64,000 bases of DNA from Paenalcaligenes niemegkensis (GTDB taxonomy: Bacteria; Pseudomonadota; Gammaproteobacteria; Burkholderiales; Burkholderiaceae_B). Under the pieces are notes generated by a model. It did not search any database. It saw only the letters and a program-made list of their open reading frames with translations, and was not told where the DNA came from. A program made the position numbers and the translations under genes. This document shows positions 1 through 64,000 of the stretch, in pieces; the first letter of the stretch is position 1, and each line of letters begins with the position of its first letter. Where the stretch lies: positions 124,001-188,000 of the forward strand of contig NZ_JAKGCT010000002.1 in the NCBI RefSeq assembly GCF_022230885.1. Direction: 5' to 3'.

Positions 1-84
1 TAATTTGAATCGCCTCGCAGTATCAACATTACAGCGGTTATGAACTCACTCTTCACAGCTACCTAGCTTTTCAGGAGATTAACC

Positions 85-684
85 ATGGCTAAAGTGCTTG
101 TCTTGTATTACTCGTCGTATGGTCACATAGAGTCCATGGCCAAAGCCGTGGCCGAAGGCGCAAAAAAGGCAGGAGCGCAGGTTGATATTAAACGGGTGCC
201 CGAACTGGTGCCCGAGTCAGTGGCCATTGCCGCACATTACAAAATGGACCAGCCCGCACCGATTGCCAAAATTGATGAACTGGCGAATTATGACGCCATT
301 ATTATTGGCACAGGTACCCGCTTCGGCCGAATTGCGTCTCAGATGGGTAATTTTTTAGATCAGGCTGGTGGCCTATGGGCTAAAGGGGCGCTGAATGGTA
401 AAGTCGGTGGTGCCTTTACCTCGACTGCAACGCAACACGGCGGACAAGAAACCACGCTGTTCAGTGCCATAACCAATCTATTGCACTTCGGTATGGTTGT
501 GGTGGGCCTACCCTATAGTTTTCAAGGGCAAAACCGGCTCGATGAAGTTACGGGCGGCAGCCCCTACGGTGCAACCACTATTGCCGGAGGCGATGGGTCC
601 AGACGGCCCAGCGCCAACGAGCTCGACGGCGCTCGCTTTCAAGGCCAGCATATTGCAGAAGTCGCAATCAAGCTATTTGGCTAA
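85..684 (+). CDS. wrbA: NAD(P)H:quinone oxidoreductase, WrbA type
   Basis: Flavodoxin-fold, FMN-binding enzyme of 199 residues, the usual WrbA length, which reduces quinones by two electrons and protects against oxidative stress in the cytoplasm. The N-terminal phosphate-binding loop is visible ([12 protein letters not shown], residues about 8-19). The G-T-G-T-R-F-G segment near residues 75-81 and the conserved [13 protein letters not shown] region near 112-124 are typical of WrbA. The ATG has a good ribosome site (AGGAG, about 73-77). It appears monocistronic and converges on the lactate dehydrogenase gene. Family assignment is secure; the physiological quinone is not known. Confidence 0.95.
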
Positions 685-713
685 AGCAAAATTAATTTGA
701 TTCCTTAGCCATA

Positions 714-757
714 GAAAAAACCCCAAAAGGTTGGATTGATGTCCAACTTATTGGGGT
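714..757 (-). terminator. rho-independent terminator of the lactate dehydrogenase gene
   Basis: An interrupted inverted repeat (CCCCAA with TTGGGG, GTTGGA with TCCAAC) is followed on the minus strand by six Ts. It therefore reads as a terminator for the leftward gene ending at 835; the plus-strand exit has no T run. Confidence 0.75.
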
Positions 758-834
758 CAGCTCAATGTAATAGACACGAACCTTGTGTCTATAGGATGCG
801 TACCATCCTGCGACACGGTGCGTGCACTTAGCAG

Positions 835-1998
835 TTATCGATCAAAAATACCCGGATTAATCAGCACGCTGCGATCAACATTATTGATATCACTACGGCC
901 ACAAAAGCCCATCGATATACTCAATTCGTTTTCCAACAACTGCAATGCCCGGGTAACGCCCGCCTCGCCAGCAGCGCCAAGTGCATACAGGAAGGTGCGG
1001 CCAATAAACGTAGACTGAGCCCCCAGCGCTACTGCGCGCAAGATATCCTGGCCAGAACGGACGCCGCCATCCATCCATACTTCTGTCTGATTCCCCACGG
1101 CATCCACAATATGCGGAACAGCAGAAATAGAAGATGGCGCACCGTCTAGCTGTCGCCCACCGTGGTTGGACACAATAATGGCATCCGCGCCCACATCTAC
1201 AGCTCGACGAGCATCATCGGCCTCCATAATGCCTTTCAGGATAATCTTGCCGCCCCAACGCTCTTTAATCCACTCGAGATCATCCCAGGACAGGCTAGGG
1301 TCAAACTGCTCTGCAGTCCAGGTGGATAATGATGTTAAGTCGCTTACGCCTTTGGCATGGCCCACGATGTTTCCAAAACTGCGGCGTGAGGTCTTACGCA
1401 TTGCATTGCACCAGCGCGGCTTTGTAGCCAGGTTGAGCAAGTTCATCAATGTAGGCTTAGGAGGCGTAGAAAGGCCATTTTTAATATCTTTATGACGTTG
1501 ACCTAACACTTGCAGATCAAGCGTAATCACTAAAGCCGAGCAATTGGCCGCACGGGCACGTTCGATAAGCGCTGCAATGTATTCACGGTCGCGCATAACA
1601 TATAACTGAAACCAGAACGGAGCCTTAGTGTGCTCCGCAATGTCCTCTAATGAACACACGCTCATGGTGGACAAGGTAAACGGCACGCCAAAATTATGGG
1701 CAGCACGAGCAGCGAGAATTTCTCCGTCAGCGTGCTGCATGCCTGTTAAACCCGTGGGAGCAATGGCTACCGGCATGCGCACTGGCTCACCCAGCATGGT
1801 GGTTTGCAAATTACGGCTTTCAATATTTACCGCTACACGCTGTCTAAAGAGCAAACGTTGAAAATCACTTTCATTCGAGCGGTATGTTGACTCAGTCCAC
1901 GAACCGGAATCGGCGTAATCATAAAACATACGCGGCACGCGTCTGCGTGCAAGCTTCTGAAAATCAGCTGTACACGTTACTTTTGATAAATCTTCCAC
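835..1998 (-). CDS. lldD: FMN-dependent L-lactate dehydrogenase / alpha-hydroxy-acid oxidase
   Basis: Flavoenzyme oxidising L-lactate (or another L-2-hydroxy acid) to the 2-oxo acid, feeding electrons to the respiratory chain. About 387 residues from the chosen start, close to the family length near 390. The FMN/active-site block is clear (VSNHGGRQLDGAPSS with catalytic His and Arg), as is the phosphate-binding DGGVRSGQDILRA region. An open frame begins upstream at a TTG (2031), but AGGAGA at about 2004-2009 sits seven bases before a GTG at 1998, so I choose the GTG. The gene is alone, without a neighbouring lctP or lldR. Substrate could be lactate or a related hydroxy acid such as mandelate or glycolate; lactate is the likeliest. 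Confidence 0.85.
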   Translation of the reverse strand: MEDLSKVTCTADFQKLARRRVPRMFYDYADSGSWTESTYRSNESDFQRLLFRQRVAVNIESRNLQTTMLGEPVRMPVAIAPTGLTGMQHADGEILAARAAHNFGVPFTLSTMSVCSLEDIAEHTKAPFWFQLYVMRDREYIAALIERARAANCSALVITLDLQVLGQRHKDIKNGLSTPPKPTLMNLLNLATKPRWCNAMRKTSRRSFGNIVGHAKGVSDLTSLSTWTAEQFDPSLSWDDLEWIKERWGGKIILKGIMEADDARRAVDVGADAIIVSNHGGRQLDGAPSSISAVPHIVDAVGNQTEVWMDGGVRSGQDILRAVALGAQSTFIGRTFLYALGAAGEAGVTRALQLLENELSISMGFCGRSDINNVDRSVLINPGIFDR

Positions 1999-2381
1999 AC
2001 TGCATCTCCTGTTGTGCATGCAACAACGCAAGCACGTATTCTACAAGCTCTAAAGCGTAAAGGCACTTCGCCCGCAGACCTTGGCCCGAAGTTATGAACA
2101 CGGGACTCGAGTTTTGCTGCCAAGCAGCTAACAAGATCATATTGCGAAGGCAAGCAAACACCGATTTTACGACGTATCTGACACAATCAGCGATAAAATT
2201 CTATGCTTGGTTATAGTATTTAATTAAATACTTTCCCCTTTTCTCTGGGAAGGTGCTAGAATACCGTTCTTTGCAGCACAGAAGACGAATTCACTTGTTT
2301 TAAACACACTGATTTTAAGCAAATCAATGTTTGAAATTTTTTGTTTTAAAAACAAATAGTGAATGAATCAGCACTTAATTG
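1999..2381. other. intergenic region between lldD and tRNA-Arg
   Basis: No convincing gene. AT-rich DNA that should hold the leftward lldD promoter. A small inverted repeat (TTTGTTTT/AAAAACAAA, about 2340-2356) lies upstream of the tRNA promoter. The short overlapping frames here on the minus strand have no recognisable content. Confidence 0.5.
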
Positions 2382-2411
2382 TTGACAACATCAAAATTAA
2401 CGTGCTATAGT
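2382..2411 (+). promoter_or_regulatory. sigma70-type promoter of tRNA-Arg
   Basis: TTGACA at 2382-2387 and TATAGT at 2406-2411 are separated by 18 bases and lie about 14 bases before the tRNA. This is a near-consensus promoter in the right place. Confidence 0.75.
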
Positions 2412-2425
2412 TCTTCTTCTTTAGC

Positions 2426-2502
2426 GCGGCTGTAGCTCAGTTGGATAGAGTACTTGGCTACGAACCAAGGGGTCGTGGGTTCGAATCCTGCCAGCCGCGC
2501 CA
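2426..2502 (+). tRNA. tRNA-Arg (anticodon ACG)
   Basis: A 77-base cloverleaf with encoded CCA. The acceptor arm GCGGCTG pairs with CAGCCGC, the discriminator is G, the D-arm is GCTCAG..., and the T-loop is GTTCGAAT. The anticodon loop CTACGAA places ACG at 2460-2462, which is read as ICG after deamination and decodes CGU/CGC/CGA. Two further bases (GC/GC) outside the acceptor could also pair, but the CCA position fixes the ends. Confidence 0.95.
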
Positions 2503-2510
2503 CTATTCTT

Positions 2511-2543
2511 AAAAAAGCCACTTCTTCGGAAGTGGCTTTTTTA
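2511..2543 (+). terminator. rho-independent terminator after tRNA-Arg
   Basis: AAAAAAGCCACTTC, a TTCG loop, then GAAGTGGCTTTTTT: a perfect stem with an exceptionally stable UUCG tetraloop and a T run. The A tract on the other side could let it act in both directions, also serving the leftward exporter gene ending at 2589. Confidence 0.9.
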
Positions 2544-2588
2544 TTGGGTTTCAAGCGTTTCATACTTAGAATTATAAAAAATTTAGAA

Positions 2589-3346
2589 TTAGAAAAAACG
2601 CTCCACCAATCGTGGTACTGAGGATATCAAAAGCGCAATTCCCGAAGCAGTCAAAAGCGTCAGCACGATTTTGCGGAAGGTTACGTCATTTATTTTCTTG
2701 TAAAAACGGGTTCCGAGTACTGTGGGCAGCAGCATGGCGGGAAGGACGATGGCAAACATTGGCAGCACTTCCAGGGTAACAATACCGGTAGCCAGATAAG
2801 CTCCCATCGTTACGAGCAGCATTGAAAGATTAAAATTCTGAATCACAGCGCGCTGAACGTGTCTGTCATAGCCCCGCAACGTACACCAAAGCGTGGGCAA
2901 GGTTCCCGTGAATCCCCCTATGCCGCCCATCACCCCCCAGTCACGCCCACAATAGCATCGGCGACGCGGCCTCCTGCCGTAACCCGGGGGAGCTGTCTGG
3001 AAAATAACATGGCCGGGCACCACAGCACCAACAGACCTCCAAGCACCGCCTTGAATAAATCCATGTCCAAGTGGGGCAGAACTGCTACCCCTATAGGGAT
3101 ACCAAGCAGGCCGCCAGCGATAAAAGGCCATAGCAAACGCATATCAAAACCGCGACGGACAGAGAATGCCGCAATGATCTGACCGGTAAGAGCCCCAAAA
3201 ACTGCCAACGTAGCAGCTAAGCGAGGATCTAAGGCCCAGGCCCAAAATGACATGGCAACCATGCCGAAAGCAAATCCCGAAAGTCCTTGTACAAAGCCTG
3301 CCACCATCGCACCCAAAGCGATGACGTAAATCGCGTCCATTGCCAT
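2589..3346 (-). CDS. TauE/SafE family anion exporter (frameshifted in this sequence)
   Basis: Polytopic inner-membrane protein of the sulfite exporter TauE/SafE (DUF81) family, about 252 residues when reconstructed. The N-terminal half (3346 to about 2930) carries the GFVQGLSGFAFG glycine-rich helix. The C-terminal half, in another frame, carries GGIGGFTGTLPTLW and QRAVIQNFNLSM, both family hallmarks. The frame breaks at a run of six Cs (2933-2938, six Gs in the coding strand); one extra G joins the halves exactly (TGG-VMGGIGG). The start follows AGGAAATAAAA. Substrate unknown: sulfite or organosulfonate export is typical. It is not linked to the taurine genes, which have their own TauE at 27656-28422. 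Confidence 0.75.
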
Positions 3347-3348
3347 TT

Positions 3349-3630
3349 TTATTTCCTGATACGATCTTTAGCCTCAGTAAGTAGTTCCTGTTCCGTGGGT
3401 TTGCGCGTACGCAGCCAGTTAATGGCGATAGCAGTGATCAGTATCAGCCCCACTACACCCACCATCGGGTAGACGCTACCAAGCAGCTTGGTAAAGCCGG
3501 CCTGGCTAAGCCCGAGCCCCACTATAACCCAGCCATTTGAAGCGAATGCGCTGAGGTCCACGCTCTGCAAGGACTGAATTCGCCACAGCCATAGTAACGG
3601 TCGATCGACTTCTAGCAGGTCGGGAGGCAC
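3349..3630 (-). pseudogene. C-terminal fragment of a membrane transporter-like protein
   Basis: A 93-codon frame whose last two thirds look like the end of a polytopic membrane protein. One hydrophobic segment lies around residues 28-45 and a second near 52-72 (MVGVVGLILITAIAIN), followed by a basic/acidic cytoplasmic tail ending in KDRIRK. No full-length partner exists upstream, so it looks like a remnant. It ends three bases before the exporter gene at 3346, and the shared AGGAAATAA region would couple their translation. It vaguely resembles the C-terminus of amino-acid transporter families, but I cannot name it. Confidence 0.3.
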
Positions 3631-3659
3631 GCGGTCAACCGCACATGGTCAAGAGTTTT

Positions 3660-3777
3660 TTAATCGGCAGGCCGCCACTCGCCAGGAACTATACTTCTAA
3701 TCACCCAACTCAAACCTGAAAGAATGAAGAGTGACACAACGATTTTAATTAATAGCAGCGTTTTTTTGCGATAACCT
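3660..3777 (-). other. possible remnant coding one transmembrane segment
   Basis: Minus-strand frame that is open through the 3' end of the LysR gene and ends at 3660. Outside the LysR gene it encodes a basic start (GYRKK) and one strong hydrophobic helix (IKIVVSLFILSGLSWVI), then a short tail. There is no clear ribosome site of its own. It is probably part of a decayed region together with the fragment at 3349-3630; a real small membrane protein cannot be excluded. Confidence 0.2.
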
Positions 3778-4656
3778 CTAAACCAATGCACTGATACAGG
3801 CATTTGCCTCGATCGAAAGCCATTCATGGAACTTGGTAGCACGGATATCGCTTTCAATTGGATAAGGTGATAAAAGAAAGTAGCTAGAACCGTCCTTGCT
3901 GAAGGAGTACGGCGCCACCAACTGCCCGGTCACCACCTCGGTCTCGACCATGAGATATGAAGAAACCGTCATACCCAGGCCAGCTAACGCTGCCTGGATA
4001 CAAAGATAAAAATGCTCATAATCCAGCCGCTCACATCCTTCGATAGAGATACCTGCACGTTTTGCCCATCTTTTCCAGGCAGTAGGACGCGAAATAGTAT
4101 GAAGCAGTCTCGTACCAGATAACGAAGTTTCATTGATTTTGTGCCCGGCAAGCCCAACTGCCCCTACCCACTCGTCGCAGATTTTCTTGCCATAGACCGT
4201 ATCAGACCAATGAAAATCATCGCGACGTATTGCTAAATCCACCCCTGTTTTAGTGAAATCAATGGGGCCACCTGCTGCCATCAGATGAACCATAATCTCT
4301 GGATGTCGCTCGTAAAACTTCCCTAACCGTGGTATTAACCAACGCATGGCAATCGTCGGCTCGCACGACACAACCAGCGCATTCGACCGCGCTTCTCGCT
4401 GCAATCGGTACACAACACTCTCCAACTGTTCAAAAACAGAGGCTGTGACCACGCGCAGTTTCTTGCCCTCTGGCGTCAGAAACACGGCTCGATTTCGTCG
4501 CTCAAACAGTTTAACCCCCAACGCCTCCTCCAGCGCCCGTACCTGTCGGCTGACAGCACTGTGCGTAACATGAAGCCGTCCACCGGTTTTTACAAAACTC
4601 TCAGTCTGCGCCGCGACATCAAAATATCGAAACGCCGCAAGCGTTGGAATCTTCAT
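3778..4656 (-). CDS. LysR-family regulator, GcvA-like
   Basis: About 292 residues. An N-terminal winged helix-turn-helix (residues about 1-60, with HVTHSAVSRQVRALEEALG as the recognition region) is followed by a periplasmic-binding-like effector domain. The IPTLAAFRYFDVAAQTESF opening and the PTIAMRWLIPRLGKF segment are typical of the GcvA group. The start at 4656 follows GAGGATAAAA; the longer frame begins at a TTG. It is divergent from the amino-acid hydroxylase/LysE pair at 4785-6208 and so is the natural candidate for their regulator, with an amino acid as possible effector. Confidence 0.88.
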   Translation of the reverse strand: MKIPTLAAFRYFDVAAQTESFVKTGGRLHVTHSAVSRQVRALEEALGVKLFERRNRAVFLTPEGKKLRVVTASVFEQLESVVYRLQREARSNALVVSCEPTIAMRWLIPRLGKFYERHPEIMVHLMAAGGPIDFTKTGVDLAIRRDDFHWSDTVYGKKICDEWVGAVGLAGHKINETSLSGTRLLHTISRPTAWKRWAKRAGISIEGCERLDYEHFYLCIQAALAGLGMTVSSYLMVETEVVTGQLVAPYSFSKDGSSYFLLSPYPIESDIRATKFHEWLSIEANACISALV

Positions 4657-4784
4657 TTTTATCCTCAATGAATACTCACAGATAAATGCTACTAAACATC
4701 ACTTTTAATACATGGTGATTGCATCAATAATAATTGAACATGCATTCGATACGGGCCGAAATACCTTACTCAATGGAGAATGAT

Positions 4785-5549
4785 ATGACCCGCAATCACA
4801 ATGATGAAAAGTTTAGCAAAGAATATGTTCCATATAGCTTACACAAGAATAAGCTCATCAATCTGTGCAAACATATTGCACAGATGAATTTCCATCTGCT
4901 CACACAACAAAAAACAAGAAACCTTCTTGATGTCACAGAGGACGAGTGGAAGCAATTTCAAAATAGCTGGGATCGCTTAGAGCTAGACATGTTTATGAAA
5001 GACGGCGGTACGTACCGCTTTCGACGCCATGCAACCTTCAGTGCAGAGCCGTTTGCACCACCAAAGCTGGAAGCTGCTCAACCGCACTACCAGAGCTTGG
5101 ACTACAACACCTTGAACGGCGGCATTGCCAGATGCTTTTCACACCTTGAAGAATCAACACTGAATAACGAGGCATTTCTAGCTACCCTTTCTCTATGTGC
5201 TCGCATCTTTGGCAGCCTTGCTCCTTTTTATCGATGGCACATCGAAGCTCACCAGTTTCGTATTTACGCACAAGACGATGGGGCGTCACCGACACCTGAA
5301 GGGATACATCAGGATGGTGTGTGCTTTGTCTTCATGATGCTTATTAATCGCGTCAACGTGCTTAATGGAGAGACTCGTATCTATGATCTGGACAAGAAAA
5401 TTCTAAGCAGCCACACATTCACTCACCCTGGTGAAGCGGCAATTGTGAATGACCGCCACATCATGCATGGAGTCACCCCCATTCTTTGGGTGAATCCTGA
5501 GCTTCCAGGTCATCGTGACATGCTTGTCATCACCTTCCGAAAAAACTAA
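4785..5549 (+). CDS. 2-oxoglutarate/Fe(II)-dependent dioxygenase, free amino-acid hydroxylase family
   Basis: About 254 residues, matching the 2OG-Fe dioxygenase family that hydroxylates free L-amino acids (L-isoleucine dioxygenase IDO and relatives). The iron ligands are visible as H-Q-D in EGIHQDGVCFVFMM and a distal His in DRHIMHGVTPI, with an Arg in the C-terminal RDMLVITFR segment suited to 2-oxoglutarate. The longer open frame starts at 4734, but GGAG six bases before the ATG at 4785 decides the start. A LysE exporter follows 26 bases later, and IDO-type enzymes are known to sit beside amino-acid exporters. Likely role: hydroxylation of an aliphatic or sulfur amino acid, then export. 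The substrate is unproven. Confidence 0.8.
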   Translation: MTRNHNDEKFSKEYVPYSLHKNKLINLCKHIAQMNFHLLTQQKTRNLLDVTEDEWKQFQNSWDRLELDMFMKDGGTYRFRRHATFSAEPFAPPKLEAAQPHYQSLDYNTLNGGIARCFSHLEESTLNNEAFLATLSLCARIFGSLAPFYRWHIEAHQFRIYAQDDGASPTPEGIHQDGVCFVFMMLINRVNVLNGETRIYDLDKKILSSHTFTHPGEAAIVNDRHIMHGVTPILWVNPELPGHRDMLVITFRKN

Positions 5550-5575
5550 CACTATCCGTTACTACGAGAAACACA

Positions 5576-6208
5576 ATGCATGAACTTCTAGCTCTTGCGA
5601 TCATCACCATCTTGGCTGTTATTAGCCCTGGCCCGGATTTCGCTATGGTTACGCGTAACAGCTATTCTTTTGGCAGAGGTGTAGGAATGGTATCGGCGCT
5701 TGGCATTGCCGTAGGCGTGCAAGTACACGTGCTCTATGCCGTGTTCGGCGTCGCTTTACTCGTTACCCAATCACTCTTGTTATTTTTGATCATGAAAGTG
5801 GCTGGAGCCATGTATCTAATTTATCTAGGCATTCAATCATTCTTCAACACCAAGGCACTCACGCTGCAAGAGGCGGCTGACAACCAGCCCACAGCACTTC
5901 AAGCCTTCGGCATGGGGTTTCTGACCAACGCATTTAATCCCAAAACCATGTTATTTGTTGTGGCCACCTTTACTCAAGTAGTGAAACCTGACAATTCACT
6001 TGTACTCAATATGTCATATGGCGCATTCATGTCGTTTGCACACTGGGTCTGGTTCAGTTTGGTTGCCCTGTTTTTCTCAAATCATATATTGCGCCGCTTA
6101 ATCATCAAACAACAGCGAGCTGTTGATCGAGCCATCGGGGTATCTCTGATCGTGCTTGGCGGCTCACTTCTTTTTACGAACGCGGCAAACTTAACTCCTC
6201 CTGTGTGA
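5576..6208 (+). CDS. LysE/RhtB-family amino-acid exporter
   Basis: A 210-residue inner-membrane exporter with the family's N-terminal ISPGPDFAMVTRNS motif (residues about 16-29) and about six hydrophobic segments. It lies 26 bases after the dioxygenase gene, almost certainly in the same transcript. It probably exports the hydroxylated amino acid or the precursor, with the divergent GcvA-like regulator as control. Confidence 0.9.
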   Translation: MHELLALAIITILAVISPGPDFAMVTRNSYSFGRGVGMVSALGIAVGVQVHVLYAVFGVALLVTQSLLLFLIMKVAGAMYLIYLGIQSFFNTKALTLQEAADNQPTALQAFGMGFLTNAFNPKTMLFVVATFTQVVKPDNSLVLNMSYGAFMSFAHWVWFSLVALFFSNHILRRLIIKQQRAVDRAIGVSLIVLGGSLLFTNAANLTPPV

Positions 6209-6371
6209 GCCTCTTAAGGAGCGCCGAATACTGGAGAGTAATCGCAGGACGACATCACTCGTTTATCCCACTGATTAGCTGCTTATATTTAAAGACAGTT
6301 ATGCTTAAGCTAAACCAAGGGCCAGGCTGGTGCCAAATGCCCCATAAAAATCATGTACCGGGATTCAATCA

Positions 6372-7877
6372 ATGACTCGACCTGCAGACCTTGCCACTGT
6401 TCCAAAGAAAAGTTCAGACAATAACCATAAACAGGAACCAGCGCGCTGGCGGATCCTGATCGTTCTGTTGGCATCGCTTTTCATGTCTCTCGTTGGCGTG
6501 AGCATCGTGAATGTCGCCCTTCCATCTATTCAAAATGGGCTCCACGCATCACAATCGGATATTCAATGGGTACTTTCGGGATATGCGCTGACCTTTGGCA
6601 TTGTTTTGGTCAGCGCCGGACGAGCAGGTGATCTCCTGGGACGCGGGGGCCTCTTTCTTATAGGAACCGGCATTTTTACTGCTGCCTCAATTGCAGCAGG
6701 TGTGGCTTCGGACGCCACTTGGCTCAATGTTGCCCGTTTCTTGCAAGGACTAGGGTCGGGACTCTTAAGCCCCCAGAGTATCGGCATGATCCAACAGTAT
6801 TTTCGAGGTGCCGAACGAGGTCGGGCATTTGGCCACCTAGGCACGGTGGTAGGCTTCTCAGTTGCAATCGGGCCAGTGCTCGGTGGGCTTCTGATCAAGC
6901 TGGGCGGAGCGGACATCGGCTGGCGGCTGACTTTTCTCGTTAACGTTCCCATCGGACTTCTGACGATTGTTTTGGGCTTGCTCTGGTTTCCGCGTCCCCT
7001 CATCGCCTATGCCGAAAGCCCTGGTCAATCCCTGTCAAGCCGTAAAAATCGTATTGTGCGCTCGCTGGACCCGGTGGGCTCGCTTCTGCTCGGTCTGGCG
7101 GTCTTAGCTGTGCTTTTTCCTTTCATGGAGTCCCGTAGCTCGCCCTTGTTGTGGCTATTATTGCCAGCAGGCCTTGCACTGATCTATATATGGATCAAAT
7201 GGGAGCGTCGCTACGCACGCCACGGAGGTAGTCCCATGGTCGATTTGGGTATTTTCTCTATCTCAAGTTTCACCAACGGAACCCTGATCATGACCCTGTA
7301 CTTTTTTGGCATGACCAGCATCTGGGTTCTGGTGGCGCTATACGTACAGATGGGCACCGGCAAGACGGCATTCGAAGCGGGGCTGTTCGGTATCCCCGCA
7401 GCACTGCTTTCAGCTTATGCTGCTGCCTGGGCCGGTAAACGGGTCATGCGCTACGGCAGAAAAATCGTCATCTGTGGCCTTTTGCTTGCGCTGCTGGGCC
7501 TGGCTTTAAGTATGCTGGTTGCGTTTCTGTACGAAAAAGGCATGGTCAGTGTTTGGTGGCTGATGCTGACGCTGTCATTCATTGGCCTGGCACAAGGATC
7601 GGTGATTAGCCCAAATCAAACACTGACGCTGGCGGATGTACCGCTGGATTATGCGGGAAGCTCTGGTGCCATTATGCAGACTGGCCAGCGTATCGGAACC
7701 TCGATAGGCATCGCTATGATTACCGCCGCCACCTTTGCGTCTCTTGACGCCTCATCATCATGGGCAACTGCCGTAATGGTGGGCTTCAGTGTGATCTCCT
7801 TTGTCATGCTCCTGACTCTCTTGGTGGCAGTCAAAGATCTATATGAGCGAAATAAACTGCTTAAGAAAGATGAATAG
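6372..7877 (+). CDS. MFS transporter, DHA2 (EmrB/QacA, 14-TM) family
   Basis: A 501-residue drug:proton antiporter-like permease. Motif D1 (SIVNVALPSIQ) in TM1, a motif A variant (GRAGDLLGRGGLF) between TM2 and TM3, and motif C (GPVLGGLL) in TM5 are visible, with 14 likely helices. The start ATG at 6372 is preceded by CAATCA with only a weak GGGAT site. There is no membrane-fusion partner (EmrA) or regulator beside it, so it probably works alone. Substrate unknown. Confidence 0.88.
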   Translation: MTRPADLATVPKKSSDNNHKQEPARWRILIVLLASLFMSLVGVSIVNVALPSIQNGLHASQSDIQWVLSGYALTFGIVLVSAGRAGDLLGRGGLFLIGTGIFTAASIAAGVASDATWLNVARFLQGLGSGLLSPQSIGMIQQYFRGAERGRAFGHLGTVVGFSVAIGPVLGGLLIKLGGADIGWRLTFLVNVPIGLLTIVLGLLWFPRPLIAYAESPGQSLSSRKNRIVRSLDPVGSLLLGLAVLAVLFPFMESRSSPLLWLLLPAGLALIYIWIKWERRYARHGGSPMVDLGIFSISSFTNGTLIMTLYFFGMTSIWVLVALYVQMGTGKTAFEAGLFGIPAALLSAYAAAWAGKRVMRYGRKIVICGLLLALLGLALSMLVAFLYEKGMVSVWWLMLTLSFIGLAQGSVISPNQTLTLADVPLDYAGSSGAIMQTGQRIGTSIGIAMITAATFASLDASSSWATAVMVGFSVISFVMLLTLLVAVKDLYERNKLLKKDE

Positions 7878-8003
7878 TGCTATTGCTGAAAAGCCATATG
7901 CAGCCGTCCGCTGAAAACCATATGCCCAGAACGGGTACGACAATTATCTTATTATTTATTGTGCAGAATTCACTTTTCTTGGAAAAAACAAGGTTTTAAC
8001 GCG

Positions 8004-8776
8004 ATGACTTACCAGCTACGTTCCCTGATAACCGTACCTTTTCTTAATCAGCGTCAACAACGTTCGCGAAAGCTATTTTTGAAGAAGTATGCTTTGCTAT
8101 GTGCAGCATTATTCTGCTTTGATGCTGTACAAGCTCAAAACATCGACTATGTCGATGCCAGCTTCTCCGTAGAGTACAATAACCAGTCAACTCAGGGCGA
8201 AAGCCGCTTAATGATTCAACAAGCTCATAATCGATATGAGGTTAATTTTGAGCTGGATCACTGGTTATTATCCTCCGGCCAAAAAGCCACCTTTGAAATG
8301 GATCAATGCCAGGTACACCCCATTTCATATATTTCCACCAATAAGCGCCCCTTAAAAAATGAGACCATCCAGACATTGACGTTTGACCGGGATCATAAAA
8401 AAGCCGAATACAGCAGCGAAGGTGAGCAAAAAATCTTCGACTTAGACTCTCCCTTATATGACCCGCTCAGTTTCTTTTTTGAAGCGCGTTGTGACCTGAT
8501 GGCGGGACAGACAGAATTTACCTACCCACTAATACATAAGGGAAAAAAAGAACCCACAGCTATAAAGTAGTAGGTACAGAAATGATTGAAACCGGTTTAG
8601 GCCAGTTTGAGGCATTGGTAGTGGAGCGCGAACGCGAAAACAAAAGCCGTCAAACACGACTTTATGTGGCCCCAAGTCTCGACTATCTATTGGTCAAAAT
8701 TGAACATCAGGAAAGCCGGCTGATGAAAATAGTCGCCACTCTAAAAACCATGGATTACCAACTTTTAGGCGATTAA
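8004..8776 (+). CDS. DUF3108 family periplasmic protein (frameshifted in this sequence)
   Basis: Reconstructed length about 257 residues. After a basic N-terminus, a hydrophobic signal segment (YALLCAALFCFDAVQAQ) predicts export. The body (YVDASFSVEYNNQ..., THSYKVVGTE, LGQFEALVVER...RLYVAPSLDYLLVKIEHQE) has the beta-rich DUF3108 pattern. The frame breaks at seven As (8543-8549); an eighth A gives GKKRTHSYKVVGTE and joins both halves. The ATG at 8004 follows AAGG. Function unknown; no neighbour points to one. Confidence 0.7.
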
Positions 8777-8851
8777 AAGTAGTCACCATACGGAGCTTCC
8801 CGACAATGGGAAACCAGGTGAATCAATATTTCGTGTCGAACTCAACTATTT

Positions 8852-9427
8852 TCACAGTGGCGACACACCAAACAGCCACATATGAAGTCCTGAAATAAAA
8901 ACCCCATACACCAACAAGCCACCCATAATGGCGGCTGCATCAGTGCGGGACCACTGCACCGCATTTTTTGAGGTCGTGGTTCCCTCGCGCTTAAGAAGCG
9001 ACTGCCAGTCCAGCACAGCCCACACCAGAAAGCTTCCAAACAAAAGAAGATCTGCGAGGCTACCGTTCGCCAGCAAATGGGCAACCGCCCAAAGGATAGT
9101 AGCTATAAGCATCGGATGGCCTAACAGCTGTTTAATCCGCCCTTTAATATAGGTGGCCAGCAGTAGAGGAAACACCGGAAGCATGACTAGGAGCGCCAAA
9201 TGCCGCATGGTCGTCGAGGGATAATAAAGAGCCGGGGCTTCATGCCTTGCCAGACTGTAACCAAGGATAATCAAAAAGAGTCCAATTATCGCAAGCCCAG
9301 TATAAGGCCACATCCATGCCCCGACACCCCCACCTTTTTTGATCGTCCGCGCACGAATGCCTGGAATGGCAATCTGAACCGAATGAACCCCCAAAAACAC
9401 AATGAGACCGAAAATCAAAATGGCCAT
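8852..9427 (-). CDS. NnrU-family membrane protein
   Basis: About 191 residues with roughly five hydrophobic helices. H-S-V-Q near the N-terminus (FLGVHSVQIA), LGHPMLIATILWAVAHLLANG in the middle and the conserved W-x-R-T-D region near the end match the NnrU family, which is distantly related to isoprenylcysteine methyltransferases and is often found with denitrification genes. The start at 9427 is fixed by GGAGGGCC; the longer frame begins at 9541. No nitrite or nitric-oxide reductase genes are nearby, so the role here is open. Confidence 0.82.
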   Translation of the reverse strand: MAILIFGLIVFLGVHSVQIAIPGIRARTIKKGGGVGAWMWPYTGLAIIGLFLIILGYSLARHEAPALYYPSTTMRHLALLVMLPVFPLLLATYIKGRIKQLLGHPMLIATILWAVAHLLANGSLADLLLFGSFLVWAVLDWQSLLKREGTTTSKNAVQWSRTDAAAIMGGLLVYGVFISGLHMWLFGVSPL

Positions 9428-9761
9428 AATGAGGCCCTCCTTTAAAAAGGGGCTTGATAAAGAGTTGAGTCCTGAGATGTGTACGCTGATCACATAATTT
9501 AACACATTGCAGATGCAAGACCATCGTCGAAAGCCTTGCATACTGTAAGCGGACAGGAAGTCTTTAGTTGCTATTGGACACTCTTCTGTGAGTCCCCGAC
9601 CTTGATCAAACAGGCCTGCCGTGCAATAGTAACAACGAATTCCGGCGTCTAAACATGGAGATATGCTCTAAGACTGAAGGCGCACCATGGTTGAATCTCA
9701 ACGACGCCTCCCTCGCCAAATACGCAGCGATAATAAATTAAAGTATCGGGAGGCCATGCAC

Positions 9762-10802
9762 GTGAACGCCCCACAGTCCACATCGTTCTGCTACGAGTCT
9801 GCTGCTTTGTTATCTAAAGCAATCCAGCAAGAGGAAGCTCGTTGTCCCCGTACCCTGCTGCTTCAACTGATTGATCTCGCCCCCCTGCCCTTACCGGGTT
9901 CCGGATTCACACTAGAGCGTTGGCGCGCCCTGGCTAATATTGCGGGATACGACCTCAGCTGCGCTAAATTCTATGAAAGTCACGCTGACGCTTTGGCGAT
10001 ACTGCGTGAACTGGGTCATTCTCATCTGGTCTCTGACAAGGATATTTGGGCTGTGTGGTGCGCTGAGCCCCCTAATCGAAAAGTTCATATTTCTGCGCCT
10101 GCCCTACCAGGCTCCATGGTACAGATCGATGGGACAAAAGCCTGGTGTTCTGGCGCATCTCTAGTCGACCGTGCCCTGCTGAGTGCATGGGATACTAACA
10201 ACAAGCCCTGCCTGGTAGCCGCCGACATGAGTCAGGCTGAAATCAGGGTGACCAACGATGGGTGGAACGCAGTGGGTATGGCGGCTACCGCCAGCGTGGA
10301 CGTTGAGTTCAATGCAGCAATCGGGACAGTTGTCGGTACTTCCGGCAGTTATGTAGCCAGACCCGGATTTCATCACGGCGCAGCTGGCATTGCCGCATGC
10401 TGGTACGGGGCAGCCCAATCCATTGCTTCGCATGTCCATCAGCGCCTTAAGCAGCAGTCCAAAAACGAGCATGCCACGGCTCACCTGGGCGCAATGGATG
10501 TCGTCCTTTCTCAAGCAGCCTGCCTTCTTAGAGCCGCTGCAGCCGAAATAGACAAAAACCCCGAAGACTCATGCGAACTGGTCGTCAGACGAACGCGATT
10601 GGCGGTAGAGTCGGCCGCAGAAACTGTGCTTTACCGTACGCCCAGAGCACTAGGCGCGGGTCCCATGTGCAAAGATCGCCATTTGGCGCAGCAGCTAGCC
10701 GATCTTCCTGTATTCATCCGTCAAAGCCATGCCGAGCGCGACCAGGCGGCTCATGGGCACAGACTTCTGCACTTAGAGGAAGAAAGGCTATGGACTCTCT
10801 AA
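9762..10802 (+). CDS. acyl-CoA dehydrogenase-like protein, first gene of the PIG-L/methyltransferase/GT2 operon
   Basis: About 346 residues with the overall layout of acyl-CoA dehydrogenases: an alpha-helical N-terminus, a central beta domain (WAVWCAEPPN, AWCSGASLVDRALLSA) and a C-terminal four-helix region. The usual catalytic Glu and FAD-contact patterns are not obvious, so substrate and activity are uncertain. GGGAGG at 9748-9753 sits eight bases before a GTG at 9762, which I prefer; ATGs at 9687 and 9756 are alternatives. It overlaps the deacetylase gene by 13 bases, so the two are translationally coupled. Confidence 0.72.
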   Translation: MNAPQSTSFCYESAALLSKAIQQEEARCPRTLLLQLIDLAPLPLPGSGFTLERWRALANIAGYDLSCAKFYESHADALAILRELGHSHLVSDKDIWAVWCAEPPNRKVHISAPALPGSMVQIDGTKAWCSGASLVDRALLSAWDTNNKPCLVAADMSQAEIRVTNDGWNAVGMAATASVDVEFNAAIGTVVGTSGSYVARPGFHHGAAGIAACWYGAAQSIASHVHQRLKQQSKNEHATAHLGAMDVVLSQAACLLRAAAAEIDKNPEDSCELVVRRTRLAVESAAETVLYRTPRALGAGPMCKDRHLAQQLADLPVFIRQSHAERDQAAHGHRLLHLEEERLWTL

Positions 10803-11550
10803 CCCCGCCGCGAATGATTCAAGGCAGCGGAACTTCTGAACAGCACTGGCAAAACTGGTTCGGACAAAACTCCCTGCGACAGCAGGACCTGCTTGGCGTG
10901 GTCGGCGGCGGTAGCACCGCTCATATCGTCGCCCCCACCCAGATGACGAAGTACTGGGATGTGCGGGAATCATCCAGCAAATAAGCCGATCGGGGTGTGC
11001 GGTCTACATCTGGGCAGTCACAGATGGTGAAGCCAGTCATGCGGAATCGCCAAGCTGGACAAAAGAAGTGCTGGCCAAGGTGCGAACAAAGGAGAGTGAA
11101 CAGGCCTTGGCAATGCTCTGTTCTGCATACCGCCGCACTCGATTGGCTATTCCGGATGGAGCCGTCACACGGTATGAAGACGAACTAGGTTCTATATTGG
11201 CTGCCTCGTTCAATCCGGGCGATATCGTATTCGCCCCCTGGGATCTGGATGGGCATCCGGATCATGAAGCCGTCTCACGGGCCAGCCGGCGAGCAGCCGA
11301 TCTGAGACAATGCCGTTTCCTGGAGATTCCGATATGGGGGTGGCACTGGGCCGACCCATATATGGGCAACTTCCCCTTGCATCGTGCAGTCGCCATTATG
11401 CTCACCCCCGAAGAACAACGCGTCAAATATAAGGCGATACAGGCATTTCAGAGTCAATTGCAACCTGATCATGAAACCGGTAAACCGGCTATTTTGCCGG
11501 ACTATGCATTGGCCAGACTGCTACGTCCTTACGAGGTGCTATTACGATGA
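10790..11550 (+). CDS. PIG-L family N-acetylglucosaminyl-type deacetylase (frameshifted in this sequence)
   Basis: Reconstructed length about 253 residues. With one extra C in the run at 10932-10936 the frame reads VAPHPDDEVLGCAGIIQQ, the Zn-binding P-H-P-D-D-E motif of LmbE/PIG-L deacetylases. The C-terminal half has the second metal His region (WDLDGHPDHEAVSRASR). Without the base the frame stops at 10984. Likely role: N-deacetylation of an N-acetyl sugar or related conjugate. Its start overlaps the dehydrogenase gene and its stop overlaps the methyltransferase start (ATGA, 11547-11550). Confidence 0.8.
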
Positions 11551-12128
11551 CCGATTTTGAAACCCTTTACAGGCAGACCCCCGACCCGTGGTCAGTGAAA
11601 ACGGCTTGGTATGAGCGGCGTAAACGCTCGTTGCTGATGGCCTGTCTGCCCCGAGAGCGTTATCGCTATGCGCTCGAACTGGGCTGTGGCACAGGCGACA
11701 TCACCACGCTCCTGGCAAGCAGATGTAATGCTGTCTGTGCGGTGGATACGTCAGAAACAGCAGTAGGCCAGTGTCTCGAACGCCTGGCCAGCGATCATAT
11801 ATCAAATGCGAATGTACAGATGATGCACATTCCATCGTCCTGGCCTGAACTCACTGAACAGGCTGATCTGATTGTAGCCTCCGAACTCTTCTACTACTTT
11901 TGCGATTTGGAGCTCGACAAACTTCTGGCTCGCTGTCTGCAAACGCTGATACCTGGTGGAGACTGGCTGATGTGCCACTACACTGAGCAATTTCATGACC
12001 GCCGCCAGAATACCGAAAAAATGCACAATAGGGTTGATGAGCTTCCCGGCTTACATCATCTTGTTTCACATGGCGATGCCAGCTTCAGGCTGGATATCTG
12101 GAGAAAACTCGAACGAGGTGAAGCATGA
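11547..12128 (+). CDS. class I SAM-dependent methyltransferase, NodS-like
   Basis: A 193-residue protein with motif I ALELGCGTGDITTLLA (residues about 43-58), an acidic end of strand 2 (AVDTSE) and a ASELFYYF motif after strand 4. The DPWSVKTAWYERRKR opening is characteristic of NodS-type methyltransferases, which N-methylate a deacetylated amino sugar in nodulation factors. That fits its place directly after a PIG-L deacetylase. ATGA overlaps at both ends show tight translational coupling. Confidence 0.85.
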   Translation: MTDFETLYRQTPDPWSVKTAWYERRKRSLLMACLPRERYRYALELGCGTGDITTLLASRCNAVCAVDTSETAVGQCLERLASDHISNANVQMMHIPSSWPELTEQADLIVASELFYYFCDLELDKLLARCLQTLIPGGDWLMCHYTEQFHDRRQNTEKMHNRVDELPGLHHLVSHGDASFRLDIWRKLERGEA

Positions 12129-12784
12129 TCGGCATATGTATTCCTGCCCATAACGAAGAGCGCTATATCAACCTATGCCTCGCCTCTGTCATGAAGGCGG
12201 CTAACTGCGAAGCACTTGCCAAAGAAACGGTGCTTACTGTTGTGGTTCATGACGCCTGCACAGATGGTACAGCACTGTATACACAAGCCTGGCCGGTAAT
12301 TAACCTTAGCGTTGCCTATCACAACGTAGGATTGGCGCGTGCTGCAGGCGCCCGGTACCTGATTCAGGCCGGAGCGCGATGGCTGGCGTTTACGGATGCG
12401 GATACGGTGGTCTCCGAAGCCTGGCTTTTCCACCAGCTCTCCCTGCGTGCCCAGGTGGTATGCGGCACCGTAGAGGTCAGTGACTGGTCCTGCCATGGCG
12501 ATCAAGCCGAACTGGCACGCAATTCATTTCTGGCTCAATACACAGACGCGGACGGCCATCGACACGTGCATGGCGCTAATCTGGGCATAGACGCTACGGT
12601 CTATGAGCAGATAGGAGGCTTTGAAGCTTTGGCATGCAGCGAAGACCAGGCCCTGGTCGATAAGCTCGTACATTCTGGCGCCTCTATTGCCTGGACAGCC
12701 CTGCCTCGCGTGACCACCAGCGCCCGACCCTTTTCTCGAATAGAAGGCGGCTTTGCCACTACGCTTCGCCGGGCTTATCGCTAA
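12125..12784 (+). CDS. family 2 glycosyltransferase
   Basis: A 219-residue GT-A fold transferase. IGICIPAHNEERYINLCLASV opens the nucleotide-sugar domain, VVHDACTDGTA is the first acidic motif, FTDADTVVSEAWL the D-x-D metal site, and GGFEAL-CSEDQALVDKL the acceptor-side E-D motif. It has no membrane helices and is shorter than many GT2 enzymes. It ends the four-gene operon; the set suggests synthesis of a modified amino-sugar conjugate. Confidence 0.87.
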   Translation: MIGICIPAHNEERYINLCLASVMKAANCEALAKETVLTVVVHDACTDGTALYTQAWPVINLSVAYHNVGLARAAGARYLIQAGARWLAFTDADTVVSEAWLFHQLSLRAQVVCGTVEVSDWSCHGDQAELARNSFLAQYTDADGHRHVHGANLGIDATVYEQIGGFEALACSEDQALVDKLVHSGASIAWTALPRVTTSARPFSRIEGGFATTLRRAYR

Positions 12785-12972
12785 GACTCTGAGGCAAACG
12801 GAAAAAACACGCCTAAGTATGTGTCTTTTAGACTTAACAAAACACAACAATGTCCAATAGTCTTTTAAGGTTAAGCTCTAAGGTTCTTTAAGCAGGCGAG
12901 TAACAAAATAATTGCAAAAAACACTATTTGGCACGGCAAGCCGATGCGTCAGCGCACTGGAGATTAGCGCTC

Positions 12973-14259
12973 ATGCCTAACGCTGAGATCTGGCTGGCAT
13001 TAAGCCACCCCTTGGTTGTTGCGCTACTGGGCAGCGCCCTCCTGCTCATCTGGTACAGCGATATAAGCCGTCCCCGTTATATGCTTTATCTTGGCGTTGC
13101 CTATCTGGCCTACAGCGTAGCAGTAACTTTGCAGATAACCGGTATTCCATCCATACAGGCAATCAATGTAATGCTCACCGGGCCCCTGTACATGGTGGCT
13201 GTGATTCTGCTTACTCATGGGTTAATTGCGCTATCAGGGCGCCCCTACCCTTATTGGTTTCCGATCGTGGTTGTCAGCCTGATGCTGGTAAGCCGACTCT
13301 ATTTTGTACTGTTTGACGATAATACCCAGCTGCGCTTTTATCTGCTACATGCTGCTGTCACTATGATTCTTCTTCATGGCTCGGTCCTGGCTCGTCATTT
13401 GCTCAAAGGCCGTTCTTCCGAAAAAGTGCTTTATTTATCATTTCTGCTGTTGGCGTTAAGCAATACGCCACGCACCTTGCTAGCACTCACACGTCCGGCT
13501 CACAGCTATGGCTTTGACTCAAGTAGTTACTGGCTGATCACCCAACTATCCATCTATGTTTTTGCGATTGCCTTTGGCCTTTCCCTGATTCTGACGATCA
13601 TGCAAAAACGCATTATTACCCACAGGGTTTTAAGCGAGACTGACTCTTTGACCGGCCTGCGTAACCGACGAGGGTTTTTCGACACCGCTGCGCGTATGAC
13701 AAGCAGTGTCGATTACTACACTATTCTTGCCGCCGATATTGATCGTTTCAAGGCGGTTAACGATAGCTATGGACATGCCATCGGCGATGCCGTCCTGATT
13801 GAAACCGCAGCCGTAATTAAAAAAAGCATAAGACCGGGTGACGTTTCAGGTCGTATCGGAGGCGAAGAGTTCGCTATTTTCTTGCCGGATACCTCGCTGG
13901 AAGATGGCCACAGGGTGGCTGAGCGACTGCGCAAAAACTTCGAGGAGTTTATTTTCCTTGAAGACCAAATAGACCTCAAATGCACCATTAGTCTGGGCGC
14001 TGCCACATTTAACAGTGCGACCCCTATCGCTGACGCCCTGCTAAGCGCTGACAGGCTGCTCTACCAGGTCAAGGCTGAAGGGAGAAACCGCGTGGTCAGT
14101 GCTTCCCCTAATCCTGCCTTGATTGAGTACCCGTCAGGTTTTTTAAGGCACCTTATTGCTAAGAGCCATTGGTGCCGGATAAAACAAATGTGCCGACAGC
14201 AAGCACACTGTCGCCAACTTGCTGGTAAAAAGCTCGTCGTGACTCTACGCGCTTTGTAA
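12973..14259 (+). CDS. membrane-bound diguanylate cyclase (GGDEF)
   Basis: About 428 residues. Six or seven hydrophobic helices (residues about 10-215) form an integral-membrane sensor, followed by a GGDEF domain with SETDSLTGLRNRRGFF, ADIDRFKAVNDSYGHAIGD and an intact GGEEF active site. It should make cyclic di-GMP. An RxxD-type inhibitory site is not evident upstream of GGEEF (RPGDVSGRIGGEEF contains R-P-G-D, which may qualify). The ATG at 12973 has GGAG upstream; the longer frame starts at a TTG. The last about 100 bases overlap the convergent Cache gene. This may reflect a missing base in the T6 run at 14139-14144: with T7 the frame would stop at about 14159, with T5 at about 14145. Confidence 0.9.
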   Translation: MPNAEIWLALSHPLVVALLGSALLLIWYSDISRPRYMLYLGVAYLAYSVAVTLQITGIPSIQAINVMLTGPLYMVAVILLTHGLIALSGRPYPYWFPIVVVSLMLVSRLYFVLFDDNTQLRFYLLHAAVTMILLHGSVLARHLLKGRSSEKVLYLSFLLLALSNTPRTLLALTRPAHSYGFDSSSYWLITQLSIYVFAIAFGLSLILTIMQKRIITHRVLSETDSLTGLRNRRGFFDTAARMTSSVDYYTILAADIDRFKAVNDSYGHAIGDAVLIETAAVIKKSIRPGDVSGRIGGEEFAIFLPDTSLEDGHRVAERLRKNFEEFIFLEDQIDLKCTISLGAATFNSATPIADALLSADRLLYQVKAEGRNRVVSASPNPALIEYPSGFLRHLIAKSHWCRIKQMCRQQAHCRQLAGKKLVVTLRAL

Positions 14260-15103
14260 CGGGGCTAAACCATTGATAATCGATTTGCTGAATATTATTC
14301 GGACTGGCTGTATCGAGTATTTCGGCCAAAAAAGGCTTGCCCTGAATATCGGTGACATGGTCCAGCGGCTGGTCATTTAAGCTTGGAGTCACAGGCGTCC
14401 AGAGCACAGTTCGCTCGGCCTTATCCAGAACAAAGACGTATTGGTCAGGATTTCTAAAGCCGCTTTGCTTATTGCGGAACTTGCGTAAAGCCAACACCGG
14501 ATTTTTAAAGTACTCACTGACCGCGACGTCCAGCAGGTCCTTTGCACTTTCCTCAGTTGAGAATCCAGGAAAATACCCTGCTGCAATGACTATATTATCA
14601 ACCACACGAAAATAGCTAATCTTGGAGTCCGCCCCTGCGTCGGCTGGATTAAACCAAAGATACTCTACCTTTCCCTCGTTCGCCGTTTTTGCACTATCCA
14701 GCATCTGCTTGAAAAATGGATGACCTTCTTCATCAGTCAGATCCAAAACATTTTGCCCAATCAATGCCGCTGACCACCCTCCGCTTGATAACAGCACACC
14801 GCCGCGACTCAGACTAAACAAATACAACTCATTGTCAGTAAAGCCGGGATCGCTATTGAAATCGTTGACCCCAGTGATTCCGTTTTTCTGTATATGCTCT
14901 ACCGCGGTATCAAGCAAGCTATGTACGCGCTTCTCTATTGCCAAAGTGTCACTGAGAACAGTGTCTCTTTGCTGGTTCCTGGCTTGACTTTCGCCAGCAG
15001 AAACCCCGCCGGCCAAAAGAGCGGAACTCAATAGACCGAAAACCAAGCCACGCGCCAATAAGCCGGAATACAATCTGCGCGTATTTTTTCTTGTATTTTG
15101 CAT
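14159..15103 (-). CDS. periplasmic protein with two tandem single-Cache domains, in the taurine TRAP operon
   Basis: A 314-residue exported protein. The basic N-terminus and hydrophobic stretch (ARGLVFGLLSSALLAGGVSAGE) form a signal peptide. Two repeats of the sCache_2 pattern follow: residues about 50-175 (ELYLFSLSRGGVLLSSGG, GKVEYLWFNP, VDNIVIAAGYFPG) and about 185-310 (QYVFVLDKAERTVLW, QIDYQWFSP, VGDSVLAVGTFVL). There is no membrane anchor after the domains and no output domain, so it should be a soluble ligand-binding protein. It starts two bases after the TRAP large subunit stop and is thus the last gene of the leftward operon. The ligand may be the transported sulfonate; that is inference. 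Confidence 0.8.
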   Translation of the reverse strand: MQNTRKNTRRLYSGLLARGLVFGLLSSALLAGGVSAGESQARNQQRDTVLSDTLAIEKRVHSLLDTAVEHIQKNGITGVNDFNSDPGFTDNELYLFSLSRGGVLLSSGGWSAALIGQNVLDLTDEEGHPFFKQMLDSAKTANEGKVEYLWFNPADAGADSKISYFRVVDNIVIAAGYFPGFSTEESAKDLLDVAVSEYFKNPVLALRKFRNKQSGFRNPDQYVFVLDKAERTVLWTPVTPSLNDQPLDHVTDIQGKPFLAEILDTASPNNIQQIDYQWFSPVTKRVESRRAFYQQVGDSVLAVGTFVLSGTNGS

Positions 15104-15105
15104 AA

Positions 15106-16445
15106 TTAATATCCCATTAACTCAGGCAGCCACAATGCTAAGCCTGGGAAAAATGCGATGATGAAAATTGCCGATACCAAGATCAATACAAACGGCAACG
15201 ATTTCATCACAATTTGCTCAACCGTTGCTCCACCGATTCCCGACGCAACAAATATATTTTCTCCCAAAGGCGGTGTAATGAAACCAACGGATAAGGTACA
15301 AATAACTACAATACCTACATGCGTTGGATCTATGCCCAGCATATAAGTTATAGGTAACAGAACGGGCACCAGAATCATAATGGCAGCTAGAGTTTCCATG
15401 AACATGCCGACGAACAAAAGGAATAAAATCAGAATTGTCCAGATAATGTAAATATTATCCGTCCAGCTAATGATTGATTCTGCCAGCATCGCTGGTATGC
15501 GTTGCTCGACCAGCAAACGGCCAAAGACAGTAGCAGCGAATAGAATTAGCAGTACTCGTCCAGAAAGCCAAGTGGTCGTTCTCAAAGAAAAGAAGATTTT
15601 CTTGAAGTTTAATTCTCTATGTACAAATATGCCTATAAATAGAGTATAGAAAATAGCTACCACGGCCGACTCGGTAGGCGTAAAAAATCCAGCATAAATA
15701 CCGCCTAAAATCAGTACTGGTGCCAGAATTGACCAAAACCCACGACGCACTGATACCCAGACCAGGCTTTTATTCCACCCGTCTTCCATACCTTTGTAAT
15801 TCTTTTTCTTGGAAATAATATAGTTCATTACCAGTAGGCTTCCGGCCACAATACACCCGGGAATGACGCCTGCAATAAACAGCTTCGATATGGAAACCGA
15901 GGAAAATGGCCCATGCATGCTGATCGCTTCGGGCGGCGGTCTTAGCCCTAGAGCAGATATCCCAAAGATAACCAAGGGAATTGAGGGTGGTGTAATGATC
16001 CCTAGCCCACCCGCCGATGCAGTCACTGCCGACGCATAACTAAGATCATAATTACGCTTAGTCATTGCCGGAATCATCAGCATTCCGACCGCCGCCGTTG
16101 TCGCTGGACCAGAACCTGATATTGCGCTAAAAAACAGGCAAGCCAGAATCGTCGCTGCACCCATTCCCCCGTGATAGGACCTGCCAGGCTTTCAGCAATA
16201 TCTACCAGTCGCCTGGAGATCCCTGCTGCCTCCATAAGAGCACCTGCCAAAATAAAGGCTGGTAGCGCCATCAGTGGAAAACTTCCCACCGACGTAAAGG
16301 CAATTTGTACAAAAGAAATTGGGTTCTTGCCTAACACCAGAAAAGCAGCCATGGCGGCACCAGCAAGTGACACCGTAATAGGCGCTCCGATCAAGAGCAA
16401 TATAATAAAACCGCCAAATAACAGACCGACTATTTGCTGTTCCAT
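15106..16445 (-). CDS. tauM: TRAP transporter large permease, taurine locus (frameshifted in this sequence)
   Basis: DctM-type subunit of about 446 residues with 12 or so helices that forms the sodium-driven translocation channel. The N-terminal part (16445 to about 16170) and the C-terminal part join if the C5 run at 16166-16170 has a sixth C, giving AGPITGGMGAATILACLFF, a DctM hallmark. SGSGPATTAAVGMLMIPAM and TLSVGFITPPLGENIFVASG are further family motifs. It follows the small permease by two bases. The name tauM rests on its position beside tauXY and xsc. Confidence 0.82.
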
Positions 16446-16447
16446 TT

Positions 16448-17014
16448 TTATGCTCCTTTAGCCATACTGGTTTTTATTATTTTGGTTGTTTTTTTTATTT
16501 TTTCCAGCTCCAGACTTTCAGGATCAATAATTTCAACGGATTTAAACCAAATCAGATAGTTATTCCATAAGATTCTCAATGACATGAGAAAAAATGAAAT
16601 AGGCAAAACCATAAAAAAGTATTTCATTGGAATGCCTGTAGTCTGAGATTTCCAAAACAAATTCATACGATTAAAAACAAAATCGTAACTTAACCAAGAA
16701 AAATAAAGGTTAAAGATCACCCAAACAAGATCAGCAAATGTTTCTGAGACTTTTTTTACAATAGGCGGAAAAAAACCAAACTGAAAAGTAACCCGATTAT
16801 GAGCAGACATCTTCGCTGCAACTACGGCTCCTAAATAGGCGAACCACACAAACATATAGGTAGCAACTTCATCTCCCCAAGGAATTGAATAGGAGAAAAA
16901 TTGCCGCACTATAATTTGTGCAAATAACAAAATAACAAAGGAGCTAAGTAGCAAACCACATACATACTCTTCAATATGATTAAGCAGGTGCAACAACACC
17001 TTTTTGATTGACAT
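16448..17014 (-). CDS. tauL: TRAP transporter small permease, taurine locus
   Basis: DctQ-type subunit, 188 residues, four hydrophobic helices. The WGDEVATYMFVWFAYLGAVVA segment is the typical DctQ signature. The start at 17014 follows GGAGGCCTCT; the longer frame at 17050 has no ribosome site. It pairs with the large permease and the binding protein upstream. It is more AT-rich than its neighbours by eye. Gene name by context. Confidence 0.88.
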   Translation of the reverse strand: MSIKKVLLHLLNHIEEYVCGLLLSSFVILLFAQIIVRQFFSYSIPWGDEVATYMFVWFAYLGAVVAAKMSAHNRVTFQFGFFPPIVKKVSETFADLVWVIFNLYFSWLSYDFVFNRMNLFWKSQTTGIPMKYFFMVLPISFFLMSLRILWNNYLIWFKSVEIIDPESLELEKIKKTTKIIKTSMAKGA

Positions 17015-17111
17015 AGAGGCCTCCGCAAACATTTGCCAGACGAGCGTCATATCTCCTCTCTGACTCCTGCCTCGGGCAAGAGTCAGACAGAGGAAAACAG
17101 GTGTTGAAAGA

Positions 17112-18107
17112 TTAACGGCCTAAAGAAGCCAAGATTTTATCCAGCCTTTCTTTACCACCAATAGCATCGTAGAACGCAGGCCAGACTTTGGCAGTTGCGG
17201 CTTCTATCCACTCTTTCTCATCGTCTGCAGGGTCACTGATTTCCATTCCAGCAGCCACTAACTCATCTTTAATTCGATTTTCAGTCTCCGCCAAATAGGC
17301 GTAGCTGTGCTCAGTTGCCTCCATGCCCGCATCGAGAATGGCTTGCTGTAACTCTGGCGTTTGCTGTTGAAAAATCGACTCGCTAACAACAAGTGGCTCT
17401 AAAGAAAATAAATAACGAATATTGGTGACGTATTTCTGCACCTCCTCAAATTTCATCGCGGAAATAGTGATGTAAGGGTTGTCTTGCCCATCCGCTACTT
17501 GCTGTTGCAGCGCCGTAAATGTTTCAGTCCACGCCAAAGGACTCGGATTAAGACCCCAAGAGTTATAGGTCGCAATCATCAGCTCATTTCTGGGCACGCG
17601 AATCACCAAGCCCTTTAAGTCGGCCAATGTCTTTACGGGACGCTTGGAATTTGTCAGCACACGAAAACCCGAGTATGACCAGCCGACAATTCGTACGCCT
17701 GCATCACGTATCGTATTTTCGGTTAGCTCTTTACCCACTTCTCCCAGCGTCAGTTGCTTGGCTTCTTCTGCACTTTGAATCACATAAGGAAGTGTCAGCA
17801 CCGCCACGCTGGGCGAAAAAGGCGTGACGTTGTTGATCGCTAAAATAGAAAAGTCCAACAAGCCCATTGCGGCGTCATTTACCGTGTCCTGCTCATCACC
17901 TAGCTGGCTGTTGGGAAACAAGTCTACTTTCACGTTACCGTCTGTTTTCTTGTTCAGACTCGCTGCGAACGCTTTGCCCAGTTCATGCTGCGTGCCGCCA
18001 GCGGCATCGCCAATTGCGACTTTAAATGTGGTTGCGCTTACCACCCCCGCAACAAATAAACTGGCTGCCAACACCACGGAACCCTTGAGTAAGGTTTTAA
18101 GTTTCAT
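17112..18107 (-). CDS. tauK: TRAP transporter substrate-binding protein, probable taurine binder
   Basis: DctP-type periplasmic binding protein, 331 residues. A clear signal peptide ends near VVSATTF. The core carries FKVAIGDAAGGTQHELGKAF, the KTLADLKGLVIRVPRNE ligand-Arg motif (the Arg of R-V-P binds the acidic group) and VADGQDNPYI. The start follows GGTGGAGACTAGAA. Its place directly downstream of tauY/tauX and xsc supports taurine as ligand. Confidence 0.87.
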   Translation of the reverse strand: MKLKTLLKGSVVLAASLFVAGVVSATTFKVAIGDAAGGTQHELGKAFAASLNKKTDGNVKVDLFPNSQLGDEQDTVNDAAMGLLDFSILAINNVTPFSPSVAVLTLPYVIQSAEEAKQLTLGEVGKELTENTIRDAGVRIVGWSYSGFRVLTNSKRPVKTLADLKGLVIRVPRNELMIATYNSWGLNPSPLAWTETFTALQQQVADGQDNPYITISAMKFEEVQKYVTNIRYLFSLEPLVVSESIFQQQTPELQQAILDAGMEATEHSYAYLAETENRIKDELVAAGMEISDPADDEKEWIEAATAKVWPAFYDAIGGKERLDKILASLGR

Positions 18108-18187
18108 TTCTAGTCTCCACCCTCTTTAAGAGGTTTAGTTATTGACCTAACAAATACCAGACGACAACAAACTGATGCCTGTCTGCT

Positions 18188-19642
18188 TTACAGCACCTCG
18201 TCTTTCAAGTGATACCAACGATAGAGGAACCGTTGACCAAAGCGTCTGAATGGTGCGAAAGCTTCGGACTCTACCATCTCTTTAACATTAGGATGAGGCA
18301 AACGATCTTTGAAAATGGGCAGGTCCAGCTCTTGCCCCTGGCCTGCAATCCACTGAGCCATCCGTTTTCCTGCCTGAGCCGAATACATCACACCGTTGCC
18401 ACCGTAGCCCATGGCATAAAAAATACGTTGCGCAGGATCTGGCTGAACAATGCGCGGCATCATGTCATGGCTGACATCAACCCACCCCCACCAGGAATAA
18501 TCCAGCTGGATACCTGTGAGTTCAGGAAATTTTCGATGTAATGCCATACGAAGAAAATCCTCGTATTTCTTTTCAGGTGCATGCTTGCCCGTGATAGCGC
18601 TTCGACTTCCTATCTGCAGGCGATTATCGGGTAGCAAGCGGTAATAGTTGCGCAATATGCGAGTATCGGTGAGCACCTGATGGGTATAGAACTTACACGC
18701 CTGAATTTCATCGGCAGTCAGTGGCCGGGTAACCACCGAATTGGACAAAATAGGAAGCAATCGATTTCTAAACTCTTTATGCAACCCATTTGAGGTGTAG
18801 CCGCCCGTGGCGACACCCACCGACTTCGCCTTGACAACGCCGCTGGGGGTACGCAAATAGTGGTAGCCATTGCGGGTTTCCCACCCTTGTACCGGACTTG
18901 ATGGATGTACTGTTGCACCTAGTGCACGTGCTTTTTTCAGATAGCCAAAAGCCAGTTTCCCAGCATGAATGCCGATTCCCTCAGGCTCATGCATTGCCCC
19001 CTGCGCCTCATGGTCATTAACCCATTCATTACGTACCGTCCCGGCATCCAGAATCCGTGCGTTATAGCCAAAGGTGTTGCGCAGTAGCTCTGCCTCTTTC
19101 TCGAGGGCCGGCATGACACTCTTGCGATGAGCAATGTATAGATGACCTCCGGGTTGCGGTTCGCAAGCTATATCTTTAATAAGTTCCTTAAAGTTTTCCA
19201 TGCCCTCCACGCATTCGCGATGCATCTTCAGCGCTACATCAACACCCCAGCGCTGTATCCATTGTGAACGCTTCAAACGTCCGGAAGCACATTGCGCCTG
19301 GCCTCCATTTCGCGTACTGCAGCCCCAAGCGGTACGATTGGCCTCAAGCACAGTCGCTTTAATGCCATGTTCCTGGGCAAGATAAATAGCAGTGGTCAAG
19401 CCTGTAAAGCCGGAACCGATAATGGCTACATCCACTTCAATGTCGTGGGTGATCGGGCCATCGTCAGCAGGCGGTTCGCCCGCCGTTCCCAACCAGTAGG
19501 TAGGTGCATAGTCAGTTCCCATACCCGGGTTTTTAGCGACGAGCGGATCATAGGCAGGATCATAAGTACGCTGAGCAGGCGTTGCCATCTTGTCTGACGT
19601 GTCTTCAATAGGACTGGCTGCTGCTTCTACTGCTATCGTCAT
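18188..19642 (-). CDS. tauY: FAD-dependent oxidoreductase, taurine dehydrogenase large subunit
   Basis: About 484 residues of the DAO/PuuB-like family. The dinucleotide-binding Rossmann motif VDVAIIGSGFTGLTTAIYLA lies near residue 70, with the Glu of VLEANRTAWGCS binding ribose and a C-terminal GYGGNGVMYSAQAGKRMA FAD motif. In TauXY systems this subunit oxidatively deaminates taurine to sulfoacetaldehyde and ammonium with a cytochrome c-like acceptor. A similar gamma-glutamylputrescine oxidase is the main alternative, but the SnoaL-like partner and nearby xsc favour TauY. GGGAG before the ATG at 19642 sets the start; the longer frame at 19657 overlaps tauX. Confidence 0.85.
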   Translation of the reverse strand: MTIAVEAAASPIEDTSDKMATPAQRTYDPAYDPLVAKNPGMGTDYAPTYWLGTAGEPPADDGPITHDIEVDVAIIGSGFTGLTTAIYLAQEHGIKATVLEANRTAWGCSTRNGGQAQCASGRLKRSQWIQRWGVDVALKMHRECVEGMENFKELIKDIACEPQPGGHLYIAHRKSVMPALEKEAELLRNTFGYNARILDAGTVRNEWVNDHEAQGAMHEPEGIGIHAGKLAFGYLKKARALGATVHPSSPVQGWETRNGYHYLRTPSGVVKAKSVGVATGGYTSNGLHKEFRNRLLPILSNSVVTRPLTADEIQACKFYTHQVLTDTRILRNYYRLLPDNRLQIGSRSAITGKHAPEKKYEDFLRMALHRKFPELTGIQLDYSWWGWVDVSHDMMPRIVQPDPAQRIFYAMGYGGNGVMYSAQAGKRMAQWIAGQGQELDLPIFKDRLPHPNVKEMVESEAFAPFRRFGQRFLYRWYHLKDEVL

Positions 19643-19646
19643 GACA

Positions 19647-20036
19647 TCAGCTCCCACTAACAGCAGGGCGATTTTTACGAAAAGCGTTCTTTACCGAAAT
19701 TTTGTCACCCTCAAAAGTAAACAGATCAACCATTTGCGCTTCATGCCTCGCGCCATTCAAGTCTGTTCCTTCGAAACGCGAAGTAGACATCGCCTGATTT
19801 TCATTGAGTACATAAAACTCGCCGTCTAGCCAGGCCGCGTCGGGGAAGTTTTGCCAGGCAGCCTCAAAAGCGGTGCGTACCTTCTCGCGACCAGTGTGTT
19901 CAGTGCCCATGACGTCCGGCCCAGCTATCGTAAAGAAAGTGCACTGATCTGCCATCATGCTCATGATGATGTCAATATCATGGTCATTCCAGGCTTGGGT
20001 ATAGGCCTTAAGAATTGTCAGTTTGCTATCGCTCAT
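19647..20036 (-). CDS. tauX: SnoaL/NTF2-like protein, taurine dehydrogenase small subunit
   Basis: A 129-residue protein with the SnoaL cone fold pattern: LKAYTQAWNDHDIDIIMSMMADQCTFF at the N-terminus, GREKVRTAFEAAWQNFPDA in the middle, and beta strands ending in FEGDKISVKNAFRKNRP. It lies directly before the flavoprotein gene and has a GAGGACATAATA ribosome site. TauX proteins are small partners of this type, so the assignment rests on fold plus context. Confidence 0.8.
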   Translation of the reverse strand: MSDSKLTILKAYTQAWNDHDIDIIMSMMADQCTFFTIAGPDVMGTEHTGREKVRTAFEAAWQNFPDAAWLDGEFYVLNENQAMSTSRFEGTDLNGARHEAQMVDLFTFEGDKISVKNAFRKNRPAVSGS

Positions 20037-20058
20037 TATTATGTCCTCTGAATAAATC

Positions 20059-20868
20059 TTAATGTGCTGCCGGAGCCGACTCGGTGTGTATGAGTCCGGC
20101 AGTAGGCGAAGAAGCTTCGGCTAAATAGTGTTTTTTTGCCATGCGGCCGGCTAAGTAGGCATCACGCCCCGCCTGCACCGCCCTGCGCATTGCCCGGGCC
20201 ATCCGGACAGGATCGTCAGCGTAGGCCAAAGCAGAATTCATTAATACTGCCTCGCACCCAAGCTCCATTGCAATCGTTGCATCTGAAGCCGTTCCTACCC
20301 CTGCATCCAGCAATACGGGTACAGAGATCTGATCGACGATAAGCCGTACATTCCAGGGGTTCAGAACTCCCATGCCAGAGCCAATAATTGAGGCCAGAGG
20401 CATCACAGCAATGCATCCGATGTCTTCCAGCATCCGTGCCTGTACAGGGTCATCAGCACAATACACCATGACATCGAAGCCATCGGCCACCAGCTCTTTA
20501 GCGGCGATCAAGGTTTCAGGCATATTGGGATACAAGTTAGTGGGACTACCAAAAATTTCCAGCTTGACTAGCGCATGTCCATCCAGTAACTCGCGGGCAA
20601 GTCTGGATGTGCGCACAGCATCGACGGCGCTAAAGCATCCGGCTGTATTGGGTAAATACGTAAACTCCTTGGGTGAGACGTAATCCAGCAAGCTAGCCTC
20701 ATCTGGCGATTGTCCGATATTGGTGCGGCGAATCGCTACGGTGACAATCTCTGCCCCGCTCTCGATAATGGCGGCACGAGTTTGTTCAAAGTCCTTGTAC
20801 TTGCCGGTACCTACAAGCAATCGGGACTGATATGTCTTACCTGCTAACGTAAAAGAATCTGCTGTCAT
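20059..20868 (-). CDS. thiG: thiazole synthase ThiG, stand-alone copy in the taurine operon
   Basis: A 269-residue TIM-barrel enzyme of the ThiG family, which forms the thiazole phosphate of thiamine from deoxyxylulose phosphate, ThiS thiocarboxylate and dehydroglycine. [17 protein letters not shown] at the N-terminus, the Schiff-base Lys in [23 protein letters not shown] and [18 protein letters not shown] are all intact. The region usually reading V-A-L/V-R-R is present as VTVAIRR. No thiS, thiE, thiO or thiF is adjacent. It lies between xsc and tauX with short gaps, so it is co-transcribed with a thiamine-diphosphate enzyme. Confidence 0.88.
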
Positions 20869-20943
20869 TTTGCTACTACCTCTAGCTCGCCTTGTGGTGG
20901 GGCACGCCCCACCACACCCTGATTGATGCTTCGACCAGGTTGT

Positions 20944-22758
20944 TTAAACGTAGTCTTTATACTTGTCGAGCGTACGCACGGGTTTGCGCAAGGCATCGCG
21001 ACGGAAAGGGTCGCCCAGTTCGCGTGTGCACATGATTTCAATCACGCAAGTTTTGCCTTCATTCATTTGCATATCGACCGCACGTTTCAATGCCGGACCC
21101 ACATCCTCAAGCCGATCCACCACAATGCCTTCAGCACCCATGGATTTGGCGATGTCAGCAAAAGATGGACTTTCCAGCTCACCTGCTACAAAACGACGGT
21201 TGTAAAACTCCACCTGGTTTTTCTTCTCCGCGCCCCACTGGCGGTTGTGGAACACAATGGCCGTCACTGGAATGTCATGACGAACAGCCGTCATAATTTC
21301 CATCATGCTCATTGCCCACGCCCCATCACCCGCATAGGCAATCGCCGGACGCCCAGGAGCAGCCGCTTTGGCCCCGATAATAGTGGGTAGTGCATAGCCG
21401 CAGTTACCGAAGCTCATCGGAGCAAAGAAACTCCGCGGCTTTTCAAAACGCAGGTAGCTGTGAGCAACCGAGTTGATATTTCCAATATCTGTGGAAACCA
21501 TCACATCTTCAGGCATCGCTTTTTCCAGCTCACGCAATACCTGACGAGGATGCAAATACTCGCCGCCATTAAAGGTTTTCTCTTTGGCGTTTTCTGCAAT
21601 CACATCCAGACTGTATGCATCTTTTTCGTGCGTCCAGTTATTCAGTTCTTCTTCCCACGCCGCCTTTTCATCAGCAATGGTTTTGGCTCGCGCGTCTTTT
21701 GTAGCGTCGCATGCGAGATCTTCTGCGGCCAAACGTTTGCTCAGTTCTACTGCCACTGCCTTAGCATCACCGCAAATACCCACAGAAATTTTCTTCACCA
21801 GCCCCAGGGCTTTATTATCAGCATCGATCTGGATAATCTTGGCCTTCGTAGGCCAGTAATCCATACCATATTGCGGCAACGTACCAAAAGGGCCTAAGCG
21901 CGATCCCAAAGCAATAACAACATCAGCCTGGGCAATGAGTTTCATTCCGGCCTTCGAGCCCTGATAGCCTAAAGGACCGCACCATTGGGGGTGGCTTGCC
22001 GGAAAGGAATCGTTATGCTGGTAGCTGTTCACGACCGGGGCGCCCAGGCGCTCGGCGAGTTCAATGCATTCCTGCACGGCATCCCCCATAACCACACCGC
22101 CCCCTGAAATAATGACAGGAAACTTGGCATGACGAAGCAGTTCGACTGCTTCATTTAGCGATCGCTCACCACCATGACCACGATCCAGTTTTTGTGGTTC
22201 GGGGATTTCACATGTAATTTCGCCGTAGAAATAATCACGTGGAATATTTAGTTGAGTGGGTCCCATTTCACTCATTGCACGATCAAAACAACGCGCCGTG
22301 TATTCGGCCATACGAGCCGGATTAGTGACATGCCCCTGATACTTGGTGAACTCCTGGAACATGGGGAGTTGCTGGCACTCTTGAAAGCCGCCCAAGCCTA
22401 TCGTGTTGGTACCTGCCTCAGGCGTGATAATCACAACTGGGCTATGAGCCCAGTAGGCAGCCGCAATTCCTGTCACGCAGTTGCTGATACCCGGACCGTT
22501 TTGACCAATAACCATACCGTGGCGGCCCGAAACGCGGGCATAGCCATCAGCCATATGCGCTGCGCCCTGCTCATGCACAACCGGGATCAGCCGAATGCCA
22601 GCAGGAGCAAAAATGTCCATGGCATCCATAAATGCCGATCCCATAATGCCAAAGATATCGGTAACGCCATTGGCTACCATCGTCTCTACAAACGCCTCAG
22701 AGGGCGTCATGGTGGTTAACCCCGTTACAACCTTGCGATTATCTGCTACCTGGCTCAT
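20944..22758 (-). CDS. xsc: sulfoacetaldehyde acetyltransferase
   Basis: Thiamine-diphosphate enzyme of 604 residues, the usual Xsc length. It converts sulfoacetaldehyde and phosphate to acetyl phosphate and sulfite. The catalytic Glu lies in PVVHEQGAAHMADGYARV, MGSAFMDAMDIFAPAG and PEAGTNTIGLGGFQE are Xsc-type, and the ThDP motif runs from GDGAWAMSMMEIM to FHNRQWGAEKKNQ. GGAGAATTAAGTCG before the ATG at 22758 sets the start. It heads the leftward operon xsc-thiG-tauX-tauY-TRAP-Cache and is divergent from the CobS-like gene. Confidence 0.95.
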   Translation of the reverse strand: MSQVADNRKVVTGLTTMTPSEAFVETMVANGVTDIFGIMGSAFMDAMDIFAPAGIRLIPVVHEQGAAHMADGYARVSGRHGMVIGQNGPGISNCVTGIAAAYWAHSPVVIITPEAGTNTIGLGGFQECQQLPMFQEFTKYQGHVTNPARMAEYTARCFDRAMSEMGPTQLNIPRDYFYGEITCEIPEPQKLDRGHGGERSLNEAVELLRHAKFPVIISGGGVVMGDAVQECIELAERLGAPVVNSYQHNDSFPASHPQWCGPLGYQGSKAGMKLIAQADVVIALGSRLGPFGTLPQYGMDYWPTKAKIIQIDADNKALGLVKKISVGICGDAKAVAVELSKRLAAEDLACDATKDARAKTIADEKAAWEEELNNWTHEKDAYSLDVIAENAKEKTFNGGEYLHPRQVLRELEKAMPEDVMVSTDIGNINSVAHSYLRFEKPRSFFAPMSFGNCGYALPTIIGAKAAAPGRPAIAYAGDGAWAMSMMEIMTAVRHDIPVTAIVFHNRQWGAEKKNQVEFYNRRFVAGELESPSFADIAKSMGAEGIVVDRLEDVGPALKRAVDMQMNEGKTCVIEIMCTRELGDPFRRDALRKPVRTLDKYKDYV

Positions 22759-22839
22759 CGACTTAATTCTCCAAATATGAACTGGCATACATGCCACACT
22801 TGCTAAAACCATCTTTTCAAGACTTTCCAACAGTCTTTT

Positions 22840-22960
22840 CGAGATAAAATCAGCCTTTGCACTAAATTAACACAAAAAACGATATGATTTGTGTCGTTTT
22901 CATGAATAATATATGATTAACCCTAACTCAAAACCAAAGAATCAAGGTAAACCCCTATAA
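22840..22960. promoter_or_regulatory. divergent promoter region between xsc and the CobS-like gene
   Basis: AT-rich 236-base gap serving two divergent operons. It holds an inverted repeat AAAACGA ... TCGTTTT (about 22877-22901) with an internal TGTGTCG. An AACGA/TCGTT theme recurs in the IclR-pta gap (26560-26630), so one regulator may bind both. Exact start sites cannot be placed by eye. Confidence 0.4.
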
Positions 22961-22994
22961 AAATCCTCATGAAAAACATATTTAGGAGCCGGAA

Positions 22995-23945
22995 ATGGAG
23001 AATAACCTCATAATTCCAGAACGTAAAGTTTCAATTAAAGAAACCTTCGGCTTTGACAGCAGCCATGAAACTCTGGCCTTTGCAGAGCCGACTGACTATG
23101 TGCCCAAAATTGACCACGCCTATAAATTTGACCCTGACGTCACGCTTTCGCTGTTGGCTGGTTTCAACAATAATCGGCGGGTGCTGGTTCAGGGACGACA
23201 CGGAACGGGGAAATCCACCCACATAGAACAAGTCGCTGCCAGACTGAATTGGCCATGCATGAGGGTGAACCTGGATGGCCACATCAGTCGACTTGACCTT
23301 GTTGGTAAAGATACGATCCGGCTTAAAGATGGCTTGCAAGTCACTGCTTTCCAGGAGGGTGTAATCCCTTGGGCTCTGCAGCGGCCAATCGCTCTGATTT
23401 TTGATGAGTATGATGCTGGTCGTCCTGACGTAATGTTTGTCATCCAGCAAATTCTGGAACAGGACGGGCGGTTTACAATGCTCGACCAGAACAGGGTGCT
23501 GACCCCTCATCCCTACTTCCGTCTTTTCGCCACGTCCAATACAGTGGGGCTGGGCGACAGTACTGGACTCTACCGCGGCACCCATCACCTCAATCACGCC
23601 CAGATGGATCGCTGGAATATCGTGGCAAATCTTAACTACATGGAGCCAGCACAGGAGCTTTCCATCGTGCTGGGCCGGGTTCCGTCCAAAGACACCGGGC
23701 AAGGCCGCCAAGATATCGCGGCGATGGTAGCGTTGGCCAACCTGACGCGCAATGCCTTTGCTGCAGGTGACATTTCAACGCTTATGTCCCCACGCACTGT
23801 CATCACCTGGGCGGAAAACTGCACCATATTCAAAAACAGGCAACGTGCTTTCGTTGTCTCTTTCCTGAACAAATGCGACGAGTCTGAGCACATGATCGTC
23901 GCGGAACTTTACCAGCGCTGCTTTAACGAAGAACTTGCGCTCTAA
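22995..23945 (+). CDS. CobS-like AAA+ ATPase (MoxR clade)
   Basis: A 316-residue AAA+ protein that closely follows aerobic cobaltochelatase subunit CobS. Walker A is RVLVQGRHGTGKSTHIEQVA (residues about 58-77), Walker B ALIFDEYDAGRPDV, and sensor 1 LFATSNTVGLGD. The ribosome site is AGGAGCCGGAA. The VWA partner gene follows after 41 bases. No cobN (the large chelatase subunit) is in the window. It may serve cobaltochelatase elsewhere or act as a MoxR-type chaperone for an enzyme of the taurine locus. Confidence 0.85.
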   Translation: MENNLIIPERKVSIKETFGFDSSHETLAFAEPTDYVPKIDHAYKFDPDVTLSLLAGFNNNRRVLVQGRHGTGKSTHIEQVAARLNWPCMRVNLDGHISRLDLVGKDTIRLKDGLQVTAFQEGVIPWALQRPIALIFDEYDAGRPDVMFVIQQILEQDGRFTMLDQNRVLTPHPYFRLFATSNTVGLGDSTGLYRGTHHLNHAQMDRWNIVANLNYMEPAQELSIVLGRVPSKDTGQGRQDIAAMVALANLTRNAFAAGDISTLMSPRTVITWAENCTIFKNRQRAFVVSFLNKCDESEHMIVAELYQRCFNEELAL

Positions 23946-23986
23946 GCCTCCCTCGGGCAACTGGCACTTTACTACTAAGGTGAGAA

Positions 23987-25695
23987 ATGTCTGAACCTTC
24001 AGATTTATTACGCAAGCAGCGATTATTGCGAGAGCTCAGCGCATCAGTAACGCGGGCTTTGGCAAACGACCGTAGTGTGCACATACGTCAGCAGCATTTT
24101 TCAGGGCTAACCAGTCTCTTGCCAATTACGCTCCACACTTGCGCTTACATGAAGAAGAAAAGCTGGAGTTCTTGCGTGGAGTCGCTGACAGCCTGGCTTT
24201 GCGACTGCTATACAGCGACGCCGTATTGCACCAGGCCCTTTTGCCTGAACAGCCTATAGCCCGTCTTGTTTTCGACTGGCTGGAAAGCCTGCGCACAGAG
24301 TCGCTTGCCCCTGCTTTCTTGCCAGGTGTTAAAGCAAACCTGCATCGACGGTTTTACCATTGGTCAGCCGGCTTTCATCAAGCGGGCCACACCCATTCGG
24401 CGCTGGGCATTTTGCTGTATACAGCCGTGCAAATGTGCTGGAGCCGATTGAACGGTATGCCGGTATATGAAGAGACCGAAGATCTGATTGAAGGGACACG
24501 CGCATCCATTGGCACTCAGCTCGGCCATCTGGTGGCGGCTCTGCGCCGCCATCGCACTGAGCAGCGCCGCTATGCGCCTTACGCAGCCGAGCTCGCAGAG
24601 CTTCTTAGCGAAAGCATCACGCATGCTGCAGAAGAACAACGCGACACTCAGCCTGACGATGACGACAAGGCCCTGGATGCCTTCGCATTGCTCCTGGATC
24701 TGGATACAGGACAGGAAGGCACGATTACTGCAGCCCAGTCGGAGTTCAGCAAAACCTTTGAAGCCTTACATCAGCGCTATCAGATTTTTGACACTCAGTT
24801 CGACACGCAGAGCCATATCGCGGAACAAGTTCGTCCTGAATTGCTGATTTCCTTTCGCGAACAAATCAATAAGCGTATTGCGGCACAGAATTTAAGCTTC
24901 AACTTGCTTGTGCATCGTATAAGACAGGCGCTCAACAATTCGGTGACAGAGCAGTGGATAGGAAATCAAGAGGAAGGTCTGATCGATGGTAGCCGCCTTA
25001 GTCAACTTATCAGTTCCCCCATGGACAGGCATCTATTTACTTACCCCACACCACAGCACATCAACCAAAGCAGTGTTTCTTTTCTTATTGATTGCTCGGG
25101 CTCAATGAAGGAAAGTGCGGAGACCGTAACGATGATGGTGGATTTGTTAAGCCGGGCACTTGAACACAGCGGAGCCACTACGGAGGTACTGGGCTTTTCC
25201 ACGCACGCCTGGAATGGAGGACGTCCCTATCGTCGCTGGGTGAATAAAGGCCGACAGTCTCATCCCGGACGGCTCAACGAAACAGACCATCGCATTTTCA
25301 AGGATGCGCATACACCCTGGAGGCAGGCCAGCCAATCGATAATGGCTCTGCTGAAGCTGGACCTTTACCGAGAAGGCGTTGATGGCGAAGCAGTGCAATG
25401 GGCATGCCACCGCCTGCTTGAGCAACCCACCCAACGCAAGCTGCTATATGTGATTTCCGACGGTAGCCCTATGGATAGCGCTACAAACCTGGCTAACGAT
25501 GACAATTACCTGACGTCTCACTTGCAACAGGTTTTATTGCAATACGAGAGACAGGGCATAGAAATATGGGGCGTCGGCATTAACCTTGATTTGAGCCTGC
25601 TATACCCGCACTCACTTCTAGCGGATTTACATAAAGGACTGGATAACCACTTTATTAATGACTTCATCAAGAGCCTTCATGTTCGTCGGCGCTAA
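23987..25695 (+). CDS. CobT-like VWA protein (frameshifted in this sequence)
   Basis: Reconstructed length about 569 residues. The N-terminal CobT domain is split: 23987 to about 24105 in one frame, then LANYAPHLRLHEEEKLEF onward in the next. One extra base near 24104-24106 (GGG to GGGG, reading HFSGANQSLANYAPH) joins them. An acidic linker (QPDDDDKALDAF) follows, then a VWA domain with a complete MIDAS motif FLIDCSGSMKES and ISDGSPMDSATN. With CobS it forms the ATPase/MIDAS pair used for metal chelatase activation. Its stop overlaps the convergent IclR gene by four bases. Confidence 0.8.
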
Positions 25696-26501
25696 TTTGT
25701 ATTAAGCTGCGATTCGATTTTAGTCAGAGCCTGCGCCGCCCTGCGCAAGGCAGGTAAGGCAGCAAGTGCCTTATCGGCTGTCATCCGCATAATAGGAGCC
25801 TGTGTTGCCACCGCCATGTTCGAACGCCCTGCCGTTGTTCGGGGAACGAGAACGGCAACACAGAACAGGCCAGGCAGGAATTCTTCGTTATCAAACGCAT
25901 AGCCTTGCTCACGCACTTTTTCTAACTCAAGCTCGAGCTCCTCAAGCGTTTGAATCGTGTTTTTGGTGTAAATTTCAAACGACACGTTTTCCAATAACCG
26001 CCTGCGCTGGGCAGGAGGCATCTGCGCTAACAGAACTTTGCCGCTTGCTGAGCAATGAACGGGAACCTTAGAGCCAGGGCGTAAATAAAAACGCAAAGGA
26101 GCCTCAGTTTCGACACGATCCAAATACAGAACCTCGTTTCCTGACAGGGCTGTGAGGTTGCAGCTTTCTCCTAGCTCATTGCCAAGAGCGCGTAATACCG
26201 CATGGCGTGCGCCATATTTTGTATCGTTAAACAGCAAGTCCTCGGCTAAACGGCGTAACCGCCCTCCGACACAGTAATGACGTCCGTCTGTGTCGCGGAT
26301 CAACATATCTGAACTTTCAAGCTGCTGCAGCATTCTGTGTACGGTCGGCTTAGGAAGATCGGTACTGTCGACCAGATCCTGCAAGGAAAACTGCTTGTCT
26401 TGCGTAGCTATTAATTCCAAAAGACTAAAAAGCCGCATGGTGGGGGTGTCACCCGCAATCTTGATCAGTCCATCGTCGGCCAAACTCTGTTTCTCATTCA
26501 T
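25692..26501 (-). CDS. IclR-family transcriptional regulator, probable taurine regulator
   Basis: A 269-residue regulator. N-terminal winged helix (MRLFSLLELIATQDKQFSLQDLVDSTDLPKPTVHRMLQQLE, residues about 22-63) and C-terminal effector domain (CNLTALSGNEVLYLDRVE, PVHCSASGKVLLAQMP, FLPGLFCVAVLVP). It is divergent from pta and convergent with the CobT-like gene, in the middle of the taurine locus, so it likely controls xsc and pta operons in response to taurine or a derivative. The regulation is inferred from position. Confidence 0.88.
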   Translation of the reverse strand: MNEKQSLADDGLIKIAGDTPTMRLFSLLELIATQDKQFSLQDLVDSTDLPKPTVHRMLQQLESSDMLIRDTDGRHYCVGGRLRRLAEDLLFNDTKYGARHAVLRALGNELGESCNLTALSGNEVLYLDRVETEAPLRFYLRPGSKVPVHCSASGKVLLAQMPPAQRRRLLENVSFEIYTKNTIQTLEELELELEKVREQGYAFDNEEFLPGLFCVAVLVPRTTAGRSNMAVATQAPIMRMTADKALAALPALRRAAQALTKIESQLNTN

Positions 26502-26651
26502 TTACGCCACCAATAAATCCATTATTTAAAATCAATGATACCAAAAAACGTGTCAAATCATTGACCAAGAGATAAATTATCGTTAAATTGGATAAATAAC
26601 AATAAACGAAACTATAAATATCGATAAACGAGACATATTAGGATGTGGTTC

Positions 26652-27659
26652 ATGCAACTACTTGATCAACTGATTGACCTGGTTAAAAAATCTCCTGCGC
26701 GTATTGTAGTCTGTGAGGCTGACGATGCCCGTATTCTGGCTGCCGCTCATCTGGCAAATCAGCAAGGTATCGCCAAAATGATTCTGGTGGGCGACACGTC
26801 CCGCATCCAGGAAACCGCCAGGCGCCTGCAATTAGATATACATGATCTCAGTATTGAAGACCCGGCGCTATCTGAAAAAAGGCCAGAGCTAGCCAGAGCT
26901 TTAGTAAAGAGACGAGCTTCAAAAGGCATGAACGAAGAAAAAGCCCAGGCAGCTCTTAATGATCCCCTATGCTTCGCTACCATGCTGGTTCATTGCGAAT
27001 ATGCCGACGGCTCTGTTGCTGGTGCCGTCTATAGCACGGCCGATGTAGTACGATCTGCGTTACAGCTCATAGGAAAAGCGCCCGGCGTTACCTTGGTGTC
27101 CAGCTTTTTTCTCATGCTCCTGAATAAAGAACATCATCCTATACAAAAAGGCATTATATTCAGCGACTGCGGCCTGGTTGTCGACCCCTCGGAAGAAGAG
27201 CTTGCTGCCATTGCTATAGCGGCCGTGCAAAGCGCACGCTTGCTATTACAGACGGAGCCTCGCGTTGCCATGCTCAGCTTTTCCACCTCGAACAGCGCAA
27301 CACACCCTGCTGTAACCAAGGTAGTGCGTGCTGCACAACGAGTCAAAGCGGCCATTCCCACCTTGGCAATTGACGAAGACGTACAGTTTGATGCTGCGAT
27401 CATTCCTGAGATTGCAGCCAGGAAACTGAAGAACTCAGCCGTTAATGGGCTGGCAAATGTATTTATCTTCCCCAACCTGGAAGCTGGCAATATTGGCTAT
27501 AAAATAGCCGAACGGCTCGGTGGCGTCACAGCCATTGGTCCGTTACTGCAAGGCCTTGATAAACCCGCTAATGATCTGTCCAGAGGTTGCAGCACAGAAG
27601 ATGTTTTTTACGTTATTGCCATCACCTCATTGCAGGCTCAGACCAGGCACCGTTCATGA
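26652..27659 (+). CDS. pta: phosphate acetyltransferase
   Basis: A 335-residue short-form Pta that converts acetyl phosphate from Xsc into acetyl-CoA. ARIVVCEADDARILAAAHLA opens the domain; PLCFATMLVHCEYADGSVAGAV, STADVVRSALQLIG, VAMLSFSTSNSA and FPNLEAGNIGYKIAERLGG are Pta motifs. ATG at 26643 abuts TAGGA directly, so the ATG at 26652, nine or so bases after AGGA, is more likely. Its stop overlaps the exporter start (ATGA). Confidence 0.92.
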   Translation: MQLLDQLIDLVKKSPARIVVCEADDARILAAAHLANQQGIAKMILVGDTSRIQETARRLQLDIHDLSIEDPALSEKRPELARALVKRRASKGMNEEKAQAALNDPLCFATMLVHCEYADGSVAGAVYSTADVVRSALQLIGKAPGVTLVSSFFLMLLNKEHHPIQKGIIFSDCGLVVDPSEEELAAIAIAAVQSARLLLQTEPRVAMLSFSTSNSATHPAVTKVVRAAQRVKAAIPTLAIDEDVQFDAAIIPEIAARKLKNSAVNGLANVFIFPNLEAGNIGYKIAERLGGVTAIGPLLQGLDKPANDLSRGCSTEDVFYVIAITSLQAQTRHRS

Positions 27660-28422
27660 GCTTTAGCACAATTGCCTTATTGATTGCCGTTATTGCAATA
27701 GGTACCTACTTTCAGACGGTCACGGGTTTCGGTCTGGCCATGATCGTGATCGGTATCAGTAGTGGTATGGAACTAACCAGCGTACCGTTTATTGCAACAG
27801 TGGTTAGCCTGATCAGTTTGGTCAATAGCGCCGTGGCCCTGCCTCGGCATCTTCATCACATAGACTGGCGTATTGCAAATACAACCTTGTTGGGGATCGT
27901 GCCATCCAGCATTATTGGGGTAGTGCTACTAAATTTTCTTAATAGTCAGGCCACGAGTATTCTGGAGTTTTTACTGGGGGCCGTTATCGTGTATAGCGGT
28001 ATCAGTTTTGCATTGCGGCCCAAGCAACGTTCAGCAGAATCAAGCCTGAGAACCTTTTTTATGGTCGGCTTTATTTCAGGCTTATGCGGAGGTTTGTTCG
28101 GGATGCCCGGCCCTCCGATCATTTTCCTTATGTACAGGCAGCCCATGGAAATTCCTGTGATACGGAACATGTTGCTGTTGATGTTTGCCTGTACCGCTTT
28201 TTCACGCACTTTTTATGAAGTAATCACGGTTGGACTCGCCAGAGACACCCTGGTCATTTCTGCAATGGCCATACCGTGTGTTGCCCTCGTTACCCTCTGG
28301 GCACAGCGCCACCCCCTGCCATTAGCGCAACCACTATGCGCCGTATTACTTTTCTCACCTTGGTGCTCATCGGTTTGGGGCTAATAGCTGGCAGTTTAAA
28401 AAGCCTGACAGACGCTTTCTGA
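27656..28422 (+). CDS. tauE: TauE/SafE-type sulfite exporter of the taurine locus (frameshifted in this sequence)
   Basis: Reconstructed length about 255 residues. FQTVTGFGLAMIVIGIS in the first repeat and GLCGGLFGMPGPPIIFLMY in the second are TauE/SafE hallmarks. The read frame ends at 28384 with a non-family tail. A sixth C in the C5 run at 28312-28316 gives QRHPPAISATTMRRITFLTL and a final hydrophobic helix ending at a TGA at 28420-28422. It starts inside the pta stop codon, so export of the sulfite made by Xsc is coupled to acetyl-CoA formation. Confidence 0.83.
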
Positions 28423-28768
28423 GCCGGAGACTGACCGGTAGCGGGCCCTCAGCTCTAGCTCGGGTCAATGTGCTGGCAGCCTTTCGTTGCGGAAAAAATC
28501 AACGTCGCTCAAAAACATAAAAAACAAAGAGCGACTACTTCCTGCTTCCTGCTCGCCCCTTCACTCATCAAGAAAACCCCTGACTTTCTAGTCTGCGCAT
28601 CCATGACAACTCAGCATAAGTCATTGTTTTATATTGGATATCAATTATTTTGATGGCCGACTCTAAAATATATTGCTTGAGGCTTAGAATTTCTGCTCCC
28701 TATACTGCAATTGAAAACAAATATAAAAAATAAAAATATGAAATAGAACTGCATCGTAAGGAGCAACC
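28423..28768. other. intergenic region between tauE and the Rieske cluster
   Basis: No credible gene; the only open frame (28468-28653) has no ribosome site or recognisable content. The last 100 bases are AT-rich and should carry the rightward promoter of the oxygenase cluster. No clear terminator for the taurine operon was found. Confidence 0.4.
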
Positions 28769-29758
28769 ATGGAAACCGTGACAATGGAACCAGCCGCCAT
28801 CGCACAAGCTAAAGGTCTACTTTCTGTATCGGTACGCACCATTAAGGTGTTGGCCAATGGTATTAAAAGCTATGAGCTTGTGGCAGAAGGTTTGCCTCCT
28901 TTTAGTGCAGGATCTCATATTGACGTGCATATACAGGAAGACCTAATACGTCAGTACTCTTTATGCAATGATCCTCATGAAAAAAATAGATATGTAATTG
29001 CTATATTACGTGAGGTAAATGGCAGAGGTGGATCACAATATATACATGATCAAATTACAGAGGGAAGCGAGTTACTCATTTCGTCTCCCAGAAACTTCTT
29101 TCCGCTGAACAATAAAGCAAAAAAACACAATTTTGTGGGCGGGGGTATAGGAATTACTCCTTTGATGTCAATGCTCCGAGAAGCCCAATGGCGTAGTGAC
29201 GACTTTCATTTGCACTATTTCGTACGTTCGCCAGAGCGTGGCGCTTTTATCGATCAATTGCGTCCTGTAATCGAGGCCGGTAAGGCAAGCATTTATTACG
29301 ATAGCGAAGGCACTTGTCCTTCTCTGGACCTCCTGTTTGAAACCGTAAAATCCGGCGAACATATTTACTACTGCGGTCCCGCCGGCTTTATGGATGCGAT
29401 GGACCGTGCCACCGCACACTGGCCTGCAGGCACCGTTCAATACGAGCGCTTCAATGCACCTGTTGCCGATGCGGCCACAACTGGACCGACTGTAAACAGC
29501 TCCTTTCAAATCCAGCTGGCCCGTAGCGGTCAAACCTATACCGTGGGCGCGGACGAAACCATTGTTGAAACACTAAAACGCAACGGCATTGTCATCGACG
29601 TTTCCTGTACGGAAGGCTATTGCGGAACCTGCATGACTCGTTACTTAGAAGGCACTCCAGAACACAGGGATAGCGTGCTGGATGACGCTGGGCGTAAAAA
29701 CTATTTGATGGCTTGCTGTGCCAGGTCTGAAGGAGAAACTTTGGTATTAGATCTATAA
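28769..29758 (+). CDS. phthalate-dioxygenase-reductase type oxidoreductase (FMN, NAD, 2Fe-2S)
   Basis: A 329-residue class IA reductase. An N-terminal FMN domain (IRQYSLCNDPHEKNRYVIAI), an NAD domain (FVGGGIGITPLMSMLREA, YYCGPAGFMDAM) and a C-terminal plant-type ferredoxin with CTEGYCGTCMTR plus a downstream C in LMACCARSE. It should pass electrons from NADH to the Rieske oxygenase encoded 168 bases downstream. AAGGAGCAACC precedes the ATG. It resembles VanB/TsaB/CntB-like partners; the sequence does not tell which substrate. Confidence 0.92.
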   Translation: METVTMEPAAIAQAKGLLSVSVRTIKVLANGIKSYELVAEGLPPFSAGSHIDVHIQEDLIRQYSLCNDPHEKNRYVIAILREVNGRGGSQYIHDQITEGSELLISSPRNFFPLNNKAKKHNFVGGGIGITPLMSMLREAQWRSDDFHLHYFVRSPERGAFIDQLRPVIEAGKASIYYDSEGTCPSLDLLFETVKSGEHIYYCGPAGFMDAMDRATAHWPAGTVQYERFNAPVADAATTGPTVNSSFQIQLARSGQTYTVGADETIVETLKRNGIVIDVSCTEGYCGTCMTRYLEGTPEHRDSVLDDAGRKNYLMACCARSEGETLVLDL

Positions 29759-29926
29759 AAAAGTCAGATATTAATTATTTAAATCGAAATCAATTTCGTT
29801 TAACCATCTATCCATTATTCAAACCAGTAGCTGTGAAAAATTGAGTTTTATATTTCTATTACTTTTTATATAAATCTCAAAAATAGATTTAAATACAAAA
29901 TCATTACATAAAACCGGAGAGAGCTA

Positions 29927-31030
29927 ATGCTAGAATTCGAGTATATAAAAAATTGTTGGTATCCAATTGGCTTTTCAAAAGAATTCGAAAAGAAAAAGCT
30001 AAACGGTTTAAAAATAGTGGATAAACCAATTGTAGTATGGAGAACCGAAGAAGGTGAGGTCGTGGCCTTTGACGATCGTTGCTGTCACAAGCGTTTCCCT
30101 ATCTCCCAAAGCAAAATGCTCGATAGCGGTAACGTCGAGTGCGCCTACCATGGTCTGCAGTATGACTCGACCGGAAAATGCGTAGAAATCCCATCCCAGC
30201 CTGATCGCCCTATTCCTGAAAAGGCTCGTTTACATGGAATCCCGGTCTGTGAGCAGGACGGCATGGTATGGCTATGGCCAGGTGACATTGAAAAGGCTAC
30301 AGGAGTAAAGCCACCCAGAACGTCGGAAATTGTTGACGAAGACCTCACATCGGTGCCACTTCCCCAAATAGTTAAGTCGCCTTCAAACTACTTACTACTT
30401 ATCGAAAACCTGCTGGATATCAGTCATTTCTATCCTCTGCACGACGGAAACATTGGCGATAAAGCTAACAGTGAAATTCCCGTGCAACTGGAAGAAGGCG
30501 AAGTGGATGGTTTTGCCTATGTAAAAACCATTCGAGAGGTACAAAACTACCAGCAGCCGCCATTCCTGCGTGAATGGTTTCACTATGAAATTATCGATAG
30601 GGTTCACACTCACGCCATGGTGACGCCCGGGCTTACCCGTGTAGTCATGCGTGTCGCCCCACCCGGAGAACTCGGCACCGAGGCAGAACGCGGTTATACC
30701 CTATTGCATTTGCACTATCCCGTCGATAAAGAAAATCTAGTCTGGCGCATAGCAATTTCCTGTAAAAAAGGCCATACACCGCTTAATGATGCCACCCGCT
30801 CCACACCGGAAGTCATTGCCGAAATGTTCCCCGCCGTTGTTGCAGAGGACGAATGGGCACTCGAACGGCAGCAGAAAATGTTCGCCTATCCTGATGACGG
30901 TTATTCGGAGTTATTTCTGACTTCAGACATGGCATTACGACGTGCGCGGCAAATCATGATGGCCATGCAACGGGAAGAACGCAAAGCCCCCGAAGCTCAG
31001 CACGAATCACTCGACAAAGCAGTTGCCTAA
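29927..31030 (+). CDS. Rieske-type aromatic/alkyl oxygenase, VanA-like
   Basis: A 367-residue oxygenase component. The Rieske cluster motif C-x-H ... C-x-x-H is visible (DRCCHKRFPIS, VECAYHGLQYD) near residues 48-76, and the mononuclear iron region in the middle (ENLLDISHFYPLHDGNIG). It should hydroxylate or O/N-demethylate an organic acid using the upstream reductase. Genes for a CoA transferase and hydratase follow, suggesting that its product is activated to a CoA ester. Substrate unknown: vanillate-like, sulfonate-like and betaine-like compounds are possible. GGAGAGAGCTA precedes the ATG. Confidence 0.88.
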   Translation: MLEFEYIKNCWYPIGFSKEFEKKKLNGLKIVDKPIVVWRTEEGEVVAFDDRCCHKRFPISQSKMLDSGNVECAYHGLQYDSTGKCVEIPSQPDRPIPEKARLHGIPVCEQDGMVWLWPGDIEKATGVKPPRTSEIVDEDLTSVPLPQIVKSPSNYLLLIENLLDISHFYPLHDGNIGDKANSEIPVQLEEGEVDGFAYVKTIREVQNYQQPPFLREWFHYEIIDRVHTHAMVTPGLTRVVMRVAPPGELGTEAERGYTLLHLHYPVDKENLVWRIAISCKKGHTPLNDATRSTPEVIAEMFPAVVAEDEWALERQQKMFAYPDDGYSELFLTSDMALRRARQIMMAMQREERKAPEAQHESLDKAVA

Positions 31031-31129
31031 GCACGAGGCCGCTTGCTTCCCCTACCCTCGAACGGCATACCGCTGTGTGCCGTTCCAATCGTCCAGTGTT
31101 TTCTGCCTAGTAAAGAGAGGAGTTTAACC

Positions 31130-32319
31130 ATGACTGATCAAAGTCCATTGGACGGCCTGCGAGTGCTTGAATTGGGGCAAATTGCTGCAGGCCCTTTTAC
31201 AGGGTCGCTTCTGGCCGACCTGGGTGCCGACGTCGTCAAAATTGAAAACCCCAATAACGGCGACGGTATGCGTCAATGGCCGCCATTAACAAAAACTGAA
31301 ACGGGACAAGATGCCTATAGCGAAAACTTTGCATCACTGAATCGCAATAAACGCAGCGTCAGCTTGAACCTCAAAGACCCGGACGATATACAAACATTAA
31401 AAACATTATGTGCATCAGCGGATATCCTTATCGAAAACTATAGGCCAGGTGTCTTAGCGCGACTTGATTTAGGTTATGAAGCCTTAAGAGCCCTAAACCC
31501 GAGACTGATCATGTGCTCAATTAGTGGCTACGGACAGACTGGCCCTTATGCAAGTCGCGGCGCCTTCGACGTCACTGTTCAAGCCATGAGCGGATTGATG
31601 AGCGTGACCGGTGAGGCAGCCAGCGGCCCGGTTAAGTGTGGTGTACCTATTGGCGACTTCAGTGCCGGACTCTACGCCGCCTACAGCATTCTGGCGGCTG
31701 TTTTACGGCGGCAAAGAACAGGAACGGGAGCCTACATCGATTGTTCGATGCTAGGCAGTCTGATTGGCGTATCGGCTTTGCAGACCAGCGAGTACTTCGG
31801 TACCGGCGCCTCGGGGGACGTCTGGGCTCTGCTCATCCACGTAATGCACCTTATCAGGCCTTTAAGGCCAAAGATGGCTATTTTGTAATCGCAGCCGGAA
31901 CTGACAAACTGTGGCGCGAAGTCTGTGAGGCCGTTGGGCAAGCCTCGCTGGCTGAGCATCCAGACTATATAGAACAGTCGTCCCGAGCAAAGAACCAAAA
32001 GCAGTTAGCTGAGACGCTGGAGGCTTATTTCGCTAAAGAAACCGCTGCCTATTGGTTGACCGAGTTTAACAGGAGGGGCGTTCCTGCCAGCCCCATTAAT
32101 GATTACTCCGACGTCGTCATTGATGAACATGTAGGACATATGGGTATTGTAAAAGACCTTTGTTTAGCAAACGGAGTAAAAACCCAGACCACCGCCTTTC
32201 CAATAAAGATCAGTGACTATGAATTTGAAATACGTTACAGGCCACCAAGGTTGGGTGAGCATAATGAAGAAGTCGTAGCCGAGTGGGCAGAAAACAATGT
32301 CGTGCATTCAGAAAATTAA
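31130..32319 (+). CDS. CaiB/BaiF family CoA transferase (frameshifted in this sequence)
   Basis: Reconstructed length about 396 residues, normal for class III CoA transferases. LDGLRVLELGQIAAGPFTGSLLADLGADVVK starts it; the catalytic Asp is in SGAFDVTVQAMSG-type context (RGAFDVTVQAMSG). The frame breaks in a G5 run at 31813-31817; a sixth G gives ASGGRLGSAHPRNAPYQAF and the normal C-terminus (YFVIAAGTDKLWREVC). GAGAGGAG before the ATG at 31130 sets the start. It probably moves CoA from an acyl-CoA to the acid made by the oxygenase. Confidence 0.83.
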
Positions 32320-32333
32320 AAAAGGTAAAACCA

Positions 32334-33074
32334 ATGCTAGTACAAACAACTCGCACTGCTGACGGCTCTATCGTCTGTATCAGCTTAGACCGTCCACGTT
32401 ATGCCAACGCATTAAATTCCGACTTGGTTGAGTCACTGATTACGGCTCTTGATGAGGCCTTTAACAGCCCTGCCCGTTTAATCGTTTTTAAAGGTTCTGG
32501 CAATAGCTTCTGTGGCGGCTTTGACCTGAGGGAGATTGAATCTGAAACCGATGCGACATTGGCCTACCGTTTTCTGCGTCTGGAACTGTTATTACAAAAA
32601 GTTCACTATGCACCTATTTACACTTTGGCATTGGCACACGGCGCCGTCACTGGTGCCGGTGCAGATCTGGTCGCCGCATGCAAAAAGCGCGTCGTCATCT
32701 CTGACGCCACCTTCCGGTTTCCGGGGGTCAGGTTTGGCGTGCTGCTAGGCACCAATCGCCTGCGCGACATTATTAGTCAGAAAGCGTATGCCATCCTTTT
32801 GGAACAGCAGAAACTGGAACTCAATGAAGCCATTGCCTGCGGGTTTATTCATACGCTGATCGACCCGAAGCAGCAAGAAGAACTGATCTCAGCGCTATGT
32901 AAAAAAGTGAGTGGCGTATCACCAGAAACGATGGCCAGCATCCTTCAGCTTGATCGTCAACAGGGCGTAACAGATATGGGCCTGCTGGCAACCTCTGTTG
33001 CGACGCCTGATTTCAGGCAGCGAGTACAGAAATACTGGCTGGAAGCAAAATCGATTGCAAATAACAGAAAGTAG
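32334..33074 (+). CDS. enoyl-CoA hydratase/isomerase family protein
   Basis: A 246-residue crotonase-fold protein. CISLDRPRYANALNSDLVESL, the oxyanion-hole segments GSGNSFCGGFDLREIES and LALAHGAVTGAGADLVAACKKRVV, and SQKAYAILLEQQKLELNEAIACGF are typical. The second catalytic Glu of classical hydratases is not in its usual place, so isomerase, lyase or hydrolase activity is possible. Start at 32334 from AAAAGGT; the longer frame overlaps the CoA transferase gene. Confidence 0.85.
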   Translation: MLVQTTRTADGSIVCISLDRPRYANALNSDLVESLITALDEAFNSPARLIVFKGSGNSFCGGFDLREIESETDATLAYRFLRLELLLQKVHYAPIYTLALAHGAVTGAGADLVAACKKRVVISDATFRFPGVRFGVLLGTNRLRDIISQKAYAILLEQQKLELNEAIACGFIHTLIDPKQQEELISALCKKVSGVSPETMASILQLDRQQGVTDMGLLATSVATPDFRQRVQKYWLEAKSIANNRK

Positions 33075-33325
33075 ATTTTATTAAACATAGACAAATAAAA
33101 ACAAACCGGAACGCATTAAATAAAAACAGCCATTCAAAAATACCATTATTAAAAATTAAAAACAGCTAAACCATTCCCTTGAATATTATAAAAAGGAGGT
33201 TTTATGCTTACTTAAAAAAATGGCAGCAAAACTCGATATAGATTTTATTTAGTATCAAACTATATTTATATTAAAAAATAAATATCCAAACAGGCGTGAA
33301 AAAAACACGTCCACAGGAGACAAAA

Positions 33326-34689
33326 ATGCTAAAAAAATAGGCGAGTTCACGCAAAAGTGTGCTGTTCACCTTATTCCCGATGCTTTTATTTTCGCTATTA
33401 TTCTTAGCGTTATCTGTTATTTTATGGGAATCTGGTTAACACCCAGCGGCCCACTTGACATGATTTTCCATTGGTACGATGGATTCTGGAATTTTCTCGG
33501 CTTCTCAATGCAGATGGTATTCATTTTGCTTACAGGCTATGTACTGGCTCAGTCAGGACCGGCCCGTCGATGTATGAACAGAATGGCCAAAGCTCCAAAA
33601 AATGCCGGTCAGGGGCTGCTGCTTATTTCCGCTGTTACCTTGGTAGCGGGTTTCATCAACTGGGGTCTCGGTCTGGTTGTGGGTGCTGTTATGGCCATCA
33701 CAGTGGCCAGAGACTTGAAATCAAGAGGAATAAAACTTCACTTCCCCTTGGCCGCAGCAGCAGGCTATCTGGGCTTGAGCATTCACTCCGCTGGATTTTC
33801 CTCAACGGCTCCACTGATATCCAATACCGATGATCATTTTCTTTTCGATATGATCGGGCGCATACCTTTTGCCGACACAGTATTGCAGCCCTGGAACCTT
33901 ATCGCTGTTGCTGTCTATCTTATTGTTGTGCCTTTTGTCATTAAAGCCATGCACCCTTCAGATGAAAACGTGCAGGAAATTCATTTAAAAGAGGAGCTGG
34001 ACAGCGAAGCGGAAGTTAGCAATGACGCTGAGATATTGGGCTATACCGATGGTAAAGTTCCCCTTGCTCAGCGCCTTGAGAACAGCGTGATACTAATGGC
34101 TCTGGTCGTGGTGCCGGGAGTCATTTATATCGTCTACTTCTTCTCGACTCGGGGCTTTGACCTCAATATCAACTTCATCAACTTCATATTTTTGATCGCC
34201 GGGATGTTTTTATATAAAACGCCCGGAGCCTATGTCAAAGCCATGGGAAAGGCAGCGGCATCGGCAAGCGGCATCATCCTGCAATTTCCTTTTTATGCCG
34301 GCATTCTTGGCATGATGAGCTTATCAGGGCTAATCGAAGTCCTGGCTAACGGGATGATCATGATGTCCACGCAATACACCTTTCCTTTTCTCGCTTTTAT
34401 CAGCGCTGCCATTGTTAATCTGTTTGTTCCCTCAGCCGGCGGACAATGGGCGATTCAGGGCCCGATTCTGCTGGAGGCAGGCAGAGCACTGGATGTGCCT
34501 GTAGGGGTGACGATCATGGCTCACCAGTACGGGGATCAGGTTACCAACATGATCCAGCCTTTCTGGGCGCTTCCCTTGTTGGGGCTGACCGGTTTAAAAG
34601 CTAAAGATGTGCTCGGCTACACCGTCATTGTGATGTTTGTAGGGATGATCATTTTTGGTCTGACGATGGCATTGACGATGTACTTATAA
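33326..34689 (+). CDS. AtoE-type short-chain fatty acid transporter (frameshifted near its start)
   Basis: Reconstructed length about 454 residues, usual for the TIGR00366/AtoE family. The long frame starts at 33424, but an ATG at 33326 with ACAGGAGACAAAA in front reads into the same frame if the A7 run at 33331-33337 has an eighth A, giving MLKKIGEFTQKCAVHLIPDAF, the family's normal N-terminus. About ten helices; GFINWGLGLVVGAVMAI, LVNLF-type VNLFVPSAGGQWAIQGP and GDQVTNMIQPFWALPLLG are conserved. It likely imports the short organic acid degraded by this cluster. Confidence 0.85.
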
Positions 34690-34696
34690 ACCCGTA

Positions 34697-35590
34697 TCAG
34701 TGCCAGTCGATCTGCTGAAAATCGCTAACCTGTCTTGCCAGATCCGAAATACGCATAGAAAGGGGATTAATTTCATCAGCCGTCATAGCCGCCATAAACT
34801 CAACATTTTTAATTGCCGATGTTTCAACAAGTTCGAGCTGGCCGGCGTCCAGCTCACGTTGGAAACAACGTATGGGTAAATAGGCAATTCCGGCGCCGGC
34901 CACCACCATGGATGCCGCAACGGCAATACTTTTGCAGCGTATCTGGTAATGGCATCGAACGTTACTGCGTCTAAACCAATGCTCGATGACAGCATGGTGA
35001 TAGGACTGCTGGCTCAGCCCCACAAGCGGCCATTGCGCCAGCTCGCGAGCAGTACGCATAACGTGTCCCAGGCCAAGTACCGGACTGGCCATCCATGAAA
35101 ACTCGACCGCACCCAGCGTAACAGTGGTGAGTCCGGTTGTGGGTACCTTTCCCGGTGCCAATATGAGATCTAAGGTGCCCCGCTTCAAGGCTTCAACTAA
35201 CTCTTCAGTTAATGCCATCTCTATTTCAAGCCGTACTTTGGGATACTGTGCGGAAATCGACTCGATCAGCTTAGGCAACCAAGTAGACGACACCACCTCG
35301 GCCACGCCTAACCGGACCTGACCCGAGAAGGCATCAGAGGAAGCCACATTCTGTACAAGCTCTGTACGCAAGTCGAGAATACGCCGTGCGTACTGCATAA
35401 ACTCGAGACCACTGAGGGTAAGCTGAATTGTATTGCTGGAACGGTCGAACAAATCGACACCCAACTCTTTCTCCAGCTTTCGGATTCGCATGGAAATAGT
35501 AGACTGCGTTACGAACAAACGATCCGATGCCGCTGAAAAACTGCCTAGACTACTTACCCAATATACGGCCTCAAGCTGCTGAAAAGTCAT
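34697..35590 (-). CDS. LysR-family regulator
   Basis: A 297-residue LysR protein: N-terminal HTH (FSAASDRLFVTQSTISMRIRKLEKELGVDLFDR, residues about 18-50) and the substrate-binding fold (VRLGVAEVVSSTWLPKLIES). GGAGG lies 11 bases before the ATG. It is convergent with the AtoE-type transporter and divergent from the ABC importer at 35934. Either could be its target. Confidence 0.9.
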   Translation of the reverse strand: MTFQQLEAVYWVSSLGSFSAASDRLFVTQSTISMRIRKLEKELGVDLFDRSSNTIQLTLSGLEFMQYARRILDLRTELVQNVASSDAFSGQVRLGVAEVVSSTWLPKLIESISAQYPKVRLEIEMALTEELVEALKRGTLDLILAPGKVPTTGLTTVTLGAVEFSWMASPVLGLGHVMRTARELAQWPLVGLSQQSYHHAVIEHWFRRSNVRCHYQIRCKSIAVAASMVVAGAGIAYLPIRCFQRELDAGQLELVETSAIKNVEFMAAMTADEINPLSMRISDLARQVSDFQQIDWH

Positions 35591-35933
35591 CTGTTTTGTA
35601 GCCTCCGGATTTTATTTTCTGGACTGCACACCAAAGCGACCTGATAACTATTTTTCTTTCTGGATATCTGTAGCTCTTAGCCTTTATATACCGAATTTAG
35701 ACGAGCAAAACAAAAATTTATACGGTTATTGATGCTGATAATTGAAACCAGCAAGGACTACGGGCGCACACGCACCCCGCCAATGTCAAAATCGTTAGTC
35801 GTAGAGCAAAGGCATCCGCCAAAGGCTCGACAGTGCCGTAGCTCTGATGCTAGCATCAGGGCGACTGTCCGTCGGGATAGGCCACTACCTGCCTCGATGT
35901 CACTTCACCTTCATCCCTCCTTGGAAGACAATC
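35591..35933. promoter_or_regulatory. upstream region of the PhnD-type ABC operon with a palindrome
   Basis: No convincing gene, although one frame stays open from 35729. It contains a perfect 16-base palindrome CTGATGCTAGCATCAG at 35844-35859 inside an imperfect longer hairpin (CAGTGCC ... GGCGACTG). This may be an operator or a structured leader before the ATG at 35934. No known riboswitch class was recognised. Confidence 0.45.
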
Positions 35934-36860
35934 ATGAATACATTCTCTGCCGTGCGCAGGAAGTATCTACTGGCTTTTACAGCCCTGACTCTATCCCTAA
36001 GCTCTACTCTTTTTCTTGGCTCCCCCGCCACAGCACAAAACACCCCAAGCAAACTTATTATCACTGCCATCCCTGATGATGGCGACGCCGACCGCATGCG
36101 TGAGAACTTCGGTGCTCTCGCCACTTATCTGGGCGAGGCTGTGGGTATCCCAGTGGAATACATGCACGTAGAAAACTATGCCGCCAGCGTAACAGCCTTG
36201 GCAACGGGTCGTGCACACATCGCTTGGCTTGGCGCAGTAACGACGGCTCAAGCTCGTATGCAAATGGGTGAAGCTATCACCGTTCTGGGTTCTCGCGACA
36301 TAGATAAAGGTTTCGTCAGCTACTTCATCACGAATCCGTCAACTGGCTTAGACACAGTCTCTGACCTGGCAGAACTTGCTAAAAATGCTGAAGAACAGTC
36401 CTGGACCTTCACTTTTGGAAGTAAAAGCAGCACCTCTGGCCACCTGATGCCGCGCAAGTATTTCATGGATCAAAGCGGCACCACACCCGAAAAAGTGTTC
36501 CGTACCGTCGCCTACTCTGGTAGTCATGATGTGGTCATGCAAATGGTCGCTAATGGCACCCACGATATAGGTGCACTCAACTACGCCTCTTGGGATAAAG
36601 CCCCCGAGGATTTGCAGAGTCAGGCACCTGTCATTTACAAAACCCCACCCTACACTAACTATGCTCTCACAGCGCGAACCGACCTCGGTCCCGAGCTGCT
36701 AGACCAGTTAAGTACCGCGTTATTGGCTGTGGACACAAGTAACGAAAATGGCGCCCAAATACTGCAGTACCTAAAAGCTGAAAAATTTGTCGACGCGAAT
36801 ATTTCCGAGTGGCAAGGCTACGTAGATCTGCTGCAGTCGGGTATAGACATCGGCGGCTGA
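35934..36860 (+). CDS. PhnD-family ABC substrate-binding protein, putative selenate/phosphonate type
   Basis: A 308-residue periplasmic binding protein with signal peptide (YLLAFTALTLSLSSTLFLGSPATAQ). The opening TAIPDDGDADRMRENFGAL, SRDIDKGFVSYFI and FTFGSKSSTSGHLMPRKYF match the PhnD-like group annotated as putative selenate ABC transporter binding proteins, more than classic phosphonate PhnD. The ligand could be selenate, phosphite, phosphonate or another oxyanion. The ATG at 35934 follows GGAAGACAATC; an upstream frame extends to 35847. Confidence 0.85.
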   Translation: MNTFSAVRRKYLLAFTALTLSLSSTLFLGSPATAQNTPSKLIITAIPDDGDADRMRENFGALATYLGEAVGIPVEYMHVENYAASVTALATGRAHIAWLGAVTTAQARMQMGEAITVLGSRDIDKGFVSYFITNPSTGLDTVSDLAELAKNAEEQSWTFTFGSKSSTSGHLMPRKYFMDQSGTTPEKVFRTVAYSGSHDVVMQMVANGTHDIGALNYASWDKAPEDLQSQAPVIYKTPPYTNYALTARTDLGPELLDQLSTALLAVDTSNENGAQILQYLKAEKFVDANISEWQGYVDLLQSGIDIGG

Positions 36861-36929
36861 TATGCCTGCTGTGCTCACTGCCGTATGCTCAGTACGGCAG
36901 CCCTGGTAATACTTCGCGGATAAGTCTAG

Positions 36930-37736
36930 ATGAATCAAGGTAATTTGGGATCAGCGCCAGCTACTGTTTTTGTGGAACAAGCTGCGGTCGCCTATAACCA
37001 TCACCGAGTCCTGACACAGATCAATCTCTCAGTGCGGGCAGGTGAACGAGTTGCTGTCATCGGCCCATCCGGAGCAGGTAAAAGCACCCTCTTTCGCTTA
37101 CTGGCTGGCTTAATCAAACCCATAGAGGGCAGCGTCATAACGCTGGGCCACGATACGTCAAAACTGTCTGGCAGACGTTTGGCAAAACTGCGTCGAGAAG
37201 TTGGCTTCCTGCACCAGCAAGACAATTTAATTCCTCAATTACGAGTGGCCCATAACGTATTAATGGGAAGGTTAGGCCACTGGTGCTTGCCTCGCGCAGT
37301 GTGGTCGTTGCTATGGCCTCAAGAACTGCAGCTTGCAGCAACGGCATTATCTCGGGTTGAGCTGGCTGAGAGGCTTTGGGCGCTTCCTGATGAGCTATCT
37401 GGCGGTCAACAACAGCGTGTTGCTATTGCCAGGTTAATGGTGCAACAGCCTCGCCTGGTGCTGGCAGATGAACCAGTCAGTGCGCTAGATCTACGTTTGG
37501 GACAAGAAATTATCGCTCTACTGTCCGAACTTGCCATACGCGATAGCGTAACCCTGCTCGTCAACCTTCACACGCTTGACCTGCTTCAGGGAAACTTTGA
37601 TCGTGTCATTGCCCTGCGCTCAGGCCAACTATTCTGGCAAGGCATACCGGCAGAGATCAATCAGCAACTATTGCGCGAACTGTATGGGGCTGAATATCGT
37701 GCTCTGCACTTAGAAGAAATAGAATTACCGACATGA
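36930..37736 (+). CDS. PhnC-type ABC transporter ATP-binding protein
   Basis: A 268-residue ABC ATPase with Walker A GPSGAGKST (residues about 48-56), Q-loop GFLHQQDN, signature [14 protein letters not shown] and Walker B LVLADEPVSALD. It energises the importer. The stop overlaps the permease start (ATGA, 37733-37736), so the genes are coupled. Confidence 0.92.
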   Translation: MNQGNLGSAPATVFVEQAAVAYNHHRVLTQINLSVRAGERVAVIGPSGAGKSTLFRLLAGLIKPIEGSVITLGHDTSKLSGRRLAKLRREVGFLHQQDNLIPQLRVAHNVLMGRLGHWCLPRAVWSLLWPQELQLAATALSRVELAERLWALPDELSGGQQQRVAIARLMVQQPRLVLADEPVSALDLRLGQEIIALLSELAIRDSVTLLVNLHTLDLLQGNFDRVIALRSGQLFWQGIPAEINQQLLRELYGAEYRALHLEEIELPT

Positions 37737-38689
37737 CACGGGTGCATCTACCCGCCACACAACTGACTCGGCGTCCTCTAAAACACGTTGCTGCCCTGCT
37801 GGCTTTAATCTTGGCACTACTGGCTGCTTGCTTTGCCGTCGATTGGGATTGGGCCGCACTGGTCGATGCAGAACGGCGAGACCAGGCAGCGACAAGAATG
37901 GGCAGGTGGCTAATCGCCTTTTTAAGGCCAGATCTGTCAGTCGAGTTTCTTTGGCATGCCTGGGATCTGACACTACAAACGCTCTCTGCCGCAATGTTAG
38001 GTACGGCCATTGCAATCATACTGGCCTGGCCCTTGGCAATGGGAGCAAGCCGGGCAATATGCGTAGGTGAGGAATCCAGCCGCTTTTCTCGTGGCGTCTG
38101 GCGTTACTTTCCGCTGCGCTCACCTACCGCTCTTTTGTGCGCTCTCTGTCGCCTGCTACAAGACATCTTGCGAGCTGTGCCTGATTTCGTATGGGCAATT
38201 ATTCTCGTCGCCATGATTGGGCTTGGTCCATTAACCGGCGCATTGGCTCTCGCCTTGAATATCACCGGAATATTAGGAAAAGTTTACAGCGAGCTATGGG
38301 ACGGTGTAGACGAATCGCGCTATGCGCAAGTCAGCAGTTTAGGTGGCGGGCGCCTGGCCACGTTCTTCTATGGGATTCGGCCCTTAGCTTCGCGCAATAT
38401 TCTGTCATTTACCTTGATGAGGGCCGAATGCGCCATCCGCAATGCCGCGGTCATCGGAGCGGTAGGTGGTGGAGGTCTGGGCTCTGAAATCTGGTATCAA
38501 ATTCGTTTTGGTGCATGGGATAAGGTCAGCACGCTGATTTTGTTCACTCTGCTACTCACATTAACAGCTGACTTAGCCAGCAATTACATCCGAGGCCTAT
38601 TAGGCAACGATGCGAGCTGTGCCACCAGTCGTCTATCACAAAAAGACAATGCCATTCCAGGGCGGCCCCCGTTACACGCCCGCCCCTAA
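37733..38689 (+). CDS. PhnE-type ABC permease (first half of a probable fused permease)
   Basis: A 318-residue inner-membrane permease with about six helices. RAVPDFVWAIILVAMIGLGPLTGALALALNITGILGKVYSE carries the EAA-like cytoplasmic loop, and NAAVIGAVGGGGLGSEIWYQ is the PhnE C-terminal motif. If the C4 run at 38683-38686 has a fifth C, its frame continues without a stop (HARPLRPWYAAAFITV) into the next permease, giving one protein of about 601 residues. Confidence 0.85.
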   Translation: MTRVHLPATQLTRRPLKHVAALLALILALLAACFAVDWDWAALVDAERRDQAATRMGRWLIAFLRPDLSVEFLWHAWDLTLQTLSAAMLGTAIAIILAWPLAMGASRAICVGEESSRFSRGVWRYFPLRSPTALLCALCRLLQDILRAVPDFVWAIILVAMIGLGPLTGALALALNITGILGKVYSELWDGVDESRYAQVSSLGGGRLATFFYGIRPLASRNILSFTLMRAECAIRNAAVIGAVGGGGLGSEIWYQIRFGAWDKVSTLILFTLLLTLTADLASNYIRGLLGNDASCATSRLSQKDNAIPGRPPLHARP

Positions 38690-38721
38690 GGCCCTGGTAT
38701 GCAGCCGCCTTCATCACTGTC

Positions 38722-39537
38722 GTGCTCGTTTGGTCAGTCTGGTTTATGGGCTGGGGAAACCAGGCCGGAGAAGGTGGGGCACCTCGTAACCATTTAGCCC
38801 CTGCCGCTGAACTATTAACTGGCAAAGCCTGGAATAACTTAGAGTTCTTTAGTCGTTTGCTATCGCCTGAGCTTGAACCCGCATTTGTATGGCGGGCGAT
38901 AGAGTCAGCCGCAATCCCCTTAGCCATCGCTATTGTCGGCACGACGCTAGGTGTAGTGGCTACCATTCTATTAACCTACGCCCATTCGTCCACTTTTCAG
39001 TTGCGCTCAGAGCGCTTCAGCGGTGAAACGCCATCATGCTGGTGCCGGGCGTGGCGAACTCTACAATTAACCACAGCTCGGCTAACTGCCATGATATCCC
39101 GAGGCATCCCGGAAGTTATGTGGGCCTTTTTATTCATTGCCTTCTTCGGACCAGGGCTGGTGGCCGGCACCTTAGCTATTGCTGTGCATACTTTAGGGGT
39201 AATGACACGCGTGTTCGGCGAAGCCGTCGATAACCAGCCGCTTCAGCGCTTCGAACCCACTTGTGGAGCATCACGTCCAGTAACCTATGCCGTTATTGCC
39301 GTGCCACTGGTCTGGCGCGACTGGATGACCTACGCCTTCTTTCAGTTTGAAAGTAATGTACGTGCTGCCGTAGTACTGGGTTTGATTGGCGTGGGCGGGC
39401 TAGGCTTCCAGTTCAGCTTTAACTTTGAATGGTTTCGATTTGAGCGTGCAGGCACTTACTTAATTGTAATGATCTTATTAACCGTGGTTATTGATCGTGG
39501 CGCACGTCTGATGAAGCTATCACGGGTTACCCGCTAA
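38722..39537 (+). CDS. PhnE-type ABC permease (second half of a probable fused permease)
   Basis: The frame opens well upstream of the GTG at 38722 without a stop or a ribosome site. Its first helix (PWYAAAFITVVLVWSVWFMG) begins before that GTG, so an independent start is doubtful. SRGIPEVMWAFLFIAFFGPGLVAGTLAIAVHTLGVM and RAAVVLGLIGVGGLGFQ are PhnE motifs parallel to the first permease. One missing C at 38683-38686 would fuse the two. Alone it gives 271 residues. Confidence 0.78.
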   Translation: MLVWSVWFMGWGNQAGEGGAPRNHLAPAAELLTGKAWNNLEFFSRLLSPELEPAFVWRAIESAAIPLAIAIVGTTLGVVATILLTYAHSSTFQLRSERFSGETPSCWCRAWRTLQLTTARLTAMISRGIPEVMWAFLFIAFFGPGLVAGTLAIAVHTLGVMTRVFGEAVDNQPLQRFEPTCGASRPVTYAVIAVPLVWRDWMTYAFFQFESNVRAAVVLGLIGVGGLGFQFSFNFEWFRFERAGTYLIVMILLTVVIDRGARLMKLSRVTR

Positions 39538-39592
39538 TCAGCGGGTTAAAGCTCAAGCCCACCAATAGGCATTGAGCCCCGTGTCAAACGAT

Positions 39593-40128
39593 TCACCCCA
39601 AGGTTTGAGCAAAAGTCTCTTCGTCTACACGCCGTAAATAATCTTCAGCACTTTGTGCTTCTGCAGAAGTGGTAGGATGCGCCACCACTACCCATTTCCC
39701 TGTGGCACTGGCGTCTTTAGCTGGCATGATCACCGCGTTATGATCCGGACGAAAAGTAATCACTCCGCCAGCCAACAAACCCAACAGCGTAGTAATCAGG
39801 ACGATAGCTATGCCCGAAACCAGGGGCGAACTGACAATAAGCGCCAGCCCGGCAAAGTAAGAAACTCCCCAGATCAGCAGCCCCACAATAACGCCTGTTG
39901 CGCCCAGCACTCCGTGTGACCTCAAAGCGGTCAACGCAATACGCCGCGGCTCTGGCTCTAGCTTTCTGTCGATCTTGGGATCATCCGGCTCAATCAGGGA
40001 AACGCTGCCGCCCCCTGCCCAAATAGCTGAACCAACTGCGATTGCGTGTGCTCGGCAAGCTCACGCGTGGGCAGAGCCACCATTAACTTGCGATTTGACT
40101 GTTCTGCGCTTAACCATGACGTGCCCAT
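39593..40128 (-). CDS. hypothetical membrane protein (frameshifted in this sequence)
   Basis: Reconstructed length about 178 residues. ATG at 40128 with GGAGAACATC reads MGTSWLSAEQSNRKLMVALP and stops early. A sixth C in the C5 run at 40011-40015 gives GQGGGSVSLIEPDDPKIDRK and continues into two or three hydrophobic helices (GVLGATGVIVGLLIWGVSYF; LVSGIAIVLITTLLGLLAGG) and a cytoplasmic tail. It looks like an inner-membrane protein with a soluble N-terminal domain. I recognise no named family. Confidence 0.65.
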
Positions 40129-40242
40129 GATGTTCTCCTGGGTTTACCTGGAAAGCCCAGAATATAACTTTTGCGACGCCGCCCTGTTACCAGTTTTATC
40201 TAAGCAGCACGACAAGAAAGCCACGCAGGAAATATATCCATG

Positions 40243-40288
40243 AAAATAAGAGGCTCATTGGCTTATGCCTAAGCAGCCAATGAGCCTC
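40243..40288 (-). terminator. terminator of the phosphatase gene
   Basis: A perfect 14-base stem (40250-40263 with 40275-40288) has an 11-base loop. On the minus strand it is followed by TTATTTTC, so it likely ends leftward transcription from 40369-41127. Confidence 0.7.
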
Positions 40289-40368
40289 GTGAACTGCGCC
40301 CGGCGAAAGAAAAGCCCCGCTTCCAGGGACTTACACACAGTAGCCATTGCTACACGCCAATCGCTGCT

Positions 40369-41127
40369 TTATGCCAGCAATTTACCGCGTAGCAACGCGA
40401 CCTGAGTGGAGTCTATGCCCAAGGCCCGATCTAGAAACCGGGGAATGCTTCCAAATTCATGGCTAATTTCTTCCAGTGTCGTAGCCAGATACTCGGCACT
40501 AACCCCCCACAGCACTTTCATGGCCGCTAAATCCACGCCTTCGCGCGGCTGTAAATCAACGCTGTAACACTGTTGGGTTAACAGATAGTCATCGTATATA
40601 TCGTCGTTATGCACCCCCAGCGAAGCAAGCAGCATGGCGCAAGCAAAACCGGTGCGATCTTTCCCCGCAGTGCAGTGCACAACGACAGGAGTAGATGCGT
40701 CAATAACATGCCTGAAGAATGACGCAAACTGATTCACATAGGTGGAATAAAATGTGCGGTACATATCTTGCATAAAGCGATGGGCATCACTCACACTGAT
40801 AGCGCCTTTCGTGCTGATGGTCTCGTTGACCAGCCGCGCAACCTCGGGCTCGATCATGCAAACCTGGCGTTCGATAAAATCATAAGTGTAGGCATTACGC
40901 TGGCTTTCCCGCTTGCCCCGTAAATCAATAGACTGTCGCACGCCAAGTTCGTGAAGCTTTTGCAGATCGTCCGAATCAAGTTCGCATAAATGGGCTGAAC
41001 GGTATACCTGCTCCCACTTCACCTGGCTGTTGTCAGCGGCTGCGTAACCGCCTATATCCCGAAAATTAGTGACGCCTGTAAACTGAATTACGCGTTGCCC
41101 TGGGATATTGATATCTAACAATGTCAT
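40369..41127 (-). CDS. tyrosine/serine protein phosphatase (PF13350-type)
   Basis: A 252-residue phosphatase with the C-x5-R catalytic loop VVHCTAGKDRTGFACAM (residues about 152-168) and the N-terminal VTNFRDIGGYAA and YRSAHLCELDSDDLQKL motifs of this family. The Asp upstream and the Lys-Asp in the P-loop suggest action on phosphoprotein or phosphoinositide-like substrates. AGGAG lies eight bases or so before the ATG at 41127; the longer frame at 41154 is weaker. It seems to be a single gene with its own terminator. Confidence 0.88.
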   Translation of the reverse strand: MTLLDINIPGQRVIQFTGVTNFRDIGGYAAADNSQVKWEQVYRSAHLCELDSDDLQKLHELGVRQSIDLRGKRESQRNAYTYDFIERQVCMIEPEVARLVNETISTKGAISVSDAHRFMQDMYRTFYSTYVNQFASFFRHVIDASTPVVVHCTAGKDRTGFACAMLLASLGVHNDDIYDDYLLTQQCYSVDLQPREGVDLAAMKVLWGVSAEYLATTLEEISHEFGSIPRFLDRALGIDSTQVALLRGKLLA

Positions 41128-41231
41128 ACAGTAGATCTCCTGCTGCGGAGCCATTTCTCAAAAAGTCTGTGCTCCAGAATGAGTATCCTTACTATGCCAT
41201 AACAATGCGTCATATTTTTGAACCGCTCCGC

Positions 41232-41387
41232 TTAGCGTCGGTCATCGTCCTGGTCAGAGTCGTGCTCAATCGTCGTGCCTTGTTCATTTTCGCGCTGTTG
41301 CCTGCTTTCTTCCAGTACTTGCCTGAAGCCTTTTACAATAAGATAAGTGGCGGCAATGGCCCCAATCAAAAATAAAACAATACGCAT
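41232..41387 (-). CDS. small membrane protein, 51 residues
   Basis: ATG at 41387 after GGGGACTGCC, stop TAA at 41232-41234. One N-terminal helix (MRIVLFLIGAIAATYLIVKG) is followed by a hydrophilic tail with a helix-prone segment and a final acidic stretch (EHDSDQDDDRR). The opposite strand also has an open frame (41121-41375), but it has no ribosome site and this frame has normal codon use. Function unknown; it lies upstream of the phosphatase gene in the same orientation. Confidence 0.6.
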   Translation of the reverse strand: MRIVLFLIGAIAATYLIVKGFRQVLEESRQQRENEQGTTIEHDSDQDDDRR

Positions 41388-41543
41388 GGCAGTCCCCTAC
41401 AAATTACGGCGCAAACACTCTGTTGCACTAAAGCTATCCATCAGGAAATCCGGATGGCAAGACTCTCTGCCTTGATTGTACTGGCAAAGTCACCCATACC
41501 TCGTCTATAACATTCTCAGCGCATACGCCTATCAGCTCCGCCG

Positions 41544-41571
41544 CAAAAAAAGCGCCTTGATATCAGGCGCT
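41544..41571 (-). terminator. terminator of the sulfonate-type ABC operon
   Basis: AGCGCCT at 41551-41557 pairs with AGGCGCT at 41565-41571. On the minus strand the stem is followed by seven Ts, placed 30 bases after the ATPase stop. Confidence 0.85.
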
Positions 41572-41603
41572 AAGTTTATGCTGGGATACCAAAGGATGTA
41601 ACC

Positions 41604-42386
41604 TCAATACGCAGCAGCAGCCAGCGACTCTGCTCGTATTTCCTCTGTCAGCCGCGCCTTCAACTCTGTGAATTCAGGCGATGTCTTAACGGTGTAATGG
41701 CGGGGATAAGGTAATTCGACGGCAATATCAGCTTTGATACGCCCTGGGCGCGCCGTAAAGACGGCTACCCGGTTGGCCATGAAGATCGATTCGTCTATGT
41801 CATGCGTCACGAAAATAACCGTCTTACGGTGTTTCTCCCATACCCCAAGCAACAACTCCTGCATGATGACTCTGGTTTGGTTATCCAGTGCCCCAAAGGG
41901 CTCATCCAGCAGCAAGATTTTTGGATCATTAGCCATCGCCCGCGCGATGGCGACTCGCTGTTGCATACCGCCTGACAACTGCTTGGGATAATGCGATTCA
42001 AAACCCCTCAGACCAACACTTTCTATATAGCTCTCGCTGATTTCTTTCTGCTCAGTGGCGGATAAGCCTTTTTCACGTAAGCCAAAGCAAATGTTTTGCC
42101 GTACGGTCAACCAGGGAAACAGCGTGTAGTTCTGAAATACCACCCCACGATCAGCCCCCGGCCCTTCAACGCGTGCACCATCGAGCAAAATTTCACCTTC
42201 AGTCGGAGTTTCCAGACCTGCCACCAAGCGCAACAGGGTAGATTTGCCGCACCCCGACGGACCCAGGACAGTAATAAAGTCTTGTTCGGCGACTTCCAGG
42301 CTCGTTGGCTGCAATGCCGTCGTTGGTTGTGCGCCGCGAGTGCCAGCGAAAATTTTCGTTACGCTTCGGATAGATAAATGGCTCAT
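41604..42386 (-). CDS. ABC transporter ATP-binding protein, nitrate/sulfonate/taurine type
   Basis: A 260-residue ATPase of the SsuB/TauB group with Walker [19 protein letters not shown]-loop [14 protein letters not shown], signature [16 protein letters not shown] and Walker [16 protein letters not shown]. The ATG at 42386 overlaps the permease stop (ATGA); the longer frame at 42401 is not needed. It is the last gene of the PhyH-binding protein-permease-ATPase operon. Confidence 0.92.
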
Positions 42387-43237
42387 CGCATCAAACTCCA
42401 CGGAAACAAGGTCTGGTTGAGCTTTTTAAAAAGTACATCGGATGTCAGACCGATAATCCCAATTAGCACAATACCAGCAATGATATTATCTGTTGCCATC
42501 AGCGCCTGGCTGTCCATAATCATGTGGCCTATGCCAGACGCCGCCGCGATTAATTCGGCCACCACCACATAGGTCCATCCTAGTCCGAGTACTTGACGCA
42601 GTGCCTCTGCTATCTCGGGAGCTGCTCCAGGCAGCAAAACCCGGCGCACCACTCCTGAATCGGTGGAACCGAGCGTGTAGGCTGCCTCGACCAAATCCCG
42701 TCGGGCATTGCTAACAATCATCATCACCATCAAGGTCAGCTGAAAAAAGCAGCCAAGAAAAATAATTGACAGTTTTTGTGCTTCTCCTATACCCACCCAC
42801 ACGATAAGCAAGGGAATAAAAGCAGAGGCGGGCAAGTAACGGGCAAAGGAAACAAATGGTTCGAAAACTGCTTCGATTGGCTTATAGGCGCCCATCAGAA
42901 TGCCTAAGGGCACAGCAATGACAGAAGCAATAAAAAAGCCCCCTAACACTCGCCACACAGTCATTCCTACATCATGAATAAAATCGAATTCAGCGAATAG
43001 AATCCAGCCGGCCTTGATGGTTTGCACAGGCGACGCGAGAAAGTACGGCGAGACCATGCCGGTAACCGTCAGAATTGTCCAGAACGCAAGAAACAAGGCA
43101 AAGAAGGACACCCCCAAGGCAATGCGCAATCTTGAATCGATGGGCTGCAGAAGCTTCATTTTTCGACGTCTCCTGTCGCGATTTTCGATAGGCGGCGCTA
43201 CCACCCTCTTAGAAGTAACTGTGCGGCCAGCTTGCAT
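42383..43237 (-). CDS. ABC transporter permease, nitrate/sulfonate/taurine type
   Basis: A 284-residue permease of the SsuC/TauC group with about six helices and the EAA-like loop EAAYTLGSTDSGVVRRVLLPGAAPEI. FWTILTVTGMVSPYFLASP and ASGIGHMIMDSQ are typical. It starts three bases after the binding protein stop. The first 25 residues are hydrophilic and basic, and a later start (ATG of MKLLQP) is possible. Confidence 0.9.
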   Translation of the reverse strand: MQAGRTVTSKRVVAPPIENRDRRRRKMKLLQPIDSRLRIALGVSFFALFLAFWTILTVTGMVSPYFLASPVQTIKAGWILFAEFDFIHDVGMTVWRVLGGFFIASVIAVPLGILMGAYKPIEAVFEPFVSFARYLPASAFIPLLIVWVGIGEAQKLSIIFLGCFFQLTLMVMMIVSNARRDLVEAAYTLGSTDSGVVRRVLLPGAAPEIAEALRQVLGLGWTYVVVAELIAAASGIGHMIMDSQALMATDNIIAGIVLIGIIGLTSDVLFKKLNQTLFPWSLMR

Positions 43238-43240
43238 GGC

Positions 43241-44203
43241 TTAGTCCTCCAGAAACTGTCCGTCATACAGACTATCCAAGTCGTTTGGTATTGCCCGGAT
43301 CACGCCGACTTCGTGCAGCAATACGGCGGCTTCTTTATTGAAAGCCTGGAGTTCACCATTAAAGAACTTCCGATTATCCTCACGATCAGCCCATTTGATC
43401 TTGGACTGCGACTCTTCGAACTGCTCAGCAGTTTGTTTCACGTCCTTGCCCATAATGGTGAACGCGCGTGTCTTGTCTGTTTCCATAAGCTCCAGCGCCT
43501 GGAAAAAACTTTCTGTAAGACCCTTGGCAGCCTCAGGGTGTTCCTTGAGAAACTCAGGGGTACAGCCGAAAGTATCAAACACCATCTTGTACTCTTCGGA
43601 ATCGGCGATAAGCTTGCCAGCATCCGGCTTCTGGCGCACCATCCCAAGGTATGGCTCGTAAGTAACGGCGGCATCCAGGCCGCTCCTTCCCGTAATAAAG
43701 GTATTGGCTGCTTGGGCGGGTTCCAGCGTGACAGTTTTTACGTCTTTGAGCGATAAGCCGTTTTTCTTCAGAATCCAGGCAAGAGAAAAATAAGGATTGG
43801 TACCCGGCGCCGAAACACCCACCGTTTTTCCTTTCAGGTCTGTAACTTTTTCAATGCCAGGCCGGGCCACAATGCCGTCGGCCCCCATACCCTGATCCAT
43901 CTTGAAGATCTGAATTGTGGGAACGCCGTTCGCATTCCAGACAATCCAGGTTTCCGTCGATGTCGCTGCACATTGAATATCACCCGAAGCAATGGCCAGA
44001 TGGCGTTCCTTTTGGGGAATCTTGCGAATCGAAACATCCAGTCCGTTCTGTTTGAAAATTCCTGTTTCCAGGGCTAGCACCAGAGGAGCGTATCCTGTCC
44101 AGCCCGATATTCCAATGGCTACCTTGGTCTCCTGCGCCTGAGCGGTTCCGGCCAGGCCAATGGCGAGAGAAAGGCTAATTAGGGTATGTTTCATTATGGT
44201 CAT
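43241..44203 (-). CDS. ABC substrate-binding protein, NMT1/SsuA/TauA-like
   Basis: About 320 residues with a signal peptide (KHTLISLSLAIGLAGTAQAQE). The fold-defining segments VAIGISGWTGYAPLVLALETGIFKQNGLDV, DIQCAATSTETWIVW and KGKTVGVSAPGTNPYFSLAWILKKNG match the NMT1/SsuA group. AGGATTCAGCC precedes the ATG at 44203; the longer frame begins at 44272. Its partner dioxygenase upstream suggests an organic ligand such as a sulfonate or sulfate ester. Confidence 0.88.
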   Translation of the reverse strand: MTIMKHTLISLSLAIGLAGTAQAQETKVAIGISGWTGYAPLVLALETGIFKQNGLDVSIRKIPQKERHLAIASGDIQCAATSTETWIVWNANGVPTIQIFKMDQGMGADGIVARPGIEKVTDLKGKTVGVSAPGTNPYFSLAWILKKNGLSLKDVKTVTLEPAQAANTFITGRSGLDAAVTYEPYLGMVRQKPDAGKLIADSEEYKMVFDTFGCTPEFLKEHPEAAKGLTESFFQALELMETDKTRAFTIMGKDVKQTAEQFEESQSKIKWADREDNRKFFNGELQAFNKEAAVLLHEVGVIRAIPNDLDSLYDGQFLED

Positions 44204-44287
44204 GGCTGAATCCTGTTTTAAACTGCTAACACCTAAGAAGAGTTTAAGGAGCACCGCCTTAGCGATGCTCAATCGAGAGCTACAGCA

Positions 44288-45112
44288 TTATGAAACTTGA
44301 GCGCCATCACGCCAGACAACCGGAAAAATGGGTGCATCGAAGGCTTCGCCATCACGAAGGGGCAGGCCTTTAATAGGTGGAGATCCTTTGCCGTCGCGAT
44401 CCACATAGACAGCATCATCCCCAACCCAACGGGCAGAGAATACTCGGCGAGCTATATTGGAAGGGTTGCCTGGAGCCCCGTGCACAGTGCGAAAATTAAA
44501 CGCAATGGCGTCGCCTGGCTGCATATCCCAGCCCGCGATATCGAACTCATCGCGGTGGGCGTTGATATCCGGCAAGCCCTCGTAATTGTCGTTCTCGTAT
44601 AAAGGGGTCCCATCAAAACGCATCGGACGGAAATCCTCGCCCCACAGGTGGGAACCCCGGACGCATTCCATCACCACATTTCGAGCGACCGGGTCAAGCG
44701 GAATCCAGAAACTGACGCTCTGTTTTCCATCCACACAATAATAGGGCTGATCTTGGTGCCAGGGAGTTACGGTGGTGCCTCCGGGCTGCTTTACCAAAAC
44801 ATGGTCATGAAAAAAACGGGCGCTGTTCGAACGCATGAGCCCAGCTCCCAGCGCCCCTGCGTTTGAGTGCAAAACAAATTGAGTAAATTCCGGGATACGC
44901 TGCCAGTTGCATAAATCCTGAAAAAACGGAGCGGATCCGTCCTGCGGTACTACTGAGCGCTCCATTGGGCTTGGGTCAGTCATTAACTTCCTGATGCCTT
45001 CGCGTAACGGTTCCACCCAATCCGTAAAAACGTTACGTAAAACCACAACACCATCTCGTTGAAACGTCTCGACGTCGGTATCGGATACCCGCCAGCGATC
45101 AATGATCGTCAT
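44288..45112 (-). CDS. PhyH (phytanoyl-CoA dioxygenase) family 2OG-Fe(II) oxygenase
   Basis: A 274-residue cytoplasmic dioxygenase. The iron triad is visible: H-x-D in TPWHQDQPYYCVDG and the distal His in FRTVHGAPGNPSN, with the 2-oxoglutarate Arg in ARRVFSARWVGDD. It is the first gene of the ABC operon, taking the place TauD has in tauABCD. That suggests oxygenolytic breakdown of the imported compound, perhaps a sulfonate, phosphonate or amine. Substrate unproven. Confidence 0.86.
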   Translation of the reverse strand: MTIIDRWRVSDTDVETFQRDGVVVLRNVFTDWVEPLREGIRKLMTDPSPMERSVVPQDGSAPFFQDLCNWQRIPEFTQFVLHSNAGALGAGLMRSNSARFFHDHVLVKQPGGTTVTPWHQDQPYYCVDGKQSVSFWIPLDPVARNVVMECVRGSHLWGEDFRPMRFDGTPLYENDNYEGLPDINAHRDEFDIAGWDMQPGDAIAFNFRTVHGAPGNPSNIARRVFSARWVGDDAVYVDRDGKGSPPIKGLPLRDGEAFDAPIFPVVWRDGAQVS

Positions 45113-45361
45113 GTTACACCTCCAAAAACATTTTGGATTTTCTGTTCAGAAAATGCCGGGATTGATTGCATACAGTAAAACGGGATAGCAGCGCTCAACA
45201 ACTTCTTCTCTACGGCGTTTTTATGATCTTTGTTACGCGTTCACTTTACTCGAACTTAATTGTATATACATCCGTGCAATCCCTAATGTAGACCTGACTC
45301 TGAGACGAGGTACAGCTCGTGCTGATTAGCATCTCCTCGGTTTTCCCCTGTTTGCCAGACC
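45113..45361. promoter_or_regulatory. upstream region of the PhyH-ABC operon
   Basis: No gene. It should hold the leftward promoter of the ABC operon. An inverted element CCAAAAACATTTTGG sits just before the PhyH ribosome site, and TTGTATATACAT (about 45259-45270) contains the palindrome GTATATAC, which may be an operator. Start sites cannot be fixed by eye. Confidence 0.35.
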
Positions 45362-45400
45362 CACAAAAAGAAAACGGTGGTCCCTAATGGAACCACCGTA
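45362..45400 (-). terminator. hairpin terminator, minus strand
   Basis: ACGGTGGT and ACCACCGT (45374-45399) form a stem. The minus-strand exit reads TTTTCTTTTT. It backs up the tRNA-Ser terminator and isolates the ABC operon downstream. Confidence 0.65.
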
Positions 45401-45454
45401 AAAATCTCGATCACCATCCAACAGTAGGTTAGGGGGCTTATCGGCTCACCAACA

Positions 45455-45483
45455 AAAAAGCCCTTGAATAATCAAGGGCTTAG
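45455..45483 (-). terminator. terminator after tRNA-Ser
   Basis: AAGCCCTTGA / TCAAGGGCTT stem with an ATAA loop, followed on the minus strand by six Ts. It lies 17 bases beyond the tRNA 3' end. Confidence 0.88.
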
Positions 45484-45499
45484 TTGTTTACTATGCTTT

Positions 45500-45592
45500 T
45501 GGCGGGGACGGAGGGATTCGAACCCTCGATGCGGGTATAAGCCGCATGCTCCCTTAGCAGGGGAGTACCTTCAACCTCTCGGCCACGTCCCC
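45500..45592 (-). tRNA. tRNA-Ser (anticodon GCT)
   Basis: A 93-base class II tRNA with a long variable arm (GCATGCGGCTTATACCCGCATC region) and encoded CCA. The acceptor GGGGACG pairs with CGTCCCC. The anticodon loop CTGCTAA gives GCU, decoding AGU/AGC; the anticodon is complementary to 45556-45558. Confidence 0.95.
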
Positions 45593-45606
45593 AAAAGCAA
45601 AGCGTT

Positions 45607-45640
45607 ATTCTAGCATAGAATTTTAGAAACTAGCCAGCAC
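45607..45640 (-). promoter_or_regulatory. probable promoter of tRNA-Ser
   Basis: On the minus strand TGCTAGAAT forms an extended -10 (TAGAAT, complement of 45607-45612) about 14 bases before the tRNA. The -35 region is poor, as expected for extended -10 promoters. The region overlaps the end of lysC. Confidence 0.4.
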
Positions 45641-46898
45641 TTTGCGTTTTATCTTGATCAAGTTCAAAGGCCTTATGCAAAGAGCGAACCGCGAGTTCCA
45701 TGTACTTGTCATCAATAATGACGGAGGTCTTGATTTCGCTGGTGCTAATCATTTGAATATTAATGCCTTCTTGCGATAATGCACGGAACATCGTGCTCGC
45801 CACACCCGCATGGCTACGCATGCCAATGCCCACAATAGACACCTTGGCAACTTTGCTGTCGTATACGATTTCGCCCGCTCCGACCGCCGGCCCAATTTGC
45901 TTGCTGAGCAATTCGTTGGTGCGATCAGCGTCATTACGATTAACCGTAAATGAAAAGTCGGTTGTACCCTGAACAGACAAGTTCTGAAGGATCATGTCTA
46001 CATCGATATTGGCAGCCGCAATGGGGCCTAAAATCGAGTAAGCCACACCTGGAGTATCCGGAACGGCACGTAACGTGAATTTAGCCTCATCACGACTGAA
46101 GGCAATGCCTGAAACTACAGCGGCTTCCATTTTATGATCTTCCTCGAATGTAATCAGCGTGCCCGAAGCCATTTCTTCTTCGAGCGGAATGAAGGGGTCG
46201 GTAAGCGAAGAAAGCACACGCACAGGTACTTGATACTTACCTGCAAACTCAACAGAGCGAATCTGCAAAATTTTTGAACCTAGCGAAGCCAGCTCGAGCA
46301 TTTCCTCGAAAGAAACTACGCCCATGCGGCGCGCCTCGGGAACCACACGTGGATCAGTAGTGTATACGCCGTCGACATCGGTGAAGATCAGACATTCGTC
46401 TGCCTTCATGGCAGCAGCTACCGCTACAGCCGACGTATCAGAGCCACCACGACCAAGCGTCGTAATGTTGCCCTCTTCGTCTATACCCTGAAAACCCGTG
46501 ACGATAACAACCCGTCCAGCATCTAAATCGTTACGTATGCGTTCGTCGTCAATGGATTTGATGCGGGCTTTGGTAAAGGCGGAGTCAGTGCGAACCGGAA
46601 CCTGCCAGCCTGTATAGCTACGGGCTGGTACGCCCTTGGCTATTAAGGTCATGGCCAGCAAGGCACTGCTGGCCTGCTCGCCAGTTGCAGCCAGCATATC
46701 TTGCTCGCGCGAATCGGGGTGGGGAGTGATTTCTTTGGCCAAACCCAAGAGCCGATTAGTTTCTCCTGACATTGCAGAAGGCACTACGACAACCTGGTGA
46801 CCGGCAGCATGCCACTTGGCCACGCGTTGCGCCACGTTGCGAATGCGCTCGACAGAGCCCATCGACGTGCCGCCATATTTCTGTACGATCAGGGACAT
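45630..46898 (-). CDS. lysC: aspartate kinase
   Basis: A 422-residue aspartokinase making aspartyl phosphate for lysine, threonine and methionine. The kinase motif KYGGTSMGSVERI is at the start; FTDVDGVYTTDPRVVPEARR binds substrate. Two C-terminal ACT domains (about 265-340 and 345-415; VPDTPGVAYSILGPIAAANIDVD, VGIGMRSHAGVASTMFRALS) carry feedback regulation by end products. The ATG at 46898 fits the family start; the frame itself begins at a TTG four codons earlier. Confidence 0.95.
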   Translation of the reverse strand: MSLIVQKYGGTSMGSVERIRNVAQRVAKWHAAGHQVVVVPSAMSGETNRLLGLAKEITPHPDSREQDMLAATGEQASSALLAMTLIAKGVPARSYTGWQVPVRTDSAFTKARIKSIDDERIRNDLDAGRVVIVTGFQGIDEEGNITTLGRGGSDTSAVAVAAAMKADECLIFTDVDGVYTTDPRVVPEARRMGVVSFEEMLELASLGSKILQIRSVEFAGKYQVPVRVLSSLTDPFIPLEEEMASGTLITFEEDHKMEAAVVSGIAFSRDEAKFTLRAVPDTPGVAYSILGPIAAANIDVDMILQNLSVQGTTDFSFTVNRNDADRTNELLSKQIGPAVGAGEIVYDSKVAKVSIVGIGMRSHAGVASTMFRALSQEGINIQMISTSEIKTSVIIDDKYMELAVRSLHKAFELDQDKTQSAG

Positions 46899-46972
46899 CT
46901 TATTACTCAAATATCAAAAGGAATGGTGTCTGAACCCGAAGGAAAACACACTATTCTAACGATTTTCTGAGT

Positions 46973-48070
46973 TTAGGTTTGGCGGGATGCAGAAACAGTT
47001 TCATTATGATGCTGCAAATACACACGTCCGCGCGTGCAAACCACAAAATGACTACCGTGCTTGACCTTCATTTTTCGGTCAAAGCCCAAGGCGTGTAATT
47101 GACGCATCTGCCGCATCAAATCATTCAGTCGTGCCTCTGTAGGCATCTTCAAGCCGGCCTGCCCCAGCCAGTATCGAATAACAAGTGCCTGCCTCGCCGT
47201 GGATAGTTCGCGCCAATGCTTTAAGCTAAAACTCGTATCAGTAACGCAGTAATCAAGCGTGGACAAATCACTCTGGGCGGCCTCAGCCAATACCTCGCCA
47301 GCCTCACGGCTTAATTGCGCATGGCGCACCAATACCTTTTGCCATCCCACCCAACGCTCATTGAGCTGCGGTGTTAGACGCTCCCGCACAGCCCCGCGGG
47401 TGTAATCGTCGCTGTAGTTGGTGGCGTCACTGACCGCATGCCAATGTAGCCGTCGGCCCATTTGTTCGCCTACAGCAAGCAGCCGGGAGCGTGCCACCTG
47501 GAGCCAGGGCCGCAGGTATACGATGCCATCGCGCTGACTCTGCGGTGCCATTGCCCCCAGGCCTGTAGGCCCCGCCCCACGCAACAACCGTAGCAGTACC
47601 GTTTCGGCCTGATCATCTTGATGATGGCCTAAGAAGATGTGCTCGACGCCGGTCTGCCCGGCCATCTGTTTAAAGGCGGAGTAGCGCGCATTGCGCGCTG
47701 CAGACTCCATACCATCGCCCTGCCCCAAATCAACATCGACTTGCAGGCTGTGGCTCTGCGTACCTAACAAAGAGGCCAAGGCATGCACATGCGACTGCCA
47801 AGTATCAGCAACAGCCTGCAACCCGTGATGAACGTGAAAGCAATGCAGCAATACCTTGTGCTGCCTGGCCCATACCGAGAGATGCAGGGCTAATACGGCA
47901 GAGTCTACCCCGCCGCTTAGGGCTACCGCCACTTGGGCAGGAGAGGAGCCTAAATTTTGATAATGATCGTGAATCAGTTGAAGCAGGCCAGCATCACACA
48001 GGCCAGACAGCAACGAATTATCCGCCTGAACCACAGGACAATCAGGCTTTGGCTTCTTGATATCGTCCAT
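46973..48070 (-). CDS. tilS: tRNA(Ile)-lysidine synthase
   Basis: A 365-residue enzyme that converts the CAU anticodon of tRNA-Ile2 to LAU. The PP-loop ATPase motif [17 protein letters not shown] lies near residues 47-63, followed by HVHHGL and [20 protein letters not shown]. The C-terminal region is shorter than in E. coli TilS, as in other betaproteobacteria. The start overlaps the accA end by 29 bases. Confidence 0.93.
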
Positions 48071-49007
48071 AAGATAACAGGCGCTCGAGCCGCTGTGCCC
48101 GAAGCTGTTCCACGCTGAGCCCGGATAATTGACGCAATGAATCAGCTAATGCACGACTTAATTGACGCGCCATGGTAGTGGGGTCACGATGTGCGCCTCC
48201 GACAGGTTCGTTGACGACGCGGTCGATGAGACCAAAGTCTTTTAGACGGTCTGCTGTGATGGCAAGTGCCTCTGCCGCAGTCGAAGCTTTGTCCGCGCTA
48301 CGCCATAAGATGGATGCGCATCCCTCGGGGGAAATTACGGCATAGGTAGCATATTGCAGCATCAGTACGCTGTCCGCGACAGCAATGGCCAATGCGCCGC
48401 CCGAACCGCCTTCGCCAATAATCGTGCTGATAATAGGCACTTTAAGCTCGGACATGGCGTAGAGATTATGACCAATGGCTTCTGACTGGCCCCGCTCTTC
48501 GGCACCTATGCCCGGATAGGCTCCCGGTGTGTCGACAAAAGTAAAAACCGGCACATTGAACTTTTCGGCCAAACGCATCAGGCGCAAGGCCTTACGATAT
48601 CCCTCTGGACGTGGCATACCAAAATTACGCTTGGCGCGCTCTTTGGTATCACGGCCTTTTTGATGCCCGATAACCATACAAGGAACGCCATTAAAGCGCG
48701 CCAGTCCGCCAACAATGGCCAGATCGTCCGCGTACATGCGATCACCGTGCAGCTCGTGGAAGTCGGTGAAGATTTCCCTGATGTAATCGAAGGTGTAGGG
48801 GCGCTGGGGATGGCGGGCCACTAACGCCGTTTGCCACGGAGTTAGCTTCGAATAGATGCTTCTTGCCAGGGTCTGGCTTTTTTGCTGTAAACGATTGACC
48901 TCTTCTGAGATATCGACAGCAGAGTCGGTTTGAACATAGCGTAGCTCTTCGATTTTATTTTCGAGTTCCGCTAGTGGCTGCTCAAACTCCAGAAATGTAT
49001 TTCGCAT
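48042..49007 (-). CDS. accA: acetyl-CoA carboxylase carboxyltransferase subunit alpha
   Basis: A 321-residue carboxyltransferase alpha subunit for malonyl-CoA formation. [19 protein letters not shown]-terminus, [22 protein letters not shown] and [39 protein letters not shown] are highly conserved AccA segments. It is followed by overlapping tilS and preceded by the glycosylase gene, an arrangement common in Alcaligenaceae. Confidence 0.96.
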
Positions 49008-49035
49008 TATTGTATCTTCGGGTTATTAGGCTAGT

Positions 49036-49665
49036 TTATTCGCTCTCGACAACAGGATCCAGGCTGCGCCACAGATACCACGTTGCCACCGTGCACCACG
49101 GCGTCCACGCCTGAGCCACTTCTCGGGCCTCAAATCGCGAAACGGGTTCGCCGCTGTAGTAGTGTTGTGATATGGCTTTGATTAATCCAGCATCATCCAA
49201 CGGTAACACGTCGGCACGATGGAGATTAAAAATCAAAAACATCTCTGCCGTCCAGCGCCCTATACCACGAATAGCACAGAGCTCTTTGATTATGGCATCG
49301 TCATCCATGTCGTGCCACGCATCAGGCTCGACCTTTCGTTGATCAAAATGCGTGGCAAGGTCAAGAATATACTCGGCTTTACGTTTGGGTAAGCCAAATT
49401 TTCGTAATGCTTCTATATCGATATCCAAAACCTGCTGAGGCGTAGCTTGCGTATCGAAGGAGCTGGCAAAACGCGTCCAGACCGTATCAGCTGTTCGTCG
49501 GCTGACTTGTTGACCGATGATTGCACGGACTAAGGTCACGAACGGCTCGGCAGGTGGCCGTAACCACTCGTCGGCATACATCGGGATGATTTTACGCAAT
49601 ATTCGATCACGCTTCATCAAATGCGTTTTGGCTTCTTCCCAATACTCGGGTCTGGTCATCGTCAT
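49036..49665 (-). CDS. AlkA-type DNA-3-methyladenine glycosylase
   Basis: A 209-residue HhH-GPD base-excision glycosylase. FVTLVRAIIGQQVSRRTADTVW leads into the helix-hairpin-helix LCAIRGIGRWTAEMFLIF, and the catalytic Asp is in DVLPLDDAGLIKA. AGGAG before the ATG at 49665 sets the start. The stop of cysS overlaps its 5' end region, so the two are probably co-transcribed. Confidence 0.88.
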   Translation of the reverse strand: MTMTRPEYWEEAKTHLMKRDRILRKIIPMYADEWLRPPAEPFVTLVRAIIGQQVSRRTADTVWTRFASSFDTQATPQQVLDIDIEALRKFGLPKRKAEYILDLATHFDQRKVEPDAWHDMDDDAIIKELCAIRGIGRWTAEMFLIFNLHRADVLPLDDAGLIKAISQHYYSGEPVSRFEAREVAQAWTPWCTVATWYLWRSLDPVVESE

Positions 49666-49673
49666 GCCTGCTC

Positions 49674-51124
49674 CTAGGCTCGTCGCCACTGAGTGACGCC
49701 GCCTGCTTTGTCTTCCAGCTCAATGCCTTGCTCATTTAGCTGATCACGCAGGCGATCAGCCAGGGCGAAGTCGCGATCAGCTTTTGCCTGGCTACGCTGA
49801 TCAATAAGGGCTTGAATCTCATCGTCGCCTAAATTATTGTCCACCGTCGGACGCGCATCGCGCAAATAGCGCGAAGGAGAACGTAAATAAACCGCCGGAT
49901 CACTTTGCAGCAGCCCCAGCACCCCACCCAACGCACGCATCAAGCCTGCGCTCGCCGAACAATGCTCTCGGTTGGCCAAGGAAGAAAGTTCAAAGAGTAC
50001 CGCAATCGCGCCAGCCGTATTGAAATCGTCGTCCATGGCTTCTGCAAAACGCTGCGCCGCCGGAGCAGACCAGTCAACAATGACCTCGTCGGGAACAACA
50101 TTCGCCAGCGTTTGATACAGACGATCAATGGCTTGCTGAGCATCGAACAGATTATCAGCAGCGAAGTTCTGCGTGCTGCGATAATGATTGCGCACAATAA
50201 AAAAGCGTAGCATTTCAGCTTCACGGGGGTTTGCCTGATAAGCCGCATCACTGTCGGTGACGCCTGGCAACGCGATGGTCTGACGAATATTAAGAAAATT
50301 ACCCAGCGATTTCGACATTTTGTCGGCATTCACCATGAGCGGACCGCAATGCATCCATACATTGGCCATTTGCCCGCCAAATGCACCTTCGGACTGGGCG
50401 ATTTCGTTCTCGTGATGGGGAAACTTAAGGTCAGGCCCCCGCCGTGTATATCTAATGGCATACCGAGCAAGGCATTGCTCATGGCTGAACATTCGATGTG
50501 CCAGCCAGGGCGTCCCATTCCGTATGGAGAATCCCACTTAGACTCGTCAGGCTCTTGCTCTTTTGCAGACTTCCAGAGCACGAAATCAAGAGGATCGCGC
50601 TTGGCGTCGGTAACAGCGACGCGGTCGCCAGCGCGTAAATCGTCAAGACTTTTACCTGACAATTTACCGTAGCCCTCAAACTTTCTGACTGCATAATTTA
50701 CATCGCCATCGCTACCCTGATAGGCCAGCCCGTTCTCTTCGAGCTTGCGAATAATGCCAATCATATCGCCTACGTGTTCCGTGGCTCGAGGCTCGGCATC
50801 CGGGGATTGCACCCCCAACGCCTGCTCGTCGGCATGCATGGCTGCGATGTAGAAATCGGTGACCTCGCGCATCAGGCGGTTTGTTTCCACGGCACGGCGA
50901 ATAATCTTGTCGTCAATATCAGTAATATTACGCACGTATTTAACGTGGTAGCCACTTTGGCGGAGCCAGCGCTGCACAATATCAAAGCTGACCAGCATGC
51001 GCGCATGCCCCAGATGACAAAAGTCGTACACAGTCATGCCGCAGACGTACATACGCACGTGACCAGGCTCGATAGGAGTAAATACTTCTTTAGTGCGGGA
51101 CAAAGAGTTATAGATGCGCAACAT
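49674..51124 (-). CDS. cysS: cysteinyl-tRNA synthetase (frameshifted in this sequence)
   Basis: Reconstructed length about 483 residues. The HIGH-like motif is CHLGHAR, preceded by the Zn Cys region [12 protein letters not shown], and the KMSKS motif is in [13 protein letters not shown]. The frame breaks in a C5 run at 50436-50440; a sixth base gives [23 protein letters not shown], the invariant CysS zinc/active-site segment. Because the gene is essential, the break is very likely a sequence error. The start at 51124 is the one that fits the family; a longer frame starts at 51169. Confidence 0.9.
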
Positions 51125-51308
51125 GTGCTGTAATCGTCTTAAAATCGAGTGTAAAAAGCGCGTGTCCATTCATTTAGACACGGATTTACACACTGAATTG
51201 GGTGCGTCAAGGCTAAAATGGTGGTCGTCAAGTATAGCAAGCTGGTTGCTGTTGCGGCGCAAGCCACTTAAATGGGCTGTTTTTTTTAAAGATTGGCTAC
51301 AGGCTAAA

Positions 51309-52025
51309 ATGCGTTCCAGCTATACGCGTAGCGCCTTGCAATCAAAAGGTATGAAATTCGTGAACCCTAAAACTTTATGCTGGTCTCGTGGCTCATTGCT
51401 CAATCTGCTCATTATAAGCGGACTCAGCATGAACGTTAACGCCCAAATGATTAACGAGCCGGTTGTGACTGAGCCCGATGCCATCTTCGAGTCGTCTGAA
51501 GCCCCTGAACGCGGCTGGAAAGGTCTTGCGCGCGTGCTTGATGCCTTGACCCCTGGTGCCAATACCGCCATTCCGCTAACCCCGCGTCAGGTCACGCAGC
51601 GTATATCGACGCTTATTTCGCAAGGCCGGGCAGAGCAAGCCCTGGAGGCGATAGAAAAACGCCTGAAGCAACGTGAAGATCGTGCCGAAATTGGCGTAGA
51701 TGTCCAGCTACTGTTTTTACAAGGACGAGCCCTTTCCGCCTTGGAACGTCACAACGAAGCCATAGAAGTTTACCGTCAAATCACCACTTTTTACCCGGAG
51801 CTACCCGAGCCCTGGAATAACCTCGGCGCAGAGTACATGCGACAGGGCAAGACAGAGATGGCTCGCGAAGCACTGGAAATGGCACTGACAGCAGCCCCTG
51901 ATTTCACTACCGCCCAGGTTAATTTAGGAGAGGTGCAGCTGCTTCTCTCCCAACAGGCATTTAGCGCAGCGGGCGGGGCCGGAGCAAATCGCTCACAACA
52001 AACCCTGAAAATTCTGCAACAATAG
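51309..52025 (+). CDS. tetratricopeptide repeat protein with signal peptide
   Basis: An exported TPR protein of about 238 residues. A hydrophobic export segment (SLLNLLIISGLSMNVNAQ) is followed by a helix-rich region and three or so TPR units (RAEQALEAIEKRL, VQLLFLQGRALSALERHNEAIEVYRQITTFYPELPEPWNNLGAEYMRQGKTEMAREALEMAL). Starts at 51309 (AGG upstream) and 51351 are both possible; the frame extends back to 51114. It is divergent from cysS and co-oriented with the cyclophilin and lpxH genes. Confidence 0.78.
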   Translation: MRSSYTRSALQSKGMKFVNPKTLCWSRGSLLNLLIISGLSMNVNAQMINEPVVTEPDAIFESSEAPERGWKGLARVLDALTPGANTAIPLTPRQVTQRISTLISQGRAEQALEAIEKRLKQREDRAEIGVDVQLLFLQGRALSALERHNEAIEVYRQITTFYPELPEPWNNLGAEYMRQGKTEMAREALEMALTAAPDFTTAQVNLGEVQLLLSQQAFSAAGGAGANRSQQTLKILQQ

Positions 52026-52055
52026 GCGCTGTTTACTTTAATCGGGCATCCTATA

Positions 52056-52706
52056 ATGCAAGGTTTTCATTTTCCCGGGTCCGCTAGATTTTACTCTGCG
52101 CGCGCCATTGGCTATGCCGCCACTCTGATCATTGCAGCCTGTTTCATGGCTGGTCAGGTAAGTGCGGCTTCATCAACTACAACTCAAGGTACGACAATGA
52201 GCACGACTCCTCAGGTCAAACTTCAGACCAACAAAGGCGATATTCTTATCGAATTAAATGCCGAAAAGGCGCCAGAAACTGTCGCAAACTTTTTAACGTA
52301 TGTAAAAGACGGATTTTACGACGGTACGGTCTTTCATCGCGTTATCAATAACTTCATGGTTCAAGGTGGTGGTTTTGATGCCAACATGAAGCAAAAGCCG
52401 ACGAACAATCCTGTCAAAAACGAAGCCGACAACGGCTTGAAAAATGACAAATACACGTTAGCCATGGCGCGTACGGCCGACCCGCAGTCAGCTACAGCGC
52501 AGTTCTTCATTAACGTGAACGATAACGACTTCCTGAACTTCACCTCACCCACGCCAAATGGCTGGGGCTATGCTGTGTTTGCGAAAGTTGTAGAAGGTCA
52601 GGACGTGGTCGATGCCATTAAAGGCGTAAAGACCGGCAACAAAGGTTTCCACCAAGACGTGCCTGTAGAAGATGTGGTTCTTGAAAAAGCCACCATCGTC
52701 GAATAA
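52056..52706 (+). CDS. peptidyl-prolyl cis-trans isomerase, cyclophilin type
   Basis: A 216-residue cyclophilin. The catalytic core is complete: [43 protein letters not shown] and [17 protein letters not shown] hydrophobic N-terminus ([20 protein letters not shown]) predicts periplasmic export (PpiA-like). An internal ATG at about 52198 would give a cytoplasmic PpiB-size form, so two products are possible. It lies before lpxH. Confidence 0.9.
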
Positions 52707-53489
52707 GCGTCATCTTGACGGCATCATCTGGATTGCTGCCGATGTACATTTGGGGCCGGAAGGCCCCAAAACTGCATTAGGCTTCTATGAATTTCTGGAT
52801 GATGCTGCGCAATGCTGCGATACACTCATATTATGCGGTGACATTTTCAACGCATGGATAGGTGACGATCAAATCTATGACCCTGATCCGTGGCTTGCAA
52901 AAGCATTACAAGAATTAAAAAATTCAGCAGTCGAAAGTCGCTCTATCTGATGCGCGGCAATCGCGATTTTCTGATCAGTACAAAATTAGCACAATACCTG
53001 GGAGCTGAACTCTGGCCTGATCAGGTTTCGGTCTCGACCCCCAGCATCAAGTTTGTCCTTTCACATGGCGATGAGCTTTGTACCGACGATAGCTCGTATC
53101 AGCGCTTCAGGCGCTTTGTACGCAGTAACATTACCCAATCGATCTACTATGCCTTGCCGCTGTCCTGGCGCATCGGTGTAGCTAATTGCTTCAGACAGCG
53201 CAGCAAGGCCGCCGGTCTCTATAAAAGCCACGACATCACCGATGTCAATCCAGATGCCTGTGCTGCACTACTGCAAAAACATAAGATGCACACCCTGGTC
53301 CACGGCCATACCCATCGCCCTGCCGTGCATACCAGCGCTCCAGATCTGCTTATCGACAGACGCATTGTGCTGCCAGACTGGGAGCTGGACCACAGTGAAA
53401 AGGCTCGTGGCGGATGGCTCAGCATTCATGGCCCGCAGATGGTGCTGCACCGGCTGGGCCATGACGATGTGGTCTGCGATGTGCAGTAA
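52672..53489 (+). CDS. lpxH: UDP-2,3-diacylglucosamine diphosphatase (frameshifted in this sequence)
   Basis: Reconstructed length about 272 residues. This membrane-associated Mn-dependent phosphoesterase makes lipid X in lipid A synthesis. Metal motifs are D-V-H in [45 protein letters not shown] and [12 protein letters not shown]. The frame breaks in an A6 run at 52917-52922; a seventh A gives [22 protein letters not shown]. The ATG at 52672 overlaps the cyclophilin gene; a TTG at 52681 is an alternative. Essential, so probably a sequence error. Confidence 0.85.
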
Positions 53490-53583
53490 AGACCAACAAT
53501 CATTAAAACTGGTGAACTCCCGCGCGCAACATCGTATTGGGTGCTAAAGTTTTACTCAAGCAACTACGTATTCAGAGGCCACC

Positions 53584-54423
53584 ATGCGTATTGACCGTTC
53601 CAGATCCAGCCGTAACATCGAAGATCGCCGTACTTCAGGCCGTCGCGTAGGCAAAGGCTCCATTGGAATTGGCACCATTGTGCTGGCTTTAGTTGCCATG
53701 TATTTTGGAGTCGACCCCAGCACAATATTACAAATTGCCGAGCAACCCGTCACTTCGCAGCAAGTTGATGCTCCCACAGGTACGCCATCAGATCCACAAG
53801 GCCAGTTTGTGGCCAAAGTTTTAGGCGAAACAGAAGATGTTTGGCGTACCGTCTTTACTCAACAGACCAATGGCCAATATCAGCCCCCAACACTGGTTCT
53901 GTTTCGTGACGCGACGCCAACCGCGTGTGGTACCGGACAGGCGGCAATGGGCCCCTTTTATTGCCCTGCTGACCAAAAGGTATATCTGGATTTAGGTTTT
54001 TTCGATGAGCTTGCCAACCAGCTCAACGCTCCTGGCGATTTTGCCCGGGCCTACGTTATTGCGCACGAAATAGGCCACCATGTGCAGAACCAGGTAGGGA
54101 GCATGCGACGCGCGGAAGCACTACGATTACAAGGGGCCAATGCCAACCAGGTTTCGGTTCGGGTAGAGCTGCAAGCAGATTGCTATGCAGGTATCTGGGC
54201 ACATCATGCTGATCGCGAACGACAGATTCTGGAGGCCGGCGACATTGAAGATGCTCTGCGCGCCGCCAGCGCGGTCGGTGATGATACGCTTCAAAAACGT
54301 AGCCGTGGTGTGGCCGTGCCAGACTCGTTTACGCATGGCTCGTCAGCGGAGCGCATGCAGTGGTTCAACCGCGGCTTCAACTCTGGCGCACTGCAGAGCT
54401 GCGATACGTTCAATGCCAGCTAA
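53584..54423 (+). CDS. YpfJ-family neutral zinc metallopeptidase
   Basis: A 279-residue membrane-anchored protein. A basic N-terminus and one helix (IGIGTIVLALVAMYFGVD, residues about 30-47) anchor it. The zinc-protease motif HEIGHHVQNQVG is at about residues 161-172 and the third-ligand Glu may be in ELQADCYAGIWAHHA. CGTGQAAMGPFYCPADQKVYLDLGFF is family-typical. Proteolytic function is not proven for the family. Confidence 0.9.
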   Translation: MRIDRSRSSRNIEDRRTSGRRVGKGSIGIGTIVLALVAMYFGVDPSTILQIAEQPVTSQQVDAPTGTPSDPQGQFVAKVLGETEDVWRTVFTQQTNGQYQPPTLVLFRDATPTACGTGQAAMGPFYCPADQKVYLDLGFFDELANQLNAPGDFARAYVIAHEIGHHVQNQVGSMRRAEALRLQGANANQVSVRVELQADCYAGIWAHHADRERQILEAGDIEDALRAASAVGDDTLQKRSRGVAVPDSFTHGSSAERMQWFNRGFNSGALQSCDTFNAS

Positions 54424-54539
54424 AGAGCTTCGCCTGATTTGATGCTGCCTGATCCTGTTTAACGGCGTGCTTGCAGCCCACAAAAAATGCGGTGGCCCTG
54501 AAAAAGCCCCCGCAACGCTGAGCCTGTCACCGCTTCAAG

Positions 54540-55469
54540 CTAGTCGATAGCATCAGGCACAATCGTCCGTTGAATCGAACCATCCAATGCTTCATAGCCA
54601 AAATAATTAATCACGTCATAGAGCTCGGATCGGGTCTGCATCTTCGATACGCTCTGCGCTGCCGTTCCGCTTTGTTTAAGTTCGGTGTAGAACTCTTCCA
54701 TGGCCTTGGCTGCGATGCGCAAACTGGAAACTGGCCATATTGCCATGGCATAGCCCATCTCCTCAAACTGGTGCGCCGAGGTTTGAGGTGTACGACCGAA
54801 TTCAGTCATGTTGGCTAACAAAGGCACGTCAAGAGCATTGGCAAAGGCTTCGAACTCTTCTTTAGACGCTAAGGCTTCAGGAAAAATAGCATCCGCACCT
54901 GCTTCAACATAAAGCTTAGCCCGGGAAATTGCCGCCTCAAGTCCCTCAGAGCCTGCGGCATCAGTTCGTGCAATGATACGAAGGTCGCTACGGGCACGTG
55001 AAGCGGCCGCAATTTTCTCGGCCATTTCCTGCGGTGTTACCAAGTGCTTTCCATTTAGGTGACCACACTTCTTAGGTAAGACCTGATCCTCAAGCTGTAC
55101 AGCAGCCACACCGACATCCTCAAGCTCACGTATCAAGCGCATGACATTCAGTGCTTCGCCGAAACCGGTATCGCCATCGACCACCAAAGGCAGGCGGGTA
55201 GCACGAACGATAGACCGCGCACGCACTACAAGCTCCTCCATGGTGATAAGTCCGAGATCAGGCAAACCCAGCGATGCGGTCAGTGCCCCGCCCGACAAGT
55301 ACAAAGCTTCGAAGCCTGCTTTGCGAGCAATGAGGCCCCCGATGGGATCATAAGCGCCAGCAATAGACAAAAACTTTTTCTGTTGCCATTGAAGCGCCAA
55401 CTGAGCTCCGAGCCCTTTGGGAAGAGGCTGTTCCAGCCATACGGGTTGAATATTATTTGTCATGTCCAT
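54540..55469 (-). CDS. methylisocitrate lyase / PEP mutase family lyase
   Basis: A 309-residue isocitrate-lyase superfamily enzyme. FLSIAGAYDPIGGLIARKAGFEALYLSGGA, VDGDTGFG metal site, the KKCGH catalytic loop (LPKKCGHLNGKHLV), RTDAAGSEG and NMTEFGRTP match PrpB. Its neighbours (PrpF-like isomerase and a tricarboxylate transporter, but no prpC or acnD) suggest a substrate such as 2-methylisocitrate or 2,3-dimethylmalate. ATG at 55463 is an alternative start. Confidence 0.83.
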   Translation of the reverse strand: MDMTNNIQPVWLEQPLPKGLGAQLALQWQQKKFLSIAGAYDPIGGLIARKAGFEALYLSGGALTASLGLPDLGLITMEELVVRARSIVRATRLPLVVDGDTGFGEALNVMRLIRELEDVGVAAVQLEDQVLPKKCGHLNGKHLVTPQEMAEKIAAASRARSDLRIIARTDAAGSEGLEAAISRAKLYVEAGADAIFPEALASKEEFEAFANALDVPLLANMTEFGRTPQTSAHQFEEMGYAMAIWPVSSLRIAAKAMEEFYTELKQSGTAAQSVSKMQTRSELYDVINYFGYEALDGSIQRTIVPDAID

Positions 55470-55474
55470 TCCAA

Positions 55475-56647
55475 TTAACCATTATTATCGTCACTTGTTG
55501 AAGGAATGCAGACCAGCCCTTCCATCAGGCGACGCTGCGTTCTTACAATTTCTGCTGCGTGAATTCGGGGGATCGCCGAATGGGCGCAGGCTTCGATTTT
55601 TGCCCCCACCTCAATGACACCGCTGGGCGTACCCAGACGTAGACGCTGTAGATTCGGAGCTCCCTGGGCAACCTCATTGACCAACGTGCCAGCTACTGCC
55701 GCAGCACTGGCCACTGCTAGCGACACCGTAATCGGAGCTGCTCGATGCGGTTGTCCTGCTGAAATCATGCGAACAACCAGATCAACGTCTGCAGCGTTAA
55801 TCTGTTGGCCATTCAAGGCCTGATAACTTTCAGGTTGACTAACTATACAAAGCTTCGGAATCGCAATAATGGCACGGGCCTGCTCCACCGTTTCCGCTAT
55901 ACCCATCAGGATAGATGCCTGCTCTCTGATGTACTCGAGCTCTGCCAGACTGGATTGATCCGTCTCTAACTGATCAGGCATGATCGTGCCCTCCAAGCCC
56001 AGACTCTCTGCAAGAACGAAGACAGAAGGAATTGCAGAATCAACCAAGCTTACCGAAACCGTCTCTCCCCTAAGAGTCTGAAGCTCATGCCGAGCCCGTG
56101 CCTGAGTCAATAAGCCCCTGCCCAATGTATTGGCTGGATCTATAAAGCTTAAAACAACAGGAGATCTTTTTGAAGCCAACCCTGTTAAAGTCACCTCTCC
56201 CCTGACACATGCCTGCCCGTTGCTCACTCTGAACGTGGAGTGAATTATTTTTCCTGAGTTGGTATTGTGGATTCGCACTAGACACTCACCATTGGCAGGT
56301 CCGCTGACCAGACCCTCTTCGTAAGCATAGGGTCCCACAGCGGAACTCATATTTCCGCAGTTTCCGCTGTAGTCTACGGCTTCTCCCAATACCGACACCT
56401 GAGCGAAGGTATAGTCCACATCAGCATCTTCGCGAGCGCTCTTTGAAATCACACACACCTTGCTTAGCGACGACTGCCCACCTCCCATGCCGTCTAGCTG
56501 CCGACCATAAGGATCCGGGCTGCCCATGGCAGCCAGGAAAACAGAAGCCCATTGATCTTGATCATCGGGTAAATCTGCGCGATTAAAGACCAAGGCCTTA
56601 GATGTACCGCCCCTCATGAATACTGCGGGTATTTTCTTTTGACTCAT
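55475..56647 (-). CDS. PrpF-family isomerase
   Basis: A 390-residue member of the PrpF family (methylaconitate or methylitaconate isomerase, 4-oxalomesaconate tautomerase). IPAVFMRGGTSKALVF, DPYGRQLDGMGGGQSSLSKVC and the catalytic VDYSGNCGNMSSAVGPYA are clear. It lies two bases after the GntR gene stop and five before the lyase gene, so the three form one operon. In AcnD/PrpF pathways it isomerises trans-aconitate-like acids; which acid is open. Confidence 0.88.
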   Translation of the reverse strand: MSQKKIPAVFMRGGTSKALVFNRADLPDDQDQWASVFLAAMGSPDPYGRQLDGMGGGQSSLSKVCVISKSAREDADVDYTFAQVSVLGEAVDYSGNCGNMSSAVGPYAYEEGLVSGPANGECLVRIHNTNSGKIIHSTFRVSNGQACVRGEVTLTGLASKRSPVVLSFIDPANTLGRGLLTQARARHELQTLRGETVSVSLVDSAIPSVFVLAESLGLEGTIMPDQLETDQSSLAELEYIREQASILMGIAETVEQARAIIAIPKLCIVSQPESYQALNGQQINAADVDLVVRMISAGQPHRAAPITVSLAVASAAAVAGTLVNEVAQGAPNLQRLRLGTPSGVIEVGAKIEACAHSAIPRIHAAEIVRTQRRLMEGLVCIPSTSDDNNG

Positions 56648-56649
56648 TG

Positions 56650-57351
56650 TTATTCTGCCTCGCCCTGAATCTGCCCTAGAAAAGAGGTGTAGCTCGCCGT
56701 TAGATGTCGTCGCATCAGCATGGCAGCCAATTCGCTGTCTTTTTCGATAATTGCCTCCACAATCCGCTGATGCTCAACCAAGGCTATCTGCCCCCTGCCT
56801 TGCACCTTTTTATGCTGCGCTCGTAACAGCACCAACTGAGGGTATAGCTCTTGCCCCAGCGCCTGCTCAATCAGATAGTTACCACTCAACCGAGCAATCA
56901 AACTATGAAAATCATTGTCCCCTCCCCTTTGCAGATAAGCGCCAGAGGGATGTTTGGCGACGGATTCCTTATGCTGTTGCAATACATGCCGCAGCTCATC
57001 TTTAGCTCTCGCATCAACGCGTAAGGCAGCCAAGCGAGCGGCTTCGCTCTCTAGCGCAGCACGAACCTCGTATAGAGCCTTAGCATCGCTCACACTCATC
57101 ACTCTGACGCTAGCACCAATATTGGGAGTAAAGGTAACCAAGCCAATTGAAGCCAGATAGCGTAACGCTTCACGCACAGGCCCACGACTAATATCAAAGC
57201 GCTCAGCCAAGGCGACTTCGGCCAAGCGATCGCCGGGAGCGAGCCTTCCTGCCATGATGTCCAAAGTCAATTCATGGCCAATTTGTGCGCTTGCAGACCC
57301 ATGCCCACTTCGTTCAATAGCTGATATTGTAAACAATTTAAAACCCGCCAT
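56650..57351 (-). CDS. GntR-family (FCD) transcriptional regulator
   Basis: A 233-residue FadR-subgroup regulator. Winged helix at residues about 18-80 (LAPGDRLAEVALAERFDISRGPVREALRYLASIGLV) and an FCD effector domain (LYEVRAALESEAARLAALR; DNDFHSLIARLSGNYLIEQAL; HQRIVEAIIEKDSELAAMLMRRHL). It heads the PrpF/lyase operon. An operator-like sequence overlaps codons about 5-9, and its twin lies in the divergent promoter at 57474-57489, so autoregulation and control of the TctCBA operon are likely. There is no strong ribosome site; the TTG at 57354 could also start. Confidence 0.88.
   Translation of the reverse strand: MAGFKLFTISAIERSGHGSASAQIGHELTLDIMAGRLAPGDRLAEVALAERFDISRGPVREALRYLASIGLVTFTPNIGASVRVMSVSDAKALYEVRAALESEAARLAALRVDARAKDELRHVLQQHKESVAKHPSGAYLQRGGDNDFHSLIARLSGNYLIEQALGQELYPQLVLLRAQHKKVQGRGQIALVEHQRIVEAIIEKDSELAAMLMRRHLTASYTSFLGQIQGEAE
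57324..57339. promoter_or_regulatory. probable GntR operator, site 1
   Basis: ATATTGT-AA-ACAATTT, nearly identical to site 2 and fitting the FadR-type TnGTnnnACnA pattern. It overlaps the 5' coding end of the GntR gene. Confidence 0.6.
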
Positions 57352-57473
57352 CAAATTAAGGATGTTTTAACATCACAAAATATAGCACTAAATCGATGAT
57401 AATAGACTGATTACTAGTGAAAACCCTACTTGAAGCAAAGGTTCGATACAAGTCAAATACAAACCAAATACCC

Positions 57474-57489
57474 ATATTGTAAACAATAT
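57474..57489. promoter_or_regulatory. probable GntR operator, site 2
   Basis: A perfect inverted repeat ATATTGT-AA-ACAATAT, 37 bases before the TctC-type gene start (57526). The shared core ATTGTAAACAAT occurs only at these two places in this promoter region. Confidence 0.65.
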
Positions 57490-57525
57490 TGTTTTCTCTA
57501 CCTAAAAAACAGGACTCGTATAAAT

Positions 57526-58521
57526 ATGAAGATGCTTAAATCCTGGACGGCAGCGTTGCTATTAGGCAGTTCGTTAGCATTCGCGGCAAGCACCCCCGCC
57601 GTGGCCGCCGAAGACAACTGGCCCAACCAGCAAATCACGTTTGTTATTGCACTAGGCTCGGGCGGGTCCGCAGACCGTACCGCCCGGCTAGTAGCGCAGC
57701 GCATGCAAGATAAGCTGGGCGTGCCTATAAGAGCCATTAACCAAGAAGGCGGTGGCGGCCATGTAGGCCATGTCTACTTCCAGAACATGCCTAAAGATGG
57801 AACGTTTTTTCTTGTCACTTCAATCCACCCTTACATTAGTAGCGCCATTCTTAATCTGAATGCGAGCTACACCCTGGATGACTTCGCGTTCGTAAATGGC
57901 CAATGGACGGACATTGACTTATTTGCTTTAAATGCAAAACTGCCCTATGACAGTCTCGATGAGTTCATGCAAGCCGTAACAGAAGCTCCTGGCAAATTTC
58001 GTATCAGCGTAGTGCCAGGCTCTACAGGACATATCAATACCGTCTTAATGCTCGAAGCCTATGGATTAACGACTGATGCGGTCAACATTGTTACCTACGA
58101 ATCAGGCAACGCCGCTCGAACCGCCGCTGCCGGTGGTCAGGTTGATATGACCGTACTGGGCGCCGACGGCACTATCTCCATTAAGGAATTTATTAAGCCT
58201 CTAGCCGTCGCCTCTGAGCAACGCCTGGCAGACTGGGACGCCCCCACACTCAACGAAGTCCTGGAAAAACGCGGGGTTGAACCTGTCACTCCATTGGTAG
58301 GTTCAATGCGCGGCATCGCTGCCCATGCTGAGTTCAAGGAAAAATACCCCCAACGCTTTGAAAAATTCAGCAATACCTATAAAGAGGTACTGTCTGACCC
58401 AGCTTTTCAAAAAATGCTGAATGATCAAGGCATTGGATCCGACTGGTTAGGACCAGAAAAGACAACTGAAATCATCCATGAAAACTTTAAAATCTTAGAG
58501 CGTTTTAAAGACCAGCTATAA
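57526..58521 (+). CDS. tctC: Bug/TctC-family tripartite tricarboxylate transporter binding protein
   Basis: A 331-residue periplasmic binding protein with signal peptide (SWTAALLLGSSLAFAASTPAVAAED). ITFVIALGSGGSADRTARLVAQRMQDKLGVPI is a variant of the Bug fold N-terminus, and the ligand loop and domain 2 (GKFRISVVPGSTGHINTV) are present. The ATG at 57526 is right for the signal peptide. It probably binds a di/tricarboxylate that is processed by the divergent PrpF/lyase operon. Confidence 0.87.
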   Translation: MKMLKSWTAALLLGSSLAFAASTPAVAAEDNWPNQQITFVIALGSGGSADRTARLVAQRMQDKLGVPIRAINQEGGGGHVGHVYFQNMPKDGTFFLVTSIHPYISSAILNLNASYTLDDFAFVNGQWTDIDLFALNAKLPYDSLDEFMQAVTEAPGKFRISVVPGSTGHINTVLMLEAYGLTTDAVNIVTYESGNAARTAAAGGQVDMTVLGADGTISIKEFIKPLAVASEQRLADWDAPTLNEVLEKRGVEPVTPLVGSMRGIAAHAEFKEKYPQRFEKFSNTYKEVLSDPAFQKMLNDQGIGSDWLGPEKTTEIIHENFKILERFKDQL

Positions 58522-58593
58522 GGCTCTCTTTTCCGCTGGCTCATATTGAGAACCTCTGAGCTAGTGGTCGCTCACCATATGGAATAAACGTTC

Positions 58594-59049
58594 ATGTCTA
58601 GACGTGTTTCTTACACTCATCTCTCTTTTCTGCTTTTCGTTACTGTCGCAGCAATTTTTTTAAACTGGAACGCGATCAACGCGTCGACTCGCCTCTATAA
58701 CCTAATAGTCGTGCTTCCTAGTGGCGCACTCTGCCTGCTCTTCGTATTTCTGATCGCCTTATCGGAAAGACGCAAACCCACTGACGTACTAAGCGAGTCG
58801 GCATTAAAAGCAAAACGAAAAGCCACCTTAGGCGATATCGTCTTGCTGGGTGTATTTGCACTGTTTTGCTTAAGTCTAACGACCCTAGGCTTTGATATCG
58901 CCACCTTTGCCTTTGTATGGCTTGGAATCTTGATGGGTGGAGAAAAGCGCTGGCTCGCACCTCCTGTGTTTTCCTTTCTCTTCACCCTGGCTTTAATCAA
59001 AGGCTTCGGGTCGTTATTTCCGTTTCCCATGCCTTTAATGGTGTTTTGA
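58594..59049 (+). CDS. tctB: tripartite tricarboxylate transporter small subunit
   Basis: A 151-residue membrane protein with four hydrophobic helices, the usual TctB size and topology (LSFLLFVTVAAIFLNW; LLGVFALFCLSLTTLGFDIATFAFVWLGIL). The TctA gene starts two bases after its stop. Assignment rests on topology and position. Confidence 0.83.
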   Translation: MSRRVSYTHLSFLLFVTVAAIFLNWNAINASTRLYNLIVVLPSGALCLLFVFLIALSERRKPTDVLSESALKAKRKATLGDIVLLGVFALFCLSLTTLGFDIATFAFVWLGILMGGEKRWLAPPVFSFLFTLALIKGFGSLFPFPMPLMVF

Positions 59050-59050
59050 G

Positions 59051-60562
59051 ATGATTGATACTTTAGCTTTTTCACAAGCATTAGGGTTACTGTTTTCCAG
59101 CTTTGACCCTTGGCTGTACGTCATTCCGGGACTCGTCATTGGCTTAGTCTTTGGAGCTATTCCAGGCTTACAAATCTCGATGGCCATGGCCGTTTTCCTG
59201 CCTGTTACCTGGGCAATGGAGTTTCTCCAGGCCATGCTGTTTTTGACCGCCATTTTTACAGGTGGTGCCTACGGGGGCGGGGTAACAGCCATTCTTATGA
59301 ATATACCTGGATCCTCTTCAAGCGTAGCCAGTGCCTTTGACGGCTACCCTATGGCCAGACAGGGAAAACACAATGAAGCACTGGGAATCGGTCTTGGCGC
59401 CTCTGTAGTGGGTACTTTTTTTGGGTACGCTCTACTGTTCTTTTTGATCCAACCTCTGGCTGGCATGGTGTTAAAACTAGGTCCGCTAGAAATGGTAATG
59501 ATCGTAATGTGGGGCTTAGCACTGATTGCTACACTTAACGACAGTACCGTCCTGAAGGGTTTATTAGCCGGCACTCTGGGCTTGCTACTTAGCCAAGTCG
59601 GCATGTCGTCCACGGGAACCATGCGCGCCACATTCGGCAACCCTTATCTTATCGATGGCATTTCCGTAGTTCCGGCCATGATCGGGCTCTTCGCCGCCTC
59701 CGAGCTTCTCAGACTTCGTTCAGGCGCTTACCTGGTTGCCGAGGAAGCAGATCGCCGTATTTCCATCAAGAAAATCCTGGGCGGCTTTAAAGAGGTCTTT
59801 AAGTATCCAAAAGAGCTATTCAAAGGAAGCTTTATCGGCGCTTTAGTGGGCGCTGTCCCCGGCGTGGGCTCTTCAGTTGCCAATCTGGTGGCTTACGGAG
59901 AAATTCGCCGTTCATCTAAAGAACCCGAAAAATTTGGTACCGGTTGCACAGAAGGGTTAATCGCAGCTGAGTCCTCCAACTCAAGCTCAGAAGGCGGCTC
60001 CATGACCGCTTTGCTGGCGCTGGGTATTCCGGGAGGAGCAGCAACAGCGGTCTTGCTAGCCGCATTTTCCTTTCATAACCTGGTCGGCGGCCCATCATTT
60101 ATCCGAGACCAACGAGACCTTGTGTATTCGATCATTATCGGAAACTTTGGTCAGGTGATACTGCTTGGAGTTGTAGCGTTGGCGGTACTGCCTCTGCTGG
60201 GCCTAGTCGTACGTATCCCCTTAAGCTATTTGGTGCCGTCGGTGTTGGCATTATGCGCCTGGGGTGGTTTTGGTATAACCGGTACTATGGCGGGTCCGTT
60301 AACAGTCATGGTCTTTGCTGGTCTAGGGTGGTTAATGCGCCGCCATGACTATCCTGTTGCGGCCACCGTGATTGGTCTTCTGCTGGGCAAGATGACTGAA
60401 GGCGAGCTAGTACGCACCTTACAGATTTCAGGAGGGAATCCGCTAGTTTATATGACCGAACGTCCTATTGCTGCGGTCTTACTGGTAGTGTTCATTGTTT
60501 CGGTGATCGTAATGCCTATGCTACGCCGCCAAAAAGCCAAAAAGCTCGCGCTGGCTAAGTAA
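59051..60562 (+). CDS. tctA: tripartite tricarboxylate transporter large subunit
   Basis: A 503-residue permease with about 12 helices. The conserved GLVFGAIPGLQISMAMAVFLP and GGAYGGGVTAILMNIPGSSSSVASAFDGYPMARQG segments, and GTGCTEGLIAAESSNSSSEGGSMTALLALGIPGG in the second half, are TctA signatures. Its stop overlaps the next gene's start (TAATG). Confidence 0.94.
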   Translation: MIDTLAFSQALGLLFSSFDPWLYVIPGLVIGLVFGAIPGLQISMAMAVFLPVTWAMEFLQAMLFLTAIFTGGAYGGGVTAILMNIPGSSSSVASAFDGYPMARQGKHNEALGIGLGASVVGTFFGYALLFFLIQPLAGMVLKLGPLEMVMIVMWGLALIATLNDSTVLKGLLAGTLGLLLSQVGMSSTGTMRATFGNPYLIDGISVVPAMIGLFAASELLRLRSGAYLVAEEADRRISIKKILGGFKEVFKYPKELFKGSFIGALVGAVPGVGSSVANLVAYGEIRRSSKEPEKFGTGCTEGLIAAESSNSSSEGGSMTALLALGIPGGAATAVLLAAFSFHNLVGGPSFIRDQRDLVYSIIIGNFGQVILLGVVALAVLPLLGLVVRIPLSYLVPSVLALCAWGGFGITGTMAGPLTVMVFAGLGWLMRRHDYPVAATVIGLLLGKMTEGELVRTLQISGGNPLVYMTERPIAAVLLVVFIVSVIVMPMLRRQKAKKLALAK

Positions 60563-61622
60563 TGGTGAACTGGAACTGGTCCAGGACGCTCTTGAAGGGC
60601 GTCCTGGCGCTTAGCATCGGCTTCGTAGGCAGTGGCTTCTTTATCTACTTCGGGCTCGCCCTGCCGTGGGTACTGGGCAGTATTCTTGCATGTGCCGTCG
60701 CCTCGCTACTTGGAGCATCATTACAGCTTCCAGGCGCCTGGCGTGGCTACGCCATGGCAGCACTTGGCGTAGTGTTAGGCAGCAGCTTTACCGCTGAAAC
60801 AGCACAGTTAGTGCCCCAATGGCTGCCCACGCTCAGCGTCATGCTATTAATCACAGTCTTGTATTCATTCCTCAGCTACCAACTATTAAAAAGATGGTCA
60901 GGCATGGATAGCCTGACTTCCCTGTTTGCAGCCGTACCCGGCGGGCTATCGGTAGTTAGCGCCATTGCTGATGCCTACAATGCTGACACTCGCCGTATTG
61001 CCCTTAGCCATTCAGCGCGATTAGTAGCGCTGCTTAGCCTAACCCCAATTTTGCTACATTATATTGGGGGTTACGAGCTGGGAAACCCGCCCACACCCAC
61101 AGAATCGTCCGAATCAACTCAGTTATCCTGGGATCACCTCCACCTTATAGGATGTGGTTTAGGGGGTGGCTTCTCGCCAAAAAGATGAAGTTTCCTACCG
61201 GCATGCTACTGTTTCCTTTACTGGCATCAGCTGTATTACATAGCACTAACATCAGCACAGCCTTAGCCCCGCCTTCTATCGCCTCTTTAGCCCAACTCAT
61301 TATCGGTACTAGCGTGGGGGTACGGTTTGCAGGCTATAGCATAAAAACCATCATGAAGGACGGCTGGCTCTCTATTATTATTGGCCTGCTTCTAGCGGCT
61401 GTGGCGCTCATTGCGACCCTAATAATGCAGTGGATAACCGGTATGCCTTTTGGCCCCCTCCTTCTTGTATTCTTGCCAGGCGGTGCCCCTGAAATTGGAG
61501 TCATGGCATTAGCCTTAAATATCGATCCTGCCATGGTCACCACCCACCACATGTTGCGTGTTTTGTTTTTAATGGTAGGAGTGGGCCTGTTAACCCAGCG
61601 CATCCATCAGTTTCAGAAGTAA
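60562..61622 (+). CDS. AbrB-family membrane protein linked to the TctCBA operon (frameshifted in this sequence)
   Basis: Reconstructed length about 353 residues. Two repeats of the PF05145 AbrB fold, each with a PGG-type motif (LFAAVPGGLSVVSAIAD; LLVFLPGGAPEIGVMALAL). The frame breaks in a G5 run at 61162-61166; a sixth G gives GLGGWLLAKKMKFPTGMLL. These proteins often accompany Tct transporters; their role is not established. It should not be confused with the DNA-binding AbrB of Bacillus. Confidence 0.83.
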
Positions 61623-61674
61623 AACTCAAAGAACAGCGCTCTTAGCGCCCCAGGCCCTCACCCTTTATTTGCCA

Positions 61675-61715
61675 CAAAAAGAGCCGCACATCCATTTTTG
61701 AATGTGCGGCTCTTT
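61675..61715. terminator. bidirectional terminator
   Basis: AGAGCCGCACAT / ATGTGCGGCTCT stem with an A tract on one side and TTTT on the other. It separates the convergent AbrB-family and uppP genes. Confidence 0.9.
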
Positions 61716-61732
61716 TCCGGCTTTAACCAAGG

Positions 61733-62602
61733 TTAACGGGCGTACAACCAAATCAGTACGCATATCCCTAACGCAATCCGATACCAGGCAAAGGGCCTAT
61801 ACGTATGCTTCGAAACAAAGCGCAACACTGCTTTCACTAAAAACAAGGCGCTGAAAAAAGCAGCAATAAAGCCTACCGCAATCCCCCATGTTTGATCGCT
61901 GCTTAAGGCGCCACCATTACGATATAAATCGTAGACTGTGGCCGCCAGCATGGTAGGCATCGCTAAAAAGAACGAAAACTCGGTAGCCGTTTTGCGATGA
62001 ATACCTGCCAGCATACCGCCAACAATGGTTGCGCCCGAGCGCGAAGTGCCGGGCACCATCGCAATGCACTGGGCAAAGCCAACCACTAAAGCCTGTTTCC
62101 AGGTAATCTCTTCCAGGGTATATGAAGTGGCTCTTTCTGAGGTAGCGGTAAGCCCTTCATCAATTGCAGCACCAGGGTTCTGCTTGGCGTAAGCAGGCTT
62201 ACGCTCGACCCAAAGCATGATAAAACCACCAATAACCAGGGTAAATACGAAAATCAGCGGATTATGGAATAAGGATTTAATAAACTGAATGGTCAAGGCG
62301 CCAATAACGGCAGCAGGCAGGAACGCAATAATGAGATTTCGCGCAAACATCATTTCAGTGCGATCACCACTGAATGTACCTTTGACCAGTTGCCAGACTC
62401 GCTCTCTGAATAACCAGATGACCGCTAAAATAGAACCAAACTGAATAACCACCTCAAAGACTTTATTGCTATCGGAGGGGAAGGAGATCCACTCGACTAA
62501 CAACAATAAATGAGCCGTACTTGAAACAGGAATGAACTCAGTAAAGCCTTCGATAATACCCAAGAGGGTAGCTTTCAATAAATACAGCGTGTAATCGGTC
62601 AT
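61733..62602 (-). CDS. uppP: undecaprenyl-diphosphatase
   Basis: A 289-residue BacA/UppP integral-membrane phosphatase that recycles the undecaprenyl carrier for cell-wall synthesis. The family motifs GIIEGFTEFIPVSSTAHLLL and MVPGTSRSGATIVGGML are intact. The start at 62602 fits the family; the longer frame from 62683 overlaps the upstream gene. Not linked to a resistance locus. Confidence 0.94.
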   Translation of the reverse strand: MTDYTLYLLKATLLGIIEGFTEFIPVSSTAHLLLLVEWISFPSDSNKVFEVVIQFGSILAVIWLFRERVWQLVKGTFSGDRTEMMFARNLIIAFLPAAVIGALTIQFIKSLFHNPLIFVFTLVIGGFIMLWVERKPAYAKQNPGAAIDEGLTATSERATSYTLEEITWKQALVVGFAQCIAMVPGTSRSGATIVGGMLAGIHRKTATEFSFFLAMPTMLAATVYDLYRNGGALSSDQTWGIAVGFIAAFFSALFLVKAVLRFVSKHTYRPFAWYRIALGICVLIWLYAR

Positions 62603-62636
62603 GTGAAAGACAGCAAAATAGGAATAAGGAGTGGGC

Positions 62637-64000
62637 TCAGACAGTTTCAAGGCCCTCGGTAGAGTCGTGTCGTCGCACGGCAACTGTCGCTATCCGTCGC
62701 CCCTCTAACGCCAACACTTCGAACTCTATTTGAACATGATCCCAATTGAAACGACAACGATCACCAACCTTGGGAAGGTGACCAAATCGTTCAAGCAAAT
62801 AACCGGCCAGAGTTCCGAATTCGTCGTGCTCAACAACCAGGCCTTCGATATTCAGCACCTGCTCCAGATGTAGCAGGTCCGCAGCCCCATCAACCAGCCA
62901 TTCGTTGGAACCCGTAGCATGTATATCGGCGGTTTCGTCTTCATCGGGAAACTCGCCGGCAATTGCCTCGAAAATATCAATGGCTGTCACTACACCGATA
63001 ATTGAGCCGAACTCATCTGCAACCAGAATCAGCTGGCCGTGCGACTCTCGAAGCAAGCCCATCAGAGCAAGCACATCCACCGACTCAGGCACAATCACCG
63101 GATCACGTAGCTGAGCAAGACGGATGTGTTGATGCATCGTCAAATCGGCAATCATTTCTTTTGCGTTTCCCACTCCTAGCAATTCATCAAGGCTTCCTCG
63201 GCAAACGGGTAGGTAACTGTGGGGTTCGTTAAGAATGAGTTGTTGTTGGTGCTCTGGTGGATCAAGCAGATTAACCCAGGTGATGTCATTGCGTGGAGTC
63301 ATGATGGAGTGCACGTTACGCTCGGATAAGTTCAGCACGCCACTGACCATATTGCGCTCTTCATCGCCAAACACCAGGCTGGCCTCGGCCTTGATAGGGT
63401 CTAGCTGAAGCTGATCGTTAGCTTTTGCCGTGTGCTTGCCTAATAAACGCAATACCGTCTGTGCGGTACGCTCACGCATAGGCCGTCGAAGCTCGGCTTT
63501 ACGCTGATTACGTTTAGCTAGCTGGTTTGCGCTTTCCACGAGCACTGAAAAGGCAATCGCTGCATACAGATAGCCCTTTGGGACGTGGTAGCCAAAGCCT
63601 TCGGCCATCAGCGAAAAACCAATCAGAAGCAAGAAGCCGAGGCACAATATCACCACTGTGGGGTGGCGATTCACAAAGACCGTCAAAGGCTTCGAAGCCA
63701 GCAGCATAATACCGATAGCAATGGTTACTGCCATCATCATGATGGACAGATGGTCGACCATCCCTACCGCGGTAATAACGGCATCAATAGAAAAACCGCA
63801 TCAAGAATCACAATTTGCAACACGATCACCCAGAAGCCGGGATACATGCGCGAGCTGGATGCGCTTCGAGTGCGCTGCTCAATACGCTCGTGGAGCTCTA
63901 TCGTACCTTTAAACAGTAAAAACAGACCGCCAGCAATGAGGATGAGGTCTCTGCCTGAATAAGACTGCCCCAACAGATGTATCAAAGGCTGGTTCAGAGT
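62637..64000 (-). CDS. TerC/CBS/CorC_HlyC membrane protein, YoaE/YegH-like (5' cut by the window, frameshifted)
   Basis: The 5' end lies beyond the window. The N-terminal part (64000 to about 63790) shows the second half of a TerC domain (RDLILIAGGLFLLFKGTIELHE). The frame breaks in an A5 run at 63791-63795; a sixth base gives VILDAVFSIDAVITAVGMVDH, a TerC hallmark, and continues to 62637. After several helices come a CBS pair (MTPRNDITWVN, GVVTAIDIFEAIAGEFP) and a C-terminal CorC_HlyC domain (GFEV-like, EFGTLAGYLLERFGHLP). Probably involved in metal ion handling; unproven. Confidence 0.85.

Follow-up and report, generated by a model that had tools for sequence, protein, structure and literature searches.

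A stand-alone thiG directly behind xsc in a taurine cluster of Paenalcaligenes niemegkensis, a probable extra thiazole synthase for ThDP supply

The sulfoacetaldehyde acetyltransferase Xsc is a ThDP-dependent enzyme. In the accessible part of Suvorova and Rodionov, 2016 (PMC5320631), a taurine dissimilation set is described that comprises xsc, tauX/tauY, TRAP transporter genes, pta and tauE, and thiG and pdxS are listed in predicted actinobacterial TauR regulons, together with tpa, which encodes a PLP aminotransferase. This was the only earlier link between thiG and a taurine regulon found in a literature search from which subscription papers were mostly excluded, and no such link was found in the accessible part of PMC8960797.

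The window, i.e., the whole stretch of 64,000 nucleotides of Paenalcaligenes niemegkensis DNA that was analyzed, contains thiG at 20059..20868, exactly where a preliminary description of the sequence had placed it; the gene lies on the minus strand. It starts with ATG and encodes a protein of 269 amino acids of the thiazole synthase family, which matches positions 2-247 of the 247 of the Pfam profile PF05690 (ThiG) with 340 bits (cut-off 23, E 9.7e-102). Its proposed position within a taurine operon beside Xsc and between xsc and tauX was borne out, as xsc is located 75 nt upstream and tauX 22 nt downstream, and an Xsc equivalog is followed by SnoaL, DAO and TRAP genes in order. Among the operon genes scanned in the window, no further thi gene was present, also in agreement with the preliminary description. 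The product of xsc (20944..22758, minus strand) reaches 1044.5 bits against the equivalog model TIGR03457 (cut-off 676.4) and has all three TPP-enzyme domains; the listed open reading frame extends to a TTG at 22830, but as read from the sequence translation more likely begins at the ATG at 22758, which follows AGAATTAAG. Downstream of thiG, all on the minus strand, follow genes for the tauX-like small subunit of taurine dehydrogenase (19647..20036, SnoaL fold, 129 amino acids, PF12680 2.8e-13) and the tauY-like large FAD subunit (18188..19657, DAO family, 489 amino acids, PF01266 4.1e-56), both of which were named by family and gene order because the search of the window genes with NCBIfam models yielded no match for them. 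ThiO was ruled out as the identity of the TauY-like protein, which scored 58.8 bits against TIGR02352 (cut-off 250.8). The TRAP solute-binding protein DctP (tauK-like; 17112..18107, PF03480 3.4e-69), the small permease DctQ (tauL-like; 16448..17050, PF04290 3.9e-26), the large permease DctM (tauM-like; 15106..16447, PF06808 4.7e-83 for a 352-amino-acid open reading frame) and, at the cluster end, a Cache-domain sensor-like protein (14159..15103, PF17200/PF08269), which is present in relatives too, complete this strand. The dctM gene of the window carries one frame change after about residue 93 and is a single intact frame in all five relatives checked; the frame change may be either an assembly error or a genuine lesion.

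Divergent from xsc and on the plus strand are two recurrent neighbors, a CobS-like AAA+ gene (22995-23945) and a CobT-like VWA gene (24139-25695). They are followed by a gene for an IclR-family regulator (25692..26501, minus strand, PF01614 3.5e-37), by pta (26643..27659, plus strand, PF01515 5.2e-111), whose phosphate acetyltransferase would consume the acetyl phosphate made by Xsc, and by a gene for a tauE-family sulfite exporter (27587..28384, plus strand, PF01925 2.1e-19; listed with a TTG start, the real start being maybe later). The latter is adjoined by a gene for a ferredoxin-type reductase (28769-29758) with a weak match, under its cut-off, to DmmA (dimethylamine monooxygenase). With xsc, tauX/tauY-like, TRAP, pta and tauE genes, the window therefore has on hand the taurine dissimilation set as given in the accessible part of PMC5320631. 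The cobST-like pair adjoins xsc in 21 of 28 family xsc loci (L034-L061), one of the seven misses being a 4.9-kb contig, and also occurs in Thauera and Photobacterium taurine clusters. A literature search for cobST with xsc in taurine use found nothing; the pair might act as a chaperone or metal-inserting pair for taurine enzymes.

The Schiff-base lysine, which the preliminary description had reported as kept in this ThiG, is present as K102, and K102, E104 and D188 align with catalytic residues of 1xm3 and 1tyg. We take these residues to correspond to B. subtilis K96, E98 and D182, i.e., the Schiff-base lysine and catalytic acids, and the available structures to represent the B. subtilis type (1tyg/1xm3) and the P. 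aeruginosa type (1wv2). All three residues are invariant in 14 of 14 taurine-linked rows and in 23 thiD-linked rows. When 13 linked rows, with the partial row of G104 left out, were compared with the thiD-linked rows, three sites separated the two groups cleanly (Y113/F, I161/L and S212/T), all by conservative changes. The linked pairs with computable dS (five of nine) gave omega values of 0.006, 0.012, 0.038, 0.048 and 0.114, the first four of which belong to the four Alcaligenaceae linked pairs with computable dS, and the thiD-linked pairs gave 0.007-0.024 (four of six), these ratios being rough because several dS values exceeded 2.5, including those of the pairs with 0.038 and 0.048. Omega was dropped where dS was not computable, which concerned four of nine linked and two of six thiD-linked pairs and the sole between-copy pair. 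Judged by these ratios, the taurine-linked ThiGs are under purifying selection, with a constraint pattern typical of a working ThiG, although maybe slightly looser than that of the housekeeping copy.

The preliminary description would have regarded its proposal as refuted if this were the only thiG of the genome and the arrangement were unique to one strain. Neither is the case: two thiG genes are present in the window genome (3.67 Mb, 94.6% complete), namely the operon copy and a second copy at G000:C1:277240, and the arrangement recurs across several genera. The preliminary description had suggested looking for a second copy in the thiSGE locus; the second copy is located beside thiD, with a periplasmic-binding-protein gene labeled btuF also adjacent, and the single thiS of the genome lies elsewhere, on another contig (G000:C4:1729444; 74.4 bits, cut-off 37.45). 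The two ThiGs share 71% identity.

Behind the stop codon of xsc, the 75-nt gap before thiG (20869..20943, minus strand) is predicted to form a strong RNA hairpin (-31.9 kcal/mol, an energy reached by 0 of 200 shuffled sequences); a slightly extended segment gave a z of -3.28, with 2 of 200 shuffles as low. Across nine xsc-thiG gaps z ranged from -5.4 to -1.2, with values above -1.6 in three of them, and most other clusters possess a hairpin of differing sequence behind xsc. A hairpin specific to thiG was rejected, as hairpins also occur behind xsc where tauX or tauZ is next (L040, L053, L225); no hairpin signal was obtained behind xsc in L199. The hairpin may let xsc exceed the downstream genes in output. 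When the window and L003 were searched for a TPP riboswitch or other known RNAs, just two tRNAs reached the gathering score; seven linked clusters gave none and seven unlinked thiG loci just two tRNAs, which says little on a release from feedback because the unlinked loci hold no thiC start. TauR-like sites were not enriched in the window (78 versus 78.5 expected). Paired TauR-like sites with two mismatches each, 23 bp apart, were present upstream of tauX in L223, L216 and L219 only, and no repeated site, single sites at most, was found upstream of xsc in the clusters examined. As the sites give no support, it is the operon structure from which we infer a taurine induction of thiG.

When genome contigs were scanned with the window ThiG, at least 80 loci were obtained, each together with flanks of up to 6 kb, and at least five taurine clusters were among the matches listed, i.e., a Paenalcaligenes record and four others. 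The gene order in Thauera sp. 28 is xsc-PF03601-thiC-thiS-thiG-MocR-tauX-tauY-DctPQM, and Thauera Sel9 has the same order minus thiC. In Pseudogulbenkiania ferrooxidans, the order is thiC-thiS-thiG-thiE-MocR-tauX-tauY, and in Crenobacter luteus thiC-thiS-thiG-thiE is followed by a Na+/H+ antiporter gene and MocR-tauX-tauY-DctPQM; xsc is unseen in these two clusters because the contig ends inside thiC. The respective genomes have two (both Thauera strains and Crenobacter) or four (Pseudogulbenkiania) thiG copies. The four thiG loci of Pseudogulbenkiania G862 are L215-L218, and the neighbors of the three non-taurine copies were scanned in part: thiG lies between spoT-like and yqeY/dnaG genes in L215 and is flanked by pyruvate-kinase and LysR genes in L218, and thiS-thiG in L217 is near genes for a solute-binding protein, hydrolases, an MFS transporter and an aldehyde dehydrogenase with no taurine genes nearby. 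The order xsc-thiG-MocR-tauX-tauY was found in G001, G076 and the Paenalcaligenes record (L118), and xsc-thiG-tauX-tauY without MocR in the window, G004, G046 and G108. The MocR-type gene, which combines GntR and aminotransferase domains in the architecture of TauR, is presumably tauR; no such gene is present in the 22 nt that separate thiG from tauX in the window. The same operon type without thiG (xsc-tauX-tauY) occurs in G022 and G069, and a Photobacterium plasmid carries a taurine cluster without thi genes. On the Rhodococcus DK17 plasmid, thiS-thiG faces tauE in convergent orientation at a distance of about 11 kb from xsc-pta, and this ThiG shows 49% identity.

Within the genus, Xsc was detected in seven of 11 genomes (four from the family survey and three of seven from a further set), and thiG is located directly behind xsc in all seven, although cut by the contig end in G104. 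The four genus genomes without detected Xsc (91-95% complete) have one thiG each, beside thiD. In Alcaligenes, the xsc-thiG pair was present in two of ten genomes (G001, G108); of the other eight, three were searched for xsc, and none of these had Xsc above the cut-off. Locus L132 of Alcaligenes faecalis coincides in its coordinates with G112, from the genus of G001. A general linkage of xsc and thiG in the family was rejected: of the 101 genomes in the family survey, 29 had an Xsc above the cut-off, and thiG was directly behind xsc in five of these and absent from this position in 24. Fifteen of the 29 have thiG far from xsc or on another contig, one (G069, 83% complete) has no ThiG above 25 bits, and eight (L037, L039, L042, L043, L045, L049, L057, L059) have a different kind of ThiG with 39-43% identity to that of the window, 5.9-7.0 kb off on the far side of cobST. 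We count this kind as a neighbor of the cobST locus, given that in G033 such a thiG adjoins cobST and xsc is on another contig. A ThiS-like match under the family cut-off was seen just before the far-side thiG in the three genomes searched (G013, G041, G088).

The order survey identified Xsc at the E limit in 50 of 399 genomes (49 above the cut-off), 44 of which were new; 38 of these further xsc-positive Burkholderiales have thiG, near xsc in none of the 44. In the phylum survey, Xsc occurred in 32 of 397 genomes, 27 of them new, with thiG in 12 of the 27 and near xsc in none. Thus, allowing for fragmented assemblies that may conceal some links, thiG lies directly at xsc in five of 29 xsc-positive family genomes versus none of 71 other xsc-positive genomes. 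The linkage had been called unusual in the preliminary description, which holds with respect to these 71 genomes, but a link between thiG and TauR had been predicted for Actinobacteria before (PMC5320631). A ThiG match at E 1e-30 was absent in 15 of the 27 xsc-positive genomes outside Burkholderiales; many taurine degraders may thus need thiamine or thiazole from outside or have another route to it.

The preliminary description had further suggested a tree of operon-linked ThiG proteins. In a tree of 71 ThiGs, which included 37 of the 80 listed loci, the 14 taurine-linked rows formed one clade (98/91; 98% of 200 bootstrap trees) apart from the thiD copies, and linkage required one label change versus a shuffled mean of 13. 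The 14 rows represent copies of 13 distinct genomes because L118 belongs to the same assembly as G106 of the window genus, with 100% identity over 4830 bases. In a larger quick tree of 104 rows (113 rows, comprising all 80 listed loci and others, minus nine identical ones), the linked group had an SH-aLRT of 99 and also contained L217, which has no taurine genes beside it. A tree of TauY grouped the window-type clusters with Thauera, Pseudogulbenkiania, Crenobacter and Photobacterium (100/100), apart from other family members, and an Xsc tree grouped them, less firmly, with Thauera and Photobacterium (90/91). Mapped on the TauY and Xsc trees, thiG presence needs four and three changes, respectively, because the thiG-less G022, G069 and Photobacterium fall inside the groups. 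The taurine clusters of G046 (L047) and Alcaligenes G108 (L229) are 83% identical over 14.3 kb, and the thiD loci of the same two genomes 71% over 2.3 kb, suggesting that the taurine cluster likely moved between genera as a block. We consider it very unlikely that the operon thiG instead arose within this lineage by duplication of the genome's own thiD-linked copy, unrelated to the Thauera-type thiG. AU tests did not reject trees in which the Alcaligenaceae linked copies were joined with thiD-linked copies (p 0.137) or with all thiD-linked rows (p 0.0998). However, the free ThiG tree keeps all linked rows away from the thiD copies and so disfavors a local duplication of the housekeeping gene, TauY and Xsc group with the Thauera-type clusters and not with those of other family members, and the order thiG-(thiE)-MocR-tauX-tauY is common to the clusters.

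With regard to function, the operon thiG probably provides an extra thiazole synthase that raises the ThDP supply when the ThDP-dependent Xsc is made. Taurine would induce the operon, resulting in much Xsc and a higher ThDP demand; ThiG, produced from the same transcript as xsc or a coupled one, would use the thiocarboxylate of the cell's single ThiS and the common precursors DXP and dehydroglycine, and the additional thiazole phosphate carboxylate would enable ThDP to keep up with new apo-Xsc. The strongest evidence comes from the related clusters, in which thiC, thiS, thiG and thiE cover the two branches of thiamine synthesis as well as the step that joins them. The consistent pairing of xsc with this thiG within the genus, the Rhodococcus DK17 plasmid and the actinobacterial TauR regulons point the same way. 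The known role of thiC and thiE is thiamine synthesis, and their presence therefore argues for thiamine supply, one of two alternatives in the preliminary description, and against the other, in which ThiG was recruited for sulfur chemistry with a compound derived from taurine. A partner in such a new function might be TauY, which is encoded two genes off and belongs to the DAO family that includes ThiO (58.8 bits to TIGR02352), but TauY stays far under the ThiO cut-off of 250.8, thiC and thiE would have no role in this chemistry, the catalytic residues are kept, and just three sites, all conservative, separate linked from thiD-linked copies. We thus regard a new function as very unlikely. The operon thiG could also be an intact leftover of a former thi module that adds nothing during growth on taurine, which would fit with the lack of thiG at xsc in most xsc-positive genomes, the same operon type without thiG in G022 and G069 and the housekeeping thiG already in the genome. 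However, thiG has been retained in all seven xsc-positive genus genomes and in two Alcaligenes genomes, the omega values of the Alcaligenaceae pairs (0.006-0.048) are low and the active site is unbroken, whereas at about 80% protein identity one would expect an unselected gene to be disrupted, so that a mere passenger appears unlikely.

The stand-alone thiG is probably what remains of a larger thi(C)SG(E) module that this mobile type of taurine cluster carries in other Betaproteobacteria. Co-transcription with xsc, taurine induction, thiazole synthesis in vivo, thiazole as the limiting moiety and a reduction rather than growth of the module are steps that we infer. More tentatively, and with doubt slightly outweighing belief, we propose mobile "cofactor-on-demand" taurine clusters that cross betaproteobacterial families together with thi genes and in which the module shrinks from thiCSGE toward the limiting step, thiazole synthase. 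Bacterial thiamine synthesis is usually described as feedback-controlled by ThDP. If the proposal is true, cofactor synthesis induced by a catabolite would constitute feed-forward control alongside the usual feedback by TPP riboswitches, and a substrate-induced operon with its own thiazole synthase, or in relatives with most of the thiamine pathway, would tie this control to one enzyme. Such clusters would offer a simple, natural way to learn which step becomes limiting for ThDP when an enzyme that needs it is produced in large amounts, and would give a genetic clue for the engineering of pathways with ThDP enzymes.

The principle may, if true, reach other ThDP enzymes, as the spare thiSG of G865 beside a dehydrogenase complex and a lipoate-ligase-like gene would indicate. 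This member of the Rhodocyclaceae has two thiSG pairs, and at L222 (5106-11959) the spare pair is flanked on one side by a divergent E1alpha-E1beta-E2-lipoate-ligase-like set and on the other by an E3-like gene. E1alpha and E1beta are both ThDP-binding, E2 is an acyltransferase, and the E3-like pyridine-nucleotide-disulphide oxidoreductase gene follows about 75 nt behind thiG; from its gene content, L222 resembles a cluster for a 2-oxoacid or acetoin dehydrogenase that brings along its own genes for cofactors. Queries of the Xsc and E1/E3 type against 105 thiG loci gave a match in 11. Non-Xsc ThDP enzymes were near thiG in four, intimately in L222 and at 1.8 to 5.7 kb, maybe by chance, in L128, L131 and L218; with four such loci of 105, a general rule of ThDP enzymes beside thiG was not shown.

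Compared with known systems, the locus around the window thiG has all the gene kinds of the taurine dissimilation cluster xsc-tauXY-TRAP-pta-tauE, but thiG is inserted between xsc and tauX, and pta and tauE are located beyond the cobST-like pair and the IclR gene. The operon ThiG shares its full length and the catalytic residues with housekeeping ThiGs (the thiG-thiD locus, 1wv2 and 1tyg/1xm3), and differs from the genome's own housekeeping copy by its sequence (71% identical), its separate clade and its gene context. On the Rhodococcus DK17 plasmid, in contrast, thiS-thiG and tauE converge, and xsc is about 11 kb away from the thi genes. As far as the accessible part of PMC5320631 goes, the actinobacterial TauR regulons likewise join cofactor genes to taurine catabolism, but they belong to another phylum, whereas thiG of the window stands alone directly behind xsc in an operon without tauR. 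With this one forerunner in print, what is new here is the occurrence in Betaproteobacteria, the position of thiG directly behind xsc and the series of clusters from thiCSGE to thiG alone.
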